A stretch of 56,154 nucleotides of DNA, taken from contig JAJDAG010000097.1 of the NCBI GenBank assembly GCA_029262005.1, positions 1-56,154 on the forward strand. The letters run 5' to 3'. Source of the stretch: Candidatus Zhuqueibacterota bacterium. GTDB lineage: Bacteria; Zhuqueibacterota; Zhuqueibacteria; Oceanimicrobiales; Oceanimicrobiaceae. Below, piece after piece: positions 1-56,154 of the stretch. Position 1 is the stretch's first letter. Each line of letters begins with the position of its first letter. The notes beneath the pieces are model-generated. The model did no database searches, had not been told where the DNA came from, and saw nothing but the letters and a program-made list of their open reading frames with translations. A program made the position numbers and the translations under genes.

Positions 1-151
1 GGATATTTACCAGCCGCGCCGGCGCTACAATACCTTCCTTCATAAGGTCCAGCAAATCAACCCCCCCGGCCTTGAGGGATGAACCTTCGGGTTTCAGAAA
101 AGCAAGCGCATCGTCGAGTTTTTGCGGCAAAGCATATTCAAATTTATTCAT
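1..151 (-). CDS. Xanthine/aldehyde dehydrogenase FAD-binding subunit, N-terminus (partial)
   Basis: Only the first 50 codons are in the window; the gene runs off the left edge. The start is the ATG whose complement is at 149-151; it overlaps the stop of the molybdenum subunit gene in an ATGA arrangement (148-151), which implies translational coupling. The peptide begins MNKFEYALPQKLDDALAFL and contains a GGVDLLDLMK segment. This matches the start of the FAD-binding subunit (CoxM/YagS type), where a Gly-rich G-G-x-D-L-L-x-x-M motif contacts the flavin. Its position directly behind the molybdenum and iron-sulfur subunits supports the call. It would pass electrons between the Fe-S subunit and the terminal acceptor. 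Confidence 0.8.
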   Translation of the reverse strand, partial: MNKFEYALPQKLDDALAFLKPEGSSLKAGGVDLLDLMKEGIVAPARLVNI

Positions 152-2457
152 GAGGTGCCTCCCTCTTTATATTCCAGGGCAGAAAGCACTCTGTCCGGTG
201 TCATGGGCAGCTCTCGAACTCGAGCGCCGGTGGCGTGAAAGACAGCATTGGCAATCGCTGCTGCAGTCGGAACCGTGGCCGGCTCACCAATGCCAATTGC
301 CCCGGTACTGCTTTGTCCGTGGTTAACATCAAGGATGACGGATTCAATTTTCGGGACATCCAGTGAACCGGCGATTTTATATTGCTCCAGATTTGCATTG
401 ACCATGATGCCCGTATTTCTATCCAGAATGCGATCTTCAAACAGCGCATAACTAATTCCCTGGATGATGCCGCCATTGATCTGACTCTCCAGCGTTAGCC
501 GGTCCAACGGGCGACCGCAATCATGCACAGCCACGACGCGTTCGACACGAACCACGCCGGTTTCCGTGTCAACTTCAACTTCGGCGACTTGCACCCCGGC
601 GATGGTGCGCGGCTTGGTTTGAATATGATCTTTGAATCGCTCGCCAACAATCGTGAATTTGTCACCGGGCATCTTCGATGCAACCTGCTTCCAGGTCAGG
701 CTCTTGTTTTTATCCTCTTTTGCAAAAATTCTACCCTCATCAGCCCGCAACTGTTCGGCCGATACCCCCAGGAGCGGCGCCGCGATATCGAACATTCGCA
801 TCCTGGCCCTGTAGGCTGCATCGCGAACAGCCGGCGTGATCCCGGCTGTGGTTTGGCTGCCACCGCTGGCAGGTCCAAACCCCAAATCCGAATCACCAAT
901 GGTCACACGAATGTCTGTGGGTTTCAGTCCGAGTTCTTCGGCAACCACCATGGCAATGATGGTTGTTATACCGCCACCGATGTCCTGCACGCCATTGGTT
1001 GGCTCTACAGAACCATCGCTGTTCACCTGTATGCTAGCCTGGAATCCCGTGCCGTAAAAATAGTACCAGACAGAATTAGCGACTCCCATGCCTCGTTTGA
1101 TAGGGCCGGAGTCTGCGGCTGGCCTGGAATTCCTTTTCGCCCAATTGGCTTTTGCAGCCGCCAGTTTATATTGTACCTGCCTGATTTCGTTCTTCGACGT
1201 GTTGGTTTTCCGAAACGCCAACGGGTCAATTTTTAGTTTGTAGGCAAGTTCATCTATGGCTTGCTCAAGCGCAAAGGCCCCCTGCGGATGGCCGGGTGCT
1301 CGAAAAGCAGCGCCGGGTCCGGCATTGGTGAAAACATCAGATTCTTCGGAGTAGATGTGCTCGATTTCATAAATATTTCTCGCTGGGCCGGACACACCTG
1401 CGCCTGTTCCCACCCCGGCAGTGCCATAGGCCAGCAGTTTAAGCGCAGTGAGTTTGCCGTCTGAGTTGGCGCCAACTTTTAGTTTTTGTGTGGAATCCGG
1501 CCGGTTGCCAACGCATAAATGTTCCTCTTTCCGATCCAGCATCAACCGAACCGGGGCATTGGCCTGCCGCGCCAGCTTTGCCGCCATCACGCCATAAATA
1601 CCCGCCCCAAACTTAGCGCCAAAACCACCGCCCATGTGTTTTGTCAACACCCGAATTTGGCTTTTGGGCATTTCAAACACCTCGGCTAATTCATCCCGAA
1701 CCGTGAAAGTGCCCTGGGTCGAAGCCCAAACCGTCAGGTGATTCAAATCCTGCCATTGCGCCACAACCCCGTGTGTTTCCATGGCGCTGTGTGTTTGCAC
1801 TTGCGTGCGGTAGGTTGCTTCTACCACAGCGTCAGAGCCGGCCAAGGCGGCATCAACTTTGTCCGGGGCGCCTCCCTTGGGACGAATTTGCGGCCCCCGA
1901 ACATTGCCATTCTGGCCAGCAGTGGCAGCGGCCCCAGGTAAATCTCCTTCTGACTTCTTTTCCTCAACTGCCTGCTCAAAAACCACCGGCGAGTCCGCTC
2001 GCCTGGCTTCGTCGGTTTTGGTGACAAAGGGGCGTTCGCGATACACTACCTCGATCAATTTCAAGGCATCGTCCGCCTGCTGCCGTGTCTCGGCCGCAAC
2101 GGCCAAAATCTCCTGTCCGACAAATCGAACGATCATCGGCAGTTTTTCCTGCACCAGCAGAATCGCCTTGACGCCGGGCGCGCTTTCAGCCTTTGAAATA
2201 TCGATGCTTTTCACAACCGCTGCCGGCTGGGGAGAACGCAGAAATCGCGCGTACAGCATTCCGGGAAGCTGAATGTCGGAACTGAACTTTGCCCGGCCGG
2301 TTGTTTTTTCTTGTCCATCAACCCGGCTAACCCTCCCCCCTATGTACTTGAGCTTGTCGGTTCCATCCCAGGGGCGTGGCGCTTCATCTGGAATTTCAAC
2401 CGTAATTTCTCTTAGATTATCTTGAATACCAACACTTAAATTGACTTGTTTTGACAT
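148..2457 (-). CDS. Xanthine dehydrogenase/aldehyde oxidoreductase, molybdopterin-binding large subunit
   Basis: A 769-residue protein of the xanthine oxidase family. It carries the molybdopterin-contact motif GGGFGAKFG at residues 276-284 and, near the C-terminus, GIGEPATVP (722-730), whose Glu725 is the expected catalytic base of these hydroxylases. Length fits the YagR/PaoC class. It has no signal peptide, but the 2Fe-2S partner just upstream carries a Tat signal, so the assembled enzyme is probably exported as a complex to the periplasm, as known for E. coli PaoABC. Gene order (Fe-S, Mo, FAD) differs from paoABC (Fe-S, FAD, Mo). The upstream sequence CCGGAG lies about 10 nt before the ATG. 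The substrate, probably an aldehyde or a heteroaromatic, cannot be read from the sequence. Confidence 0.92.
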   Translation of the reverse strand: MSKQVNLSVGIQDNLREITVEIPDEAPRPWDGTDKLKYIGGRVSRVDGQEKTTGRAKFSSDIQLPGMLYARFLRSPQPAAVVKSIDISKAESAPGVKAILLVQEKLPMIVRFVGQEILAVAAETRQQADDALKLIEVVYRERPFVTKTDEARRADSPVVFEQAVEEKKSEGDLPGAAATAGQNGNVRGPQIRPKGGAPDKVDAALAGSDAVVEATYRTQVQTHSAMETHGVVAQWQDLNHLTVWASTQGTFTVRDELAEVFEMPKSQIRVLTKHMGGGFGAKFGAGIYGVMAAKLARQANAPVRLMLDRKEEHLCVGNRPDSTQKLKVGANSDGKLTALKLLAYGTAGVGTGAGVSGPARNIYEIEHIYSEESDVFTNAGPGAAFRAPGHPQGAFALEQAIDELAYKLKIDPLAFRKTNTSKNEIRQVQYKLAAAKANWAKRNSRPAADSGPIKRGMGVANSVWYYFYGTGFQASIQVNSDGSVEPTNGVQDIGGGITTIIAMVVAEELGLKPTDIRVTIGDSDLGFGPASGGSQTTAGITPAVRDAAYRARMRMFDIAAPLLGVSAEQLRADEGRIFAKEDKNKSLTWKQVASKMPGDKFTIVGERFKDHIQTKPRTIAGVQVAEVEVDTETGVVRVERVVAVHDCGRPLDRLTLESQINGGIIQGISYALFEDRILDRNTGIMVNANLEQYKIAGSLDVPKIESVILDVNHGQSSTGAIGIGEPATVPTAAAIANAVFHATGARVRELPMTPDRVLSALEYKEGGTS

Positions 2458-2483
2458 GATTTATACTCCGGATTTTTTTTGCA

Positions 2484-3128
2484 TCAGTGCCCATCACGAC
2501 CCGCCGCCAAAACTGCATCGAACACTTTCGGGTAAGTGCCACACCGACAGAGGTTACCACTGGTGGCAACTTTGACTTGTTGCAGCGAAGGATTGGGATT
2601 GCTGTCCAGCAAATTTTTGCAACTCATAATCATGCCTGAAGTACAAAAACCGCACTGCAAACCATCATGCTCAATGAAGGACTCTTGAATTTCATGCAGT
2701 TTCTCTGCCGGACTTAAACCTTCGATTGTCTCGATGGATTGTCCGATTGCATCAAGCGCCAATGTCATGCACGAGGAAACTGTTTTGCCTGCCATAATGA
2801 TCGTACAAGCGCCGCATGCACCGCGGTCACAACCGATTTTTGTCCCTGTCAGGTGCAGTTGGTCGCGCAGCACATCTGCCAGCGTCATGCGCGGCTCAAC
2901 ACTTGTTTGCAACTTTTTACCATTGATTTCCAAAGTAATTGTGACAGCATCCGGCCCGAGAAGCTTACCCTGGGCCAAAGGCGGATTTTGCCGCAATGTG
3001 GAAAGAAACTCAACTCCCGGCGTTGCAACAACCCCAACCGAGGTCACCCCAAGTCCCTTGATAAAATTACGACGAGACATGGCACTTGATTTTCCGCCAG
3101 GCTTCTTCTTGTCCTGAGAATTGCTCAT
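2484..3128 (-). CDS. Tat-exported 2Fe-2S subunit of aldehyde/xanthine dehydrogenase
   Basis: A 214-residue electron-transfer subunit. The start was set at the ATG at 3128 because GAGGAG lies 7 nt upstream; a longer reading frame starts at a TTG that overlaps that ribosome site. Residues 18-24 (SRRNFIK) followed by a hydrophobic stretch form a twin-arginine signal. The plant-type ferredoxin cluster uses Cys100, 105, 108 and 120, and the C-terminal alpha-helical 2Fe-2S domain uses Cys159, 162, 194 and 196 (CGFC and CRCG). All eight ligands are present. It is the first gene of the three-gene operon and defines the enzyme as periplasmic (inference from the Tat signal and the PaoA family). Confidence 0.92.
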   Translation of the reverse strand: MSNSQDKKKPGGKSSAMSRRNFIKGLGVTSVGVVATPGVEFLSTLRQNPPLAQGKLLGPDAVTITLEINGKKLQTSVEPRMTLADVLRDQLHLTGTKIGCDRGACGACTIIMAGKTVSSCMTLALDAIGQSIETIEGLSPAEKLHEIQESFIEHDGLQCGFCTSGMIMSCKNLLDSNPNPSLQQVKVATSGNLCRCGTYPKVFDAVLAAGRDGH

Positions 3129-3510
3129 TCGACATCTCCTCAAATTTGAAATACTGTGTTAACGATCTGCGTGAGGGCCTCGAAGCATCTAGCGCGTGCC
3201 GGGCTTCATCCCGGGACACAGGCGCAGGAGGCGCCAAAGGAATAAAAAAAAGTACCGCTCAAATCCAGCCTAATAATGTAGAAGTACGGAAGGTGTAAGT
3301 TGGCTCGCTGAATCTGAAGCATTCAGGTCAATTATACAAAAGCGATTTATTGCCAAAAAGTCAAGAGGGATATTGAGAAAGCCGCTGTTAATGTTCAGCA
3401 CGACCTTTTTTGAGTGTAGGGCACAGAGGCTGTCGATTAAGCCAAATCTAAATTTTCTAAAATCACAGCATGCTATGGCGAATTTGGCAGTTTTGCGATT
3501 CGTGATATTG
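3129..3510. other. Intergenic region between the molybdoenzyme operon and the fatty-acid cluster
   Basis: No gene with a ribosome site and coding character is visible on either strand. It must contain the promoter of the minus-strand oxidoreductase operon and the end of the fatty-acid operon. A short CCGGG/CCCGG hairpin with a 6-nt loop lies at about 3198-3213, but without a run of T it is not a convincing terminator. Confidence 0.5.
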
Positions 3511-4239
3511 TTACTGCTTACAGGAAATTATCATCCCTTTTTCAATACTGATCGCCCACGCCACCCATTGGCCGTGATGAGATAAACTAATGTCAATGTT
3601 GGCCCTGTGATCATCAAGAAACAAAAAGGGCGGCAGCGTTTTCTTCGAGGACAACGGACGAATAATTTGCAGTCGCATGACATCAATTCCAAGCGCTCCG
3701 GCAATGGCCAGTTTGCAGTTGTGACGCACCAAAGCCGACCAGAGCGACTTGACCGTTTCCATTTCTCTTTTAGAAAAAACAAATCCCAAGGCGTCCCCGG
3801 ACAGCCACTTTTGATTCAACGACGCATCAAACCGTTCAGTACTGGCCTGTTGAAAATATTCGGTCTCGTGCAGACCACAAGAGCCGAATGCGTGTATTTT
3901 ATCTGCATTCACTACAACTTTCAGTTGAATTGCAAACGTCTCAAAACAAACGCGGCCACGTAAAGTACACATGCCGGCAGCCAGATTAGTCAAATCTTCA
4001 AACTCGGTAATAAATTTTTTGTGGGAAAAAACCGGTGGTGAGTCAATTTTCGAAATAATTTTGTAGGCGGTTTCTTTGGCTGCCCACATTATCCAGAGCG
4101 TTTTATCAGGATTGGCTGACTGCAGGATTGCAGCTTTTTCTTCAGGGTGAAAAACGCGATTAACGAACCGCGTGTCTTTTGATTTATTGATGCAAGCGGG
4201 AAGGGTTAGATCAACAACATCATTGCCCACAAGTAGCAA
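3511..4239 (-). CDS. 4'-phosphopantetheinyl transferase (Sfp-type)
   Basis: Residues 5-11 (GNDVVDL) and 52-60 (WAAKETAYK) are the two signature motifs of the phosphopantetheinyl transferase superfamily; the Asp and Glu in them coordinate Mg2+. At about 242 residues it has the pseudo-dimer length of Sfp-type enzymes, not the 120-residue AcpS type. It would activate a carrier protein by adding phosphopantetheine to a serine. The gene overlaps the acyltransferase gene by 20 nt. The start is uncertain: TTG at 4239 is used here, with GTG at 4230 as alternative, and neither has a clear ribosome site, so coupling to the upstream gene is likely. It is the last gene of the cluster, and the ACP three genes upstream is the obvious partner. 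Confidence 0.9.
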   Translation of the reverse strand: MLLVGNDVVDLTLPACINKSKDTRFVNRVFHPEEKAAILQSANPDKTLWIMWAAKETAYKIISKIDSPPVFSHKKFITEFEDLTNLAAGMCTLRGRVCFETFAIQLKVVVNADKIHAFGSCGLHETEYFQQASTERFDASLNQKWLSGDALGFVFSKREMETVKSLWSALVRHNCKLAIAGALGIDVMRLQIIRPLSSKKTLPPFLFLDDHRANIDISLSHHGQWVAWAISIEKGMIISCKQ

Positions 4240-4969
4240 AATATGCTTGTTCCATTAAGGCGAGTTGATTAACAATTTGCTCGGCCACGTCTTTGGTTGC
4301 CCGCAAACCTGCATGCACACTTTCGGGCTTGATCATGGTCATTTCGAGATGAAAACGGGCACCGCGTTTGGGCATACCGCTGTATGTTTCCTGATTATGA
4401 CCGCGCAAATAGATACAAAGGACATGGCAATCTTTTACTTTATTTACCAGACGACCAACACCGTACGAAAAACCTTCAACGTCTACCCGGCCGGTGCGAC
4501 TGCGTCCCCCTTCGGGAAAAACAGTAACCGGATGCCCTTTTCGCAGCAAATACGTAACTTTGTCCAGAGATTTTTTTACTGCCTCTCTGTTTCCCCCTCT
4601 GTCAATAGGCACGCAACTGCCCAGATAACAAAGGGTGCGCAGGAAAAAGTTATTGTAAAAATTCGCTCGCTCTGGTAAATTCCATGAAAAAAACTTAAAT
4701 GAGCGCATATACGTCCAGACAGAAACCAAACTCCAGTTGATAATTGCAGAATCGATTTTGGTCAAGTGGTTAGAGCATACTAGAACCGGGCCTTCAACTG
4801 ACTTTTTGAGTTGCTTGTACTGCTTGCGGATTTGGTGCAATTGCTCAACTTTATAGCGGGCGCCAAAACGCATAATCCCGATTAAAGCACTGCCCCAGAC
4901 TGGAAATGTAATCCAGCCTGCCAAATGCTGAATTCTTAACGAAAGTTTTTCACGAAATCTGATATCCAC
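4220..4969 (-). CDS. 1-acyl-glycerol-3-phosphate acyltransferase-like protein (PlsC family)
   Basis: A 249-residue membrane-associated acyltransferase. The family box I, NHLTKID (67-73, NHx4D with the catalytic His and Asp), and box III, FPEGGRSRTG (151-160), are both present. A hydrophobic segment lies near the N-terminus (about 17-34). The family moves acyl chains from acyl-ACP or acyl-CoA to a hydroxyl acceptor. Placement 20 nt behind the ACP gene and overlapping the phosphopantetheinyl transferase suggests that it offloads the product of this cluster from the dedicated ACP, but the acceptor is unknown. It is shorter and more divergent than housekeeping PlsC would need to be, so a specialised role is plausible. 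Confidence 0.88.
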   Translation of the reverse strand: MDIRFREKLSLRIQHLAGWITFPVWGSALIGIMRFGARYKVEQLHQIRKQYKQLKKSVEGPVLVCSNHLTKIDSAIINWSLVSVWTYMRSFKFFSWNLPERANFYNNFFLRTLCYLGSCVPIDRGGNREAVKKSLDKVTYLLRKGHPVTVFPEGGRSRTGRVDVEGFSYGVGRLVNKVKDCHVLCIYLRGHNQETYSGMPKRGARFHLEMTMIKPESVHAGLRATKDVAEQIVNQLALMEQAYFATCGQ

Positions 4970-4989
4970 GATGCTTTCCCGGAGTAGGA

Positions 4990-5235
4990 TTATAATTTGG
5001 ACACAATTAATTTGACGCCATCACCGACCGTAATAACGCTATCGGCATCATCGTCGTCAACCTCAATATCAAAAACATCCTCGAAATCAAGAACGATATC
5101 AACGAGTCTAGCCGAGTTGATTTTAAGGTCATCCAGTATCGATGTTTCCATGTTGATTTTATCGGCAGGCAAGTCAGACTTGCTATATTTTGAGAGAATT
5201 TCTACTACTTTTCCAAAAACTTCATCTTGTGTCAT
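4990..5235 (-). CDS. Acyl carrier protein with altered attachment motif
   Basis: An 81-residue acidic helical protein that aligns with AcpP around the attachment site and the following acidic helices (FDIEVDDDDADS). The start is the ATG at 5235 with GAGG 5 nt upstream; an in-frame extension further upstream is AT-rich and unlikely to be coding. The usual Asp-Ser-Leu motif is replaced by Asn-Ser-Ala (INSARLV), keeping the serine that takes phosphopantetheine. Together with the adjacent synthase and transferase this marks it as a specialised carrier, not the housekeeping AcpP. It lies 90 nt downstream of the ketosynthase gene and 20 nt upstream of the acyltransferase. Confidence 0.88.
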   Translation of the reverse strand: MTQDEVFGKVVEILSKYSKSDLPADKINMETSILDDLKINSARLVDIVLDFEDVFDIEVDDDDADSVITVGDGVKLIVSKL

Positions 5236-5325
5236 GTGCGCCTCAGTAATTTTTGCCCTCAATGAATGCGATTCATTTAATGTAAAACATAACAAAAAAA
5301 AAATCAATAACCAACAATTCTTTTT

Positions 5326-6603
5326 TTATCCACGCCACTTTTTTATCAGCAAACAGGCATTTACATCGCCAAATCCAAAGCTTGCCTTAGCGAGTATGTC
5401 CAGTTCAGATGTTTCGCGCGTCTTTTGTACAATGCTGGCCGCGTAAGGTTGCAGCTTCTCATGTAAGTCCTCACAATTTACTGACCCGTGCACAAACCCT
5501 TTATAAACCTGTAAAACACAAGCGACCATTTCCAAACCACCGGCAGCTCCCAGACCGTGTCCAACCAACGATTTGGTGGCATTGGTCAGAGGGAATTTAT
5601 CAATTGAAACATCCAATGCTTTCTGCCAGTTATTGAATTCGTAGGGGTCTGCAAACGTGGCTGTCAAGTGGCCGTTGACGGCATCCACATCGTTGCCGTT
5701 GATACCGGACTCCCTGAGCGCGTCACGAATACAGCGCTGAACACTGGTTGGATTAGGCGCTGTCATACTGCCGCCCATTCGATGTCCACCGCAATTTATC
5801 GCACCGCCCAAAATCTCAGCATAAATTCGTGCATTTCGCTCCAGAGCACTTTCAAGGCTTTCCAGCATAAGCACTCCGGCGCCTGAGCCAGGAATAAATC
5901 CGGCAGCGCTGGCACTCATCGGCCGCGAGGCTTTTTCAGGAGCATCATTGAAATTCCGATTCAAAACGCGCATGGCATCAAATCCGGCCCAAGTGTACTG
6001 AGATGCTGCCTCGCTGCCACCTGCTAACATCCGTTTCGCCCGACCACTTTGAATGCGGTACATGGCTTCAATGATGGCTTCAGTGCCTGTGCTACAGGCG
6101 CAGCTATTGGTGGTAACCTGATTGCCAAGCGCCAGCAAACCGGCTATTTTAGCTGAAATACCACTGCCCATCACCTGCTCAACAATGGTGCTGCCCAGAC
6201 GCCGACTCTTGCCGCTGTCGGTCAGTGGAACCAACCGCTCGCCGGTGGTGTCCATACCGCCAATGCCCGTCCCGACAATGGCGCCCGTATCCCAAAACAC
6301 CTCATCTGAGTCTTCAGCAGGCACTTCAAATCCGGCATCCACCCAGGCATCGATGGCTGCAATGCCGGCAAATTTGATATTGGAATTCATGGCCATCAGT
6401 TGCTCTTCCGTGAAATATTTCTGGCTCAATCCATCCACATTTTCCGGCACACCTGCCACACGGCAACCAAATTTCAATTCCTCTAGTAATGGCTGAAAGC
6501 GAATGCCGCTTGTCCCGTTTCTTAGCGCAGTTTCATACGCATCCAGACCGTGACCATTCGGGGCAATAATACCCATGCCCGTGACTACAATTCTTCTGCT
6601 CAT
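5326..6603 (-). CDS. Beta-ketoacyl-ACP synthase (FabF/FabB-like)
   Basis: A 425-residue thiolase-fold condensing enzyme. The catalytic Cys170 lies in SCACSTG; His312 lies in an unusual GHLTATFADP motif in place of the common HGTST; Lys344 and His349 lie in NATKSLVGHGLGAAGG. The Cys-His-His triad is therefore intact and elongation activity is expected. The gene overlaps the FabZ-like gene by 4 nt (ATGA at 6600-6603), indicating coupled translation. The departure from HGTST resembles ketosynthases of specialised fatty-acid or polyene clusters more than housekeeping FabF (inference). Confidence 0.92.
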   Translation of the reverse strand: MSRRIVVTGMGIIAPNGHGLDAYETALRNGTSGIRFQPLLEELKFGCRVAGVPENVDGLSQKYFTEEQLMAMNSNIKFAGIAAIDAWVDAGFEVPAEDSDEVFWDTGAIVGTGIGGMDTTGERLVPLTDSGKSRRLGSTIVEQVMGSGISAKIAGLLALGNQVTTNSCACSTGTEAIIEAMYRIQSGRAKRMLAGGSEAASQYTWAGFDAMRVLNRNFNDAPEKASRPMSASAAGFIPGSGAGVLMLESLESALERNARIYAEILGGAINCGGHRMGGSMTAPNPTSVQRCIRDALRESGINGNDVDAVNGHLTATFADPYEFNNWQKALDVSIDKFPLTNATKSLVGHGLGAAGGLEMVACVLQVYKGFVHGSVNCEDLHEKLQPYAASIVQKTRETSELDILAKASFGFGDVNACLLIKKWRG

Positions 6604-7049
6604 TTTTCTTTTACTCCGATTCCTGCGATAGTGCCACTACAAACAACCGTGCCATCATCAAGTTTCATTTCAGCCGATACTTTAAGCTTCAGCCGCCGAA
6701 AATATACTTTTTTTGCGGTGATCGTCACCCGATCTCCCGGACGAACCATGCCGGAAAATTCAACCTCGGCATCAGTAAAAACCGTTAGCGTCTTTTGCAG
6801 TTCTTCAACAGACATTTGCGACGAGGCGAGATAAATACCAAATGCAACCACACCGGTTTGCGCCAAAGTTTCCAACAAAATAACCCCGGGTGTTATCGGG
6901 TTTCCGGGAAAATGCCCGGCATAAAAGCTCTCGTCATTTTTGAATGTGTACGTGGCAACAATTCCCTCTTCGCTTAATTCTGTAATATCATCGATAAAAC
7001 GAAACGGCGCTTGTTGCGGCACAAATTCTAAAATTTCTTCTTTTGTCAT
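6600..7049 (-). CDS. FabZ-type 3-hydroxyacyl-ACP dehydratase
   Basis: A 149-residue hotdog-fold protein. The active-site helix region GHFPGNPITPGVILLE gives the catalytic His46 and Glu60 pair of FabZ. Length is standard for FabZ. It would dehydrate 3-hydroxyacyl-ACP to the trans-2-enoyl form. It is translationally coupled to the ketosynthase downstream and follows a separate FabA-type gene, so the cluster holds two dehydratases with different catalytic pairs (Glu here, Asp in the FabA type). Confidence 0.9.
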   Translation of the reverse strand: MTKEEILEFVPQQAPFRFIDDITELSEEGIVATYTFKNDESFYAGHFPGNPITPGVILLETLAQTGVVAFGIYLASSQMSVEELQKTLTVFTDAEVEFSGMVRPGDRVTITAKKVYFRRLKLKVSAEMKLDDGTVVCSGTIAGIGVKEK

Positions 7050-7140
7050 TTTTCTGATTCAATAATTTTAGCGTGAGTATTGAACAGCGAAGGCTGTTGA
7101 GTACAAAACTGCTTTCAACTCGCAGTCACTTTGCATCGCG

Positions 7141-7737
7141 TCAGGCTCTGTTCATAATTCCACCAACTGCGTTCTTTGATTTGTTGGGATAATCCGAATA
7201 AGCGATTCCAGTGAAAACGCCAACCTTGGCATCTTTTACAGTATAAATAAGCTCGTTATCCACCAAAACATTGCCATTGCCGACAATGAGAGAAGCCTCG
7301 CCGCCTTGCACCACGGTAAATCGCCTCACCTCAATTTCATAGCGAACAACTTTGTTATGGGGGCGGATTTGACCTTCAAAAGCCACTTCTTTACACCCCA
7401 AAGCACGCCCGAATCCCTTGCTGCCATTACACACGCAATAAAATCCAAGAAGCTGCCAAATCGCATCGACTCCGAGGCAGCCCGGTTGCACCGGATCGCC
7501 ATCAAAATGACACTGAAAAAACCACTCATCGAGTTGAATATCTTTTTCAGCTATCATTCGACCGCGTTTTCCCGCCTTTTCAAGCTCCAGGATGCGGTCT
7601 ACCATGAGAAAAGGCGGAGTTGGCAGTTTTGAAAACTCCTCAGGTGGGTCGATTACCAATTTGCCGTAAGAAAAAGCAAGCAATTCCTGCTTGCTAAAAT
7701 GCGTGCGGTTTAGAAATTCTTCGTAGCTTATTTGCAT
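7141..7737 (-). CDS. FabA-like 3-hydroxydecanoyl-ACP dehydratase/isomerase
   Basis: A 198-residue FabA-family hotdog protein. Residues 75-92 contain the diagnostic CHFDGDPVQPGCLGVDAIW segment with His77 and Asp91, the FabA catalytic pair (Asp, not Glu). PPFLMVDRI at 41-49 is also typical. FabA enzymes dehydrate and some also isomerise trans-2 to cis-3 enoyl chains, opening a route to unsaturated products. Whether this one isomerises cannot be judged. It is slightly longer than E. coli FabA (172 aa), with an extended C-terminus. It lies between the KAS III and FabZ genes with gaps of 72 and 91 nt. Confidence 0.9.
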   Translation of the reverse strand: MQISYEEFLNRTHFSKQELLAFSYGKLVIDPPEEFSKLPTPPFLMVDRILELEKAGKRGRMIAEKDIQLDEWFFQCHFDGDPVQPGCLGVDAIWQLLGFYCVCNGSKGFGRALGCKEVAFEGQIRPHNKVVRYEIEVRRFTVVQGGEASLIVGNGNVLVDNELIYTVKDAKVGVFTGIAYSDYPNKSKNAVGGIMNRA

Positions 7738-7809
7738 ATTAAACCGGCCTCAATATTTAGGTCATTTCCGCGAGTCAAATGGCTAAAATGACCGCCGTGT
7801 CAGCTTCAT

Positions 7810-8799
7810 TCAATCTTCTGCAAACTCAATGGCCATGCTGGACCATGTTAGGCCTGCCCCGACAACAATGAGCGCCAGTTTGTCTCCGGCCTTGAATGAT
7901 TGCCAGTTCTGGCTCAACACAATCGGCGCACCTGCAGCGCCGGTGTTGCCAAACTTATCTACATTATAATAATGTCTGTTTGCACGAATGCCACAACGCT
8001 CAGACACTGATTCCAACATTATTAAATTTGCCTGATGGCCAATAAAAAACAGATTTTCGTTCCGGGATTCATACTGCATTTGGATTTCGCGAAAGCATTT
8101 GACCGTGCGCTTAATCGCAAACGTCTGAACTGTGGCGCCTTCCTGAGAAAAATGCCCCAATCGCGGAATCGTCACTTTGTCCCACCCGCGTGGGCTTGAT
8201 GTCATGGTATGAAAAACCGCTCTTGCACGGGACGGCGCTCGTGTGGAAATAACAGCCGCACTGGTGCCATCACCCCACAAAACAGCGGTGTTTCTATCAT
8301 CGTAGTTGATGGTTCGGGTGTTGTTTTCGGGAGAAACAAGCAGAACAAACTCGGGTAGTGCATCCGGCCGCATTTGGGACAAATAATACATTTGTGCGCC
8401 AAAACTGGAGCAGGCGGAATTCAAATCAAATGCCTGAGCTTCGATGCCAAGCGCGGCGGCAATAGTGCACGCTTCTGCCGGGGTCACCGTGTCCGGGGAA
8501 CAACCGCCGACGATAACCAGGCCGATTTGTTCGGCCTCAATTCCAGCATTTTTCAGAGCTAACTCGGCGGCAAATTTGCCTGTTTCAGCATTGCTGTAGC
8601 ATGAAGCGACAATGGCCTCTCGAGTGTCTTCATTTCTGGTTTCGGCTATGTAATCGAGCGGCAAAACAGTCCGGCGCTCGCGTATACCAACGCGTTCCAA
8701 AATCCACTCGTCGCTGGTGCCGATATCCAGCTCTTCGAGAAACTTGTTATCAATTATATTGTCCGGATGCCAATGCCCGAGACCGTGAATATAAATCAT
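7810..8799 (-). CDS. 3-oxoacyl-ACP synthase III (FabH-like)
   Basis: A 329-residue thiolase-fold initiating condensing enzyme. The catalytic triad is Cys130 (LNSACSSFG), His255 (FIGHQAN) and Asn285 (FGNTGAAG). FabH enzymes join an acyl-CoA starter to malonyl-ACP. Having its own KAS III suggests that the cluster chooses its own starter unit. There is no membrane segment. Starter preference cannot be predicted reliably. The neighbours are the enoyl-reductase-like gene 145 nt upstream and the fabA-like gene 72 nt downstream. Confidence 0.9.
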   Translation of the reverse strand: MIYIHGLGHWHPDNIIDNKFLEELDIGTSDEWILERVGIRERRTVLPLDYIAETRNEDTREAIVASCYSNAETGKFAAELALKNAGIEAEQIGLVIVGGCSPDTVTPAEACTIAAALGIEAQAFDLNSACSSFGAQMYYLSQMRPDALPEFVLLVSPENNTRTINYDDRNTAVLWGDGTSAAVISTRAPSRARAVFHTMTSSPRGWDKVTIPRLGHFSQEGATVQTFAIKRTVKCFREIQMQYESRNENLFFIGHQANLIMLESVSERCGIRANRHYYNVDKFGNTGAAGAPIVLSQNWQSFKAGDKLALIVVGAGLTWSSMAIEFAED

Positions 8800-8944
8800 A
8801 ATATTTTCATTCGTATCGCGCCGGCCTTTTTTAATACAGCAAGCGCTTCAAATTATGTTTAAGAACCGGAGTTTGATGTGATTAACAATAAAAGGGACCA
8901 CAAGGAAGTCAAAAACCTCAAATGACAGTTCAGCACTTCTTCAA

Positions 8945-9892
8945 CTAACCGCTAATATGTTCACCGCCATCAACACGAATAATATTGCCGTTGGCCCAAC
9001 CCGCTTCATCCAGACACATGAGAAAGATAAAGTCGGCAACATCGCCAGGTGTGGTAATTCGATTAAATGGATTTCTGGTCTTGGCAGTTGCTTTTAAATG
9101 CTGACTGCCGGGAATCAAACGCAAAGCCGGGGTGTCAGTCACACCAGCCTGGATGATGTTTGCCCGAAGTCCGTACGGCGCATACTCGGTTGCAATGGCT
9201 CTAACCACAGCCTCTAAAGCAACCTTTGCTGCCGAGACGGCCGCATAACCACGCCAGGCAACTTCATTGCCCTCACTTGTCATGCCGAGAATGCGTGCAT
9301 CTGCGGAAAAAAGCTTTCTCTCAAAGATAGCCTGGACCCAAGTTGCCAGACTGGTCCCCATACTATGCACGGTAAGAGAAAAATCTTCGTCGTGCAGCAA
9401 CTCTTCATCATTATAAGCAGGCGGGGTTGAAATGTTTGCCAGTTCAGCATGACCGGCTGCAAAATTTTCATCAATAACCGCTTGCAACTTCTCATTGTTA
9501 ACACCAAGTTCATTACTGATTTTTGCAATCAACTGTTGTTGACTTTCTTTTCTTGAGCCATCCTGAGACACGAGCAATTTCAGATTGCCGTAAGCGATGG
9601 AATGCATCAACATGCGCACTACGCCATTTTGCCCGAGGGCTGGTTTGAGGCCGTCGAGAACCGTAGCAATTCCTTCGGCTGCAAGCGCATTAACATTATA
9701 AGTCAGCAGTTGCACACCGGTCTTGCGAATCTCATCAAATTCGGGTTCAATGCGTTTCATTGCGCCTTTTCGATCACGGTGCACGATGCATATGTTCATG
9801 CCGTGGCGGCTCAACTTTTTCGCCGTAGCCAAACCGAAACCGCTTGATCCACCCAGAATCAGCGCCCAATAGTTCTCATCAAAACGTGTCAT
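8945..9892 (-). CDS. Enoyl-ACP reductase-like SDR (FabI type, with insertion)
   Basis: A 315-residue short-chain dehydrogenase. The start is the ATG at 9892, with AAGGA about 5 nt upstream; an upstream TTG overlaps that site. The nucleotide-binding glycine motif is GGSSGFG (14-20). The FabI-like HSIAYG lies at 97-102, and the catalytic Tyr216 and Lys223 are spaced YX6K as in FabI, not YX3K as in FabG. It is about 50 residues longer than E. coli FabI; the extra, mostly polar segment lies around residues 105-165. The C-terminal RVDGGEHISG is typical of SDRs. It is the promoter-proximal gene of the cluster and would reduce the enoyl-ACP, although another reductive role cannot be excluded. Confidence 0.78.
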   Translation of the reverse strand: MTRFDENYWALILGGSSGFGLATAKKLSRHGMNICIVHRDRKGAMKRIEPEFDEIRKTGVQLLTYNVNALAAEGIATVLDGLKPALGQNGVVRMLMHSIAYGNLKLLVSQDGSRKESQQQLIAKISNELGVNNEKLQAVIDENFAAGHAELANISTPPAYNDEELLHDEDFSLTVHSMGTSLATWVQAIFERKLFSADARILGMTSEGNEVAWRGYAAVSAAKVALEAVVRAIATEYAPYGLRANIIQAGVTDTPALRLIPGSQHLKATAKTRNPFNRITTPGDVADFIFLMCLDEAGWANGNIIRVDGGEHISG

Positions 9893-10180
9893 TCTATCCT
9901 TCAAAATTATTAAATAACTTCAACAGTGGTAGTGAATTTGTGAGAAAAAAGCAACACGTTTTTAAAAAAACAGGAATATCATCAGCCGTTTCCGCTATTG
10001 CATTGCCGTGATAAAGGCATACCCAAAACCCCTGAAGAAAACACAATTAAAACAGGCTCGCAAGAACAAATCCTAATTCAAACAGAAGGCATTCGATGGA
10101 AGAAGTCTTTTACAAACCAAAACTGCCACACACTTAAAAGTGCACGGCAGTTGCCATACAATTGGCGACAAATCGGTTTT

Positions 10181-10285
10181 TATTTTGCCATCAACGCTGC
10201 CTTCATATATTCCCGCTTCATCCTGGCAATATGAGAAATGGAATTCTGCTTCAGGCACACGGCGTGATTTGAGCAGTCGCCAAAC
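10181..10285 (-). pseudogene. Displaced fragment of the sdhB 3' end
   Basis: This stretch repeats the last ~117 nt of the intact sdhB (11024-11140). It differs by a few substitutions and an in-frame 12-nt deletion between two CGGC repeats, which would remove Glu222 to Ala225 including the Fe-S ligand Cys223. Read on the minus strand it still ends in Met-Ala-Lys-stop, with TAA instead of TAG. It has no start and no upstream sdhB sequence, so it is a remnant. It and the intact sdhB end flank the toxin-antitoxin pair like imperfect direct repeats of about 105-117 bp. Confidence 0.88.
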
Positions 10286-10297
10286 TTAAAGTCATTT

Positions 10298-10723
10298 TTA
10301 TGTGAAATCACTACTCAGTGGATTCAAAATCCTAAGACTTTTCTCGATTAGCTGATCATGCTGCATGTCTTCAGAATACAGAGCGGTGCAATCACTCAAT
10401 AAACCAGTCGCAACCACAAGGCTATCCCAATACGAGTACTTATAGTGCCTGCTGATATCAATCGCTTTAAGAACATGCGCACTTTCTATCTCGCTAACCT
10501 CAAATGTCGTCACCATTTCAACAACAATATCCTGGCTTTCTCGCTCTGTGCAGTATTTCTTTCTGACCAAAACATTGTAAAGTTCACCGAGCACTTGAGT
10601 GCTTATTAATATCTCCTCGAACCGGTCTTCAATAAGCACCCTTAATTTTTGATATTTTTCTTCCGGATTCTTCGAGTACAAATATACCCAAAGATTTGTA
10701 TCGATCAATATTTTACCGCTCAT
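10298..10723 (-). CDS. PIN-domain ribonuclease toxin (VapC-like)
   Basis: A 141-residue PIN domain. The first acidic residue lies in LIDTNLWVYL near the N-terminus, a conserved Glu in TQVLGELYNVL, and a C-terminal Asp in YSYWDSLVVATGL; together these are the Mg2+-binding acidic set of VapC nucleases. VapC toxins cut structured RNAs such as tRNA or rRNA. It overlaps the preceding small gene by 11 nt, the standard antitoxin-toxin arrangement. It lies in AT-richer DNA than its neighbours and between duplicated sdhB ends, suggesting acquisition by transfer. Confidence 0.85.
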   Translation of the reverse strand: MSGKILIDTNLWVYLYSKNPEEKYQKLRVLIEDRFEEILISTQVLGELYNVLVRKKYCTERESQDIVVEMVTTFEVSEIESAHVLKAIDISRHYKYSYWDSLVVATGLLSDCTALYSEDMQHDQLIEKSLRILNPLSSDFT

Positions 10724-10928
10724 GCAAATCTTCTCGTTGAAACTTATGATTTGGGCGTAGCTCGAATGAATGCTTTTCTAAAAGTTCAAAAAATCGTCCT
10801 TTTTGAACTTTTTTCATTTCCTTCTCAACAATGAGAACTTTAAATTTTTTCCCTTCTTTATCAAAGCCCAATTTCTTATCAAGAATGAGAACCCCGTTTT
10901 TGTAAGTAGCATTCAATATAGTTTGCAT
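10713..10928 (-). CDS. Antitoxin, DUF104/AF2212-like
   Basis: A 71-residue protein beginning MQTILNATYKNGVLILDKKL, which resembles the small beta-rich AF2212/DUF104 antitoxins that precede PIN toxins. The start is the ATG at 10928, since the longer frame begins at a TTG at 10943. The lysine-rich C-terminus would wrap the toxin. No DNA-binding helix-turn-helix is evident. The 11-nt overlap with the PIN gene supports a toxin-antitoxin pair. Confidence 0.72.
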   Translation of the reverse strand: MQTILNATYKNGVLILDKKLGFDKEGKKFKVLIVEKEMKKVQKGRFFELLEKHSFELRPNHKFQREDLHER

Positions 10929-11022
10929 GATCTTATTTCCCAAAACGTTACTTCCCTAATCAGTTACTCATTTCTGGTATAAAAATAGCATAACTTCATC
11001 TAATTTTCCAGAATTTTCTTTC

Positions 11023-11778
11023 CTATTTTGCCATCAACGCTGCCTTCATATATTCCCGCTTCATCCTGGCAATATGAGAAATGGAAATCTGCTTCGGGCA
11101 CACGGCTTCGCACTCGGCGTGATTTGAGCAGTCGCCAAAACCCTCAGAATCCATTTGCTCGACCATAAGCAGAACACGTTCAGCGCGCTCAGGATGCCCC
11201 TGTGGCAGCAACGCCAGTTGAGAAATCTTTGCAGCCGTAAACAGTGAAGCCGAGGCATTGGGGCATGCAGCAACACAGGCAGCACAACCGATGCATGATG
11301 CTGCATCCATCGCTTCATCTGCAACAGACTTGGAAATAGGAATGGCGTTTGCATCCGGGGCGCCACCGGCATTCATGGAGACGTAGCCACCGGCCGAAAT
11401 AATGCGGTCAAACGCTGTTCGGTCCACCACCAAATCTTTGATAACCGGGAACGCCTGTGCACGCCACGGTTCAATTGTGATTGTATCGCCATCCTTGTAC
11501 TCGCGCATGTGCAACTGACAAGTGGCGGCACCATTCCAGGGCCCGTGTGCCACACCATTTATGACCAAACTGCACATGCCGCAAATACCTTCCCGACAAT
11601 CGTTATCGAACTCAATCGGGTCTCCGTCTTCGGCCAAAAGTTTCTCATTTAACACGTCCAGCATTTCCAGAAAAGACATGTGGGTAGAAACAGTTTCAAG
11701 CGTGTAGGCTACCAACCCGCCCGTGCTGTTTGTATCTTTCTGCCGCCAGACTTTTAAGTTTAATGTCATCGTTTCCAT
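11023..11778 (-). CDS. sdhB: Succinate dehydrogenase/fumarate reductase iron-sulfur subunit
   Basis: A 251-residue subunit with three Fe-S binding regions: 2Fe-2S with Cys61, 66, 69 and 87 (CREGICGMC); 4Fe-4S with Cys162, 165 and 168 (CIGCAAC); and the remaining ligands Cys172, 217, 223 and 227 completing the 4Fe-4S and 3Fe-4S centres. It passes electrons from SdhA flavin to the membrane quinone site. It lies 52 nt behind sdhA on the same strand. AGGAAAA precedes the ATG at 11778. Its last ~117 nt are duplicated, in decayed form, 740 nt further on. Confidence 0.95.
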
Positions 11779-11830
11779 CAGATACTTTTCCTATGGTAAA
11801 AATTTAATCGAAACGTCTGTGCACAAATCA

Positions 11831-13744
11831 TTATTTATAACTTCGTTGCGTCAACTTTACATTCTTAAACTCGAGACTTTCTTTGTGCAGATTTGGCGCT
11901 TTGCCTTCTCCGGTATATTCCCAGGCTGTAACGTGAGAGAAATTCTCATCATCGCGCAAAGCTTCACCTTCTTCTGTTTGCGACTCCTCCCGAAAGTGAC
12001 CGCCGCAGGACTCTGTTCGTTCCAAAGCGTCCCGCGCCATCAATTCAGCCAGCTCAAAATAGTCTGCCACACGCGTGGCAAATTCCAGATTTTTGTTGAG
12101 GCTCGCCTTATCGTTTGGCACTTTCAGCTCGCTCCAGAACTCAGTTTTAAGCTCCGGAATTTCTTTAAGTGCCGTATTCAACCCCTTTTCATTGCGGGCC
12201 ATACCGACATTATTCCACAAGTTCAAACCAAGTTGCCGAGAAAAATCGGTCACTGTTTTTTTACCATTAATTGAAAGCAATTTGTCTATCTGAGCATTGA
12301 CCTCCTCTTCAGCATCCTGAAACTCGACGCTGTCAATGGCGGTACCACTGACTCCGGCATTAGCAAGATAATCACCAAGGGTGTAAGGAATCACAAAATA
12401 TCCGTCAGCCAGGCCTTGCATCAGAGCGCTGGCGCCCAGACGATTAGCGCCATGATCAGAAAAATTGGCTTCGCCAAGTACGAACAAACCCGGTACATTG
12501 CTCATTAAATTATAATCAACCCAGAGGCCACCCATGGTGTAATGCACAGCCGGGAAAATTCGCATCGGCACTTTGTAGGGATTTTCACCGGTAATGCGCT
12601 CGTACATATCGAACAAGTTACCGTATTTATCCCGTACCGTATCTTCGCCCATGCGTTCGATGGCATTGGCAAAATCGAGGTAAACCGCGAGACCAGTATC
12701 GCCGACGCCCTTTCCCTCATCGCAGGCATTTTTGGCATTTCTCGATGCCACATCACGCGGCACCAGGTTGCCAAAACTCGGATAGCGACGTTCCAAATAA
12801 TAATCGCGTTCATCTTCAGGAATCTCGTTGGGCTTGCGGGTGTCTCCCTTCTTTTTCGGCACCCAGACGCGGCCATCGTTGCGCAGACTCTCACTCATCA
12901 AAGTCAGCTTCGACTGGTAATCTCCGGAAACCGGAATACAAGTCGGGTGAATTTGTGTATAGCACGGATTGGCAAACAAAGCCCCGCGCTTGTGACACCG
13001 CCAGGCCGCGGTCGCATTTGAGTTCTTGGCGTTCGTCGAAAGGTAGAAGACATTGCCGTAACCACCCGTGGCCAGCACAACTGCATCGCCGGCAAACGAT
13101 TTGATTTCACCGGTCACCAGATTGCGCGTAACAATACCCTTTGCATGGCCATCTTTGACTACGAGATCAAGCATTTCGTAACGTGGAAACATCTTGACTT
13201 TGCCGGTTTCCACCTGACGCATGAGCGAACTGTAAGCGCCGAGCAGAAGCTGCTGCCCCGTTTGGCCACGGGCATAAAATGTACGTGAAACCTGGGCGCC
13301 GCCAAATGAACGGTTATCCAACAACCCGCCATACTCACGCGCAAACGGCACCCCCTGTGCCACACATTGATCGATAATATTATTGCTCACCTGGGCCAAC
13401 CGGTAAACATTGGCCTCGCGGGAACGGTAATCACCACCTTTGACGGTGTCGTAAAACAGTCGCCAGATGCTGTCGCCATCATTCGGATAGTTTTTCGCTG
13501 CGTTTATGCCGCCTTGCGCCGCAATACTGTGTGCCCGGCGCGCAGAATCCTGAATACAAAAGTTCAACACATTGTATCCCATTTCGCCAAGCGAAGCCGC
13601 GGCCGCGCCACCAGCCAAACCGGTGCCGACAACGATAACCGTGTATTTCCGCTTGTTCGCCGGATTCACCAGCTTAAGATCAAATTTATGTTTATCCCAC
13701 TTTTCAGCCAGTGGGCCATCAGGTGTTTTTGAGTCGAGGGTCAT
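11831..13744 (-). CDS. sdhA: Succinate dehydrogenase/fumarate reductase flavoprotein subunit
   Basis: A 637-residue flavoprotein. The start is the ATG at 13744, preceded by AGGAG 8 nt upstream; a longer open frame reaching 13969 lies inside sdhC and is an artefact. The FAD Rossmann motif [15 protein letters not shown] is near residue 35, and the covalent-FAD region reads [15 protein letters not shown]. The substrate-site segment CYTQIHPTC and the catalytic-Arg region [18 protein letters not shown] are present. It oxidises succinate or, reversed, reduces fumarate. It begins 2 nt after the sdhC stop, so the operon is sdhCAB, as in organisms with a single diheme membrane subunit. Confidence 0.95.
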
Positions 13745-13746
13745 GT

Positions 13747-14427
13747 CTACGCTCCTGTAAAATAGATCCAGATTGGAATGCCAATAAAGCCTGCTGCCAA
13801 AACTACCGCTATGAAAATGCCGACAGAATGAATAAGCGGCGAATAGCGCGGATGGTTTCCCCCCATTGATTGAAAAGTGCTCCAAAAGCCGTGGCGCAAA
13901 TGAAAGCCAAGAAACAGCAGGGTACCCACATACCAGACAACATACACCGGATTGCTGAACGTTTCCCACACAAGTTTGTGCAGGTCGCGCATGACAACGC
14001 CGTCAACGGTCATGGCGTATTCCGGCCCATATTTAAACGTCTTAATGTGAATTACCAGAAAAATGAAGGTGAGCAGGCCTGAATAAATCATGGTCGTTGA
14101 AGCAAATGTCTTTTTGCTGGCCCCACCGGCATCACCTGACTGCCTGTAACCAGAAGGACGTGCCGCCTTTTTGCCCAGCGCAACAGAAATGCCTGAGACA
14201 ACATGCGCCAACAGAATCGCAATCAGGACGAACTCTGCCACAATCAGGATGTTACCAAAACTGATAAGAAAATGCCCGTATTGATTATAAGGCACAGGGT
14301 CTGTGCTGTACAGCAAAAAATTCCCCAGCAGGTGCTCGAGCAGAAAAAAGACCATGGCCAACCCTGTTAGGGCCATGACGTACTTCTTCCCCACTGAGCT
14401 CCCGAGAATCTTGGATAAAGGAAGCAT
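13747..14427 (-). CDS. sdhC: Succinate dehydrogenase cytochrome b subunit (fused membrane anchor)
   Basis: A 226-residue protein with five hydrophobic membrane segments, matching the cytochrome b558 subunit family of Bacillus SdhC and Wolinella FrdC. His residues in membrane-proximal positions ([38 protein letters not shown]) are candidates for the axial ligands of two haems. It anchors the complex and carries the menaquinone site. It is the first gene of sdhCAB, with GGAG about 10 nt before the ATG. No SdhD is present, as expected for this class. Confidence 0.92.
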
Positions 14428-14735
14428 AATTCAGGCTCCGGAATTAGATGTGTTTTTTATGAGTATAACGATTAGTGGCAAGAAACCCTTTCCAATTTTT
14501 GCCGGTGGAATATAAGTTAACTGAAAATAAAAATCAAGGGTGAGCGAAGCGTTATGTGGTAAATATCGCCGGGATATGAAAATAAGTGACGGCGATTCAG
14601 GGTTCACACCTGGCTGTTGGCATTAGCAGACGGTTTGTGTGGATAAAAAGGCCCAGTACAGATCGCCCGAAAATTCGATAACACTCTGTAATTGAGTTTG
14701 TAAGGGATTGTTGGGAAACAAATTTGGCGCAACTA
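14428..14735. other. Intergenic region upstream of sdhC
   Basis: About 300 nt with no supported gene. It must hold the sdhCAB promoter (minus strand) and the end of the secreted-protein gene. I see no clear hairpin with a T run and no recognisable riboswitch. Confidence 0.5.
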
Positions 14736-17321
14736 CTACATTCTCCTTTGCACTACTGCCACTTTCAAGGTTTTCTGCAGGCCGAGTTCCGGCGCTTCGA
14801 TGTGTGCCAGGTAAATGCCCGAAGCCACAAACTTGTTATTTTTGGTCAGCAAGTCCCAGCGCAGGAAAGGCGAGTCATTGTTTTTTTCCAGCGTGCGAAT
14901 GCGTATGCCCGACAATCTGTAAATACGAATTCGGACGTGATTCGGCAAATGGGTAAAGGTGACAAACTGCTCTTCGCCGAACCGCGACGACTCAAGTGAG
15001 TTGTGAGCAAAGTAGGGATTGGGGAAGACATTGGCTGCCTCGAAATTTTCAGCCTGCAGGGTAAGAGTTTGCTCAGAGGTCAAGCCACCGGTTCTGATGA
15101 TGAAAACATCTTCGATGCTGTTCGGAGTGGCGGCCACCGAGTCTGCCGGCGGGCTGAAAACCCGTACCATGATGCCGTTTACAATTGGGAAGTTGTAGCC
15201 GCCACTCTGACTGTATTGATGGTCGAGCACGACTGCCTGTGTGGATAAATCGGTCACATGCCAGAAAAACCGCGATTGCTTATCCTGGTCAAAAGTAACC
15301 TCGTAATCATGGCCGGTGACTTGTTCAGGGAAGACAACATCCCACAAAACCAAACCATCACTGTGGCCTGCGCTGTGTTCTGCTTCCCGGTCAAAAACAA
15401 AATGGGCATTCTCCCCAGCGCCGGGAACAACCTCGATAAAACTAACTTCCGGAATGAATTTGCTGGTGAGAATATCTCCGGGATAGGCTGTAAACCAGTC
15501 ATTCCTAACAGCAGGGGTGTTTTCATTCTGACTAATTCCATTGTGGTCAATGTAGAAAGCGGTAACGCCAAATGTATAAGGATTGCCGAGCTGAACCGGG
15601 AGTCCGGTGAATGCGTCGTGGGTAACTCTCAGGTGTAGTGAGGCGCCTTCCGGGTTTGCCAACGCTGTTGAGTCCATATTATTGACTGCTGGATAGATGA
15701 GGACACGACCTTGTTTCCTGTCAACATAAAAATTGCCGATTTCGTTGTCAAGATCAAAGCGTGCAATGATTTTCGAGTTTTCAACCTCATTCACTGAATC
15801 AGCCGGCACATTGGAGTGGAATTGCTTGACCACAAAACCTTCAAAACGGTAGTCGAAGCCAGAATTTTGCCGGCGAAGTGTCAGGTGACTTTCTACGGGC
15901 AATAGCAAATCGATAAAATGATTGCCTGATTCATCTTTGCCACTGCGGCTGATGAATTTTGCTGACGGGGGCTCGAATCTGTTGAAATTGCTGTCAAAGA
16001 ATCCCTGAACTTTGCGGTCGAGCTCTTTGGCAACGTTGATGCTCTCCAACTCATCATTGCCTCGGCCAACAACAAACGCCGTGACAATATCCTGGACATC
16101 GCCAACATCCATGCGGAAGGGACCGGTGTTAACATGCATTCTTTGGTCGTCACCACCTGTTTGCCTCCAACCGGTGCCGGACACCGGATCGCCGGAAAAC
16201 CGAAACAAAGGGTTATCCTGTGCTGTGCCGCCAATCCCCCAGTACAAAGGATTGACGATATCGCATTGTTGTCCAAGCCCTTGCATAAGGCATCTTATTT
16301 CATCTGCTGTATCTGGGCCATAGTAATAATGCGATAGAGTGGTAAAAGAACTCATCCCAAGTACTTTATGATTGGGAATCACTTCAACGCCCAGATTGGG
16401 CCCCAGAACGCGCCGTGCCGTATCGCCGGGGGAAGCGACCACAGGTCCCTGGAGAATATCAACCAAAAAACAGGGTGGGTTTTGGCCATAGCGTTCATCC
16501 GGGCCTTCGTTGTAAGTATAACCGGCGTTCAGAAGTGTATCACAGCCAACCAGATCATCAGTGTAACTACCCAAATCCGGATCGTGCCACGAGGTAAAGT
16601 AGATGTCCTCAAGTGGTCTTGTGCCTTTGTTAATCAGCCGGAAACGAATAAATGCTGTGCTGCCCAGCGAGGAACCGGCTGCATAAGCCCAGGCCGTTAC
16701 ATGAATCTCCATACCAACGATTCTGGCGCCAGGCCATGCCCGGATTCCAACTTCAACGCCATCGTTTATAGCAAACCACAACATTTGATCACCAAGCAAA
16801 TCCGGTTTGTCAATGTCGGGATTGTAAATTCTGTCGCCATCCAAATCGACAAAATCGGCGCCCTGCTTGACTGCATCGGCCCAGTCAAGATACGCCTCGG
16901 AACCCGGACCATCCTCTGATTTCACCTGATAGATTTTTGCAAATGGGTCATTGCGGTCACCACCAACCGGGCCTTCAATATAATCCTGCACACGAGAAGC
17001 AGACGCAACACCCGAGGCCCACAGTTCGCCATCAATCACACCACTGACCAAGAAACCACTGGAAAATAAAAAGTGAATGTCTGAACCGGCAGGATATTCT
17101 CCGTAACGACCGTGCAGCGGGCCTTCTAAATCGTCGCCGGCATCTGCAATGACACCGTTGTTAGCAAAGGGAAGGCTGAGCTGGTTTCCCTGAAGATATT
17201 TTACGTCACCGATTACTTTAGATTTGTGCAGTGTGGCTGATTTTTCGTATTTGTCGCTTTGTCCAAGGGCAGTTGAAATCAACACTGCGATGCAAAAAAG
17301 GAAAGTGATAATTGGTTTCAT
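14736..17321 (-). CDS. Large secreted protein with Por-type C-terminal sorting domain
   Basis: An 861-residue protein of unknown function. The start is the ATG at 17321, because GGAGG and AAGGAG precede it and a signal peptide (MKPIITFLFCIAVLISTALG) follows at once. The body is Asp/Gly-rich and beta-sheet-like, with segments such as DLDGDRIYNPDIDKPDL that resemble Ca-binding loops. The last ~90 residues (NVFPNPYFAHNS ... RIRIYRLSGIRIRTL ... ASGIYLAHIEA) have the PNP-motif Ig-like layout of type IX secretion sorting domains (type A) or FlgD-like domains. It would therefore be secreted or surface-attached. A close tandem paralogue lies 68 nt upstream. Confidence 0.8.
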   Translation of the reverse strand: MKPIITFLFCIAVLISTALGQSDKYEKSATLHKSKVIGDVKYLQGNQLSLPFANNGVIADAGDDLEGPLHGRYGEYPAGSDIHFLFSSGFLVSGVIDGELWASGVASASRVQDYIEGPVGGDRNDPFAKIYQVKSEDGPGSEAYLDWADAVKQGADFVDLDGDRIYNPDIDKPDLLGDQMLWFAINDGVEVGIRAWPGARIVGMEIHVTAWAYAAGSSLGSTAFIRFRLINKGTRPLEDIYFTSWHDPDLGSYTDDLVGCDTLLNAGYTYNEGPDERYGQNPPCFLVDILQGPVVASPGDTARRVLGPNLGVEVIPNHKVLGMSSFTTLSHYYYGPDTADEIRCLMQGLGQQCDIVNPLYWGIGGTAQDNPLFRFSGDPVSGTGWRQTGGDDQRMHVNTGPFRMDVGDVQDIVTAFVVGRGNDELESINVAKELDRKVQGFFDSNFNRFEPPSAKFISRSGKDESGNHFIDLLLPVESHLTLRRQNSGFDYRFEGFVVKQFHSNVPADSVNEVENSKIIARFDLDNEIGNFYVDRKQGRVLIYPAVNNMDSTALANPEGASLHLRVTHDAFTGLPVQLGNPYTFGVTAFYIDHNGISQNENTPAVRNDWFTAYPGDILTSKFIPEVSFIEVVPGAGENAHFVFDREAEHSAGHSDGLVLWDVVFPEQVTGHDYEVTFDQDKQSRFFWHVTDLSTQAVVLDHQYSQSGGYNFPIVNGIMVRVFSPPADSVAATPNSIEDVFIIRTGGLTSEQTLTLQAENFEAANVFPNPYFAHNSLESSRFGEEQFVTFTHLPNHVRIRIYRLSGIRIRTLEKNNDSPFLRWDLLTKNNKFVASGIYLAHIEAPELGLQKTLKVAVVQRRM

Positions 17322-17389
17322 GGCTCCTTCCTCCAATTCTTTTTTGTCCATACTCATATTTCTACAAACAAATTGCCCGGAAAACTGCG

Positions 17390-19982
17390 CTACCGGCACC
17401 TGCCCCAACACTCTTGCAGCACGGCCACTTTCAAGGTTTTCTGCAGGCCGAGCTCCGGCGCTTCGATGTGTGCCAGATAAACGCCTGAAGCCACAAACAG
17501 GTTATATTCGTTTATCAAGTCCCAGCGCAGGAAAGGTGAAGCATCATTTTTCTCAAGCGTCCGAACCAGTTTGCCGGAAATGGTGTAAATGCGAATGCGA
17601 ACCTGATTCGGCAAATGTGTAAAGGTAACAAAGCGCAACTCACTGAACCGGGACGACTCCATTGAATTGTTGGCAAAATAGGGATTCGGGAACACATTGA
17701 CTTTTGCGAAATTCTCGATCTGCATGAAGTAAGTACTTTTCTCAAGATTCAAGGCGCTGGTTCTGATTAAGAAAACATCTTCCGGACTATTTGGAATGGC
17801 AGTCACTGAGTCTGCCTCAGGGCCGAAAACCCGCACCATAATTCCGTCCTTTATCGGGAAATTGTAGCCGCCGCTCTCGCTGGTCTGCTGGTCGAGCACA
17901 ACGGTTTGTGTGGTCAAGTCTGTCAAACGCCAGAATGTACGGGAATAATCATCGAGGTGAAAAGTAACTTCGTAATCGTCGCCGGTAAGCTGCTCCGGGA
18001 AGACGACGTCCCACAAAACAAAACCATGGCTCTGCCCGGCTGTGCGTTCGGCTTTGCGGTCAAAAACGAAATGTTCATTTTCACCTTCGCCGGGAAACAC
18101 ATCGATAAAACTGACTTCAGGAACGAGTTCGCTGGTAAGAATGTCGGCGGGATATTCGCTAAACCAGTCATCCGTCGCGGTCGCTGTGTTTTCGTTCGGA
18201 ACAATGCCTTTGTGGTCAATGAAAAAAGCCGTGACGCCAAAAGTGTAGGGGTTGCCTAATTGTACCGGCAAATCAGTAAAAGCATCGTGCGTCACTCGCA
18301 GGTGCAACGAGGCACCGGCGGGGTTGGCCAAGGCAACTGAATCCATGTTGTTCACTGCAGGATAGATGAGAATTCGGCCTTTTTCGTCATCGACATAAAA
18401 ATCGCCAATTTCATTGTCGAGGTCAAAGCGGGCAATGACTTTCGAGTTTTCCAGGCCGTTCACTGAATCAACCGGCACATTGGCGTGGAACTGCTTAACG
18501 ACAAAACCCTCGAGGCGGTAGTCAAAGCCAAAACTTTGCCGGCGCTCTGTGAGATGATTTTCCACCGGCAAAAGGAGGTCGATAAAATACCGGCCCAACT
18601 TGCCCTTGCCGCTGCGGGCAATGAGCTTTGCCGGTTGCTGTGGTTCAAATATGCTGAAATTGCTATCAAAGATGCCTTGAACTTTGCGGTCGATCTCTTT
18701 GGCAACGGTTATGCTCTCCAGCTCATCATTGCCACGGCCAATTACAAACGCCGTGACAATATCCTGAACATCGCCTACATCCATGCGGAACGGGCCGGTG
18801 TTAACATGCATTCTTTGGTCATCACCGCCTGTTTGCCGCCAATCCGTGCCGGTAACCGGCTCGCCGGAAAACCAGAACAAGGGATTATCCTGCGCAGATC
18901 CACCAATGCCTCTGGTCAAAGGATCGAAGATATCCCCATCATGTGTAAGTCCTTGCATTGCATTTCTGATTTGATATAAGGAACCATAATAGTTTACTCC
19001 GCTTGGATCTCCCTGTATGCCAACCGTAAACGAACTCATCCCAAGTACTTTGTAATCAGAAATGACCTCAACGCCCAGATTGGGTCCCAGAATACGCCGC
19101 GCCGTATCGCCCGGCGAGGCAACCACGGGTCCTTGAAGAATATCGACGATAAAACAGGGTGGGTTTTGGCCATAGCTGTCATCCGGGCCTTCGTTGTAAG
19201 CATAACCGGCATTTAATAGCGTATCACACATCGGTGTAGCCTCCAAGATCCGGATCTTGCCATGAGGTGAAATACATGTCTTCAATTGGCCGCGTGCCTT
19301 TGTTAATCAGTCGAAAACGAATAAAGGCCGTGCTTTGTAGAGAAGAACCAACACCGGCATAAGCCCAGGCTGTTATTTGAATTTCCATACCAACAATTTG
19401 TGAGCCTGGTACCATGCGAGCAGCAGGTAAAATCCCGTCATTAATGACAAACCAGAGCATCTGGTCGCCGAGCAAGTCCGGTTTGTCAATATCTGGATTG
19501 TAGCTTCCGTCGCCATCCACATCGACAAAATCAGCGCCTTGATTTACGGCATCAGCCCAGTCAAGATATGCTTTAGATCCGGGGCCGTCCTCTGATTTCA
19601 CCTGATAAATCTTCACGAGCGGGTCGTTGCGATCGCTGCCAACCGGGCCTTCGAAATAATCCTGAAGTCGCATGGCTGAGGCCACACCTGAAACCCACAG
19701 GTCACCATCTGCGAAACCACTGAGCCAGAAACCGCTGGAAAATAAAAAGGTAATGTCGGAGCCTGCAGGATATTCTCCGTAATGATACTCAAATTCGGCT
19801 GCGTCTGCAATGACGCCGTCATTAACGAAGGGAATGCTCAGGTGGTTGGCCCGGAGAATTTTAACGTCTCCGATTATCTTAGACTTGCCCAATGTAGTGG
19901 ATTTTTGGTATTTGTCGCTTTGTCCGTGGGCGGTCGACAGCAAAACTGTGAAACAAAAAAAGAAGGTGATAATTGGTTTCAT
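17390..19982 (-). pseudogene. Tandem paralogue of the large secreted protein, frameshifted
   Basis: Two open frames, 19224-19982 (signal peptide MKPIITFFFCFTVLLSTAHG onward) and 17390 to about 19230, together match the neighbour 14736-17321 from end to end. At the break the neighbour encodes Tyr-Thr-Asp-Asp-Leu-Val-Gly-Cys-Asp, while this copy runs Tyr-Thr-Asp-Val-stop and resumes in another frame at Cys-Asp-Thr. Aligning the nucleotides shows 11 nt missing near 19228-19233. Restoring them gives a single frame of 868 codons (2593 + 11 = 2604 nt). GGAGG lies 7 nt before the ATG at 19982. The C-terminal sorting domain is intact. It is either a recent pseudogene or a sequencing/assembly error. 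Confidence 0.85.
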
Positions 19983-20091
19983 GGCCATCCTCCTGCAATT
20001 CTTTCATGATTAGTAGTGGGTTTGGGAAGAACTTCGCACATAAGTCAATTTTCTGCACGGCCTTACTGGTTTATACAACAGTCATGGAAAC

Positions 20092-20124
20092 TTATTCCCT
20101 GGCAAAAAACCGAATGATCTTCAT
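20092..20124 (-). CDS. Possible 10-residue leader peptide
   Basis: AGGAGG lies 7 nt upstream of an ATG at 20124 that opens MKIIRFFARE followed by TAA. The ribosome site is as good as any in the window, and the mini-gene lies 109 nt upstream of the secreted-protein gene on the same strand. No attenuator-like codon run is visible. It may be a leader peptide, the relic of a lost gene's start, or chance. Confidence 0.35.
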   Translation of the reverse strand: MKIIRFFARE

Positions 20125-20142
20125 AACGCAACCTCCTTATTT

Positions 20143-20420
20143 AACCTGAGTTCGACATAACGCGTGACCGTACAAACCCTTGGAATTCTCTCGGGACCGT
20201 CCCCAAAATCCAAAAGAAGGCGTCACTTCGAACGCCGGTTCTTTCGGCGGAGAAATCCGGAGTGAGCAATTTTGTTACCGCATAAACAAATGTTTGGCGT
20301 CGATTCTCATCTATCCGCACAGATTTCTCACACACGATAAAAAGACGTCGTGGTTCGAAATGACAAGTCCTTTTTTATGTTCACACAGAGGTATCCCGTT
20401 ACATCGAACTCACGTTATTT
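20143..20420. mobile_element. MITE-like element with imperfect terminal inverted repeats
   Basis: The left end (20143-20163, AACCTGAGTTCGACATAACG) and the reverse complement of the right end (20397-20420) match at about 16 of 20 positions, sharing TGAGTTCGA and TAACG. Inside, a second nested pair of inverted motifs occurs: GTCACTTCGAACG at 20220 and its counterpart TTCGAAATGAC near 20355, each followed inward by GAGAAATC-type sequence. No transposase or convincing coding frame is inside. The layout of about 280 bp is that of a non-autonomous miniature element; no target-site duplication could be settled by eye. Confidence 0.5.
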
Positions 20421-20851
20421 ATTAAAGAGGCATTAACGTATAAGCATCTGAATTGCATGCTCTGCTGAGCCGATGGTCTGCGAAATTTTGTTTTGTTAAA
20501 TAGGAGCACTCTCAATATAGGACAATGCAAATATTTATGCAATTGGAAACCTTGTCTCCGGGCTGCAACCTGTGTAAAAAGAGGTTGACAATGAGACGCT
20601 ATATTGGTTTATTACATCGGACAAATTTTCAAAGTTGTCTCAGGCTTAAGCAAGAACTCACACAATCTGAATTCGATGCCAAGTATCCCATTTCCAGCTT
20701 AGCGCCCTGGCCTTCCTCCAGGCTACATCCGGCGCTTGAGATATTTGACTTTCGTTCAGGTTCTACGACTGCACACTTGTGCGCAGTAAACAAGTAAGTT
20801 GCCTTAGCTGCGGGCTACAACGAGTGGGAACTCATTTCGAGGGGGTTGTTC
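20421..20851. other. Intergenic region before the envelope module
   Basis: No supported gene. A 90-codon frame starting at 20525 lacks a ribosome site and coding bias. This stretch probably carries the promoter of the plus-strand gene set that starts at 20852. A GAGGGGG ribosome site sits at its right end. Confidence 0.4.
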
Positions 20852-21727
20852 ATGCTTACTTTGTTAAAAATTTTGCTCACCGCGCTGACCTTTGTTTGCC
20901 TGCCCACGCAAGCTCAACTCGCCGCACAGGAGTCCGGTATTTGGGTGACCGGCAGGGGCACAGCCTACCTCAGCGACGACCTCACCGCGGCTGACGCCAA
21001 ACTCAGAGCCCGACGTAAAGCACGCGCCGATGCTATCGAGCGGGCGCTCGGAGTCAACATCACTGCCGAAAAATTTTTACAGGAATTCGAAGTCTCCAGG
21101 TCTCAGGGTGAAGCCGGCGAAACCGGGGAGTCCTTTTCCAACTACATCCGCGAAAGCCGCCGCGGCCGGATCGTCGATGAAGAAGCGTGGCAGGAAAAAT
21201 CCGAGCTTACTTATTTTGCCGACGGCGGCCAGGTGGTGAAATATGTCGCCCACAACCGGTTTCGCGTCCTGAAAGAAGAGAATCCGCCGGACCCGAATTT
21301 CAAGCTTGACCTTATGCTTTCCAAGAGCCAGTACCAGGAAGGTGAAGGCGTTGTTTTCAGCGTGAATGCAACACAGGATTGCTATCTGACTGTTTTTAAT
21401 CTTGCCGCAAACGATTCGGTCTACTTGATTTTCCCAAACGTGGTTGAAAAATCGAGTAAGCAGAAAGCCAACCAGAAACGCACAATTCCTGGTTTTGGCT
21501 ACTCTTTCACCACGGCGCTGCCCGCCGGTAAAGATGTGGCCATGGAATCGATCATTGCAGTGGCCAGCAAGGATTCACTGGTGTTTCACGGCAAGACCAG
21601 GCATCGGCCCGGAGAAGGCTACTCAGACATGTGGAAAACCGGTCTCAATGACGTTTGGCGCTGGGTCGCGGAAGTTGATGCGGACAGGCGGGTTGAGGCC
21701 ATTGAATCTTTTAAAATTTATCGGTAA
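20852..21727 (+). CDS. Secreted DUF4384-domain protein
   Basis: A 291-residue protein starting at the ATG at 20852, behind GAGGGGG; the signal peptide ends near LPTQAQLAAQ. Residues 30-140 form an N-terminal part rich in Ala/Arg with the flavour of LPP20/FlgT-like domains (WVTGRGTAYL ... KARADAIERALGVNI). The C-terminal part (LDLMLSKSQYQEGEGVVFSVNATQDCYLTVFNL ... VYLIFPN) matches the DUF4384 beta-sandwich seen beside kinases and caspase-like proteases. It is the first gene of the plus-strand module, 31 nt upstream of the caspase-like gene. Function is unknown; a periplasmic sensor or adaptor is a guess from the neighbourhood. Confidence 0.8.
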   Translation: MLTLLKILLTALTFVCLPTQAQLAAQESGIWVTGRGTAYLSDDLTAADAKLRARRKARADAIERALGVNITAEKFLQEFEVSRSQGEAGETGESFSNYIRESRRGRIVDEEAWQEKSELTYFADGGQVVKYVAHNRFRVLKEENPPDPNFKLDLMLSKSQYQEGEGVVFSVNATQDCYLTVFNLAANDSVYLIFPNVVEKSSKQKANQKRTIPGFGYSFTTALPAGKDVAMESIIAVASKDSLVFHGKTRHRPGEGYSDMWKTGLNDVWRWVAEVDADRRVEAIESFKIYR

Positions 21728-21758
21728 AATTCCAGCGCTGGTACAGGAGGACATAAAA

Positions 21759-23792
21759 ATGCTGAAGTCAAGATACGTCATATTTTTGATAATTGCGGGG
21801 CTAATGCTCAGTGTTGATTCATTCACGAACACAGCTCAGGCCCAATGGTACAACGCCTACAAGAGTGGCTTGAAAGCCATGGACCGCGGTGACTGGCAGC
21901 AGGGTGTTTCCTGGCTTACCCAGGCCCTGAACAAGAAGTCAAAAGACACCAAAAAAATTCGGGCCAAGGGGGTCATGTTTATTGAGTACTACCCAAACCG
22001 CGAGTTGGGCATTTGCTACTTCAATCTTGGACAGGCGGAGAAAGCCTTGCATCATCTCACTACATCACTCCGGCAAGTCCGCACACGCCGGGCCACCAAG
22101 TACCTCACCCGCCTCTCCCGCGGCGACCACCCAAAGCCGGTCGCCAGCGAACCCGTCATCAGTGAACCCATCGTCAAGGCCGTGCCGCGCACACCGGTTT
22201 CGCGCAGGAAGCAACCGTCTCACCCGGCACAACTGGCTGTCAATCTGTTCTTTGTCGAACCCTCTAATAACGGTTTTCTCGACGCAGAAGAAGCAGGTAA
22301 AATTATTATCGATTTGAGCAACAAAGGCCGGGGCGATGCTTATGATTTGCAGGTAAAAGTCAGCACCGAAGGCGACGTCCCCGGACTCACAATTGGCTAC
22401 CCGCGCAAGATCGACCACCTGGCGCCAGGCGTGCAGGAGTCTGTGGTTGTGCCCATCCAGTGCGGAGCCTCGGCTTCCTCCAGGCAGGTCAGACTCAAAA
22501 TTGCGGTCAGCGAAGCCAACGGCTTTGATTTGGACCCGCCGAGCTACATGACCTTGAGTACCCAGGCCGGCTCACCGCCCGAACTGGTGATTTCTGAAAT
22601 CGGCATCAACGACAATTCACAGAATCGACGGATTGAGCCCCGGGAGATGGTGGATATCACGGCCCGCATTAAGAATACAGGCCGGGGACAGGCCAGGCTG
22701 GTCAAGGCTTCCGTGCAAGCGGGTGCAAATGTTTTTCTAACGCCAGAGTCCAAAACTGCGTTCGACCTCGGCGACCTCGGACAGGGAGAATATAAGGACG
22801 TCACCTTTACGGTTTTCACCAACAGCAAAGCCAGCAGCGTCCCCGTGGACATTTTATTGACCGAATCCCGAGGCCGCTTCGACAAGACGCTGCCGCTCGA
22901 TCTACCTTTCGGCAAACCCCAGGTTGCCAGCAAGGATTTCGTGGTCCGGGGCGGGACCGGCCCGGACAGCTTCAAGAGTACGCCGCTGACAGTGGACGTA
23001 GATCAGAACATTCCAAAGAGCCGGAACAAGAATTCTGACGCCATTGCTATCATTCTGGGCGTCGAGTCCTATTCCAGCATTCCCGGTGTGACCTTCGCCA
23101 AACGGGATGCCGCAATTTTCAAGGAATATGCGACTTCGGTGCTGGGTGTGCCCAACAGCAAGAATAATGTCTACTACAGAACAGACCAGGAAGTCACCAA
23201 GGGCGAGCTTCTGAAATTGTTCACCGGAAATGGCTGGCTCAAGAAACGCGCACATTCCACTTCCGATGTCTACATTTTCTTCGCCGGCCACGGCGCGCCT
23301 GACATTAAAGATGAGTCGCCCTACCTGATTCCGTTTGATGGCGATGCCAACTATCCGTCCCAAACCGGATTCAGCCTGGCCCTGATGTACGAAGAGCTGG
23401 CACGGCTCAACGCGAAGTCCGTGACGGTGTTTCTCGACGCTTGTTTCAGCGGTGGCACAAGAGAAAACCGGATGTTGCTTGCTGACGCCCGGCCGGTTTT
23501 AATCAAAGTCAAGAACCCAATTTTGTTGTCTGACAAACTGGTGGTCTTCTCGGCCTCGTCCGGCAGCGAAATCAGCAGCGGCTACCCGGACATGAAACAC
23601 GGCCTGTTCACCTACTTTCTGCTCAAGGGACTGCGTGGAGAAGCCGACGGCAATCGCGACGCGACCCTCACCGTAGCGGAGCTTGAATCCTATGTTGTTA
23701 CCCAGGTGAGCCGGACCGCCGGAACACTTGACCGGGAACAAACGCCACAGGTGGTTGGACGCAATAAGAGCAAGGCGCTGGTGAATTTCTAG
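21759..23792 (+). CDS. Secreted caspase-like protease (peptidase C14 family)
   Basis: A 677-residue protein starting at the ATG at 21759, behind ACAGGAGG. Order: signal peptide (1-28); a TPR-like stretch (30-110); a Pro-rich linker; two Ig-like or CARDB-like beta domains (160-265 and 275-395); and a C-terminal caspase/gingipain-fold domain (425-677). The catalytic dyad is His511 (FFAGHGAP) and Cys562 (FLDACFSGG). ILGVESYSSIPGV opens the domain as in metacaspases. The signal peptide places it in the periplasm, unlike cytoplasmic defence caspases. It follows the DUF4384 gene in the same operon. Specificity (Arg/Lys or Asp) cannot be read. Confidence 0.9.
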   Translation: MLKSRYVIFLIIAGLMLSVDSFTNTAQAQWYNAYKSGLKAMDRGDWQQGVSWLTQALNKKSKDTKKIRAKGVMFIEYYPNRELGICYFNLGQAEKALHHLTTSLRQVRTRRATKYLTRLSRGDHPKPVASEPVISEPIVKAVPRTPVSRRKQPSHPAQLAVNLFFVEPSNNGFLDAEEAGKIIIDLSNKGRGDAYDLQVKVSTEGDVPGLTIGYPRKIDHLAPGVQESVVVPIQCGASASSRQVRLKIAVSEANGFDLDPPSYMTLSTQAGSPPELVISEIGINDNSQNRRIEPREMVDITARIKNTGRGQARLVKASVQAGANVFLTPESKTAFDLGDLGQGEYKDVTFTVFTNSKASSVPVDILLTESRGRFDKTLPLDLPFGKPQVASKDFVVRGGTGPDSFKSTPLTVDVDQNIPKSRNKNSDAIAIILGVESYSSIPGVTFAKRDAAIFKEYATSVLGVPNSKNNVYYRTDQEVTKGELLKLFTGNGWLKKRAHSTSDVYIFFAGHGAPDIKDESPYLIPFDGDANYPSQTGFSLALMYEELARLNAKSVTVFLDACFSGGTRENRMLLADARPVLIKVKNPILLSDKLVVFSASSGSEISSGYPDMKHGLFTYFLLKGLRGEADGNRDATLTVAELESYVVTQVSRTAGTLDREQTPQVVGRNKSKALVNF

Positions 23793-23865
23793 GTGGACTC
23801 AAAATTACCTGGTTTTGCATTTCATCACATATTAATTATTATTTCAATTAGAAGGAGGTAGGAAA

Positions 23866-24450
23866 ATGAAGTACTTGAGACTCGCAACTGTGGTTCTGAC
23901 AACTTTGTTGTTGACCGGCAGCAGCTTTGCCCAGAGTCGAAGCAATCAGATGGAAATCTTTATCGGTGGCGCTTTCCCACTCAAGCCCGATGGCATCAAA
24001 GATGTCTATAAAGTTGGCGTCAGCGCTCACCTGCAGTATGTCAGGTTCATCAGCCCCAGATTTGGCATCAGCCTCGGTATCGCCAGTGAAGGGTTCACCG
24101 AAACCGACGAGCTCAACGACGCTGGTATCGAAGGCGAGCTTACCGTGAGCGAGGTCGGCATTGGCCTTCGACCCTATCTCAGCTCACTTGAGTCAAACCT
24201 GCAGTTCTATTTGTTCGGAATGGCCACTTATAATGCGGTCAAAGCCACATTTGCCGATGACTTTGGCGGTGCTATCAGCAGCGACGAAAGGAAGCCGGGC
24301 GTGGCGTTTGGCGCCGGTATTGAAGTACCGTTCGGTTCACGCTTCAACCTGCTGTTTCAAGGGCTTGCAAGAGTAATCTTTACCGACACTGCCGACGGTG
24401 AGTTTGAACGTTTTCAGTTTATCGGGTTGACCGGCGGTATCGCCTTTTAA
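23866..24450 (+). CDS. Small outer-membrane beta-barrel protein
   Basis: A 194-residue protein. GAAGGAGGTAGG lies just before the ATG. A signal peptide (to SSFAQ) is followed by alternating amphipathic strands (LQYVRFISPRFGISLGIA, EVGIGLRPYL, LQFYLFGMATYNAV) and a terminal Phe, as in OmpA/OmpW-sized eight-stranded barrels. No binding motif is apparent. It follows the caspase-like gene by 73 nt on the same strand. Confidence 0.72.
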   Translation: MKYLRLATVVLTTLLLTGSSFAQSRSNQMEIFIGGAFPLKPDGIKDVYKVGVSAHLQYVRFISPRFGISLGIASEGFTETDELNDAGIEGELTVSEVGIGLRPYLSSLESNLQFYLFGMATYNAVKATFADDFGGAISSDERKPGVAFGAGIEVPFGSRFNLLFQGLARVIFTDTADGEFERFQFIGLTGGIAF

Positions 24451-24599
24451 AACAAAATCGACGTGACCGAGACACGATAGGCTGTTTAATATTGTTTCTC
24501 AGACCACATTCCAACAACATGTGTTGGAGCAACCGTGTATTGGATGTTCTTAGTCTGATACCACCCTATTTATCTTAACCAACCTCTATGGAGGAAATC

Positions 24600-25181
24600 A
24601 TGCGTTCATTTATTTCACTAGTCGTTGTTGTGGCTTTGGCACTCAGCACCTTTGGTTGCGGCGGCTCCAAGCCGTTGACCCAGACCCGCATCGATCCCAT
24701 GCCTGAATGGTTCAGCAATCCGCCGCAAGACCCCAACTTTCTGTACGCCGCCCGTACAGCATCTTCCCGGGATCTGAATCTGGCAATTGAAAAGGCGACC
24801 ACCACTGCCCGTGCGGAAATCGCACGCCAGTACGAGGTCAAAGTCGAAGGCCTCACCAAGAGTTTCCAGGAAGAAGTTGGAACGAACGAAGATGCCGAGA
24901 TCAACCAGTTGTTTTCTCAGACCATCAAGACCGTGGTTTCCACGCAGTTGATGGGCAGCCGTGCGGCCAAGACTTCGCACGTCAAAGACGGCATGAATTA
25001 TCGTGCGTACGTGCTGGTCGAGTACCCCATCGGCGCTGCCAACCAGGCCTTTATGAATGCCTTGAAGGCGAACCAGAACATGTACACGCGTTTCCGTTCC
25101 TCCGAATCATTTAAGGAAATGGATGACGAAGTTCAGAAATACGAAGAGTGGAAAAAGGCGCAAGCATCCAAAATGCAGTAG
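24600..25181 (+). CDS. LPP20-like outer-membrane lipoprotein
   Basis: A 193-residue lipoprotein. The start is the ATG at 24600 behind GGAGG; an ATG at 24588 overlaps that site. The lipobox LSTFGC gives a lipidated cysteine near residue 19. The sequence PEWFSNPPQDPNFLYAARTASSRDLNLAIEKATTTARAEIARQ follows the LPP20 family pattern (WF-x-NPP then an Ala-rich helix). The C-terminus is a charged helix. It could be an envelope-bound partner of the module; no enzymatic motif is seen. Confidence 0.75.
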   Translation: MRSFISLVVVVALALSTFGCGGSKPLTQTRIDPMPEWFSNPPQDPNFLYAARTASSRDLNLAIEKATTTARAEIARQYEVKVEGLTKSFQEEVGTNEDAEINQLFSQTIKTVVSTQLMGSRAAKTSHVKDGMNYRAYVLVEYPIGAANQAFMNALKANQNMYTRFRSSESFKEMDDEVQKYEEWKKAQASKMQ

Positions 25182-25969
25182 CGTGCGTTAACCCACGCTT
25201 TCTCTTGACGACTTGGCTCATCGCTGTGGCGATGCTGGCCACAGCCGGTGTTTCGGCGGCACAGGAGTATCCCGAGTGGTTTCTCAACCCAGGTGCTTTG
25301 GACTGCCGAACGCCGGTCGTGGGCTATTCCTATCCTGCATATCATGCTGACTCGGCTGCCGTCCTGGCCATCCGTGACGGCTTCATCAACTACGCAAGAC
25401 AACAGGCGTTGAGGATCAGCGGCGGTCAGGCGTTCTGGAACACGGAAATCGGTATGTTCTGGATGGGGTCGAATTTCGTCGAGAGCTTTGATTCGAGCCG
25501 GGCCGGCAACGCAGAAAATATCCTGGTTGCACAGGACACAGTGTTTCGCGACAGCTTCATTTTTACGCTTCTGACCGGCGCGGGCTGTGAGTTGAGCGAC
25601 CATGCTCTGGCCACGCGCCGGGTGCAGGCCTTGGCACCACCTGCGTGGGTAGGAGGAACGCCGAAAGATTCTGCTTTCCATTACGCAGTCGGTCTCGCGC
25701 CGCAGTACTTCTATGAGTTAAGCTCCTGGCGTGAGGCGGAGAAATATGCCTGCCGCAACCTGGCGCGAACCATTCTGACCAGTGTGAAATCAGTCGGCAA
25801 AATCGGCTACCAGGGGCAGGAAATCATCAATGAAGAAGTACCGGTTCTGCTGCGGGACTGGGAGGTCGCTGCGCGGTGGATGAATCCTGACGAGAAGATA
25901 TTTTATGTGCTCGTCAGAATGCCGAAGCAACAGTTCGGCGCCCTTGAGCCCGAATCGGTCTCAAAATAG
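25148..25969 (+). CDS. Secreted protein related in style to the preceding LPP20-like lipoprotein
   Basis: A protein of up to 273 residues that overlaps the end of the preceding gene. The start is uncertain: GTG at 25148 is given, but a TTG near 25204 would yield a compact signal peptide (LTTWLIAVAMLATAGVSAAQ). After the signal, EYPEWFLNPGALDCRTPVVGYS and repeated Ala-rich helices echo the WF-x-NP pattern of the LPP20-like neighbour, with two such blocks (about 40-150 and 165-265). Cysteines at several positions may form disulfides. No known function; conserved placement would suggest that it works with the kinase gene that follows 49 nt later. Confidence 0.65.
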   Translation: MEKGASIQNAVACVNPRFLLTTWLIAVAMLATAGVSAAQEYPEWFLNPGALDCRTPVVGYSYPAYHADSAAVLAIRDGFINYARQQALRISGGQAFWNTEIGMFWMGSNFVESFDSSRAGNAENILVAQDTVFRDSFIFTLLTGAGCELSDHALATRRVQALAPPAWVGGTPKDSAFHYAVGLAPQYFYELSSWREAEKYACRNLARTILTSVKSVGKIGYQGQEIINEEVPVLLRDWEVAARWMNPDEKIFYVLVRMPKQQFGALEPESVSK

Positions 25970-26018
25970 CGGCCCATCCTGTTCCGCTTCTCAAACGAGA
26001 ATCTCTGGAAATCATCAC

Positions 26019-28283
26019 GTGAGCAAATTTAATAAACTTTGTCCCGGCTGTTTCACTGCAAACGAGTCTGATGGCGCCTGTCCGTCTTGCGGCTACGACA
26101 TGGGTGCTTACCGCAGCCCTCTGGCGCTTCACGACCATGCCTTTCTCAACGACCAGTATTTGGTGGGCCGGGTCCTGGGAAAACCAGGCGGGTTCGGCAT
26201 CACCTATTTTGGCTGGGACACCAGGCTGGAAACCGCCATTGCCATCAAAGAATACCTTCCGCGTGAATTTGTTGGCAGAGGTAAAGATGGCACCACCGTC
26301 ACGCCGCATTCCGAGGAAGACAGCAAAACTTTTGAACAGGGCCTGCAAGAGTTCCTGCAAGAGGCGCGCACCCTCGCCCGCTTCGACCATTCGAATCTTG
26401 TCCGAGTCCGAAATTTTTTTGAGCAGAATGATACCGCCTACCTGGTCATGGACTATCTCGAAGGCTGCAATCTCGAAGAGCACCGCAAAAAGGCCGATGG
26501 CAAACTGCCGGAAAAAGAAGCCATCGGCATCATGATTCAGGTGCTGGACGGCCTCACCCACGTACATGTGGATAACCTGCTGCACCGTGACATCAAGCCG
26601 CAAAACATCTACCTCACGAAGGATGGGCGGGCAATTCTGTTGGATTTTGGCGCTGCGCGCGTGGCCATGTCAGGCTTCACCCGCAGTATGTCTGTGATCC
26701 TGACACCGGGATTTGCGCCGTATGAACAGTACTCCAGGCGGGGTCTGCAAGGGCCATGGACCGACGTTTATGCCTGCGCCGCTACCCTATACTACATTAT
26801 AACCGGCAAGGTTTTGCCTGACTCTGCAGACGAAGCGAATGATGCCGCCTTTTCAGCGCTCGATAGCGACGGCAAGGATCTTTCTCTTTCTTTGCACCAA
26901 GCGTTACGCCCGGCTCTGGCGGTCCTGCCGGAAAATCGTACGCAAACTGCGTCTGATTTTAAGACCGCACTTGAACGTGCCCGAAACCTGGTCGCCAGCG
27001 ATGACATCAAAACCGTGGTAATGCACACCCCGCAGCCTGCTGCGGCGACAGCGCCCCCGGCCAGAAAGAAGGCACCGGTGACGCGATATGCTGTTCTACT
27101 GCTTATTATAATTGCCGCAGCAACTTATTTTTTTGTTCCACGCTCAGCGCAACCACCGCAATCTGCTACAACGATACCGAAGGAAGAAGGAGGACAGCAA
27201 CTGGCAACCAAAGAAGCCGCAAGTGCGGGCGCTGTTCTCGATCAGCCTGGCCAGCCGAAAAAAGGACAAACCGGCGAGGCCGATGAAGCTGACATGTTTG
27301 CGAATCACCTGAGCGAAGGCGATCGTCTGTTTGCCGCCAAATCTTTTGCATATGCCAAGAACGAGTATGTAAAAGCCCTGGCCCTGAATCCGGAAGACGA
27401 CCATGCGAAAGACCGGCTCCAGAAATGCGACGACGAAATCGAATCGGCTCGCACCCTGGCCAAGCGTGAGGCCGCGTATGCAAAATATCGCAAGCAAGCG
27501 GATGGCTTCTTCAAGAAAGGAAATCTTGCAAAAGCGAAGACCGGCTACGCCAATGCCCTCAAGAGCAAGCCTGGGGATATCTTTGCGGCGCGCCGTCTGC
27601 AACAGTGCGACGAGATGGTCTTTATCAAAGGCAGCGCCTTCCTGATGGGTACCCGAGAATCGAAAGATGAACCCGTGCACATGGTGATTCTCGGCTCATT
27701 CTTGATGGACAAGCATGAAGTCACGGTCAAACAATACAGCGAGTTTCTAAAGGCGAAAAAATACGATGTCCCGCCTGAATGGCAGAAACAACTTACTCGG
27801 CCGAATCACCCGGTGGCGTACGTTTCATGGGATGATGCCAACGCTTATGCGAAATGGGCGGACAAACGTTTGCCCACCGAGGCTGAATGGGAGTACGCTG
27901 CGCGCGGCGGCCTCGAGAACAAAAGATACCCCTGGGGAGATGAGCCGCCCGAGTCCCGGCCTGAGCAGGCCAGGCGGTTCGGCGCCGAAAATCAGAAATC
28001 CTTGCGGCAAGTTAATCTCTACTCAGCCAACGGCTTTGGTCTGTTTGATATGGCCGACAACGCCTGGGAGTGGTGTTCGGACTGGTTTCAATTTGACTAC
28101 TACAAAAACAGTCCCGACCGCAACCCGCGGGGCCCGAAAACCGGCAGTCGCCGGGTCGTGCGCGGCATCATAGCGTCTTCGGGTTTCGCCGCATACAATT
28201 TCAAATGCTCTACGCGATTTGCTCAGGAACCAAATCAAAAAAAGCGTTTCATTGGCTTTCGCTGCGCGCGTGACCTGCCGTAA
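26019..28283 (+). CDS. Membrane Ser/Thr protein kinase with TPR and periplasmic SUMF1/FGE-like domain
   Basis: A 754-residue protein starting at GTG 26019 (MSKFNKLCPGC). Order: zinc ribbon (Cys8, 11, 21, 24); Hanks-type kinase (about 45-320) with GGFGITY (57-63), Lys77 (IAIKEYLP), HRD (189-191) and DFG (209-211); a membrane helix (about 355-373); a TPR-like helical part (430-540); and a C-terminal formylglycine-generating-enzyme/sulfatase-modifying-factor fold (about 550-754, with LPTEAEWEYAARGG, YPWGDEP, VRG, FIGFRCAR). The FGE-like domain lacks the first cysteine of the catalytic pair, so it is probably a binding or sensing domain. The kinase faces the cytoplasm and the FGE-like part the periplasm. 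Confidence 0.92.
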   Translation: MSKFNKLCPGCFTANESDGACPSCGYDMGAYRSPLALHDHAFLNDQYLVGRVLGKPGGFGITYFGWDTRLETAIAIKEYLPREFVGRGKDGTTVTPHSEEDSKTFEQGLQEFLQEARTLARFDHSNLVRVRNFFEQNDTAYLVMDYLEGCNLEEHRKKADGKLPEKEAIGIMIQVLDGLTHVHVDNLLHRDIKPQNIYLTKDGRAILLDFGAARVAMSGFTRSMSVILTPGFAPYEQYSRRGLQGPWTDVYACAATLYYIITGKVLPDSADEANDAAFSALDSDGKDLSLSLHQALRPALAVLPENRTQTASDFKTALERARNLVASDDIKTVVMHTPQPAAATAPPARKKAPVTRYAVLLLIIIAAATYFFVPRSAQPPQSATTIPKEEGGQQLATKEAASAGAVLDQPGQPKKGQTGEADEADMFANHLSEGDRLFAAKSFAYAKNEYVKALALNPEDDHAKDRLQKCDDEIESARTLAKREAAYAKYRKQADGFFKKGNLAKAKTGYANALKSKPGDIFAARRLQQCDEMVFIKGSAFLMGTRESKDEPVHMVILGSFLMDKHEVTVKQYSEFLKAKKYDVPPEWQKQLTRPNHPVAYVSWDDANAYAKWADKRLPTEAEWEYAARGGLENKRYPWGDEPPESRPEQARRFGAENQKSLRQVNLYSANGFGLFDMADNAWEWCSDWFQFDYYKNSPDRNPRGPKTGSRRVVRGIIASSGFAAYNFKCSTRFAQEPNQKKRFIGFRCARDLP

Positions 28284-28368
28284 GCTGCGTGACGCGGAGG
28301 TCCTTCCGGTACCTGACACGCCAGAAATTCATCTGCGTATTTGTCGCTAATAAACTCAGGATGGGACT

Positions 28369-29871
28369 ATGAATTCTTCAAAGCTAACCGCTGTCATCGG
28401 TGCTGCAATCGTTACAACACTGGGGTTCTCCCCGTTTGCCGGGCTGGCACATGCACAGAAGGACTATCAGGAGTGGCTCAAGAAAGACAAGCAAGCATTT
28501 GAGAAATACCTGGAAGAGCGTGACAAAGAGTTTTCCCGCTTCCTGAAAAAAGAATGGCAGTCGCTTGAGCTGAATCACGGCGTCAAACGGGACGCGCAGC
28601 CCAAACCGGTCAAAATGCCCCGGGCGGAAGCCATTCCAATCAGGCCCATCGACCGATCCGCTCCGCTGGTGAAGGACATTCCGTTGCCCGAATACAAACC
28701 GCGACCCGTGCCACAAAAAAAACTTGACCTGCAGCTCGGCTCCCCAGACGCAGACGCACTGGATATCGATTATTTCGGCCTCGCGTTGAGAGTCAGTGTT
28801 GACCCGGGCTTTCGCCAGCCATTTGGCAGCCCGATCGATAACAACAGCATCAGCGCCTACTGGACCAGGCTGGGCGGTCTGAAATACAAAGTGATCATGG
28901 CTGAAACAGAGTTCCTGGCTCAAACGCTCGAACTGAACGACTGGGGTTATGGTTTGCTGCTGAACAAAGTCGCCACCACGCTTTTCGCAACCTCAAGGAA
29001 TGATCGTAACCTGTTGCTCTGGTTCCTGCTGTCAAAATCGGGTTACGATGCCAGGGTGGGCTACGAGGATGGCAGAGTTTTTCTGCTGCTGCCTGCCATG
29101 AATGTCTTGTATGGCACGCGCTATTTTGTTATCCAGGGCACGCGTTACTATCTTGTTTCTTTCGACAACCGGCCTGAAAATGCCAAATCATTGCACACCT
29201 ACGATGGCCGCTACCCTGGGGCCACCCGCGTGTTCAATCTTGCTCTCAGCAAATTGCCTAACATCCCGCAAAGACTGGTTGAAAGGCCGGTGAATTTCAG
29301 CTACCCTGCAGAATCGCACACGGTCAATATCAAATATGACCGGTCGATCATCGACTTTTTTCAGCACTATCCGCTCACCGACCTGCCGGTTTATTTTGGG
29401 GCCCCCATCTCCGCCGGCGCTGCCAGGGCGCTGCTGAATGATTTGAAACCGCTGGTGCTCGGCAAGACTGAAACCGAAGGCGTCAATACGCTTCTTCGGT
29501 TTGTGCAGACGGCTTTCGAGTATCAGACAGACCAGGAGCAGTTCGGTCGCGAGAGATTTTTGTTCGCCGAGGAGACGCTTTCCTACCCGTACTCGGATTG
29601 CGAAGACCGAGCAATTCTATTCGCCTACCTGGTGACGACCTTGCTCGGGCTGGAGGTGATTGGGCTGGACTATCCGGGACACATTGCCACAGCCGTGCAT
29701 TTCAACCAGTCGGTGGCCGGCGATTATGTCATGCACGGCCGCAAAAAATTTGTGATTTGCGACCCTACCTATATCAATGCTGTTCTGGGCATGACCATGC
29801 CCGCGATCAAAGATGCGAAGCCGAAAGTCATGATTCTGCCAACCACAGCATTCCTGAGTCGAAAGATGTAA
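28369..29871 (+). CDS. Secreted transglutaminase-like protein
   Basis: A 500-residue protein with a signal peptide (to LAHAQ) and a charged helical region (30-75). The C-terminal domain has the transglutaminase-like triad: Cys411 in YSDCEDRA, His444 in GHIATAVHF and Asp465 in ICDPTY, the order C-H-D of that fold. It could act as a protease, amidase or crosslinker in the periplasm. It follows the kinase by 85 nt on the same strand, behind GGATGGGACT. The middle region (115-330) has no recognised domain. Confidence 0.82.
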   Translation: MNSSKLTAVIGAAIVTTLGFSPFAGLAHAQKDYQEWLKKDKQAFEKYLEERDKEFSRFLKKEWQSLELNHGVKRDAQPKPVKMPRAEAIPIRPIDRSAPLVKDIPLPEYKPRPVPQKKLDLQLGSPDADALDIDYFGLALRVSVDPGFRQPFGSPIDNNSISAYWTRLGGLKYKVIMAETEFLAQTLELNDWGYGLLLNKVATTLFATSRNDRNLLLWFLLSKSGYDARVGYEDGRVFLLLPAMNVLYGTRYFVIQGTRYYLVSFDNRPENAKSLHTYDGRYPGATRVFNLALSKLPNIPQRLVERPVNFSYPAESHTVNIKYDRSIIDFFQHYPLTDLPVYFGAPISAGAARALLNDLKPLVLGKTETEGVNTLLRFVQTAFEYQTDQEQFGRERFLFAEETLSYPYSDCEDRAILFAYLVTTLLGLEVIGLDYPGHIATAVHFNQSVAGDYVMHGRKKFVICDPTYINAVLGMTMPAIKDAKPKVMILPTTAFLSRKM

Positions 29872-30225
29872 TTTTCCGAATCAGGCGGGCAGAGGAAATC
29901 ATTTGGCTGGATGGCTAGCAGCGGGCTGCGTGGGAATCTGCCATCCGGCACGGACACGGGTCTTCAGCTTCGCTGCTCATTGCATGGAGGCTCTGCTTCT
30001 CTACCCTGGTATGAACGCGACAAAACCGATTCGCTTTTGTTAGGTTAGGAGCAGGCCTTAAAAAGTCATGGTGAAAATCAGGCGGTGTCTCATAGAAAAA
30101 TTGGCCATGTGACTTTGTGGTAAAATTCATGAATAGAGCAGATTAATATCAAACGCAAATGTATTACGGAATATTATTAACCTTCCTCTTGTTGGGAGTG
30201 GTCAAAAATAAAAACGGTGGGAAAC
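29872..30225. other. Gap between transglutaminase-like and HtrA genes
   Basis: About 350 nt without a supported gene; frames here are short and lack ribosome sites. It may separate the HtrA gene into its own transcript. No clear terminator was found. Confidence 0.4.
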
Positions 30226-31626
30226 ATGAACTTCAATAAATTTCGTACTGCTTTGCCGGCAACGGCGATCTTGCTGCAAATAACAGTAGCTTTGGCGCAG
30301 CCCAGTCTGCGCACTTTAAACAAACTAAGCGGTGAATTTGAAGCACTGTCGGTAAAAATCAGTCCGGCTATTGTACAAATTCTCTCGACAGGTTACGCCC
30401 CAAACATAAACCAGTCAGCCGGCGTTTTGGTGAAACAACGAAGCAGTGGCTCCGGTGTGGTCCTCGATCCGGACGGCTATATAGTCACCAACGCGCACGT
30501 AGTGGATGGCGCCAAAAGGCTGCAGGTGGTTTTATCGGTGCCGGATGCAAATGCTTCGGACAGCTCTATTCTAAAGATGCGGGGTAAAATAGTCGGCGCG
30601 CAACTTGTGGGCATCGATCGCGAGACTGATTTGGCGGTGATAAAGGTACAGGCATCCAGGCTGCCATCGCTGCATCTTGGCGATTCCGACCATGTTAAGC
30701 AGGGCCAGATTGTCATGGCGTTTGGCAGCCCGCTCGGCCTGGAAAACACGGTGACTATGGGCGTGGTCAGTTCTGTGGCGCGCCAGCTTCGCAGCGAAGA
30801 CCCGATGATCTATATTCAGACGGACGCTCCAATCAATCCGGGCAATAGCGGCGGGCCACTGGTGAGCATGGGTGGCGAAGTGGTCGGTATCAACACGCTG
30901 ATTTTTTCGCAATCCGGCGGCAGCGAAGGCATTGGCTTTGCCGCACCCAGCAACATCGTTAAGGCCATATACGAACAGCTTAAAGTCAACGGTCGGGTAC
31001 ACCGTGGCGAAATCGGCGCGGTTGTGCAGACTATTACGCCGGTTATGGCGCACGGACTTAGCCTGCCGGATGTTGGCAGCGTGATTGTGGCTGATGTTAA
31101 GCCGTACAGTGCAGCGGACAAGGCCGGTCTGCAAATTGGCGATATTATCCTGAAATTGGACTACAAAGTGATGGAAAACGGCCGCCAGTTTTACGTGAAT
31201 TTGTATCGCAAAACAGTGGAGGAAGCGGTGATTATCGAGATTCAACGCGGCGGCGTCAACAAAATGCTGAAAGTAGAAATCAGTGAGCGCCCGGATGATC
31301 CGGAACGATTCTCCGACCTGGTGAGTCCGGAAAAAAATCTCATCCCGCAACTGGGTATTCTGGCTCTGGATGTTAACGAAACCACGCAAAAAATGCTGCC
31401 GCGCCTGCGCATTGACTCAGGTGTAATCGTTGCTAACTACGCCAACCTGTTTTACGACAGCGAAGCCTTCCAGCCCGGCGATGTGATCCACGCGGTGAAC
31501 AACCAGGCAGTGGCCTCCGTGGACGATTTACGTACCATTGTGAACAGCCTCAAAATTTACGATTCGGTTGTGGCTCAGGTGGAGCGCTTCGGGCAGTTGC
31601 TCTATGTTTCGTTTGAGATGGAGTGA
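30226..31626 (+). CDS. HtrA/DegP-type periplasmic serine protease with two PDZ domains
   Basis: A 466-residue protein. The ATG at 30226 is preceded by GGTGGGAAAC. A signal peptide (to VALAQ) is followed by a trypsin-like domain with the catalytic His91 (TNAHVV), Asp135 (ETDLAVIK) and Ser208 (PGNSGGP), then two PDZ domains (about 265-355 and 380-466). HtrA proteases degrade or refold damaged envelope proteins. Its orientation and position after the kinase/caspase/transglutaminase set fit an envelope-quality role, but the 350-nt gap means that it may be transcribed separately. Confidence 0.92.
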   Translation: MNFNKFRTALPATAILLQITVALAQPSLRTLNKLSGEFEALSVKISPAIVQILSTGYAPNINQSAGVLVKQRSSGSGVVLDPDGYIVTNAHVVDGAKRLQVVLSVPDANASDSSILKMRGKIVGAQLVGIDRETDLAVIKVQASRLPSLHLGDSDHVKQGQIVMAFGSPLGLENTVTMGVVSSVARQLRSEDPMIYIQTDAPINPGNSGGPLVSMGGEVVGINTLIFSQSGGSEGIGFAAPSNIVKAIYEQLKVNGRVHRGEIGAVVQTITPVMAHGLSLPDVGSVIVADVKPYSAADKAGLQIGDIILKLDYKVMENGRQFYVNLYRKTVEEAVIIEIQRGGVNKMLKVEISERPDDPERFSDLVSPEKNLIPQLGILALDVNETTQKMLPRLRIDSGVIVANYANLFYDSEAFQPGDVIHAVNNQAVASVDDLRTIVNSLKIYDSVVAQVERFGQLLYVSFEME

Positions 31627-32098
31627 GCAGCAAAACTATCATTCAGGATTTGTTCTCAAGCCAACAATACGATTTTGTCGTCAGCGGCTGCACACGCGTT
31701 GTCTGCCAATCTTGTAGAATTTCTTCGACAAACAATCCGACATGCATCTTTTTCTTTCATTCCAATAAATTGTTGCTCACATTTCTCACTTTAGATAGCA
31801 TCGCTAATCTCTTGTTTTTAAATTATTTACTGGAATTCCATCTCTGGAGAGGACAGATTCGAACTCGTGCAGAGTTTGAATCACGGGTGGTTCCTCAGTA
31901 CATGGCCAGCCAACGAACCCGCCCCGGCTCAAAGCGCTGAACGCGACTTGAACCGGCTCCTCCAGCACGCGTTGCGCGCCTGGAGGGGATTTACACGCAA
32001 ACTCGCTTCAACCAGAACGAAAAAACGAAGTGAAAAATATTAGTTGTTGGATACAAAAAGACAAACAAATTAAATGGATAAAAGTGTTCTCTGCAAGA
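31627..32098. other. Convergent intergenic region with tRNA-like T-arm remnant
   Basis: About 470 nt between convergent genes. On the minus strand, near 31850-31880, the sequence reads GTTCGAATC then CTCTCCA, like the T-loop and 3' end of a tRNA. The T-stem does not pair well and no matching 5' acceptor half or anticodon arm is found nearby, so it is at most a fragment. A 105-codon frame on the plus strand crosses it and looks spurious. Confidence 0.4.
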
Positions 32099-33244
32099 CT
32101 ATTTCCTCGAATATTGCAGACCAATTCCCAAGTAGGTTTGTTTTGGCTCCTTGTCCGAAAATAGATGACTGTCAAGAAGTGTCATGTAGAGACCAATTGT
32201 TTTGTGAGCCTGCAGTTGCACTCCGAAAGTCAAAAATTTCTGATTGAGATCATAAAACTTTTCAGAGCTGTTTATAGTGAAAAAACCAGTTGCAAAAGAG
32301 AACCTTGCTGCCGGGTGGAATTTGGCGCCAAAATGAACCTGAATTTCGTCCTCCTGATTTACAGCCGCACTTGACCATTTTTGATAGTCCAGCATCGCGT
32401 AGAGATTGAGAAATGAGATTGCCTCATAATTCAAGCCAAACTGAATTGACCACGGCAACTTTGTAGTAATCTGATTGGAAGCGACGGCAAAGGGTAACCC
32501 CGTCGGATCGGGCTCGACCTCCTCCAGTTCTTCGGGCTCAACCTCCTCCAGTTCTGAGGAAGGGAATTCAGGGTCATATTGAATTTTATGGGCATAGTGA
32601 AAGCTCGTTCCCAAAGTCAGTTTTTCCACAGGAGTGTATAACATACCAAGACTGACTTGTGGTCCAAACCCGCTTCCTTTGCTTAAAACCTCACCTTGCA
32701 GCTCACCGGATTCGTTCAAATGATTAAGCGCCAAAGTAAAACCCACGGCCAATTTGTTTGGGACAGAATGGGAAACTGTGCTGAAAAAAGTTTCGATTGT
32801 TGTTCTTAACTTAAAGCCGGCCAGCCCCTCAGTTGCTTCTGGTGGCAGCTCAGGAAAATCAGGTGTCCCCTCGATTCTAAAGTCGTAAGATTTGGCATAT
32901 CCCAGAGATAGGTTTAATTTCCCCACATTAGTTGAAAACGAAACATAGCCAGGCAGGGTGAATTGATTGTCAGAATCAAATCCGATATACTTTGAAGAGA
33001 AAGCCCTTCCGGCTTCAAAATAAACACCTGGTCCGTCTGCTATTGCGCCGGCAGGATTATGAAGCGGGGCCATGGGATTGTTCCAACTGGCCACGTAAGC
33101 GCCCCCCATACTCCAGGCCTCCAAACCAAGCCTTGTCGAAGCGAATGGCAAAATCGTTCTGGTATTTATATCCTGTGCCCAAGTTGACGGCAACATTATA
33201 AAGGTTGACAATAAAATCAGATTGTGCAAAATTTGTTTGAACAT
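32099..33244 (-). CDS. PorV/FadL-like outer-membrane beta-barrel protein
   Basis: A 381-residue protein. GGAGG precedes the ATG at 33244. The signal peptide ends near STWAQ. Next comes the family start STRLGLEAWSMGGAYVASWNNPMAPLHNPAGA, which resembles the PorV/PorQ/UPF0164 group of FadL-like barrels, with the NPAG motif. Many alternating hydrophobic strands follow, ending in LQYSRK. PorV-type proteins carry type IX secretion substrates, which fits the sorting-domain proteins at 14736-19982, but FadL-like transport of a hydrophobic compound is equally possible. An internal eight-residue tandem repeat (ELEEVEPE/ELEEVEPD) at 32511-32558 is probably in a surface loop. Confidence 0.75.
   Translation of the reverse strand: MFKQILHNLILLSTFIMLPSTWAQDINTRTILPFASTRLGLEAWSMGGAYVASWNNPMAPLHNPAGAIADGPGVYFEAGRAFSSKYIGFDSDNQFTLPGYVSFSTNVGKLNLSLGYAKSYDFRIEGTPDFPELPPEATEGLAGFKLRTTIETFFSTVSHSVPNKLAVGFTLALNHLNESGELQGEVLSKGSGFGPQVSLGMLYTPVEKLTLGTSFHYAHKIQYDPEFPSSELEEVEPEELEEVEPDPTGLPFAVASNQITTKLPWSIQFGLNYEAISFLNLYAMLDYQKWSSAAVNQEDEIQVHFGAKFHPAARFSFATGFFTINSSEKFYDLNQKFLTFGVQLQAHKTIGLYMTLLDSHLFSDKEPKQTYLGIGLQYSRK
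32511..32558 (-). repeat. 24-bp tandem repeat inside the barrel gene
   Basis: Two adjacent 24-nt units (32511-32534 and 32535-32558) differ at a few positions and encode eight acidic residues twice (ELEEVEPE, ELEEVEPD) in a predicted extracellular or periplasmic loop. The in-frame unit length makes copy-number change tolerable for the protein. Confidence 0.75.
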
Positions 33245-33385
33245 AAGTTAACCTCCAGATTGTGATTTTATTTTGAAGTGAATTTACGCCTGCTGGTCAG
33301 TTCAGGCCCTTACTTTCTCATTTGCATGAATTGCCGTGCAGACTAATCGCCTGAACGGTCCCCCTTAGGCTCAGTCGTATTTCAT

Positions 33386-34600
33386 TCATTTTTTTGCGCC
33401 ACCGAACTCAAGCGTAGCTGTAAACATATTACTCGGTTTGCCATCCTGCGTCCAGGCCAGAAGAAGTTTTCCCGCACCGGCATAGGCAATACGCGGCATG
33501 CCGGCAACTTGCGAGGCCACCTGTATAACTTGTCCCAATCCACCGTTTGCCGAAACTGAGCGCAGCATAAAATATGCGTTATTGGCAATTTGTTCCACCC
33601 ATGCCACCATCGCGTCACCGTTCGGTAATATCGCGATATCTGTGCGTCCACGCGGATTCCCTGCGTCAATGCGTATGGGTTTGCTGAAGCTTTTACCGCC
33701 ATCTCTCGAAAAACTTACTTTGACTGCAGGCTGCTTTTGCGCGGCGGTAAACCAGGCAACAACCAGGTCATTGCCGGAAGCAGAAACAGCCGGACCATTC
33801 ACCGGGCACCCGTGGAGAACCCAGCCATCATGGGAAACAGGGACTGGTTCGCTCCAGCCGTTCTTATCGAAACGAACAACCGCAATGTCACGCAATTCCG
33901 ATGCCGTACGGTCGCGATAGGCGATGATAGCGCCTTCTTTGAGCAAGACAGATGCGGTTGGGCAGCAATCGCAGACCCTAGGATCCAGCACTTTTTTTCC
34001 TGCGACTTTCCCGTCTGAGGTAAAAAAAGCCGCACGCAAACTCGTAGCATTTTTATTCGGCCCGTGATAATCCTTGCTGTAATTTCTGCCGTCCAGCCAG
34101 GTTACGAGCATACCATTATCCCCCCAGGGCAAAGAAGAGATCAGGCCATGTTCGGTGGGTGTACCATCCTGGTGCGGCACCACCGGCTCGCTCCACGAAA
34201 CACCATCTTCTGACCAGGCCAGATTAACGTCATAGGTTTTAATAGTGGCAGCGGCCCAATGCGTTACCGCGCTGTTATTTTCAAAAATATGCACTGCCGG
34301 CAATTCACCCCAAAACCGGATAAACTTTGTGCCGGAGGAAATAGTGCGCGCCGAAGACCACTGTGAAGAATTCAAGGTGCTGTAGCGCAAGGCCCTACCA
34401 TCGCCGCCGGCAGGTTCCAGCCATGAAAGCACGATTCCGCCATCACGGCTTTGTGTGAAATTGGCTTGCGTGCTTCCCGGGCGAGACGGCACAGGCAATG
34501 GTTGTGGAACCGCTTGCTTGCTCTGTGCACCGGACTGTCCATCCAACGCGAGCAGTAAACAAAGCGCAATTACACATGAAAAAGACGTCTTGTAGTTCAT
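33386..34600 (-). CDS. Secreted sialidase-like BNR-repeat protein
   Basis: A 404-residue protein. GGGAGAG lies before the ATG at 34600. A signal peptide (to QSGAQ) is followed by a beta-propeller-like sequence with an Asp-box (SFSRDGGKSFSKP) and similar WSEDGVSWSEP segments. Paired cysteine motifs VCDCCPT and HGCPVNGP are unusual for true sialidases and are conserved in a subset of BNR proteins. The Arg triad of sialidases is not evident, so hydrolysis of sialic acid is doubtful; a binding propeller is the safer call. Confidence 0.75.
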   Translation of the reverse strand: MNYKTSFSCVIALCLLLALDGQSGAQSKQAVPQPLPVPSRPGSTQANFTQSRDGGIVLSWLEPAGGDGRALRYSTLNSSQWSSARTISSGTKFIRFWGELPAVHIFENNSAVTHWAAATIKTYDVNLAWSEDGVSWSEPVVPHQDGTPTEHGLISSLPWGDNGMLVTWLDGRNYSKDYHGPNKNATSLRAAFFTSDGKVAGKKVLDPRVCDCCPTASVLLKEGAIIAYRDRTASELRDIAVVRFDKNGWSEPVPVSHDGWVLHGCPVNGPAVSASGNDLVVAWFTAAQKQPAVKVSFSRDGGKSFSKPIRIDAGNPRGRTDIAILPNGDAMVAWVEQIANNAYFMLRSVSANGGLGQVIQVASQVAGMPRIAYAGAGKLLLAWTQDGKPSNMFTATLEFGGAKK

Positions 34601-34738
34601 CTGCTCTCCCTATGTTCAGAATTGTTGGCCGATGCTTACTTCAGCCCCACATTTTCTCAGATCGGGCGTGCATGGCATTGGCAAATTTGCTATTTGTGCA
34701 TTGACTGTTCATTTTTTGCATCAGACACAATGCTTGAT

Positions 34739-34780
34739 GTATGGTGCGATTGTATCCCGCAAGGTGCATATGCACCATAC
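34739..34780. repeat. Nested palindrome
   Basis: GTATGGTGC (34739-34747) and GCACCATAC (34772-34780) form perfect 9-bp arms; inside the right half, GGTGCATATGCACC (34763-34776) is a perfect 14-bp palindrome. Two alternative foldings are therefore possible. No T run follows. Confidence 0.6.
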
Positions 34781-35157
34781 AGGTTGTTTGTCGGGCGTTT
34801 TCATTATGCCTAGAACCACCCAACATAGGCCCTTCCGTACTCAAACGGGTGTGCTTCGTTCGAATACATTGCTTAACCTGCTCAAGCAGTTTGGGTTTCG
34901 TCTGGTGATGCATTGTCAATTCCGGGTCGGGTGATCGACAATTTGCTTTTCCCACCATCATGGCAGCATCGCGGACACTCGGAGTCGGGGGCGTGGGAAG
35001 TGTGTGGGATTAATATAAAACAACCAATTAACAATGTCAAAAGAAAAAACAAATCAGAATTATTCAGCAATGACAGAAACACAAAGCGCGCAGAGCTAAA
35101 GAACATTACATGAGGTACTGCCAATTATTTCCCTGCCATTTTTGGGACAGCATTTAC

Positions 35158-35214
35158 AAGATTAACACGATTTTGTCAATGGCTCCGCTTAAAAGACGAA
35201 TCCTGTTAATCCCG
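35158..35214. repeat. GATTAAC-type inverted repeat
   Basis: The left arm (35158-35173, AAGATTAACACGATTT) is nearly the reverse complement of the right arm (35198-35214, GAATCCTGTTAATCCCG). They are separated by 24 nt. It resembles short dispersed hairpin repeats common in intergenic DNA; other copies are not present in this window. Confidence 0.5.
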
Positions 35215-35506
35215 TCTAACAACTCTTTGCTTCCGGCTTCACCGGTAACACTGTCAAAAGAAAAAAACAAATCTGGATGATTCATCAGCCACAGAAACAC
35301 GGTAATTGTTACCAATATGAAAAACAACTAAAAATTCCCTCCTGCATGGCAGAACAGACTGAGCAATAGCCCCCAATAATCGCACAGTCGAAACAGCACG
35401 GCATAAAATGCCTTTGCAACTGCATACGCTCACCAATATTGCCCGCCAATAGCGGTTGCATAAGTCTCAATTCGGCAAAAACAGTCTATTTCCGTGGTCA
35501 CATCAG

Positions 35507-35756
35507 CAACATTTCAGCACAAATATTGGGCAAGCGCAGAGAAATAAGAACTGGTTCAACAGACATACTCGATATTTGCTCGCACATCAGCAGTCCGCCA
35601 CCACAATTATGTACTCCCGGTAACAAATCAGCACCCCTGGAACAAACATACTCTTCAGGTGCTCCCACATCAGCAGTCCTCCATCACAATTATGTACCCC
35701 CGGTAACAAATCAGCACCCCTGGAACAAACATACTCTTCAGGTGCGCCCACATCAG
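35507..35756. repeat. 83-bp tandem repeat, three copies
   Basis: Two nearly identical 83-nt units (35591-35673 and 35674-35756) differ at only a handful of sites. A degenerate 84-nt unit lies just to the left (35507-35590) and shares the CATACTC and CACATCAG landmarks. The array sits 235 nt upstream of the decarboxylase start. The units contain no matching palindrome and are not separated by spacers, so this is a minisatellite rather than a CRISPR. Confidence 0.85.
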
Positions 35757-35991
35757 CTTTGGTTCAACACAAATAGGCTTCTCCGGCGTTTTGTACGGAT
35801 AACCTCCGGCGCAAATCACCGGCCTGGTTACTTGATTAAGCCAAAGTCCCGGCCAACTCTCCATCCATTTACATTTGTGCAGCAATTTTCTCCTCGTTGC
35901 CTTTTGCCTTTTTCCTTTTCACTTTTTCCTTTGTAGTTTGTACTTTGCGCAACACGCCCACATAAAAATTGATGCCGGAGGAAACAAGTCA

Positions 35992-37416
35992 ATGCTCAAC
36001 CACAAAGATTTTCGCAAGCACGCGCACGAACTAGTCGATTGGATGGCAGACTATCTGCAAGATGTGGAGAACCTGCCGGTTAAATCCATGGTCAAACCCG
36101 GGGAGATTTACCAACAAATTCCGGCAAAAGCGCCCGGGACCGGTGAGTCCATGCAGCAGATCATGCGGGACTTTCAACAGATTATTTTGCCCGGCATAAC
36201 GCACTGGCAGAGCCCGAATTTCTTCGCCTATTTCCCGGCCAATTCCAGTTATGCCTCGCTGCTGGGTGAAATGCTCACCGCCACTCTGGGCGCGCAATGT
36301 ATGATTTGGGACACCTCGCCTGCGGCTGCCGAGCTGGAGGAACGCATGATTGAATGGCTGAGAAATCTACTCGGTCTACCCGAACAATTCACCGGCGCAA
36401 TTCAGGACACAGCCTCCACCGCAACGCTGACTGCCATTTTAACAGCGCGGGAACAAGCCACGCACTATTCAAGCAATTTAACCGGCTTGCAAAATACCAA
36501 GACATTCCGGATATATTGTTCTGAAGAGGCGCATTCATCCGTGGAAAAAGCCGTGGCAATCGCCGGCATCGGTCGTGAAAACATGGTTAAAGTTGCCGTG
36601 GATGACGCCTTCAGAATGAATCCGGAAGCGCTCAGCGTCAACATCGCCAAAGACCGGGAACATGGTTTTACGCCATTGTGTGTGGTGGCAACGCTGGGAA
36701 CCACGGGCGTCACCGCCATCGATCCGCTCGCTGCCATCGGCGAGGTGTGCAAACAGCAAAATATCTGGCTGCATGTGGACGCGGCGTTTGCCGGTACAGC
36801 CCTTGTATTGCCCGAGTTTCGCTGGATGATTGCAGGCATTGAAAACGTGGACAGCTTTGTGATGAACCCGCATAAGTGGATGTTCACCAATTTCGATTGC
36901 TCTGCCTATTTTGTCCGCGACAAAGAAGCTTTGCTACGCACATTTGCGATCTTGCCCGAGTACCTCAAGACCGAATCACGCGGTTCGGTGAATGATTATA
37001 GGGATTGGGGCATTCAATTAGGGCGCCGCTTCCGGGCACTCAAACTCTGGTTTGTTCTGCGCAATTTTGGTATCGACGGCATCCGCGAGAGGCTGCGCAA
37101 TCACATTGCCCTGGCTGATGAATTTGCTCGCCGCATTGAGCAACAGCCTGATTTTGAGATGATGGCGCCCCGGCATTTGAGTCTGGTTTGTTTCCGCTAC
37201 CATCCTGAGCACATAACAAATGAAGATGAAATCAACAAGCTCAACACAAATTTGCTGAAGAAATTGAACGCCACGGGAAGAGTCTACCTGACCCACACCA
37301 AAGTCGGTGGGAAATATACCTTAAGAGTTGTGGTTGGCCAAACCTACGTCAAAAAGCAGCATGTGGATGCAGCCTGGGATTTGATTCTGCAGACTTGTCT
37401 TGCCGTAACTGTTTAG
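35992..37416 (+). CDS. Group II PLP-dependent aromatic amino acid decarboxylase-like protein
   Basis: A 474-residue enzyme. The start is the ATG at 35992 behind GGAGGAAAC; the frame extends further upstream but without coding character. PLP is expected on the Lys of MNPHKWM, with the preceding HVDAAFAG Asp contacting the ring nitrogen. The N-terminal ITHWQSPNFFAYFPANSSY and later DWGIQLGRRFRALKLWF are hallmarks of the DOPA/tryptophan decarboxylase branch. It would convert an aromatic L-amino acid to the amine and CO2. It stands alone, with no transporter or oxidase beside it, so the substrate is open. Confidence 0.93.
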   Translation: MLNHKDFRKHAHELVDWMADYLQDVENLPVKSMVKPGEIYQQIPAKAPGTGESMQQIMRDFQQIILPGITHWQSPNFFAYFPANSSYASLLGEMLTATLGAQCMIWDTSPAAAELEERMIEWLRNLLGLPEQFTGAIQDTASTATLTAILTAREQATHYSSNLTGLQNTKTFRIYCSEEAHSSVEKAVAIAGIGRENMVKVAVDDAFRMNPEALSVNIAKDREHGFTPLCVVATLGTTGVTAIDPLAAIGEVCKQQNIWLHVDAAFAGTALVLPEFRWMIAGIENVDSFVMNPHKWMFTNFDCSAYFVRDKEALLRTFAILPEYLKTESRGSVNDYRDWGIQLGRRFRALKLWFVLRNFGIDGIRERLRNHIALADEFARRIEQQPDFEMMAPRHLSLVCFRYHPEHITNEDEINKLNTNLLKKLNATGRVYLTHTKVGGKYTLRVVVGQTYVKKQHVDAAWDLILQTCLAVTV

Positions 37417-37503
37417 CAATAGAGACGCAGAGATGAAATGTAACAATTCTGCTGCCGGTATGATGACAACAGTCAAATAATTTACACCTTTGGCGCACGA
37501 AAC

Positions 37504-40491
37504 TCAAAGCTCAAAATCGAAACCAGCCACCCACCTGAATCGAAGCGAATTTTCACCGGGCAACGGCCTGTTCAGCCAGAGGGGGAAGTCCAATCTCAAT
37601 GCCAGGTTGCGGCCACCGGTAAACAGGGTGTACCAATCATCCGGTAGCCGTTTTTGCAAACGAAAACCAACACCGGCATCGGCAAACAAATCTGCGTCAG
37701 CGTTGGCGAACCCAACGGACGCAACATCAAAAAATGCAACCACTGTTGTCATGCCAAAGCGTTGCAGCGACCGTAAAACAGGCATTCGTTTGCGAAGTTC
37801 GAGATTCAACGCCCAGACTCGATCACCTGCGATTGGGTTATTATAATAACCCCGAACATTGCCACCGCCCGGCTGGTGGTAGTGGAACTTTTCCGGTAAG
37901 GCACCGGCGCTGCGCAAAAAGAACCGCTTGAAACGGGCCCGGGGATTGGCGCCGTCCACGTAGATCATTTCCTGACTTGGTGCGTCCGCGCCATCACTGA
38001 TTCCCTTTGCAAAAATTCGTGCAAAGAGGCCCACAACACGACTCGGCGCCCAAAACTTGATTTCTGAAAACAAACTGTTATAAGAATAATCGCTGGCCCA
38101 ATCCTGTTGCGCCATATCCAGCCCAAGGGTGATGCTGGTAAACCAATGCATGCCCCGCGGGTTGACGTTATAACGAGCATACAATTTATTTACAGAGCCC
38201 TCATCCCAGGTAGAAATCCGCCCTGTGGAAAATTCACGCATGGTGTAGGCGGAATTAAGCAGTCTGGTATGATTGAACCCAACCCAAATGCGATGCTCGG
38301 TACCTCCTCTTAGATATTTGCTTTTCACAAAACGCAAATGCACATCAATTTCCTGACGGCCCTCCATTTTTGCTGCCAGGAGGTAGCCGCGAGTACGGTT
38401 TCCCAACGCCTTCACCGGGTTTGAATAGCGAAAACGAACATCCAATTCCTTGGAACCGGTGCCATACCAGAGTCCGAGCTCGGTATTACGGTATATTCCC
38501 AATCTGCTCCTCAATCTGCCGCCGATCCTTAGATCGTCCACGCTGTTGTACCACCCGCTCGGTCGCCAGGTGGTAATATATTCATCGCGAGACAAAAAAG
38601 TCATCCCGGGATATTCAAAGCCAAATCGCGTGCCAAGTTTGCCGTTATCATTGCGCCGACTTTCCAGAATCTTGTCGTCCGGGTCCAGCATGACATTTTC
38701 AGGCTTCGATTCCGTGTTAAATAAAACTTTTCCAATCCGCTCAAGCCCTCCCAGGCGTTGTCGCTTTTGCTCGCCGTCAGCAGTGGTCACTTGCACCTCA
38801 ACCGGCATAACGCCTTCTGCTTTTTTAAGCACGGTCACCTCGGTACGCCACCCACCATTTGCCGCCTCTGTTTTGGTTTTACCAAGCGCGTAATCTATTT
38901 TTGCCGTGTTCCGTAACCACTGATCAAAAAACCATTTAAGAGACTGCCCGCTTACATCCTCACAAACTTGCCTGAACCTCGCTTCATTGACATGTTTGAA
39001 CTGCCACCGTCTAAAGTATTCTTTACAAATAAGTGCAAAAGTTGAATCGCCGACAACATAACCAAGCATGTCAAAAAAGAAAGCACCCTTGTCATAAACA
39101 TTGCGATAATAGCTGCCGGGCTCATTGTAGTGATGCGCAATTTGCCCCAACGGTTCGTCATGGCCTGATTGCATAAACCCAAGCAAAGCGTCACGCGTAC
39201 GAGCACGCTCTGTCTTCATCGGACGATGCTTTTGTAACCAGGTGGACCGCTTGCGCATCAAATCCCGGTTAAACCCCCAGTGTCCGTATTCCGCCTCCAT
39301 GTACTGACGTGTTTGAAAATCGGTGAACCCTTCGTCAAGCCAGGGCTCTTTCCACTCATTATTTGCAAGAATGCCGTAAAAATAAATATGGCCTACTTCG
39401 TGCAGGATAATGCTCTCGCGACTGGTGCTGTTCATAACCAGCATCGGATATTCCATGCCGCCACCCAGCAGGCCGTGGGTCACACTCAATTGAGGATACG
39501 GATAGCGTCCAAATTTCTCTGACAGCCAGGCCAGTGCTTTTGCCGCCCTCCTGCTGACTACTTTGCTCCAACGCCATTTCGCCTTTGAACGATACAGAAC
39601 ATGAATGGGAATGCCGTCCCATTCACCCTGTTCGTACAAAAAATCAGGACTGGTAACCCAGGCAAAATCGTGCACATTTTCTGCATGAAATGTAACCGAA
39701 CGCTGCGCACCTTCGCCGGCTTTCTCACGCAAATTTTCTTGAATTTCTTTATGCCTTTTCGGCCAGTCCTTGCGGGATATTGCCGTATCAACCAACACCG
39801 ATTGCCAGCCGGGATCACCGGCACTAACTGCTCCCGTTGCACCAATGATATATTCGAATGGGGTATGAATGGTGATATCAAACGTACCAAACTCACCATA
39901 AAATTCTCCTAAATAATGAAACGGCCTGGCATGCCAGCCGTTTTCATCGTAAACGCAAACCTTGGGGTACCACTGCGCCATATCATATTGAAAACCACGA
40001 TAACCCGACCGCCTGACGTGTTTTCTTATTTTGTTTCGGAATGAAAGGCTGATAGTCAATTTCCCTGCCGGAGGCAATGGTTGTGGCAGTGTCGCTTCGA
40101 GAATGGTGTCCCTGATTTCAAAATCCGTGTGCTCTGTTCCTGCCGGAAGATTGGCCTCGGGGTAAGTGATGGCAAAAGACTCAATTTCGATAAACCCACC
40201 ATCCTGCGGCGACGAAATGATTTTCTGAAAAAAACGCCTGGCTTCTGTTACGTAAACTGTGTGTTCATCTTTGTAAGCGTTTGGGTACAAATGCATGAAA
40301 ATCTGCTGCAAAGTATCCGGTGAATTATTGGTATATTCAATGCTTGCTTCAGCGACGATACTGTGTTCAATGGGAAGGAGGGTGACATCCATAGTGTAGT
40401 GCACAAATTGTTGCCAGTATTCTTCTTGAGAGACAGAGTCTGTGCTGAAAAGGAATATAAATACCACGGTGAGTAGCTGGGTGACGCGCAT
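37504..40491 (-). CDS. Gluzincin (M1-like) metallopeptidase fused to an Omp85-like beta-barrel
   Basis: A 995-residue protein. The start is the ATG at 40491 with GGAGG 7 nt upstream; the longer frame to 40626 is unsupported. A signal peptide (to SVSQ) is followed by an M1-type beta domain and a catalytic domain with GGGMEYP (about 339-345) and the zinc site His364, Glu365, His368 and Glu387 (HEVGH, WLDEGFTD; HEx2Hx18E spacing). After about residue 640 come strands of an outer-membrane barrel, including GGGNVRGYYNNP with Arg880, like the VRGY lid-loop motif of Omp85 proteins, and the terminal FDFEL. Architecture parallels patatin-Omp85 fusions. Confidence 0.85.
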   Translation of the reverse strand: MRVTQLLTVVFIFLFSTDSVSQEEYWQQFVHYTMDVTLLPIEHSIVAEASIEYTNNSPDTLQQIFMHLYPNAYKDEHTVYVTEARRFFQKIISSPQDGGFIEIESFAITYPEANLPAGTEHTDFEIRDTILEATLPQPLPPAGKLTISLSFRNKIRKHVRRSGYRGFQYDMAQWYPKVCVYDENGWHARPFHYLGEFYGEFGTFDITIHTPFEYIIGATGAVSAGDPGWQSVLVDTAISRKDWPKRHKEIQENLREKAGEGAQRSVTFHAENVHDFAWVTSPDFLYEQGEWDGIPIHVLYRSKAKWRWSKVVSRRAAKALAWLSEKFGRYPYPQLSVTHGLLGGGMEYPMLVMNSTSRESIILHEVGHIYFYGILANNEWKEPWLDEGFTDFQTRQYMEAEYGHWGFNRDLMRKRSTWLQKHRPMKTERARTRDALLGFMQSGHDEPLGQIAHHYNEPGSYYRNVYDKGAFFFDMLGYVVGDSTFALICKEYFRRWQFKHVNEARFRQVCEDVSGQSLKWFFDQWLRNTAKIDYALGKTKTEAANGGWRTEVTVLKKAEGVMPVEVQVTTADGEQKRQRLGGLERIGKVLFNTESKPENVMLDPDDKILESRRNDNGKLGTRFGFEYPGMTFLSRDEYITTWRPSGWYNSVDDLRIGGRLRSRLGIYRNTELGLWYGTGSKELDVRFRYSNPVKALGNRTRGYLLAAKMEGRQEIDVHLRFVKSKYLRGGTEHRIWVGFNHTRLLNSAYTMREFSTGRISTWDEGSVNKLYARYNVNPRGMHWFTSITLGLDMAQQDWASDYSYNSLFSEIKFWAPSRVVGLFARIFAKGISDGADAPSQEMIYVDGANPRARFKRFFLRSAGALPEKFHYHQPGGGNVRGYYNNPIAGDRVWALNLELRKRMPVLRSLQRFGMTTVVAFFDVASVGFANADADLFADAGVGFRLQKRLPDDWYTLFTGGRNLALRLDFPLWLNRPLPGENSLRFRWVAGFDFEL

Positions 40492-40574
40492 GCAGATGCC
40501 TCCGGAGGTTAAGGGAAATACGGCTAAAGTGATTGGTTTGCAGCAGACATAATTATTCAAACTGGAATAGATGG

Positions 40575-40618
40575 GAACCTTTTCTTGCAACAAATTTGTC
40601 TGCTGCAAGAAAAGGTTC
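40575..40618. promoter_or_regulatory. Perfect 15-bp stem-loop upstream of the peptidase-barrel gene
   Basis: GAACCTTTTCTTGCA (40575-40589) and its exact reverse complement (40604-40618) enclose a 14-nt loop. It lies between the OPT transporter (end 40677) and the peptidase start (40491), both minus. No T run follows on either strand, so it may be an mRNA processing or stabilising hairpin rather than an intrinsic terminator. Confidence 0.5.
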
Positions 40619-40676
40619 TCACTCATACGCCGGGACAGGGGGAAAAGACATCAACACGACAAACTTTGCCGGCGCT

Positions 40677-42632
40677 TTATTTGCGGGTACTAAAACGCAT
40701 AAAAAATACCACCAGACCGGCCAAAGCCAGCAACGCTACAAATGGCGACGCAGCGCCTGCCCAATCAAAGCCAAAACCTTTGGGCGCACTACCTTGAAAA
40801 AAAGCCACGCCTGCAATGCCAATTCCAAGCAGCCCTTCACCACCTACCAAACCAGAGCCAAACAAAATTCCCTGTTCGCGCCGTGACGTGGCATCGTCAT
40901 CGTTTGCAGCGCGCTTTTGCAATAACATGCGCAACATGCCACCTAGAAAGATCGGTGTTAAAGTGCCAACCGGCAGGTAAACTCCGACCGCGAAAGCCAG
41001 GCTCGGAATTTTAAACAACTCAACAATAAATGTAATTACCACGCCGATGCCCACAAGCATCCACGGCAATGAATTTTGCAACACACCTTCGACAACAATT
41101 TTCATGAGCGTTGCTTGCGGTGCAGGCAACTCACTGGAACCAAATCCATAAGTCTTATCCAGCAGCATCACGGCAAGGCAAACAAAAGTTGCCGAAGTCA
41201 GCACGCCGGCCAACTCACCAATTTGCTGGCGCCTGGGGGTTGCACCAAGAATGAAACCGGTTTTCAAATCCTGCGATGTGTCTCCGGCAATTGAGGCGGC
41301 AATGGTGACGACACAACCAATTGTAATGGCTGCAGTCATACCTACCTGACCCGTCCAGCCAAACAGTAAAAAAATCGATGCTGTTGCCAGAAGAGTCGCG
41401 ATGGCCATCCCGCTTGTTGGATTTGAAGTCACACCAACCAGTCCAACGATGCGTGAAGAAACCGTTACAAAAAAGAAGGCGAATACAACCACAAGCATGG
41501 CCCCGACAAGCCGCATAATAAACGAATCGATTGTCCCAAAAACAAATGGCACCACCGCCATTGCCAAAGCGATAACAACCGCACCAACGCCTACAACGCT
41601 TAACGGCAAATCCTGACTGGTTCGAGCCACGGGGATGTTTTTGTTCCCCAAACGGCTGCGAAGCTGCTGCGCCCCGACCCGGAAACTTTCAATCATGGTG
41701 GGAATGCTGCGAATGAGGGTAATCAAACCAGCCGTGGCAACGGCGCCGGCGCCTATGTAACGCACATAACGTGTCCAAAGCAAACTGGGCGACATATCGG
41801 CAATAGACATAATCGTTTCAGGATAAAGTGGCTCAACCCGACCTTCTCCCCAATAAGCAATGGCTGGAATTAGCACCAGCCAGGAAAGCAGCGCACCACC
41901 GACCATAATGCTGCCAATGCGCGGGCCCAGAATATAACCAACGCCAAACAACGCAGCAGAAATATCTATGCCCAACTGCCCTTTTTTTAGAAACGGTACT
42001 TTAAAATGCACATCGCTCTGAATAACCCGAATGCCTCCGGTTAACAATTTTGAAAGCGCGCCAAAGCCGAGACCGAGAAAAACATTTTTTGCCCGAGCTC
42101 CACCAATTTCACTGGCAACCAGCACTTCAGCACATGCGGTGCCTTCCGGGTAAGGAAGATGACCATGTTCCTTGTCAATTAAGAACCGGCGTAAGGGAAT
42201 CATAAACAAAATACCGAGACAGCCGCCGAACATGGCGAGTAATGTCATTTGCAGCAATGATGGTGCAACGCCCCAGAGGAAAAGCGCCGGCAAGGTGAAA
42301 ATTACGCCACTCGCAACAGAACTCGAAGCAGAACCGATTGTTTGCGAAATATTTGCTTCCAAAAGTTCCCCTTTTTGTCCCATTGCTTGTAAAGCTCTAA
42401 AAGCAGCAACAGTCATAACAGCCACTGGGATGGAAGTAGAAATGGTCAGCCCAACTCTGAGGCCCAGATAAGCATTCGCTGCGCCAAACAATATTCCGAA
42501 TAAAATACCAGCCAGGATGGCTTTGATACTGAATTCAACCGGATCTTCTGTTGCAAGTACATACGGCTCGTAACTTTCTCCTTCTGGCACGGGCTCATAC
42601 GCAGTCTTATTCAAACCTTTCTTGGGAAGCAT
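40677..42632 (-). CDS. OPT-family oligopeptide/metal transporter
   Basis: A 651-residue membrane protein with about 15 hydrophobic segments. The start region AILAGILFGILFGAANAYLGLRVGLTISTSIPVAVM is the typical first helix pair of OPT proteins. The motif SQDLKTGFILGATPRRQQIGE at about 450-470 is also family-typical. OPT proteins import peptides or metal chelates with protons. It lies upstream of the peptidase-barrel gene on the same strand, so peptides released outside might be taken up here (inference). A palindrome stands 37 nt upstream of the start. Confidence 0.92.
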   Translation of the reverse strand: MLPKKGLNKTAYEPVPEGESYEPYVLATEDPVEFSIKAILAGILFGILFGAANAYLGLRVGLTISTSIPVAVMTVAAFRALQAMGQKGELLEANISQTIGSASSSVASGVIFTLPALFLWGVAPSLLQMTLLAMFGGCLGILFMIPLRRFLIDKEHGHLPYPEGTACAEVLVASEIGGARAKNVFLGLGFGALSKLLTGGIRVIQSDVHFKVPFLKKGQLGIDISAALFGVGYILGPRIGSIMVGGALLSWLVLIPAIAYWGEGRVEPLYPETIMSIADMSPSLLWTRYVRYIGAGAVATAGLITLIRSIPTMIESFRVGAQQLRSRLGNKNIPVARTSQDLPLSVVGVGAVVIALAMAVVPFVFGTIDSFIMRLVGAMLVVVFAFFFVTVSSRIVGLVGVTSNPTSGMAIATLLATASIFLLFGWTGQVGMTAAITIGCVVTIAASIAGDTSQDLKTGFILGATPRRQQIGELAGVLTSATFVCLAVMLLDKTYGFGSSELPAPQATLMKIVVEGVLQNSLPWMLVGIGVVITFIVELFKIPSLAFAVGVYLPVGTLTPIFLGGMLRMLLQKRAANDDDATSRREQGILFGSGLVGGEGLLGIGIAGVAFFQGSAPKGFGFDWAGAASPFVALLALAGLVVFFMRFSTRK

Positions 42633-42967
42633 GGCAATCTCATTGGTTGATGAGGGGGAATTGTGACAAACACTTAAGAAGTGTTAACAATTATAAATGC
42701 TTCGCTGGCAAAAAGCAAGATATTTGTGGCGATTTACTGACCGGTTTTCGTACACATTAAGATCAACAATACAAACCAGGAGTGCTATTTTTGGATTGGG
42801 TGGCCGATAAATAGAGTAGTGTGGTCTATAAAACTTCTAAAAAAGGCAACCTTTGCCAAAAAATGTAAACATTTGTTAAAACAGCGCATTATGGTTCAAT
42901 AATTGCAAATAAACGGAATGACCTTTCAAATGAGTGGGTCGTAAGTAAATCTAAAGGAATAGTGGCC
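42633..42967. other. Divergent intergenic region
   Basis: About 330 nt between the minus-strand OPT gene and the plus-strand small gene, so it should hold both promoters. Only the short palindrome at 42669-42685 stands out. Confidence 0.4.
42669..42685. promoter_or_regulatory. Operator-like palindrome upstream of the OPT transporter
   Basis: AACACTT and AAGTGTT form perfect 7-bp half-sites around a 3-nt centre, 37 nt upstream of the OPT start codon. The size and position suit a dimeric repressor site. No regulator gene is adjacent. Confidence 0.35.
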
Positions 42968-43159
42968 ATGTTATACGGAAATACTCCTAGCCAAAGAGGA
43001 AACAGTCATCACGAATGCATTCGTTACCGGGAAGGTGACTGGATCGTGCTGGTCTGCCGGACATGCAAGAACTATGAAAAACGCTTCAACTGGAAAACTG
43101 GGGAAATTCGGATCAATCACTCGCCATTATCTGAGCACACACAGCCGCAGCGCGCATAA
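42968..43159 (+). CDS. Small zinc-ribbon-like protein
   Basis: A 63-residue protein, MLYGNTPSQRGNSHHECIR onward. The ATG at 42968 and GTG at 42962 are both possible, with AAAGGA just upstream. Cysteines in ECIRYREG and VCRTCKNY, plus the two histidines before the first Cys, could bind a zinc ion. The WKTGEIRI ending recalls small proteins of a similar size seen in related genomes, from memory only. It stands alone on the plus strand; a weak GGGGC/GCCCC hairpin (43173-43196) follows. Function is unknown. Confidence 0.6.
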   Translation: MLYGNTPSQRGNSHHECIRYREGDWIVLVCRTCKNYEKRFNWKTGEIRINHSPLSEHTQPQRA

Positions 43160-43230
43160 GGCGATTACAAAAGGGGCATATTATCAAAAAGGCCCCCTTA
43201 CATAAACAAGTCTCACCAATTCGCGGTGCC

Positions 43231-43281
43231 CCTGATTCTGCCGGGACTTCTTCCATGAGAAGATGATGCGACAGAATCAGG
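43231..43281. terminator. Convergent-region stem-loop
   Basis: CCTGATTCTG (43231-43240) and CAGAATCAGG (43272-43281) are perfect 10-bp arms, with an inner CTTCT/AGAAG pair in the loop. It lies just beyond the stop of the minus-strand DUF4097-like gene and after the small plus-strand gene, so it could end or protect both transcripts. No T run is present. Confidence 0.4.
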
Positions 43282-43303
43282 ATACTGCCAAGCCCAATAG
43301 CTA

Positions 43304-44596
43304 TCATCTGGCTCTTGTCTTTTTGATATGAATATCCCCATCCGTAGTTGACAGCTCAATTAGATCACCACCACCATTTATTACGCCTTCTGCTGTAATG
43401 TAGCGTTTTGTGCGCCGCCGTGATTCCGGCACTTTGTCCTCAGTTTCCTCTGTGCTTGTAAGCGGAAAGTCAGAATAGATATTATAATCATTCCAACGAC
43501 TGTCCAACCTGATTTCAGCGCGAATTCGTGCAGGGATTTGTTCAGGCAAATAGAGTATAATTTCACCTCCTGCAGTACGCAAATCCACCCCGTGCTCCTG
43601 TGAAAAATCGGTCAAAGTGATCTCTACTTCAATGTCCCCACCTGCGGTTTTACCTCTGACGCCGCCACGAACATCTTTCAGTTCTATGGAGCCGCCCGAC
43701 GTGGCAACACTTGCACTGCCCTTTACACCTGTGCCTTCGATATCGCCGCCAGAGGTGGATGCATCTAATGAACCTCCTACTTCGCTAAAACCAATATCCC
43801 CGCCTGAAGTATGCACTTTGACATTGCCGCTCACCCTTTTCAAGTCAATATCCCCACCCGAGGTATGCGCATCAATCGTTCCCTGCACATCTTGAATTCC
43901 AATGCTCCCACCAGAGGTGTGCAATTCAGCACTGGCCTTTGCACGCTCAAGTACAATATCGCCACCAGAGGTTTTGGCGGCTAATTCCCCCCCGATGTCA
44001 GACAGGTTCAGGTTCCCGCCTGAGGTTTTGAGAATTGCCTGACTGCTACAGCTCTCGAGTTCAATGTCACCACCCGAAGTTTTGGCGTTGAGTTTTCCAC
44101 CAATTTTTTTCAGCAAAATATCGCCGCCTGAAGTATGCAAATCGACATCTCCATTCACATCCGTCACACTTAATTCACCACCCCGAGTCTGAACGTCAAC
44201 ACTGAATGACTTTGGCACATTCACCGAAAAATCGCTTTTTATCCAATCGCGGCGATAATCTTCACCCCTAATTTCTATCACATTGCCATCTTGCCGATAA
44301 CTTGATTTTGCTTTGGCAAGAATTGCTTCGGCCTCTTTTTTTGTAAAGACGTCCATCCTCTTAATTTCCTTCACAAAGACTTCGTTCTTGTCCCACGAGG
44401 TTATTTCAACATCTCCCCGGATTTTAAATATCTGTAAACGACCATCGGCCGAGACTTTAAAACTCCTGGTAATTTCGGCAACAAAGTAACGCCCTGATTT
44501 TCTTATTTCCTGAGCGGCGGAAGCTGTTGCTGTAAAAAAGATTGACGATAGCAACAAAGTTCTAACCGCAATAGAACAAACATGCTTCATTTTCAT
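43304..44596 (-). CDS. DUF4097-like secreted beta-helix protein
   Basis: A 430-residue protein with a signal peptide (to TASAAQE) and about a dozen repeats of a ~19-residue unit of the pattern TSGGDIxLxxVxGxLxAH between residues 130 and 330. This is the stacked beta-helix layout of DUF4097/DUF4098-like putative adhesins. Its start overlaps the anti-sigma stop (ATGA, 44593-44596), so it is translated together with the sigma/anti-sigma pair, a common arrangement in which it is a likely regulon member. GGAGAG precedes the start. Its role is unknown; surface or periplasmic binding is likely. Confidence 0.85.
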   Translation of the reverse strand: MKMKHVCSIAVRTLLLSSIFFTATASAAQEIRKSGRYFVAEITRSFKVSADGRLQIFKIRGDVEITSWDKNEVFVKEIKRMDVFTKKEAEAILAKAKSSYRQDGNVIEIRGEDYRRDWIKSDFSVNVPKSFSVDVQTRGGELSVTDVNGDVDLHTSGGDILLKKIGGKLNAKTSGGDIELESCSSQAILKTSGGNLNLSDIGGELAAKTSGGDIVLERAKASAELHTSGGSIGIQDVQGTIDAHTSGGDIDLKRVSGNVKVHTSGGDIGFSEVGGSLDASTSGGDIEGTGVKGSASVATSGGSIELKDVRGGVRGKTAGGDIEVEITLTDFSQEHGVDLRTAGGEIILYLPEQIPARIRAEIRLDSRWNDYNIYSDFPLTSTEETEDKVPESRRRTKRYITAEGVINGGGDLIELSTTDGDIHIKKTRAR

Positions 44597-45549
44597 TTTA
44601 TCTCTCCATTTGAATTTTCACTATTTACCTTTTCCCTGCGTTCCAAAACGCGCGATGTCTGTAACCGGACGAACTCGTTCTCATCGGCCCTGGCAGCACT
44701 TTGGAACGCAGAAAATACATCCTCCTGCCGGCTGGCGCTCAAAGCTTCCACTGCTACAATGCGCATGGCAGAATTAGTGTCTTTCAGCAACACTTTGGTA
44801 AAAGCGCGCTGTACATTTTGATTTGCGGGTAACTGTTTCAACGCTTTTGCCGCCCGCAGTCGCACACCGTCTACGGGATCATGTTCCATGGCATAAATGA
44901 GCGCCTGTTGCAGATCGATATCCGAAAATGAATCATGACCTACTGCGCGAACCGCTAAAAGTCGATGCCCCGGATGTGCTTCGCTACGAATGGTGTGCGC
45001 GAGAACACGCCGAATCGAGTCGTCATAAATGCTGCCGCGCAAAACCACATCTTGCATGGATTTGTAGTGCACCGTCACAATACCGGATTGAGGCTCATAC
45101 GCCACCAAATCAACATTTGAGATAGCTGAATCCACATCGCCTGACTCGGCAATCTCAAAACTATCAATTGGTTTCTTCTGATTCTCCGGGATAACATAGC
45201 CTAGAAAAACACCAAGCACAAGCATAACGACAGCCCCTGCAAGTTGCCTCAAAGCAGGAAATCGAAATCCGCTAACCCAACGCTGGAACCAGGATTCCTG
45301 CCAGGCCAGGCGACGTTCCGTTTGCAAACGCCGTCGCAATGCCAACCGTGACTTTTGCAGGAGCAGCCCTGTGGGCTCTGCCATACTTTTTTTCCCTAGC
45401 ATGTCGTGCAAGGAACGATATTCATCCATACGGTTGCGAACGCTTTCTTCCTGCTGCATGAGCGCTTCAAACTCATGTTTCTCTTCATCGTTAAGCTCGT
45501 CGTACAAATAAAGCGTGATGATTTTGTCAAGGTCTTTTGGCATTCTCAT
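44593..45549 (-). CDS. Anti-sigma factor with C-terminal HEAT repeats
   Basis: A 318-residue protein. The first 60 residues (DKIITLYLYDELNDEEKHEFEALMQQ) match the anti-sigma N-terminal helix bundle, here without the zinc His-Cys motif. One membrane helix lies at about 103-121. The outer part has HEAT-like repeats (residues 195-310: ALIYAMEHDPVDGVRLRAAKALKQL, then AMRIVAVEALSAS and EFVRLQTSRVLERR). It begins 21 nt behind the ECF sigma gene and would hold that sigma at the membrane, with the HEAT domain as a periplasmic sensor or protein-binding part. Confidence 0.85.
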   Translation of the reverse strand: MRMPKDLDKIITLYLYDELNDEEKHEFEALMQQEESVRNRMDEYRSLHDMLGKKSMAEPTGLLLQKSRLALRRRLQTERRLAWQESWFQRWVSGFRFPALRQLAGAVVMLVLGVFLGYVIPENQKKPIDSFEIAESGDVDSAISNVDLVAYEPQSGIVTVHYKSMQDVVLRGSIYDDSIRRVLAHTIRSEAHPGHRLLAVRAVGHDSFSDIDLQQALIYAMEHDPVDGVRLRAAKALKQLPANQNVQRAFTKVLLKDTNSAMRIVAVEALSASRQEDVFSAFQSAARADENEFVRLQTSRVLERREKVNSENSNGEIK

Positions 45550-45570
45550 GATGCATCATTCCTTTATTGT

Positions 45571-46152
45571 TCAAGCGCCAGCACGGACGTAGTCACGCAA
45601 GTGATGCTGCATTTTCTGAGTGGCACGAAACAGGCTGTTTTTGATCGTTCCCTCCGAGCAATCCATCATCGCGGCGATTTCTTTTAATTTCTTACCATAA
45701 TAATGTCGCAGCACAAATACCATTTTTTGCTTTGGCGACATGGCTTCCAGACCATATTCAATCTCCTGAGAAAGCTCTTGATTCAACAGCCACTCCTCAG
45801 GGCTTTTTCCCTTGTCCGCAAATGTAAACCGCCAGTTTTCGCTGTCAGCCTCGGGCCCGTTATCCAGAGAAAATAGCTGTGCCCGTTTTTTCTTTTTTAC
45901 AAAATTTATGCAACTGTTGACCACAATCCTGTACAGCCAGGTCGAAAATTCACTTTGAAACCGAAATCTACCTAGACTCTTATACACCCGTAAAAACACC
46001 TCCTGATAAACATCCTCGGTATCCTCTGTATTCCTGACCATGCTGAATGTGAGCTGCATCACTTGCTTGTCATATTTTCGTACAAGCGCTTCAAACGCAG
46101 CGAAATTTCCACGCTGTGCCGCTTCAATATTTGCTTTTTCTTCGGTCGTCAT
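45571..46152 (-). CDS. ECF-family RNA polymerase sigma factor
   Basis: A 193-residue sigma factor. The ATG at 46152 is chosen since it gives the normal ECF length; the frame opens at 46233, but that adds an atypical hydrophobic leader. Region 2 reads FAALEALVRKY-like then DTEDVYQEVFLRVYKSLGRF and STWLYRIVVNSCINFVKKKK; region 4 reads MSPKQKMVFVLRHYYGKKLKEIAAMM with the helix-turn-helix up to SLFRATQKM. Operon order sigma, anti-sigma, DUF4097-like protein implies an envelope-stress or surface regulon. It diverges from the kinase gene at 46256, so the shared promoter region is only about 100 nt. Confidence 0.92.
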   Translation of the reverse strand: MTTEEKANIEAAQRGNFAAFEALVRKYDKQVMQLTFSMVRNTEDTEDVYQEVFLRVYKSLGRFRFQSEFSTWLYRIVVNSCINFVKKKKRAQLFSLDNGPEADSENWRFTFADKGKSPEEWLLNQELSQEIEYGLEAMSPKQKMVFVLRHYYGKKLKEIAAMMDCSEGTIKNSLFRATQKMQHHLRDYVRAGA

Positions 46153-46255
46153 ATTCCAGATCCAATAGGTTAGACCAATATAGGCAAAAATGGTTTGCAA
46201 TTTCAACTGCTCAAAGTCATAAAAATCTTGCATTTTTATTAGGAATTGGCAACTT

Positions 46256-46921
46256 ATGGTTCATATGGCTCACAAAACTGCTGCAAACCTCATCGCTGTT
46301 GCCGGCAACATGGGCGTTGGTAAAACAACGCTTACGGAATTGCTGCACGAACAATATGGTTGGAAGACTTACTTCGAACCGCAGGCAATAAATCCATACA
46401 TTTCAGACTTTTACGAAGAAATGCAGCGCTGGGCATTTCATTCACAAATTTTTTTTCTGACCCAAAGGTTTAAAGACCACATTGCCATTCAACAAAAGGC
46501 TGAAATATGCATTCAGGATCGCACGATTTATGAAGACGCCGAGATATTCGCACAAAATCTATATTTGCGCGGCCTCATGCCGGAACGCGACTATCAATCC
46601 TATACAAGCCTTTATGAGGCCATGGTGCAATCCCTTCGGCGACCCGGACTCATTGTTTATTTGCGAGCAAGTACCTGGACGTTGATCAGTCGCATTCGCA
46701 AACGCGGTCGCGACTATGAACGCAGTGTGGACACTGAATACCTGGCTCAGCTCAACATCAGCTATGAACGCTGGATTAAGCGCATACCTAAAAGCTGGAA
46801 CCTGCTTGTCGTTGAAACGGACAATTTCAACATTAATGAGGATAAGGTTTGGCGGAAAGAAATTTTAGAGGAAATTTCCAAACGGGTGCCTGCTTTTCAG
46901 GCCAGTAATCCACAAAAATAA
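46256..46921 (+). CDS. Deoxynucleoside kinase
   Basis: A 221-residue dNK/dGK-family kinase. The P-loop GNMGVGKTT is at 17-25, the DRT motif (88-90, IQDRTIYEDAEIF) corresponds to the conserved D/E-R-S catalytic segment, and the Arg-rich lid is SRIRKRGRDYE. It phosphorylates deoxynucleosides for salvage. AGGA lies about 12 nt upstream of the ATG at 46256. It is divergent from the ECF sigma gene. An intrinsic terminator follows it at 47024-47084. Confidence 0.9.
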   Translation: MVHMAHKTAANLIAVAGNMGVGKTTLTELLHEQYGWKTYFEPQAINPYISDFYEEMQRWAFHSQIFFLTQRFKDHIAIQQKAEICIQDRTIYEDAEIFAQNLYLRGLMPERDYQSYTSLYEAMVQSLRRPGLIVYLRASTWTLISRIRKRGRDYERSVDTEYLAQLNISYERWIKRIPKSWNLLVVETDNFNINEDKVWRKEILEEISKRVPAFQASNPQK

Positions 46922-47020
46922 AAAGTGGTTAGAGCGATGGCGCGCATGGAGGAAACTATTATTGCCAGGCCATACAACGCTGACAACTTTCAACAAAATC
47001 CTTTACTGCGCAAATGGTAT

Positions 47021-48262
47021 TCAGCCAGACCAGGGCTGCACTGTTCGAACGTCGGAAACCGCCCGCATGGTCTGGCCTTTTTTTACTGACCCAGGCAATC
47101 CACTAAGTTTGACCGGTGGGATATTCAATCGGTAGATGAGTTTGTCCCGCTCATGCGCTGAAATGGACTGAGTGTATAAAGTGTGAATCCCGTTAAGGTA
47201 TGCGCTCTGTTCGGCCTGCAACTTTCCTTCGGCCACCAGCTTGTGTTGTGTTTCAAGCTGGTTTGATAAAGCGCTCTCTACAAATGGGCTGTAACAGCCT
47301 CGACCATCACTTTTGGCCTTCTGCACTTTCTGAAGCTTCTTTCTAATCTTGCGTAGATTTCTTTCACCAAAATCAAACCTGACAAACTTGCCATAATGGA
47401 GTGTGGCGTAAATAGATTCAAGAAATGCCTTTTGTTTGCGCAAGCGTGGGTTCTGGTGACCATCCAGCATATTCAGAATTGATCGTGCCTTCGCGAGATA
47501 AATGCCGGCGACTTTTTGATCATTAAGTAAACCCAATGCTGATGAAATATAGAGAAAATACCACGGATTCAAATAGCACAAAAGGCGTTTTTCTTTGATA
47601 AAAACCTCGTCATCAACCAGGCCAAGAACATGTTTGTGTGAAGCATCCAGGCAGTTTCCCTGCTCAGATTCAAGTTGAATGGCACGTTGAAAGCAGGTTA
47701 TCGCCTTGCGCAACAAGGTTGTCTGATTGAAAAAACGCCTTTCAATTAGCAGACCCCGGGCGGCATACTGTGCGAGTCCAGCCAGGTCAAAATAAACGTG
47801 ACCCAAATTTTCAAAAAGAGGAATGCTCGTTTGACATTTGTATGAAAAGCGCTCAAGCACACGTAAAAACCGGATGAGCGCATACACTGCCTTGTGCAGT
47901 TCGCATGATGTGAGGACACCCTGAATAGGAATGACGTCACTGTTTTGCAGACTCCACAGAAAGAAGTAAAGTTTTTTGGGAATATTTTTGAACAGCCCGG
48001 CAAGCTCCTTCAAACTAACGCTTTCGCTAGCAGGAATCGGCATATCCCGCAGAAAGTCAATCAACTTCTGAGAAGAAAGCTCCTTTTCGATAACATCCAC
48101 CAACTGGTGCGTTGGAATATTCACCGCATTTGTCATTTCCTGATATGCAGTAACCAGTTGATCAATACTACTAATTTGCTTGGCGCCAACAAAGCCGATG
48201 CCTGCCTTGACCGGCATTGGGCGTTTTCGTTTCCTTCTTGTTTCAGGATGCCTGTTCGCCAT
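47021..48262 (-). CDS. Hypothetical helical protein
   Basis: A 413-residue protein that I do not recognise. The start is the ATG at 48262 (MANRHPETRRKRKRP), with GGTGGA just upstream; the frame continues upstream but the extra residues look non-coding. After a basic N-terminus it is largely helical, with TPR-like spacing in GHVYFDLAGLAQYAARGLLIERRFFNQTTLLRKAITCFQRAIQLE. No catalytic motif, signal or membrane segment is seen. Its end coincides with a terminator stem for the convergent kinase gene. Confidence 0.7.
   Translation of the reverse strand: MANRHPETRRKRKRPMPVKAGIGFVGAKQISSIDQLVTAYQEMTNAVNIPTHQLVDVIEKELSSQKLIDFLRDMPIPASESVSLKELAGLFKNIPKKLYFFLWSLQNSDVIPIQGVLTSCELHKAVYALIRFLRVLERFSYKCQTSIPLFENLGHVYFDLAGLAQYAARGLLIERRFFNQTTLLRKAITCFQRAIQLESEQGNCLDASHKHVLGLVDDEVFIKEKRLLCYLNPWYFLYISSALGLLNDQKVAGIYLAKARSILNMLDGHQNPRLRKQKAFLESIYATLHYGKFVRFDFGERNLRKIRKKLQKVQKAKSDGRGCYSPFVESALSNQLETQHKLVAEGKLQAEQSAYLNGIHTLYTQSISAHERDKLIYRLNIPPVKLSGLPGSVKKGQTMRAVSDVRTVQPWSG
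47024..47084 (+). terminator. Intrinsic terminator for the deoxynucleoside kinase
   Basis: GCCAGACCA (47024-47032) pairs perfectly with TGGTCTGGC (47068-47076), reinforced by GGGC/GCCC inside, and is followed by a seven-T run (47078-47084) on the plus strand. It lies within the last codons of the convergent minus-strand gene. Confidence 0.7.
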
Positions 48263-49053
48263 GGTGTCCACCCGAGATTTTATTGAAACAACTGAGCCAG
48301 GAAGAAAGGGAAATAGCCAGGAACAGGAAGAACAAGGGAAGCGCTCAATCCCTCGCAGACTAAAAGTAAACAGCGTTGACGGCTGGGGCAGAGCCATCGG
48401 GAGAAGTCATACTTTGGAAAGACAGGTGTTAATCGGCGTTAAAGTACAAACTCACCACCGTTTGGCAAAGCCCCGGTAGTCTGACCGTCAATCTATGATA
48501 ACCACATCTCCTTTCCGCATTGCGTAGTTGCAAATCAAATGCCAGGTATTGAACCGATCATCTCCCTGATTTTTGCCTGACTATTTACATGCGCTTACAT
48601 GTTGATTTCACAGCACCTAACTCAACTTTATCACATGACATTTTGTTTTCATAATTTTACTTCAATCCCGCTGTGATATATAACAACTACATAGTTTTAT
48701 AATGGAAAACCGCAAACAATGCAATTAAAGAGCCCAACCTGTTATTTATATTAAATCTATGCGATGCTCCAAGACAAATATACAATGGTGTAATTTTTAT
48801 ATAGCGCTTTCATTGCTTTACGATGGGCAAAAACAGAGCAAGTCTTTTTACTGCAACTGCAACTGTCACTCGCTGATATATTGCTCACAGTGCCGTGATA
48901 AACTTTTTGCAAAATGGCATCTTAAAACTGAAATTTTATCAGTTTTCATCGAACAGAATGATAATCTTTAAACAATAGCAACAAGCAATTAAGTGCTCAA
49001 TGAACCCACTAAAGAAGAATTGGCACTTTCGTCTTGCACTTAACGTTAATGTC
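48263..49053. other. AT-rich intergenic region
   Basis: About 790 nt between two minus-strand genes with no supported gene; a 70-codon plus-strand frame at 48759 lacks a ribosome site. The AAAACTG/CAGTTTT hairpin at 48924-48946 is the only structure seen. The promoter of the 48262 gene should lie at its left end. Confidence 0.45.
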
Positions 49054-49683
49054 TTATTTTATCCTGTGAGCCTGAGATATCTCACCTACATTTGTGATGT
49101 AAACATCCAAATCTTTTAATATCCCATCTTCAATGTTGTATATCCAGCCATGAACTGCTAATTCCTGTCCGGATTTCCATGCATTCTGAACTATTGTTGT
49201 GTGGCATATATTTGCTACCTGCTCAACGACATTGAGTTCACACAGTAAATTGATTTTTTCTTTGTGACTCTGAAGTGAGTCAATTCTGGCTTGGTGATAT
49301 CGGTAAACATCTTTGATATTTCGCAGCCAGTTATCAACCAATCCATGCTCTTTATTGTCCATCGCCGCTTGAATGCCGCCGCAACCGTAATGGCCGCAAA
49401 CAATGATGTGTTTTACTTTTAATACTTCTACGGCGTATTGAATTACTGCCAGGCAGTTCAGGTCCGTATGGATTACGAGGTTGGCAATATTTCGGTGAAC
49501 AAATATTTCGCCCGGCCGCATACCAACAATTTCATTTGCCGGCACACGGCTGTCAGAGCAACCAACCCACAAATACTCAGGATTTTGATGTCTCGAAAGA
49601 TTTATGAAAAAATCCGGGTCTGACTTCTTTACCCTTTCTGCCCATTTCCTGTTATTTTCAAAAAGTTTTTTTAAGACTTTCAT
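49054..49683 (-). CDS. Beta-class carbonic anhydrase
   Basis: A 209-residue enzyme. The zinc ligands Cys42, His98 and Cys101 and the Asp44-Arg46 dyad (CSDSR and GHYGCGG) are all present, as in E. coli Can. It interconverts CO2 and bicarbonate in the cytoplasm, feeding carboxylases. It has no signal peptide. The ATG at 49683 lacks a strong ribosome site. It is alone, without an adjacent transporter. Confidence 0.95.
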   Translation of the reverse strand: MKVLKKLFENNRKWAERVKKSDPDFFINLSRHQNPEYLWVGCSDSRVPANEIVGMRPGEIFVHRNIANLVIHTDLNCLAVIQYAVEVLKVKHIIVCGHYGCGGIQAAMDNKEHGLVDNWLRNIKDVYRYHQARIDSLQSHKEKINLLCELNVVEQVANICHTTIVQNAWKSGQELAVHGWIYNIEDGILKDLDVYITNVGEISQAHRIK

Positions 49684-49842
49684 ATGGATGAATTTTAGGC
49701 CTTTTCAGTTTGGTTTTTCCTCACATAATATCTGCGTTTCAACCGACCGAGGATGAACGGGCACGCAACCTTCAATATGGTCTACAAGTCGCGAGAAAGC
49801 ACTGGGAAATTAGGCCCCTCCTGCCGATCTTCAAACGCTTTG

Positions 49843-50490
49843 TTAGAAGTTCACAACCTTATATTTCTTCAAAAATCTCTCGGCTTTTTTTCTGGTGGCA
49901 TTTCTTGTATTATTGAGCTGATTTTTGATGAGCTTGATAACCGGCTCTTTATTTTCAATGTTATTAAAAAAATGGTCAAATGATGTGATTGTCTTTCCAA
50001 GCGCGATATTGCGACACTCGTCTGTCTGGTATTGTGCTGTTTCAACCTTCAGAAGTTCATTGGTAATCTCTGCGGTCAGTGCTGGTTTTTCAGAGGCAAT
50101 TTTGGCCGCTCCTGCAATTACGTTAGCGGCTGTCATTAGAACCGGGCCACGGATAGGCGCAAAATACTTGTCAAAAATTTCATCGAATTTATTATCTGAA
50201 TCGACTCCAGTTAAATTAGCGAGAACATGAATAGCGCCCAACTTGAAAAAATTATTGCCGCTATCAAGATTCTTAATGAAGAAGTCTATTCTATGATAAA
50301 GTAGTTCCGGTTTTTTCTCACTGATTATACGAAGGATTTTCTCAGAACCGTACTTAACTCTGGCTTTGTCCGCGTTTAATCCGGCAAAAATCTCCGTGAG
50401 CAGTTCAGGTTTGTCGATGACTTCTCCCGCAAGTGTTTCACTGTCAACTTCTTTCCGGCTAATCTTTGTGAGTAGTTCAGATTCTGACAT
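49843..50490 (-). CDS. HEAT-repeat-like hypothetical protein
   Basis: A 215-residue helical protein beginning MSESELLTKISRKEVDSETLAGE, with GGAGATACGCC before the ATG. Repeated helix pairs such as ADKARVKYGSEKILRIISEKKPELL and FFKLGAIHVLANLTG resemble HEAT/ARM units. It is probably a cytoplasmic protein-binding scaffold. The partner is unknown; its neighbours are not functionally linked in an obvious way. Confidence 0.7.
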   Translation of the reverse strand: MSESELLTKISRKEVDSETLAGEVIDKPELLTEIFAGLNADKARVKYGSEKILRIISEKKPELLYHRIDFFIKNLDSGNNFFKLGAIHVLANLTGVDSDNKFDEIFDKYFAPIRGPVLMTAANVIAGAAKIASEKPALTAEITNELLKVETAQYQTDECRNIALGKTITSFDHFFNNIENKEPVIKLIKNQLNNTRNATRKKAERFLKKYKVVNF

Positions 50491-50720
50491 GGCGTATCTC
50501 CACTGTTATTATACTTCAAATGTGCGGCTCACGAGTGATTACTCAACCCACCCATAAAAAATAAATTCCAGCGCAATGTGCGAAGTAAGGAAGAAACAAG
50601 CGCTACACCGTCAATTGAAATCGATGACAGGTAACATTGCAGAGAAGTTAAATATTCACAAACCTAATAACATCCGACAAACAGAAAAAGAGCCTATCTT
50701 TTTTCGATTTAAAAAACCAC

Positions 50721-51491
50721 TTAGTCGCCTTCATCCTCCTTTATCTTTTTCAGCATATCGCTCGCGTTCTGGTTCCGTGGGTTCAATTCTAAAGATTTCT
50801 CATAGTATTTTTCTGCCATCTTCATATCGCCGGCCTTCATATACGCCTCTGCAAGACTGTCCCAACCGTTCGCTGACTCGGGAAATTTGTCAACATTTAA
50901 TTGAAACACACGGATTGCCCCTGCCGCGTCATTGTTTCCCAGCGCAGCATAACCAAACTCGTTAAGTGCCCTCTCCCCTTCAAAATTATAAACGCCTTTA
51001 CCGTAGTAATTCTTCTTTAGTTCAGTGTAGAGAGCAAGGGCGGCTTCAACTCCTTTCGCTCTGTAAGTTTCGCCTAATTCTTCCCCTAAAGTCATAGGCC
51101 TTGGGCGCCCGCGATGGCATGTGTGACACCACATATTGACCCGCTTGTCACCGCTTGGTTCGAGTTTGTCCAGATGTTTATTGACACTGCCGAGCATTCT
51201 CAGCATTTCCCGAGTGCGATTCTTGTTCTGATTTTCATCCGAGGCGAAGTCGTAAGTGCTCAGAGGTTTGCCTTCTTCGCCCACATGGCAATAGGAACAA
51301 CGCACGCCTAAGGCCCGTGTAAAACCCCGCATTGGAGCGCTCAATCGTGAGCCCGGCCAATCTTTCGGCAAAACCTGAAGGTTTTCAGGCTTCTCCGGCC
51401 ACGACCATTGCTCCTGTGCTTGAGAAGGAAGTGCAATAATGAAAACCAATGAAGCAATGCCACTGAAGACAGCAAAAATCCTACGAAACAT
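50721..51491 (-). CDS. Diheme c-type cytochrome with C-terminal TPRs
   Basis: A 256-residue secreted protein. The start is the ATG at 51491 behind AAAGGAGATC. After a signal peptide (to PSQAQ), haem motifs CSYCH (65-69) and CHTCH (122-126) lie in a domain resembling the photosynthetic-reaction-centre-type cytochrome c family with MRGFTRALGVRCSYCH. The last ~110 residues form TPRs (ESANGWDSLAEAYMKAGD, MAEKYYEKSLELNP). It probably transfers electrons in the periplasm. It follows the redoxin gene by 140 nt on the same strand. Confidence 0.88.
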   Translation of the reverse strand: MFRRIFAVFSGIASLVFIIALPSQAQEQWSWPEKPENLQVLPKDWPGSRLSAPMRGFTRALGVRCSYCHVGEEGKPLSTYDFASDENQNKNRTREMLRMLGSVNKHLDKLEPSGDKRVNMWCHTCHRGRPRPMTLGEELGETYRAKGVEAALALYTELKKNYYGKGVYNFEGERALNEFGYAALGNNDAAGAIRVFQLNVDKFPESANGWDSLAEAYMKAGDMKMAEKYYEKSLELNPRNQNASDMLKKIKEDEGD

Positions 51492-51586
51492 AATGATCTC
51501 CTTTTGTAAGTGCCAACGGGTCCTACCTGCCAAATCTGCACTAACCAGCTTCTTTTGATTCTCAATAAAATGACACACGCAGAGCA

Positions 51587-51607
51587 GGGTGGGGACATGC
51601 CCCACCC
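51587..51607. promoter_or_regulatory. GC-rich hairpin between redoxin and cytochrome genes
   Basis: GGGTGGGG (51587-51594) and CCCCACCC (51600-51607) form a perfect 8-bp stem with a 5-nt loop. It lies just behind the redoxin stop (51632, minus). Without a T run it may be a weak terminator or mRNA barrier that lowers expression of the cytochrome relative to the redoxin. Confidence 0.5.
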
Positions 51608-51631
51608 GTCATCCGCCATAGTGCGAAACGG

Positions 51632-52255
51632 TTATTTGGCGCCGTACTTAACCGAGCATCCGTAAGGCTGCGTCGCCTTAAGAGAGACACTCTGGCCCGC
51701 CATTACTTCCTCTAATGCTAACTGCACATAATTCTCCGCATCTTCAATGTCCGTGATTTTCGTGGAAGGCTTATCGTCGAGCGCGCCATGGTAAATCAAC
51801 ACACCGCTTTTGTCGATCACAAACATGTGGGGCGTGGTTTTAGCACCGTACAACCTGCCGACTTTTCCATCATGGTCGAGCAAGAAGGCAGTGACTGCCA
51901 TATCCTTTTCTTTGATAAGTTCATTGGCTCGCCCTGGGGTGCAGTGTCCTTGCTTACCCTCGGCGGAAGAATTTATTATCAGCCAGACCACTGCCTTTTC
52001 CGTGTAATGCTTTTGCAGTTTCTGCATGTTATTGCTGTTGTAATGTTTTTTTACGAAAGGGCAACCGGGATTAAACCATTCGAGGACGACAAGACTATCC
52101 TTATAGGCAGAGAGCGAATGCTCTATGCCGTCCGCATCCATCAGCGTGAAGTCCGGTGCTGGTTTGCCAATCACAGGTTCATCAGCTTGCACGTTTAATG
52201 CGGAGGTCAGCGAAAAACAGAGGACGAGTAGCAGTAAAACAAAATTCCATTTCAT
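51632..52255 (-). CDS. Secreted thioredoxin-like redoxin (AhpC/TSA family)
   Basis: A 207-residue protein. AAGGAG precedes the ATG. A signal peptide (to NVQA) is followed by GKPAPDFTLMDADG, the redoxin opening, and EWFNPGCPFVKKHY with a single active Cys65 in place of CxxC. A further Cys lies in QGHCTPGR and one at the C-terminus (YGCSVKY). HMFVIDKSG is the cis-Pro region. It may be a peroxidase or a thiol carrier in the periplasm. It lies between a DsbD N-domain protein and a cytochrome c on the same strand. Confidence 0.85.
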   Translation of the reverse strand: MKWNFVLLLLVLCFSLTSALNVQADEPVIGKPAPDFTLMDADGIEHSLSAYKDSLVVLEWFNPGCPFVKKHYNSNNMQKLQKHYTEKAVVWLIINSSAEGKQGHCTPGRANELIKEKDMAVTAFLLDHDGKVGRLYGAKTTPHMFVIDKSGVLIYHGALDDKPSTKITDIEDAENYVQLALEEVMAGQSVSLKATQPYGCSVKYGAK

Positions 52256-52324
52256 GTTGCATTCTCCTTAACATTGTTCCACAAATAGTGATTATTAAGT
52301 CCCAAACACCTCGGGACCGCGAAA

Positions 52325-53182
52325 TTAATTGACTTGAAAATCATAAATCACCGGTATGTCCACCTGTAAAGCCCGCTCAGAATTAAGGCCGCGCCAACCG
52401 GTTGACGAAACCAAGACCCCCCTGAGTCTCGTCGCCGGCTCGGGCGTGTAAGGCGATTTCTTCAATTTTAGTATGTGGCCTGTTTCAGTTTTTGTGGCCT
52501 CCTGTTCCGCGGCATGATCGATAATTCCGCCTTTCTCAGGAAAGAACAATATTTTCGCGAGTTCACTGCCGAGTCCAGGCGGTGGTGTCAGTTGTAGAAT
52601 GAATCCCGACTTACTGCCTGCGGCTGAAATCTGCCAACTCGAAGATGTGAGCGGCAATTTCCATCGCGTCTCTTCGAATTGTTTGACCCGGCGACTGTCC
52701 GGTTCCGGCGCTGCATTTTTGACCGGCAATTCCAGGATTAAGTCAGCCTGCCGCGGCACGCATCCATCCTTACATTCCAACCATTCCACGGTTGCCGCGA
52801 TTTTTACTGGAGCCGCCGGCACCAGCGATTTCGGTGGGCTTATTTCCGTGAGTAAAAACACCTCGTCTTTGTAACCAAAGCTGACGATGTTGCTCGACCC
52901 GAACTTATGCGGATAAGGCCATTGAATCTCACCATTTTCGAATCCTTCCGGAAGCGTCCATTTGATTTTAGTAGGCAGGCCGGAATCCCCGGGATTGCGC
53001 CAGTATGTATGCCAGCCTGCATCCATCGTCAGCCGAACAGCAACCCAAAAGGGTTTGCCCGGCTGAACGGACCTAACTTCGGATACGAGCTTTGCGTTTG
53101 TGTGGCTATCTGATACCGAAGCTGAACTCAGAGTTGCAGAGAGCACGAACAAAAGAGCGGTGAGTAAACCTAAATTTCTCAT
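52325..53182 (-). CDS. Stand-alone DsbD N-terminal-domain protein
   Basis: A 285-residue secreted protein with a signal peptide (to SSA). Residues 30-160 (PGKPFWVAVRLTMDAGWHTYWRNPGDSGLPTKI) match the thiol:disulfide interchange domain DsbD_N, with the cysteine pair Cys137 and Cys141 in WLECKDGCVP. The rest is beta-rich. The transmembrane core and the C-terminal thioredoxin domain of DsbD are missing, so it would be a periplasmic thiol carrier that depends on another reductant source. It leads the trio with the redoxin (69 nt gap) and the cytochrome c. Confidence 0.82.
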   Translation of the reverse strand: MRNLGLLTALLFVLSATLSSASVSDSHTNAKLVSEVRSVQPGKPFWVAVRLTMDAGWHTYWRNPGDSGLPTKIKWTLPEGFENGEIQWPYPHKFGSSNIVSFGYKDEVFLLTEISPPKSLVPAAPVKIAATVEWLECKDGCVPRQADLILELPVKNAAPEPDSRRVKQFEETRWKLPLTSSSWQISAAGSKSGFILQLTPPPGLGSELAKILFFPEKGGIIDHAAEQEATKTETGHILKLKKSPYTPEPATRLRGVLVSSTGWRGLNSERALQVDIPVIYDFQVN

Positions 53183-53265
53183 AGCGTACTAAATTTTCTG
53201 AATGATATTGGATGTTCTAACGGAAATCAGATTGCATTTTTATGCTGTTGCAAATAACATGATGC

Positions 53266-53685
53266 TTAAGTGCTGAGCTTTACCGCCACAAGCTTCTTTA
53301 CCTCTTCTACCCTGGCCGGAGAAGTCACCTCTAACTGAATTCCCCTGCCTTCCGCATATTTTTTCGCATTCTTTAACGTAGCGATAATCTCGGCCGGCAA
53401 ATCACTCCGCTCAATTGCTGCAACTGCTTTATCCCCGAACACAAATGTGATTTTAAAACTGTTTTCTACGGGTATGAAAAAGAACAAGTTCCGCTTCTTT
53501 TTCAAAATCTTTAATATCCAACCGGATTTCTGACTGTAATATTTCCAGTCTTCTGTTAACTCGCCGTACTTTTCTCTTAGATGATTCTTAATGTCTTCCC
53601 AATATACTGCCGACTCTCCAAGTGCCGCAAGCAAACGGTCATTATCCGGCTGAACGGACTTGTCATCAAATATACTTTCTGACAT
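53266..53685 (-). CDS. DUF3788-family protein
   Basis: A 139-residue cytoplasmic protein. The segments LTEDWKYYSQKSGWILKILKKKRNLFFFIP and the downstream basic helix match DUF3788, a family of unknown role. GGGGAAGC lies before the ATG. It is followed on the same strand by no close gene; VanZ-like and STAS-like genes lie upstream with gaps of about 110-250 nt, a loose row of small unrelated genes. Confidence 0.78.
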   Translation of the reverse strand: MSESIFDDKSVQPDNDRLLAALGESAVYWEDIKNHLREKYGELTEDWKYYSQKSGWILKILKKKRNLFFFIPVENSFKITFVFGDKAVAAIERSDLPAEIIATLKNAKKYAEGRGIQLEVTSPARVEEVKKLVAVKLST

Positions 53686-53796
53686 TTTTGCTTCCCCGAT
53701 AGGAATATAATTTTCAACAATTTTTCAAACCTCGCTTCACCGACCAAATAACGCGCAATGAGAGCCCAATGCAAGCCATTGCCATCTTCCCTTTTG

Positions 53797-54267
53797 TTAA
53801 TAGTCCTGTTTTTCAGTACTGAGTTTTCTTTTCCACCCAAGCTTTTTCACGGCTGGGTGGCGCGTGTTGTCATGAAGCGCCATTATTTTAAAGTTGCTCT
53901 TTATGACTTGTTGTGCAATAAAACCAAAGCACAATATTCCAAGGTAATCACAGAATAAGTCACCTAAATCAAACCCTCGGTACTGTAGCCAAATTTGCGA
54001 GAATTCTTCAACCGTGACTATGAAAGCAACAATAAGGCTACCTTTGAGAATCTTGATATTTCCGAATCTAATACGTTTGCATAACAGGCCGAGGTTGACA
54101 AGAAACGAAAACATGCCCATTAAAAAGAAGTGTCCCGTTTTGTCTCCTCCCGGAATATTCCTAAGGAAAGAAAAGACGCTGCCTGCATAACCCAGATTTG
54201 CGATTAGCACAATCCCCATCAAAACCACACAAAACACAACGGTTATGTATTTGATTATCATATTCAT
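53797..54267 (-). CDS. VanZ-like membrane protein
   Basis: A 156-residue protein with four hydrophobic segments and the VanZ-family motifs GGDKTGHFFLMGMF, EEFSQIWLQYR and FDLGDLFCDYLG. VanZ proteins are linked to teicoplanin resistance in Enterococcus, but most homologues have no known function. ATG at 54267 or 54261 are equally good starts. Confidence 0.82.
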   Translation of the reverse strand: MNMIIKYITVVFCVVLMGIVLIANLGYAGSVFSFLRNIPGGDKTGHFFLMGMFSFLVNLGLLCKRIRFGNIKILKGSLIVAFIVTVEEFSQIWLQYRGFDLGDLFCDYLGILCFGFIAQQVIKSNFKIMALHDNTRHPAVKKLGWKRKLSTEKQDY

Positions 54268-54516
54268 GGGTCCCAGACAACAGGTCGCAGCGGTGCCGGT
54301 GGCTTGAACGCCACACTAGTTTCGACTACTTTACTATCTGTTCAGATTCATTGTCTGCAGTTTGCGAATGACGACTTTCCCAACGCTCCTCAGAGAAAAT
54401 AGTTTCACAAAGTTCACCACAGTTGCCCGTTGCATGCAGGAGAGTCCCAAAGCCATGAAAAAGCGAGGCCCCGGTCTTTTGGGTCAGCATGCAGCCGGTT
54501 GGTTGTTAGGGCAGAA

Positions 54517-54900
54517 TTATCCAAAGGAATTTAGCCACGCCTTTGCTACGGTCATAGAATCTGAAAAGACCTTAAATGGATACGGCGCCTTGCCAGTCGT
54601 TTTTTGAAACTGTTCAATAAACGTGGCAATGATTTTAGTTTTGTCAGAGGGTGCATAAATTGCTACAGCTAAGACATTTGTCCCTTTAGCCATTTCCATT
54701 AACGCATCGAACGAAACCGAATGTGGTTGGCTAATGTCAACCAATAATGGGGACGGTTTTTTAGCAATAGAATCTATTGCCCTCACCGCTTCTACCATCT
54801 GAGCATATGTGATTTCCATATCTATACATGTAATTGTCAGAGTTACAATTCCATCTGCTGATTTTTCAAGGTCTCCAATACTACATTGATTTGATTTCAT
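54517..54900 (-). CDS. STAS/SpoIIAA-like small protein
   Basis: A 127-residue cytoplasmic protein; AGGAG stands 7 nt before the ATG. The layout strand, helix (YAQMVEAVRAIDSIA), strand (PSPLLVDISQPHSVS), helix, strand (VLAVAIYAPSD) and helix ending in AKAWL resembles SpoIIAA-like STAS domains and DUF7793-type proteins. A conserved phosphorylatable Ser cannot be assigned. No partner kinase is adjacent. Confidence 0.6.
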   Translation of the reverse strand: MKSNQCSIGDLEKSADGIVTLTITCIDMEITYAQMVEAVRAIDSIAKKPSPLLVDISQPHSVSFDALMEMAKGTNVLAVAIYAPSDKTKIIATFIEQFQKTTGKAPYPFKVFSDSMTVAKAWLNSFG

Positions 54901-55179
54901 TGGATACTCCTGACGTAAACATTGCTGCCAGTTCTAACCTGGCGCGCGGCTGATGTGCGAGCAGTCATTTCAAACCGCGCTGCGCTGGATAACGTGGCTG
55001 GCCGAGTTCGGGGCTGCCAATCCAGCGTGAGCGTAGTAGAACCCACGCATGCTGAACAGCCCAAATGGTGGGCTCAAAAGGCCCCCTCTACCAACTTCAC
55101 AAGGGTAGATTTGCATGGCATGATGAGACTCTGCTTGTAAGAAACTGAGCCATGTACGAGCCCACAAATAACAATTGGC

Positions 55180-55917
55180 CTAGCGGTTTCTGCGTTTCCC
55201 TCTGCCGGGTCTCGCCTGTCTTCCGTAGGGTGCCCCTAAGGCCGGCTCTACCTTCGTGGCAAGCCAGATGATCTGCCGGGCACCACGCGACCCATTTGCC
55301 CGAACCCGAAGTTCCTCAACCTTGAAACCGGCTTTGTGCAAGCGCTTTGAAAATGCCCGGTCTTGTCCTGCCGACCAAACCGCTAGTACGCCACCGGAAC
55401 GTAAGGCAGAAAAGGCGATGAAAAGCCCCTCCATGCTGTAAAGGCGATCGTTGTCTTTATGCGTCAAACCTGACGGCCCGTTGTCGACATCCAGAATGAT
55501 GGCGTCGTATGCTGCCGGTTTTTCCAACAGGATGGCCCCAACGTCGATTTCACGCACTGTGACACGTCTGTCTTTTAACGGAGCGCCAGCCAATCCGGCA
55601 AGGGGCCCGCGGCTCCACTCGATCACACCGGGTACCAGTTCCGCTACCACTACTTTGCTTGCCGGGCCGATTTCGTTTAGAGCAGTTCCCAGGGTAAAGC
55701 CCATGCCAAGACCACCAATTAAAACATTTGCCTGCGAACGATTCGATAATTTCTGACAGGCCAGTTCTGCCAACGCTTTTTCTGAGCCGTTTACGCGGCT
55801 GTTCATGAGTTCCTGAGTACCGATGCTGATTGAGAACTCGGAGCCACGCCGGTAAAGGCTGAGCTTTTTGCTCTCACCCGGTATTTCAGCTGTATCGATT
55901 AATATTCTGGGGATCAT
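55180..55917 (-). CDS. Spermidine-synthase-like SAM-fold protein
   Basis: A 245-residue protein. GAGGCGGGTAA precedes the ATG. The SAM/decarboxylated-SAM pocket motif IGGLGMGFTLGTAL (about 67-80), the acidic VVVAELVPGVIEWSR and LDVDNGPSGLTHKDN match polyamine-synthase-like proteins. The basic C-terminus (QARPGRGKRRNR) is atypical. No decarboxylase partner is adjacent, so true spermidine synthesis is unproved. Confidence 0.8.
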   Translation of the reverse strand: MIPRILIDTAEIPGESKKLSLYRRGSEFSISIGTQELMNSRVNGSEKALAELACQKLSNRSQANVLIGGLGMGFTLGTALNEIGPASKVVVAELVPGVIEWSRGPLAGLAGAPLKDRRVTVREIDVGAILLEKPAAYDAIILDVDNGPSGLTHKDNDRLYSMEGLFIAFSALRSGGVLAVWSAGQDRAFSKRLHKAGFKVEELRVRANGSRGARQIIWLATKVEPALGAPYGRQARPGRGKRRNR

Positions 55918-55962
55918 TTACCCGCCTCAAATCTGGGTGAAGATATACCACTTTTAAATGGC

Positions 55963-56015
55963 GGTTTATCATTTCTACACAAAGGTTTATCATTTCTACA
56001 CAAAGGTTTATCATC
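55963..56015. repeat. 21-bp tandem repeat, two and a half copies
   Basis: GGTTTATCATTTCTACACAAA is repeated exactly at 55963 and 55984, with a partial third copy at 56005. It lies immediately beyond the transposase stop and may include part of the insertion-sequence end. Confidence 0.85.
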
Positions 56016-56021
56016 TTAGTT

Positions 56022-56154
56022 TCAAGTTCCAAGTGCGACAAAATTATCTACAAATAATTCGTTTGGCGTTTTGAATTTTATAGTTTTTCTGGGTCTATTG
56101 TTTAATCTGTCTTTAACGAATTCAGTATCAGCATCGCTGATGTCATCAAAAGGA
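56022..56154 (-). mobile_element. IS30-family transposase, C-terminal part (partial)
   Basis: The minus strand reads FDDISDADTEFVKDRLNNR followed by PRKTIKFKTPNELF and a stop at 56022-56024. The LNNRPRK-T-x-x-F-KTPNE block is the characteristic IS30 C-terminus. The gene runs off the right edge. The end of the element should lie within or near the 21-bp repeat to its left. Confidence 0.8.

Follow-up and report, generated by a model that had tools for sequence, protein, structure and literature searches.

Most discussion of bacterial caspases treats them as effectors of cell death or defence in the cytoplasm. The locus described here, part of a window of 56,154 nucleotides (the whole stretch of DNA that was analysed), raises the question of what a seemingly exported caspase homologue does in a run of genes that also encodes outer-membrane-type proteins, a second cysteine peptidase and a membrane-anchored kinase. 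We consider it plausible, if somewhat short of an even chance, that seven of these genes (g1-g7, Table 1) form a proteolytic module in the periplasm that is associated with the outer membrane and built on an SHS2 scaffold of a non-flagellar kind. The location and linkage of this module are well supported, and its mechanism and substrate are put forward as conjecture.

Table 1. Features of the gene run, numbered by window position (residue ranges for domains within g1)
Feature	Coordinates	Strand	Assignment	Basis
g1	20852..21727	+	exported; FlgT_N-like SHS2 domain with predicted beta-hairpin insert (~30-141), Ig-like DUF4384 (~148-291)	
g2	21759..23792	+	exported TPR + CARDB-like Ig + caspase (C14) protein	Pfam
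g2, TPR part	21759..22208	+	homologous to N-terminus of TPR-CsgG/FlgO-like protein of sister families	
g3	23866..24450	+	outer-membrane beta-barrel protein	OMP_b-brl 2.8e-5, under Pfam cut-off
g4	24588..25181	+	LPP20 (SHS2-fold) lipoprotein, lipobox cysteine at residue 24	Pfam LPP20 1.6e-7
g5	25148..25969	+	exported LPP20-like protein	hhalign to LPP20 profile
g6	26019..28283	+	zinc-ribbon - Ser/Thr kinase - one TM - TPR - FGE-like domain	Pfam, motifs
g7	28369..29871	+	exported transglutaminase-like cysteine peptidase, predicted triad C411-H438-D465	model, fold, alignment
g8	30217..31626	+	HtrA/Do-family serine protease, probably outside module	TIGR02037 E 3.6e-104, below model's cut-off

A compact run of seven genes

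The earlier note on this DNA described eight same-strand genes, and all eight are indeed present as open reading frames on one strand (window 20852-31626), with Pfam matches that fit the named domains for most of them. Successive gaps from g1 to g7 measure 31, 73, 137, -34, 49 and 85 bp, and 345 bp separate g7 from the HtrA gene, whose product has trypsin and PDZ domains by Pfam. The order g1-g7 is conserved at 80-94% identity in G027, the closest relative that carries the set and a member of another genus in the family of the window's genome (G000, 98.7% complete); no HtrA copy was found at the corresponding place in G027. Because of the 345 bp gap and the missing syntenic copy we leave HtrA, which the earlier note had counted in, out of the unit, and it is probably a separate gene. 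The module is a compact run of seven genes at 20852-29871, and this grouping exceeds chance in that its order is kept in a second genus and subsets of it are linked in many phyla. Promoter and terminator scans gave results close to shuffled expectation and carry no weight in what follows.

An exported caspase homologue

By Pfam, g2 matches Peptidase_C14 (1e-11; 45.5 bits against a curated cut-off of 21.4), CARDB (1.8e-8) and, weakly, TPR. Numbered from the ATG at 21759, the caspase dyad consists of H511 (codon 23289) and C562 (codon 23442), exactly where the earlier note had placed it, and an alignment with nine homologues shows both residues to be invariant, so the conservation check that the note had proposed turned out in its favour. 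From its sequence, then, g2 is a Peptidase_C14 caspase homologue and a predicted protease. By analogy with orthocaspases, its cleavage sites would be expected to have a basic P1 residue.

The exported members of the run have signal-peptide- or lipobox-like N-termini, and g2 is signal-peptide-like in this respect, as expected from the earlier suggestion that the caspase lies outside the cytoplasm. A simple signal-peptide rule, which is a plain criterion and no trained predictor, accepts 87 of 96 caspase open reading frames compared with 33% of other frames and 7% of internal segments. Export bears directly on the idea of a programmed-death or anti-phage effector, in which the caspase would kill the cell upon a kinase signal. 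A part in cell death has been suggested for prokaryotic caspases (PMC3501461), and such caspase homologues and kinases do occur in defence libraries, as generic PADLOC matches. Here, however, the conserved partners are outer-membrane-type proteins, and the window genes contain no recognised PADLOC system and match only generic caspase, kinase and protease models. We judge this reading very improbable and rank it as the least likely of all because the caspase group is exported.

Prokaryotic caspase homologues (metacaspases and orthocaspases) resemble g2 in the C14 domain, the His/Cys dyad and the N-terminal TPR. Fusions of C14 domains to FGE and DUF4384 have been described (PMC3501461, PMC7475262, PMC6426788), and some homologues start with helices that probably act as signal peptides (PMC3501461). 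Also known are forms that are membrane-anchored or exported, fusions with TPR or FGE, and operons of varied make-up (PMC3501461). What differs from the known homologues is the setting, a conserved cluster that brings an exported CARDB-caspase together with LPP20 lipoproteins, a transglutaminase-like peptidase and a DUF4384 protein with an apparent FlgT_N-like domain. A search of open-licence papers turned up no account of such a cluster, which is no proof of novelty.

The TPR part of g2 may point to the origin of this arrangement. Over this part, the caspase proteins of G000 and of G027 share 37-39% identity with the TPR-CsgG protein of a related genome (G068), and neither G000 nor G027 yielded a full-length TPR-CsgG when the family's eight genomes were searched. 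The homology together with the missing full-length protein fits a scenario in which the CARDB-caspase may have replaced CsgG in the G000/G027 lineage.

Candidate scaffold proteins resembling flagellar parts

The Pfam match of g1 to DUF4384 is clear (2e-16). Its AlphaFold model (pLDDT 84.5) places a beta-alpha-hairpin-beta domain ahead of an Ig-like one, and the secondary structure fits SHS2 with a hairpin insert. FlgT_N is matched weakly by 8 of 39 g1 homologues (best E 0.0011) and not by g1 itself; comparison with the FlgP structure gave E 0.12, and profile comparison with LPP20 a probability of only 23%. In a whole-protein fold search the matches fell mainly on the Ig-like C-terminal half, with beta-sandwich structures at Z ~8-9, and FlgP and FlgT were not among the matches listed. 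Since that search mainly covered the Ig part, their lack is no evidence against a FlgT_N link, and as judged from the model the N-terminus of g1 appears to be a FlgT_N-like SHS2 domain with a hairpin insert.

The score of g4 for LPP20 is 32.1 bits (cut-off 25.9), its lipobox cysteine is invariant in 17/17 sequences, and its closest solved relative is Helicobacter pylori Lpp20 (5ok8, E 2.3e-6); with domain and lipobox both present, g4 is predicted to be an LPP20 lipoprotein. The second half of g5 aligns with the LPP20 profile by hhalign at 97.5% (E 6.6e-12), and its homologue in a Poribacteria locus (L095) has two LPP20 stretches, suggesting that g5 probably comprises two LPP20-like domains. 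Relatives of g3 adjoin a TPR-CsgG gene at L042-L045, L049-L051, L053 and L069.

These proteins recall components of flagellar disks. As an SHS2-fold lipoprotein with a double-SHS2 partner, g4 and g5 resemble FlgP and FlgQ, of which FlgQ itself resembles two FlgP repeats (PMC12222027); g1, with its apparent FlgT_N-like domain and predicted hairpin insert, would resemble FlgT; and the TPR-CsgG/FlgO-like relative found in sister lineages resembles FlgO. The SHS2 hairpin insert correlates with ring formation of the FlgP/FlgT type (PMC12222027). It speaks against a disk that H. pylori Lpp20, the solved protein nearest to g4, was no disk component and that its deletion gave no motor phenotype (PMC11756786). 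The flagellar P-ring gene FlgI, which turned up in 28 of the 69 genomes searched in the phylum, had no match in G000 or G027, so that we do not regard g1, g4 and g5 as parts of a flagellar motor. They differ from FlgP, FlgQ, FlgT and FlgO also in that their genes are linked to DUF4384 and to peptidases. The combination of a FlgT_N-like g1 with a FlgP/FlgQ-like LPP20 pair in a genome with no detected P-ring gene appears to be new.

A second exported peptidase with a LapG-like fold

No Pfam or NCBIfam match was obtained for g7. Its model (pLDDT 83.7) has structural matches that span the transglutaminase superfamily, the closest being LapG (Z 11.0, 14-16% identity). The earlier note had read a triad of C411, H444 and D465. 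The cysteine and the aspartate are right, and the histidine is not: because H444 varies among homologues, we assign H438, which sits in a PGH motif, and C411-H438-D465 (codons 29599, 29680 and 29761) is invariant in 13 homologues. The model is thus that of a transglutaminase-like fold with a C-H-D triad. In core, triad and export g7 is like LapG, from which it is set apart by its low identity and by a large additional N-terminal region.

This likeness brings in the main rival, a Lap-like release or maturation of surface proteins, in which the LapG-fold peptidase and the caspase would cut adhesins or other surface proteins with no ring involved, the cleavage signal being relayed by the inner-membrane kinase-FGE protein. 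LapG being the closest fold of g7 argues for it, as does the presence in the same run of g6, an inner-membrane protein with cytoplasmic signalling and periplasmic domains; in addition, genes for proteins with type IX-like sorting domains lie near several related loci. Against it stand the low identity between g7 and LapG and the occurrence of the transglutaminase gene also in places with no adjoining kinase-FGE gene; moreover, no LapA-like adhesin or LapD-like receptor was recognised, though no dedicated search was made. On balance we hold the Lap-like reading, taken as a whole, to be rather unlikely.

A kinase-FGE protein added locally

Starting at GTG 26019 or ATG 25905, g6 matches Pkinase (9.9e-32) and FGE-sulfatase (4.1e-59) in Pfam, has the kinase HRD and DFG motifs and contains a single hydrophobic segment (residues 357-373). 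Its FGE domain lacks a cysteine at either catalytic position, and the catalytic cysteine pair is found in none of the 18 caspase-linked FGE domains that we aligned (g6 and 17 others). A domain of this kind is likelier to bind or sense something than to act as a formylglycine-generating enzyme. Its solved relatives include the non-catalytic FGE-fold proteins PorK/GldK and TvpA, from which g6 differs in that a TM segment joins the domain to a Ser/Thr kinase.

The earlier note had treated the kinase-FGE gene as a member of the module. It is present, with one TM segment that fits the membrane anchor proposed there, but it is not a conserved partner, being full length only in G000 and G027 among the eight genomes of the family. 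We therefore see the fusion as a lineage-specific, local addition to the module. Exported FGE-fold proteins with no kinase lie near caspases in 15 of 78 loci. From the position and topology of g6 we infer that it would be the sensor of the module, and a sensor-to-protease envelope response of the kind suggested in the earlier note may operate.

Linkage across genomes

A search of 82 genomes of the phylum with the DUF4384 protein gave nine strong matches (E < 1e-20), each of which adjoins a strong caspase match. When 69 genomes of the phylum were searched with Pfam models, 49 DUF4384 matches exceeded the Pfam cut-off, and 22 of them have a caspase no more than 6 kb away, where 0.28 would be expected. 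The PF00656 genome search had overlooked the window's own caspase, and three caspases from the protein search were added by hand; these account for 4 of the 22 pairs, leaving 18 without them. A contig scan across phyla yielded 78 caspase loci from many phyla, with DUF4384 (33), FGE (15), LPP20 (10) and transglutaminase (4) as partners within 5 kb, so more than half of these loci have no DUF4384 inside that distance. Of all loci pooled, 41 have caspase and DUF4384 genes at most 3 kb apart, on the same strand in every case (41/41), with a gap of 0-2 bp in 15. DUF4384 follows the caspase in 35 of the 41, and the window shows the minority order. A Mantel test on these pairs gave r 0.53, which none of 2000 permutations reached, a value that common descent of the genomes can likewise give. 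The co-occurrence check proposed earlier thus comes out positively, in that caspase, DUF4384, LPP20 and transglutaminase are linked across phyla.

In other families the OMP, the transglutaminase and the LPP20 pair accompany a TPR-CsgG/FlgO-like gene. This raises the second rival, that two independent modules, caspase with DUF4384 and OMP with transglutaminase and LPP20 pair, are adjacent by chance; the two are on separate contigs in G069, and the latter is seen with no caspase in G068, G047, G041 and G045. However, they are rejoined in Poribacteria, where caspase, transglutaminase, DUF4384, LPP20 and double LPP20 stand in one row (L095), and caspase-DUF4384-LPP20 recurs at L110, L111, L120, L135, L143 and L147, with the LPP20 pair also at L120 and L135. 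The TPR homology between g2 and the TPR-CsgG protein of the second module likewise argues against independence, and we find chance adjacency unlikely. That subsets of the run recur as neighbours in many phyla suggests an undescribed cell-envelope protease system.

How the module might work

The make-up of the set, in which two exported cysteine peptidases stand beside a lipoprotein, a beta-barrel and exported SHS2 proteins, indicates the periplasmic face of the outer membrane. In the scaffold-based module that we favour, g4, g5 and g1 would assemble beneath the outer membrane into a scaffold of SHS2 type that is probably ring- or disk-shaped, resembling FlgP/FlgQ/FlgT outside any flagellum, with the g3 beta-barrel as its outer-membrane partner. 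The g2 caspase and the LapG-fold peptidase g7 would act at or near this scaffold and cleave periplasmic or surface proteins. In the G000/G027 lineage, g6, an inner-membrane kinase with a non-catalytic periplasmic FGE domain, may sense the periplasm and signal inward. Ring assembly, contact between caspase and scaffold, the direction of signalling and the substrate are presumed parts of this scheme. A widespread, so far undescribed non-flagellar outer-membrane disk machine of FlgT/FlgP/FlgQ-like proteins, positioning an exported caspase and a LapG-fold peptidase, strikes us as a doubtful extension. A conserved group of exported caspases with outer-membrane scaffold partners in many phyla, if borne out, would imply an envelope role that is directly testable, and flagellar-disk-type proteins would be at work outside flagella.

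Neighbouring genes

Several other arrangements were seen at related loci. In a Nitrospirae MAG, DUF4384 comes after four consecutive caspase genes whose products all start with a lipobox-like sequence (L122:9245-17377, +). Exported caspases also occur in the cultured, non-pathogenic relatives Flexithrix dorotheae DSM 6795 and Flammeovirga sp. SJP92 (L123, L142), where no DUF4384 was seen next to the caspase. In G060 a truncated DUF4384 domain lies at a contig end, upstream of a transglutaminase gene (L057:3493-6759, -). In G069 the LPP20/transglutaminase module is immediately followed by type III CRISPR-like genes (Cas10 palm, RAMPs and a weak Card1 CARF; L053:13087-19753, +).

In G068, FHA-FHA-PBP-RodA-PP2C genes beside the LPP20 and transglutaminase genes had suggested a link to the cell wall. 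This FHA-FHA-PBP-RodA/FtsW-PP2C cluster, which resembles the actinobacterial fhaA/pbpA/rodA/pstP set, is conserved in nine genomes of the phylum (L155-L162; L049:213-5783, -), and in eight of the nine it stands apart from the LPP20 module, so we regard its adjacency in G068 as incidental and have dropped the link.

Within the window, two minus-strand frames upstream of the run (17390-19285 and 19224-19988) together resemble a disrupted copy of the 891-aa protein encoded next to them (14736-17411, -), the break falling where the frames overlap, as in a pseudogene or through a sequencing error.

Follow-up and report, generated by a model that had tools for sequence, protein, structure and literature searches.

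The M1-barrel gene and its surroundings

The window, i.e., the whole stretch of 56,154 nucleotides analyzed from contig JAJDAG010000097.1 of a Candidatus Zhuqueibacterota bacterium, contains a gene at positions 37504-40491 that runs on the minus strand from an ATG at 40491-40489 to a stop codon at 37506-37504 (995 codons plus stop) and encodes a product of 995 aa. The initial annotation had placed the gene at the same coordinates; the strand is minus, as it is for all features of the gene described below. A GGAGG resembling a ribosome-binding site can be read from the sequence at 40499-40503, 7 nt before the ATG. From N to C terminus, the product consists of a signal peptide, an M1 metallopeptidase, an Ig-like beta domain, and an Omp85-type barrel. 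The signal peptide, judged by eye, spans residues ~1-21 (40429-40491); it lacks a lipobox Cys, and the N-termini of relatives are equivalent. An Rfam scan gave no matches, and a promoter/terminator scan was uninformative (3 promoter-like sites vs 4.3 expected).

As in the initial annotation, the next gene upstream on the same strand encodes an OPT transporter (PF03169, E = 5.7e-99). For comparison we took 13 regions, 12 to 19.5 kb long, that surround relatives of the M1-barrel gene; at E ≤ 1e-6, no ORF in any of the 13 regions was a homolog of the OPT transporter. Nor was any other window neighbor conserved across these regions; weak matches were sporadic, with three to frame 30181, one to frame 45574, and two regions that contain a second M1 gene. 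We therefore rejected the OPT transporter as a functional partner and do not take its presence as evidence of a peptide-uptake unit; the M1-barrel gene looks like a stand-alone unit.

Two other features of the window were recorded. On the minus strand at 43304-46260, a protein with many TSGGDI-type repeats is followed by a HEAT-repeat protein that begins like an anti-sigma factor, for which frame 45574-46260 might, at a guess, encode the sigma factor. At 35577-35757, upstream of a decarboxylase gene, there is an 83-bp tandem repeat (2.2 copies, 94% matches).

The M1 metallopeptidase half

A Pfam scan of the 995-aa protein identified only Peptidase_M1 (PF01433; residues 355-525, E = 2e-19) and no patatin-like domain. 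Based on this match, on profile matches to the PDB, and on structural matches, the M1 N-terminal and catalytic domains extend over residues 25-533 (38893-40419). The zinc site is complete, as had been claimed (HEx2Hx18E): the zinc-binding and catalytic motif HEVGH occupies residues 364-368 (39388-39402) and is preserved in 33 of the 42 full-length relatives, and the third ligand is E387 (39331-39333). The substrate motif GGMEYP, likewise reported earlier, is found at residues 344-349 (39445-39462) in the sequence and in the alignment of relatives; it resembles the GXMEN-type motif, with N replaced by Y. Y466 (39094-39096), within Y-x-K-G, aligns with the corresponding motif in M1 enzymes of known structure, and we take it to be the transition-state (catalytic) tyrosine of the M1 family. 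The zinc site, GGMEYP, and this tyrosine are conserved among relatives.

When an M1 profile built from zinc-site-bearing relatives (n = 21) was compared with the PDB, it matched solved M1 enzymes with E-values down to 7.8e-18. AlphaFold2 modeled residues ~280 to 610 with mostly good confidence, and residues 27-641 of the model superposed on aminopeptidases N (Z up to 26.7, rmsd 4.4, 466 aligned residues), so that the M1 fold was recovered; the VIA-align structural comparison of the full-chain model, which covered residues 37-665 only, returned no Omp85 entry, a result without bearing on the barrel. We infer metallo-aminopeptidase activity for the M1 unit, and the substrate proposed below is likewise a prediction.

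The catalytic domain is followed by an all-beta Ig-like domain of six strands at residues 534-604 (38680-38892; pLDDT mostly 79-95) and by a linker into the barrel at residues 605-644 (38560-38679; pLDDT mostly <50). The Ig-like domain occupies the place where a POTRA domain might be expected. A POTRA assignment for residues 534-604 was rejected: no POTRA family was found among the Pfam matches of 24 family members at E ≤ 0.1, and residues 534-602 are modeled as all-beta.

The Omp85-type barrel half

The initial annotation described the C-terminal ~350 residues as an Omp85-like barrel. On its own, the window protein gives only weak signals for this family. PF01103 did not match the 995-aa protein, whether as the full chain or as the barrel, and the NCBIfam model Omp85_fam gave a subthreshold match at residues 875-945 (22 bits vs a cut-off of 200, E = 9.6e-5). 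We therefore built a barrel profile from 24 full-length relatives; these came from 25 full-length candidates, one of which (L090), with no Met start found, was left out of the alignment. PF01103 was reached by 4 of the 24 at E ≤ 0.1, and a barrel-only Pfam scan yielded weak PF01103 matches in 6 of the 24 barrels at E ≤ 1.

The targets of the barrel profile were 16 Pfam-defined Omp85 C-termini from the same genome, 15 TonB-dependent receptor barrels, 16 reversed Omp85 sequences, and a FadL-like protein from the window; the control family PF13568 had no representative in the genome. Every one of the 16 Omp85 sequences scored higher (35.9 to 6.0 bits) than any of the 32 controls (≤5.6 bits), and nine of them reached E ≤ 0.01 (Z = 5000). 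Profile-profile comparison of the barrel with the own-genome Omp85 alignment gave a match at 98.1% probability (E = 7.2e-14, 282 columns); the TonB barrels reached 0.8% and the reversed Omp85 sequences 0.1%. Against the PDB, the barrel profile matched TamA and BamA weakly but collinearly (E = 0.002-0.28); the top E-value belonged to an MHC class I protein, a chance match caused by a GNLRGY-like string.

Based on the ranking, the profile-profile comparison, the collinear PDB matches, and the four relatives that reach PF01103, we assign residues ~645-995 (37507-38559) to an Omp85-type barrel, and the homology proposed earlier is thus borne out. That the region is instead an unrelated beta domain or another type of barrel carrying an RGY triplet is very improbable: PF01103 misses the window protein and the barrel models are of low confidence, but the ranking and profile-profile results with their controls, together with the Omp85_fam match, argue against it. 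The VRGY motif noticed earlier is the lid-loop motif of Omp85, based on the sequence and on relatives; it lies at residues 879-882 (37846-37857), its arginine is indeed Arg880, and this arginine is present in 38 of the 42 full-length relatives. The chain ends in FRWVAGFDFEL (residues 985-995; 37507-37539), a last strand of the outer-membrane type, as had also been recognized, in which FRW is conserved.

Structure prediction, which recovered the M1 fold, did not yield a confident barrel: pLDDT was about 24-57 within the full chain and 36.3 for the barrel alone, because the alignment was too shallow (three barrel rows). An alternation scan, its threshold set by eye, counted 16 peaks. A closed barrel of 16 strands, like strand number and topology in general, stays putative, since the barrel models are of low confidence. 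Judged from its sequence, the protein is a fusion, in one chain, of an aminopeptidase-type zinc enzyme and an Omp85-family outer-membrane barrel, as the initial annotation had suggested and as independent profile tests with controls now support.

Distribution of the fusion and loss of the zinc site

We identified further M1-Omp85 fusions, as the initial annotation had proposed to seek. In the window's phylum, 39 full-length single-chain rows occurred in 27 of 82 genomes, with at most 10 candidates scored per genome and full length defined as model positions ≤30 to ≥930 of 994. A second set, made up of 42 genomes of search-found loci, held 12 such rows in 10 genomes (four from Kryptonia and two each of Calditrichia type, from Ignavibacteriae, and from Flavobacteriales/Salibacteraceae); none was found in its Acidobacteria, Gemmatimonadetes, Planctomycetota, Aminicenantes, and Aquificota genomes. 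A third set, 296 genomes sampled from the phylum to which the Hymenobacter genome G099 belongs, with two candidates scored per genome, contributed at least 10 full-length rows in at least 10 genomes, and 18 of 20 loci from this set matched the barrel profile at E ≤ 1e-4 (all except L229 and L231). Rows broken at contig ends were excluded from the full-length counts in all three sets. The fusion is therefore no one-off; it is a widespread family that includes members in Calditrichia, Kryptonia, Ignavibacteriae, and Bacteroidota. A scan of viral contigs returned one truncated M1 relative, L238 (IMGVR_UViG_3300002180_000287), which matches in the M1 part and is cut at the contig end; although it comes from a viral collection, the sequence is probably bacterial.

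Among 147 relatives, the barrel profile matched 40 genomes at E ≤ 1e-15. Rows that cover at least 300 of the 362 barrel positions number 52, and for 48 of them the open frame is at least 922 aa long, so this type of barrel hardly occurs without the long chain.

HExxH and the distal E are absent from 9 of the 42 distinct full-length proteins (L091, L092, L095, L153, L158, L159, L160, L162, and L166), whereas the window protein belongs to the zinc-site-intact majority. In a tree of the M1 part, a quick tree with a long-branch warning for the outgroup, these nine paralogs form one clade (SH-aLRT 100) that requires one change. The zinc site was lost once, with the barrel and the full architecture retained, and an intact M1-barrel copy accompanies the zinc-less one in eight of nine genomes (all but G081). 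Since these relatives lack the zinc site, peptidase activity cannot be the only selected function; since they keep the rest, the architecture would also serve a noncatalytic role in binding or scaffolding, and the existence of the clade speaks for binding being of use by itself.

Comparison with known M1 and Omp85 proteins

Soluble M1 aminopeptidases such as PepN, the cold-active aminopeptidase 3cia, and LTA4H share the fold, the zinc site, the GXMEN-like motif, and the catalytic Tyr with the window protein. Their C-terminus is a helical domain, or the chain simply stops; in M1-Omp85, by contrast, the Ig-like domain is succeeded by an outer-membrane barrel.

The closest parallel in layout is PlpD and the other patatin-Omp85 proteins (once type Vd), in which a signal peptide and an enzyme likewise precede an Omp85-type barrel in one chain; however, PlpD carries a patatin-like lipase and POTRA, whereas M1-Omp85 has an M1 peptidase and no POTRA was found. 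WD40-Omp85 proteins also place a non-POTRA domain N-terminal to the barrel, but theirs is a beta-propeller, where here it is an enzyme.

PF00149, which we take to be the calcineurin-like phosphoesterase family, matched none of the 24 M1-barrel members in Pfam. This family defines the 'Metallo' class among the ten Omp85/TpsB subfamilies, including the patatin-like and WD40 ones, of Heinz and Lithgow 2014 (PMC4104836). Based on the parts of that article available to us, 'Metallo' Omp85 proteins likewise have a non-POTRA, so-called metalloprotease domain N-terminal to the barrel; it is PF00149 in their case, whereas in M1-Omp85 the domain is PF01433, and membership in the 2014 class was rejected. 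In the same parts of the article, the word 'peptidase' is absent from the main text and no M1 fusion was noticed in the subfamily descriptions; 'peptidase' is also absent from the portions available to us of a paper on the Bacteroidota BAM (PMC12611786). A literature search, whose coverage is thin for subscription journals and preprints, found no description of an M1-Omp85 fusion. M1-Omp85 is thus most likely a POTRA-less, M1-bearing Omp85 subfamily outside the ten recognized in 2014, as far as PMC4104836 was available.

Predicted location and function

We favor, as reasonably likely, the reading that the protein is a single-chain, outer-membrane-tethered periplasmic metallo-aminopeptidase whose M1 unit faces the periplasm, where it would trim peptides or unfolded N-termini. 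The signal peptide would export the chain, and BAM would fold the C-terminal Omp85-type barrel into the outer membrane; the M1 enzyme (N-terminal saddle, catalytic domain, and Ig-like beta domain) would stay folded on the periplasmic side and act on peptides or unfolded N-termini near the inner face of the outer membrane. In classical M1 enzymes the C-terminal domain is helical; here the barrel would replace it, and POTRA domains would be replaced by the unit of M1 and Ig-like domains. Candidate roles may include peptide scavenging, processing of envelope proteins, and outer-membrane quality control.

The M1 domain probably lies under the outer membrane, in the periplasm, and not at the cell surface, because a domain that precedes an Omp85 barrel is expected there and by homology with PlpD. 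In the sections of the 2024 study available to us (PMC11116518), the patatin domain of PlpD is reported to be exclusively periplasmic, and its authors regard passage of the folded 31-kDa domain as unfavorable.

One alternative assigns the protein to outer-membrane quality control or assembly: the barrel would act as an Omp85 insertase or chaperone, the M1 unit would trim or clear stalled clients at the barrel, and the zinc-less clade would retain just the binding of clients. The lid-loop Arg (38/42), the full architecture kept in the zinc-less clade, and the intact copies that accompany zinc-less ones (8/9 genomes) are in keeping with this; however, no POTRA was found in 24 members, no neighbor is conserved in 13 regions, and M1 enzymes act, as is generally known, on short peptides and N-termini. 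We regard it as unlikely. Slightly less likely again is a self-contained, POTRA-less Omp85 machine in which the M1 unit would replace the client-binding POTRA and process unfolded OMPs or newly exported N-termini at the mouth of the barrel, with the zinc-less clade as a pure client binder.

The initial annotation had suggested, by analogy with PlpD, a surface-displayed protease: the barrel would carry the M1 domain through the outer membrane in the style of type Vd, and the enzyme would digest external protein. The combination of a signal peptide with an Omp85-type barrel in one chain fits this, as does the earlier view, in the parts of PMC4104836 available to us, that PlpD delivers its enzyme to the surface. 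Because the PlpD enzyme domain resides in the periplasm, the analogy does not support surface display as the default reading; moreover, the M1 unit is about twice the size of the 31-kDa domain whose passage was argued to be unfavorable (both statements on PlpD from PMC11116518, as far as available), and no conserved peptide-uptake neighbor accompanies the gene, with OPT in 0 of 13 regions. We give surface display a still lower probability than the two preceding alternatives.

The periplasmic-tether reading bears on how Omp85 proteins are viewed. They have been seen as POTRA-bearing insertases or translocases, and PlpD showed that the barrel can take on a second use, keeping an enzyme at the outer membrane. 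A version with a peptidase, present across several bacterial groups and including a dead-enzyme clade, would provide a second, independent test of this idea, and the M1-Omp85 family also tests where the N-terminal domains of Omp85 fusions reside.

Other M1 and Omp85 fusions

Other combinations were seen during the searches. In L041, L051, and L053 (Ignavibacteria/Bacteroidetes), M1, an M28 peptidase, and PDZ occur in one chain of ~1125 aa, and in L063 (Aquificota), M1 is joined to a ChaN-like heme-binding domain and PDZ. Three loci of the window's own genome (L105, L111, and L114) encode PD40/WD40-repeat proteins with Omp85-type barrels and are members of 'WD40-Omp85'; hmmscan of the cut frames reports PD40 without PF01103, a family that the genome search does detect, at 28-55 bits. 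In the same genome, locus L215 (G000:C45:1500-9500) carries tandem proteins on the minus strand at 1997-4762 and 5184-8000 (922 and at least 939 aa), each with a C-terminal Omp85 domain (PF01103) after ~700 N-terminal residues without a Pfam match, possibly a further Omp85 fusion.
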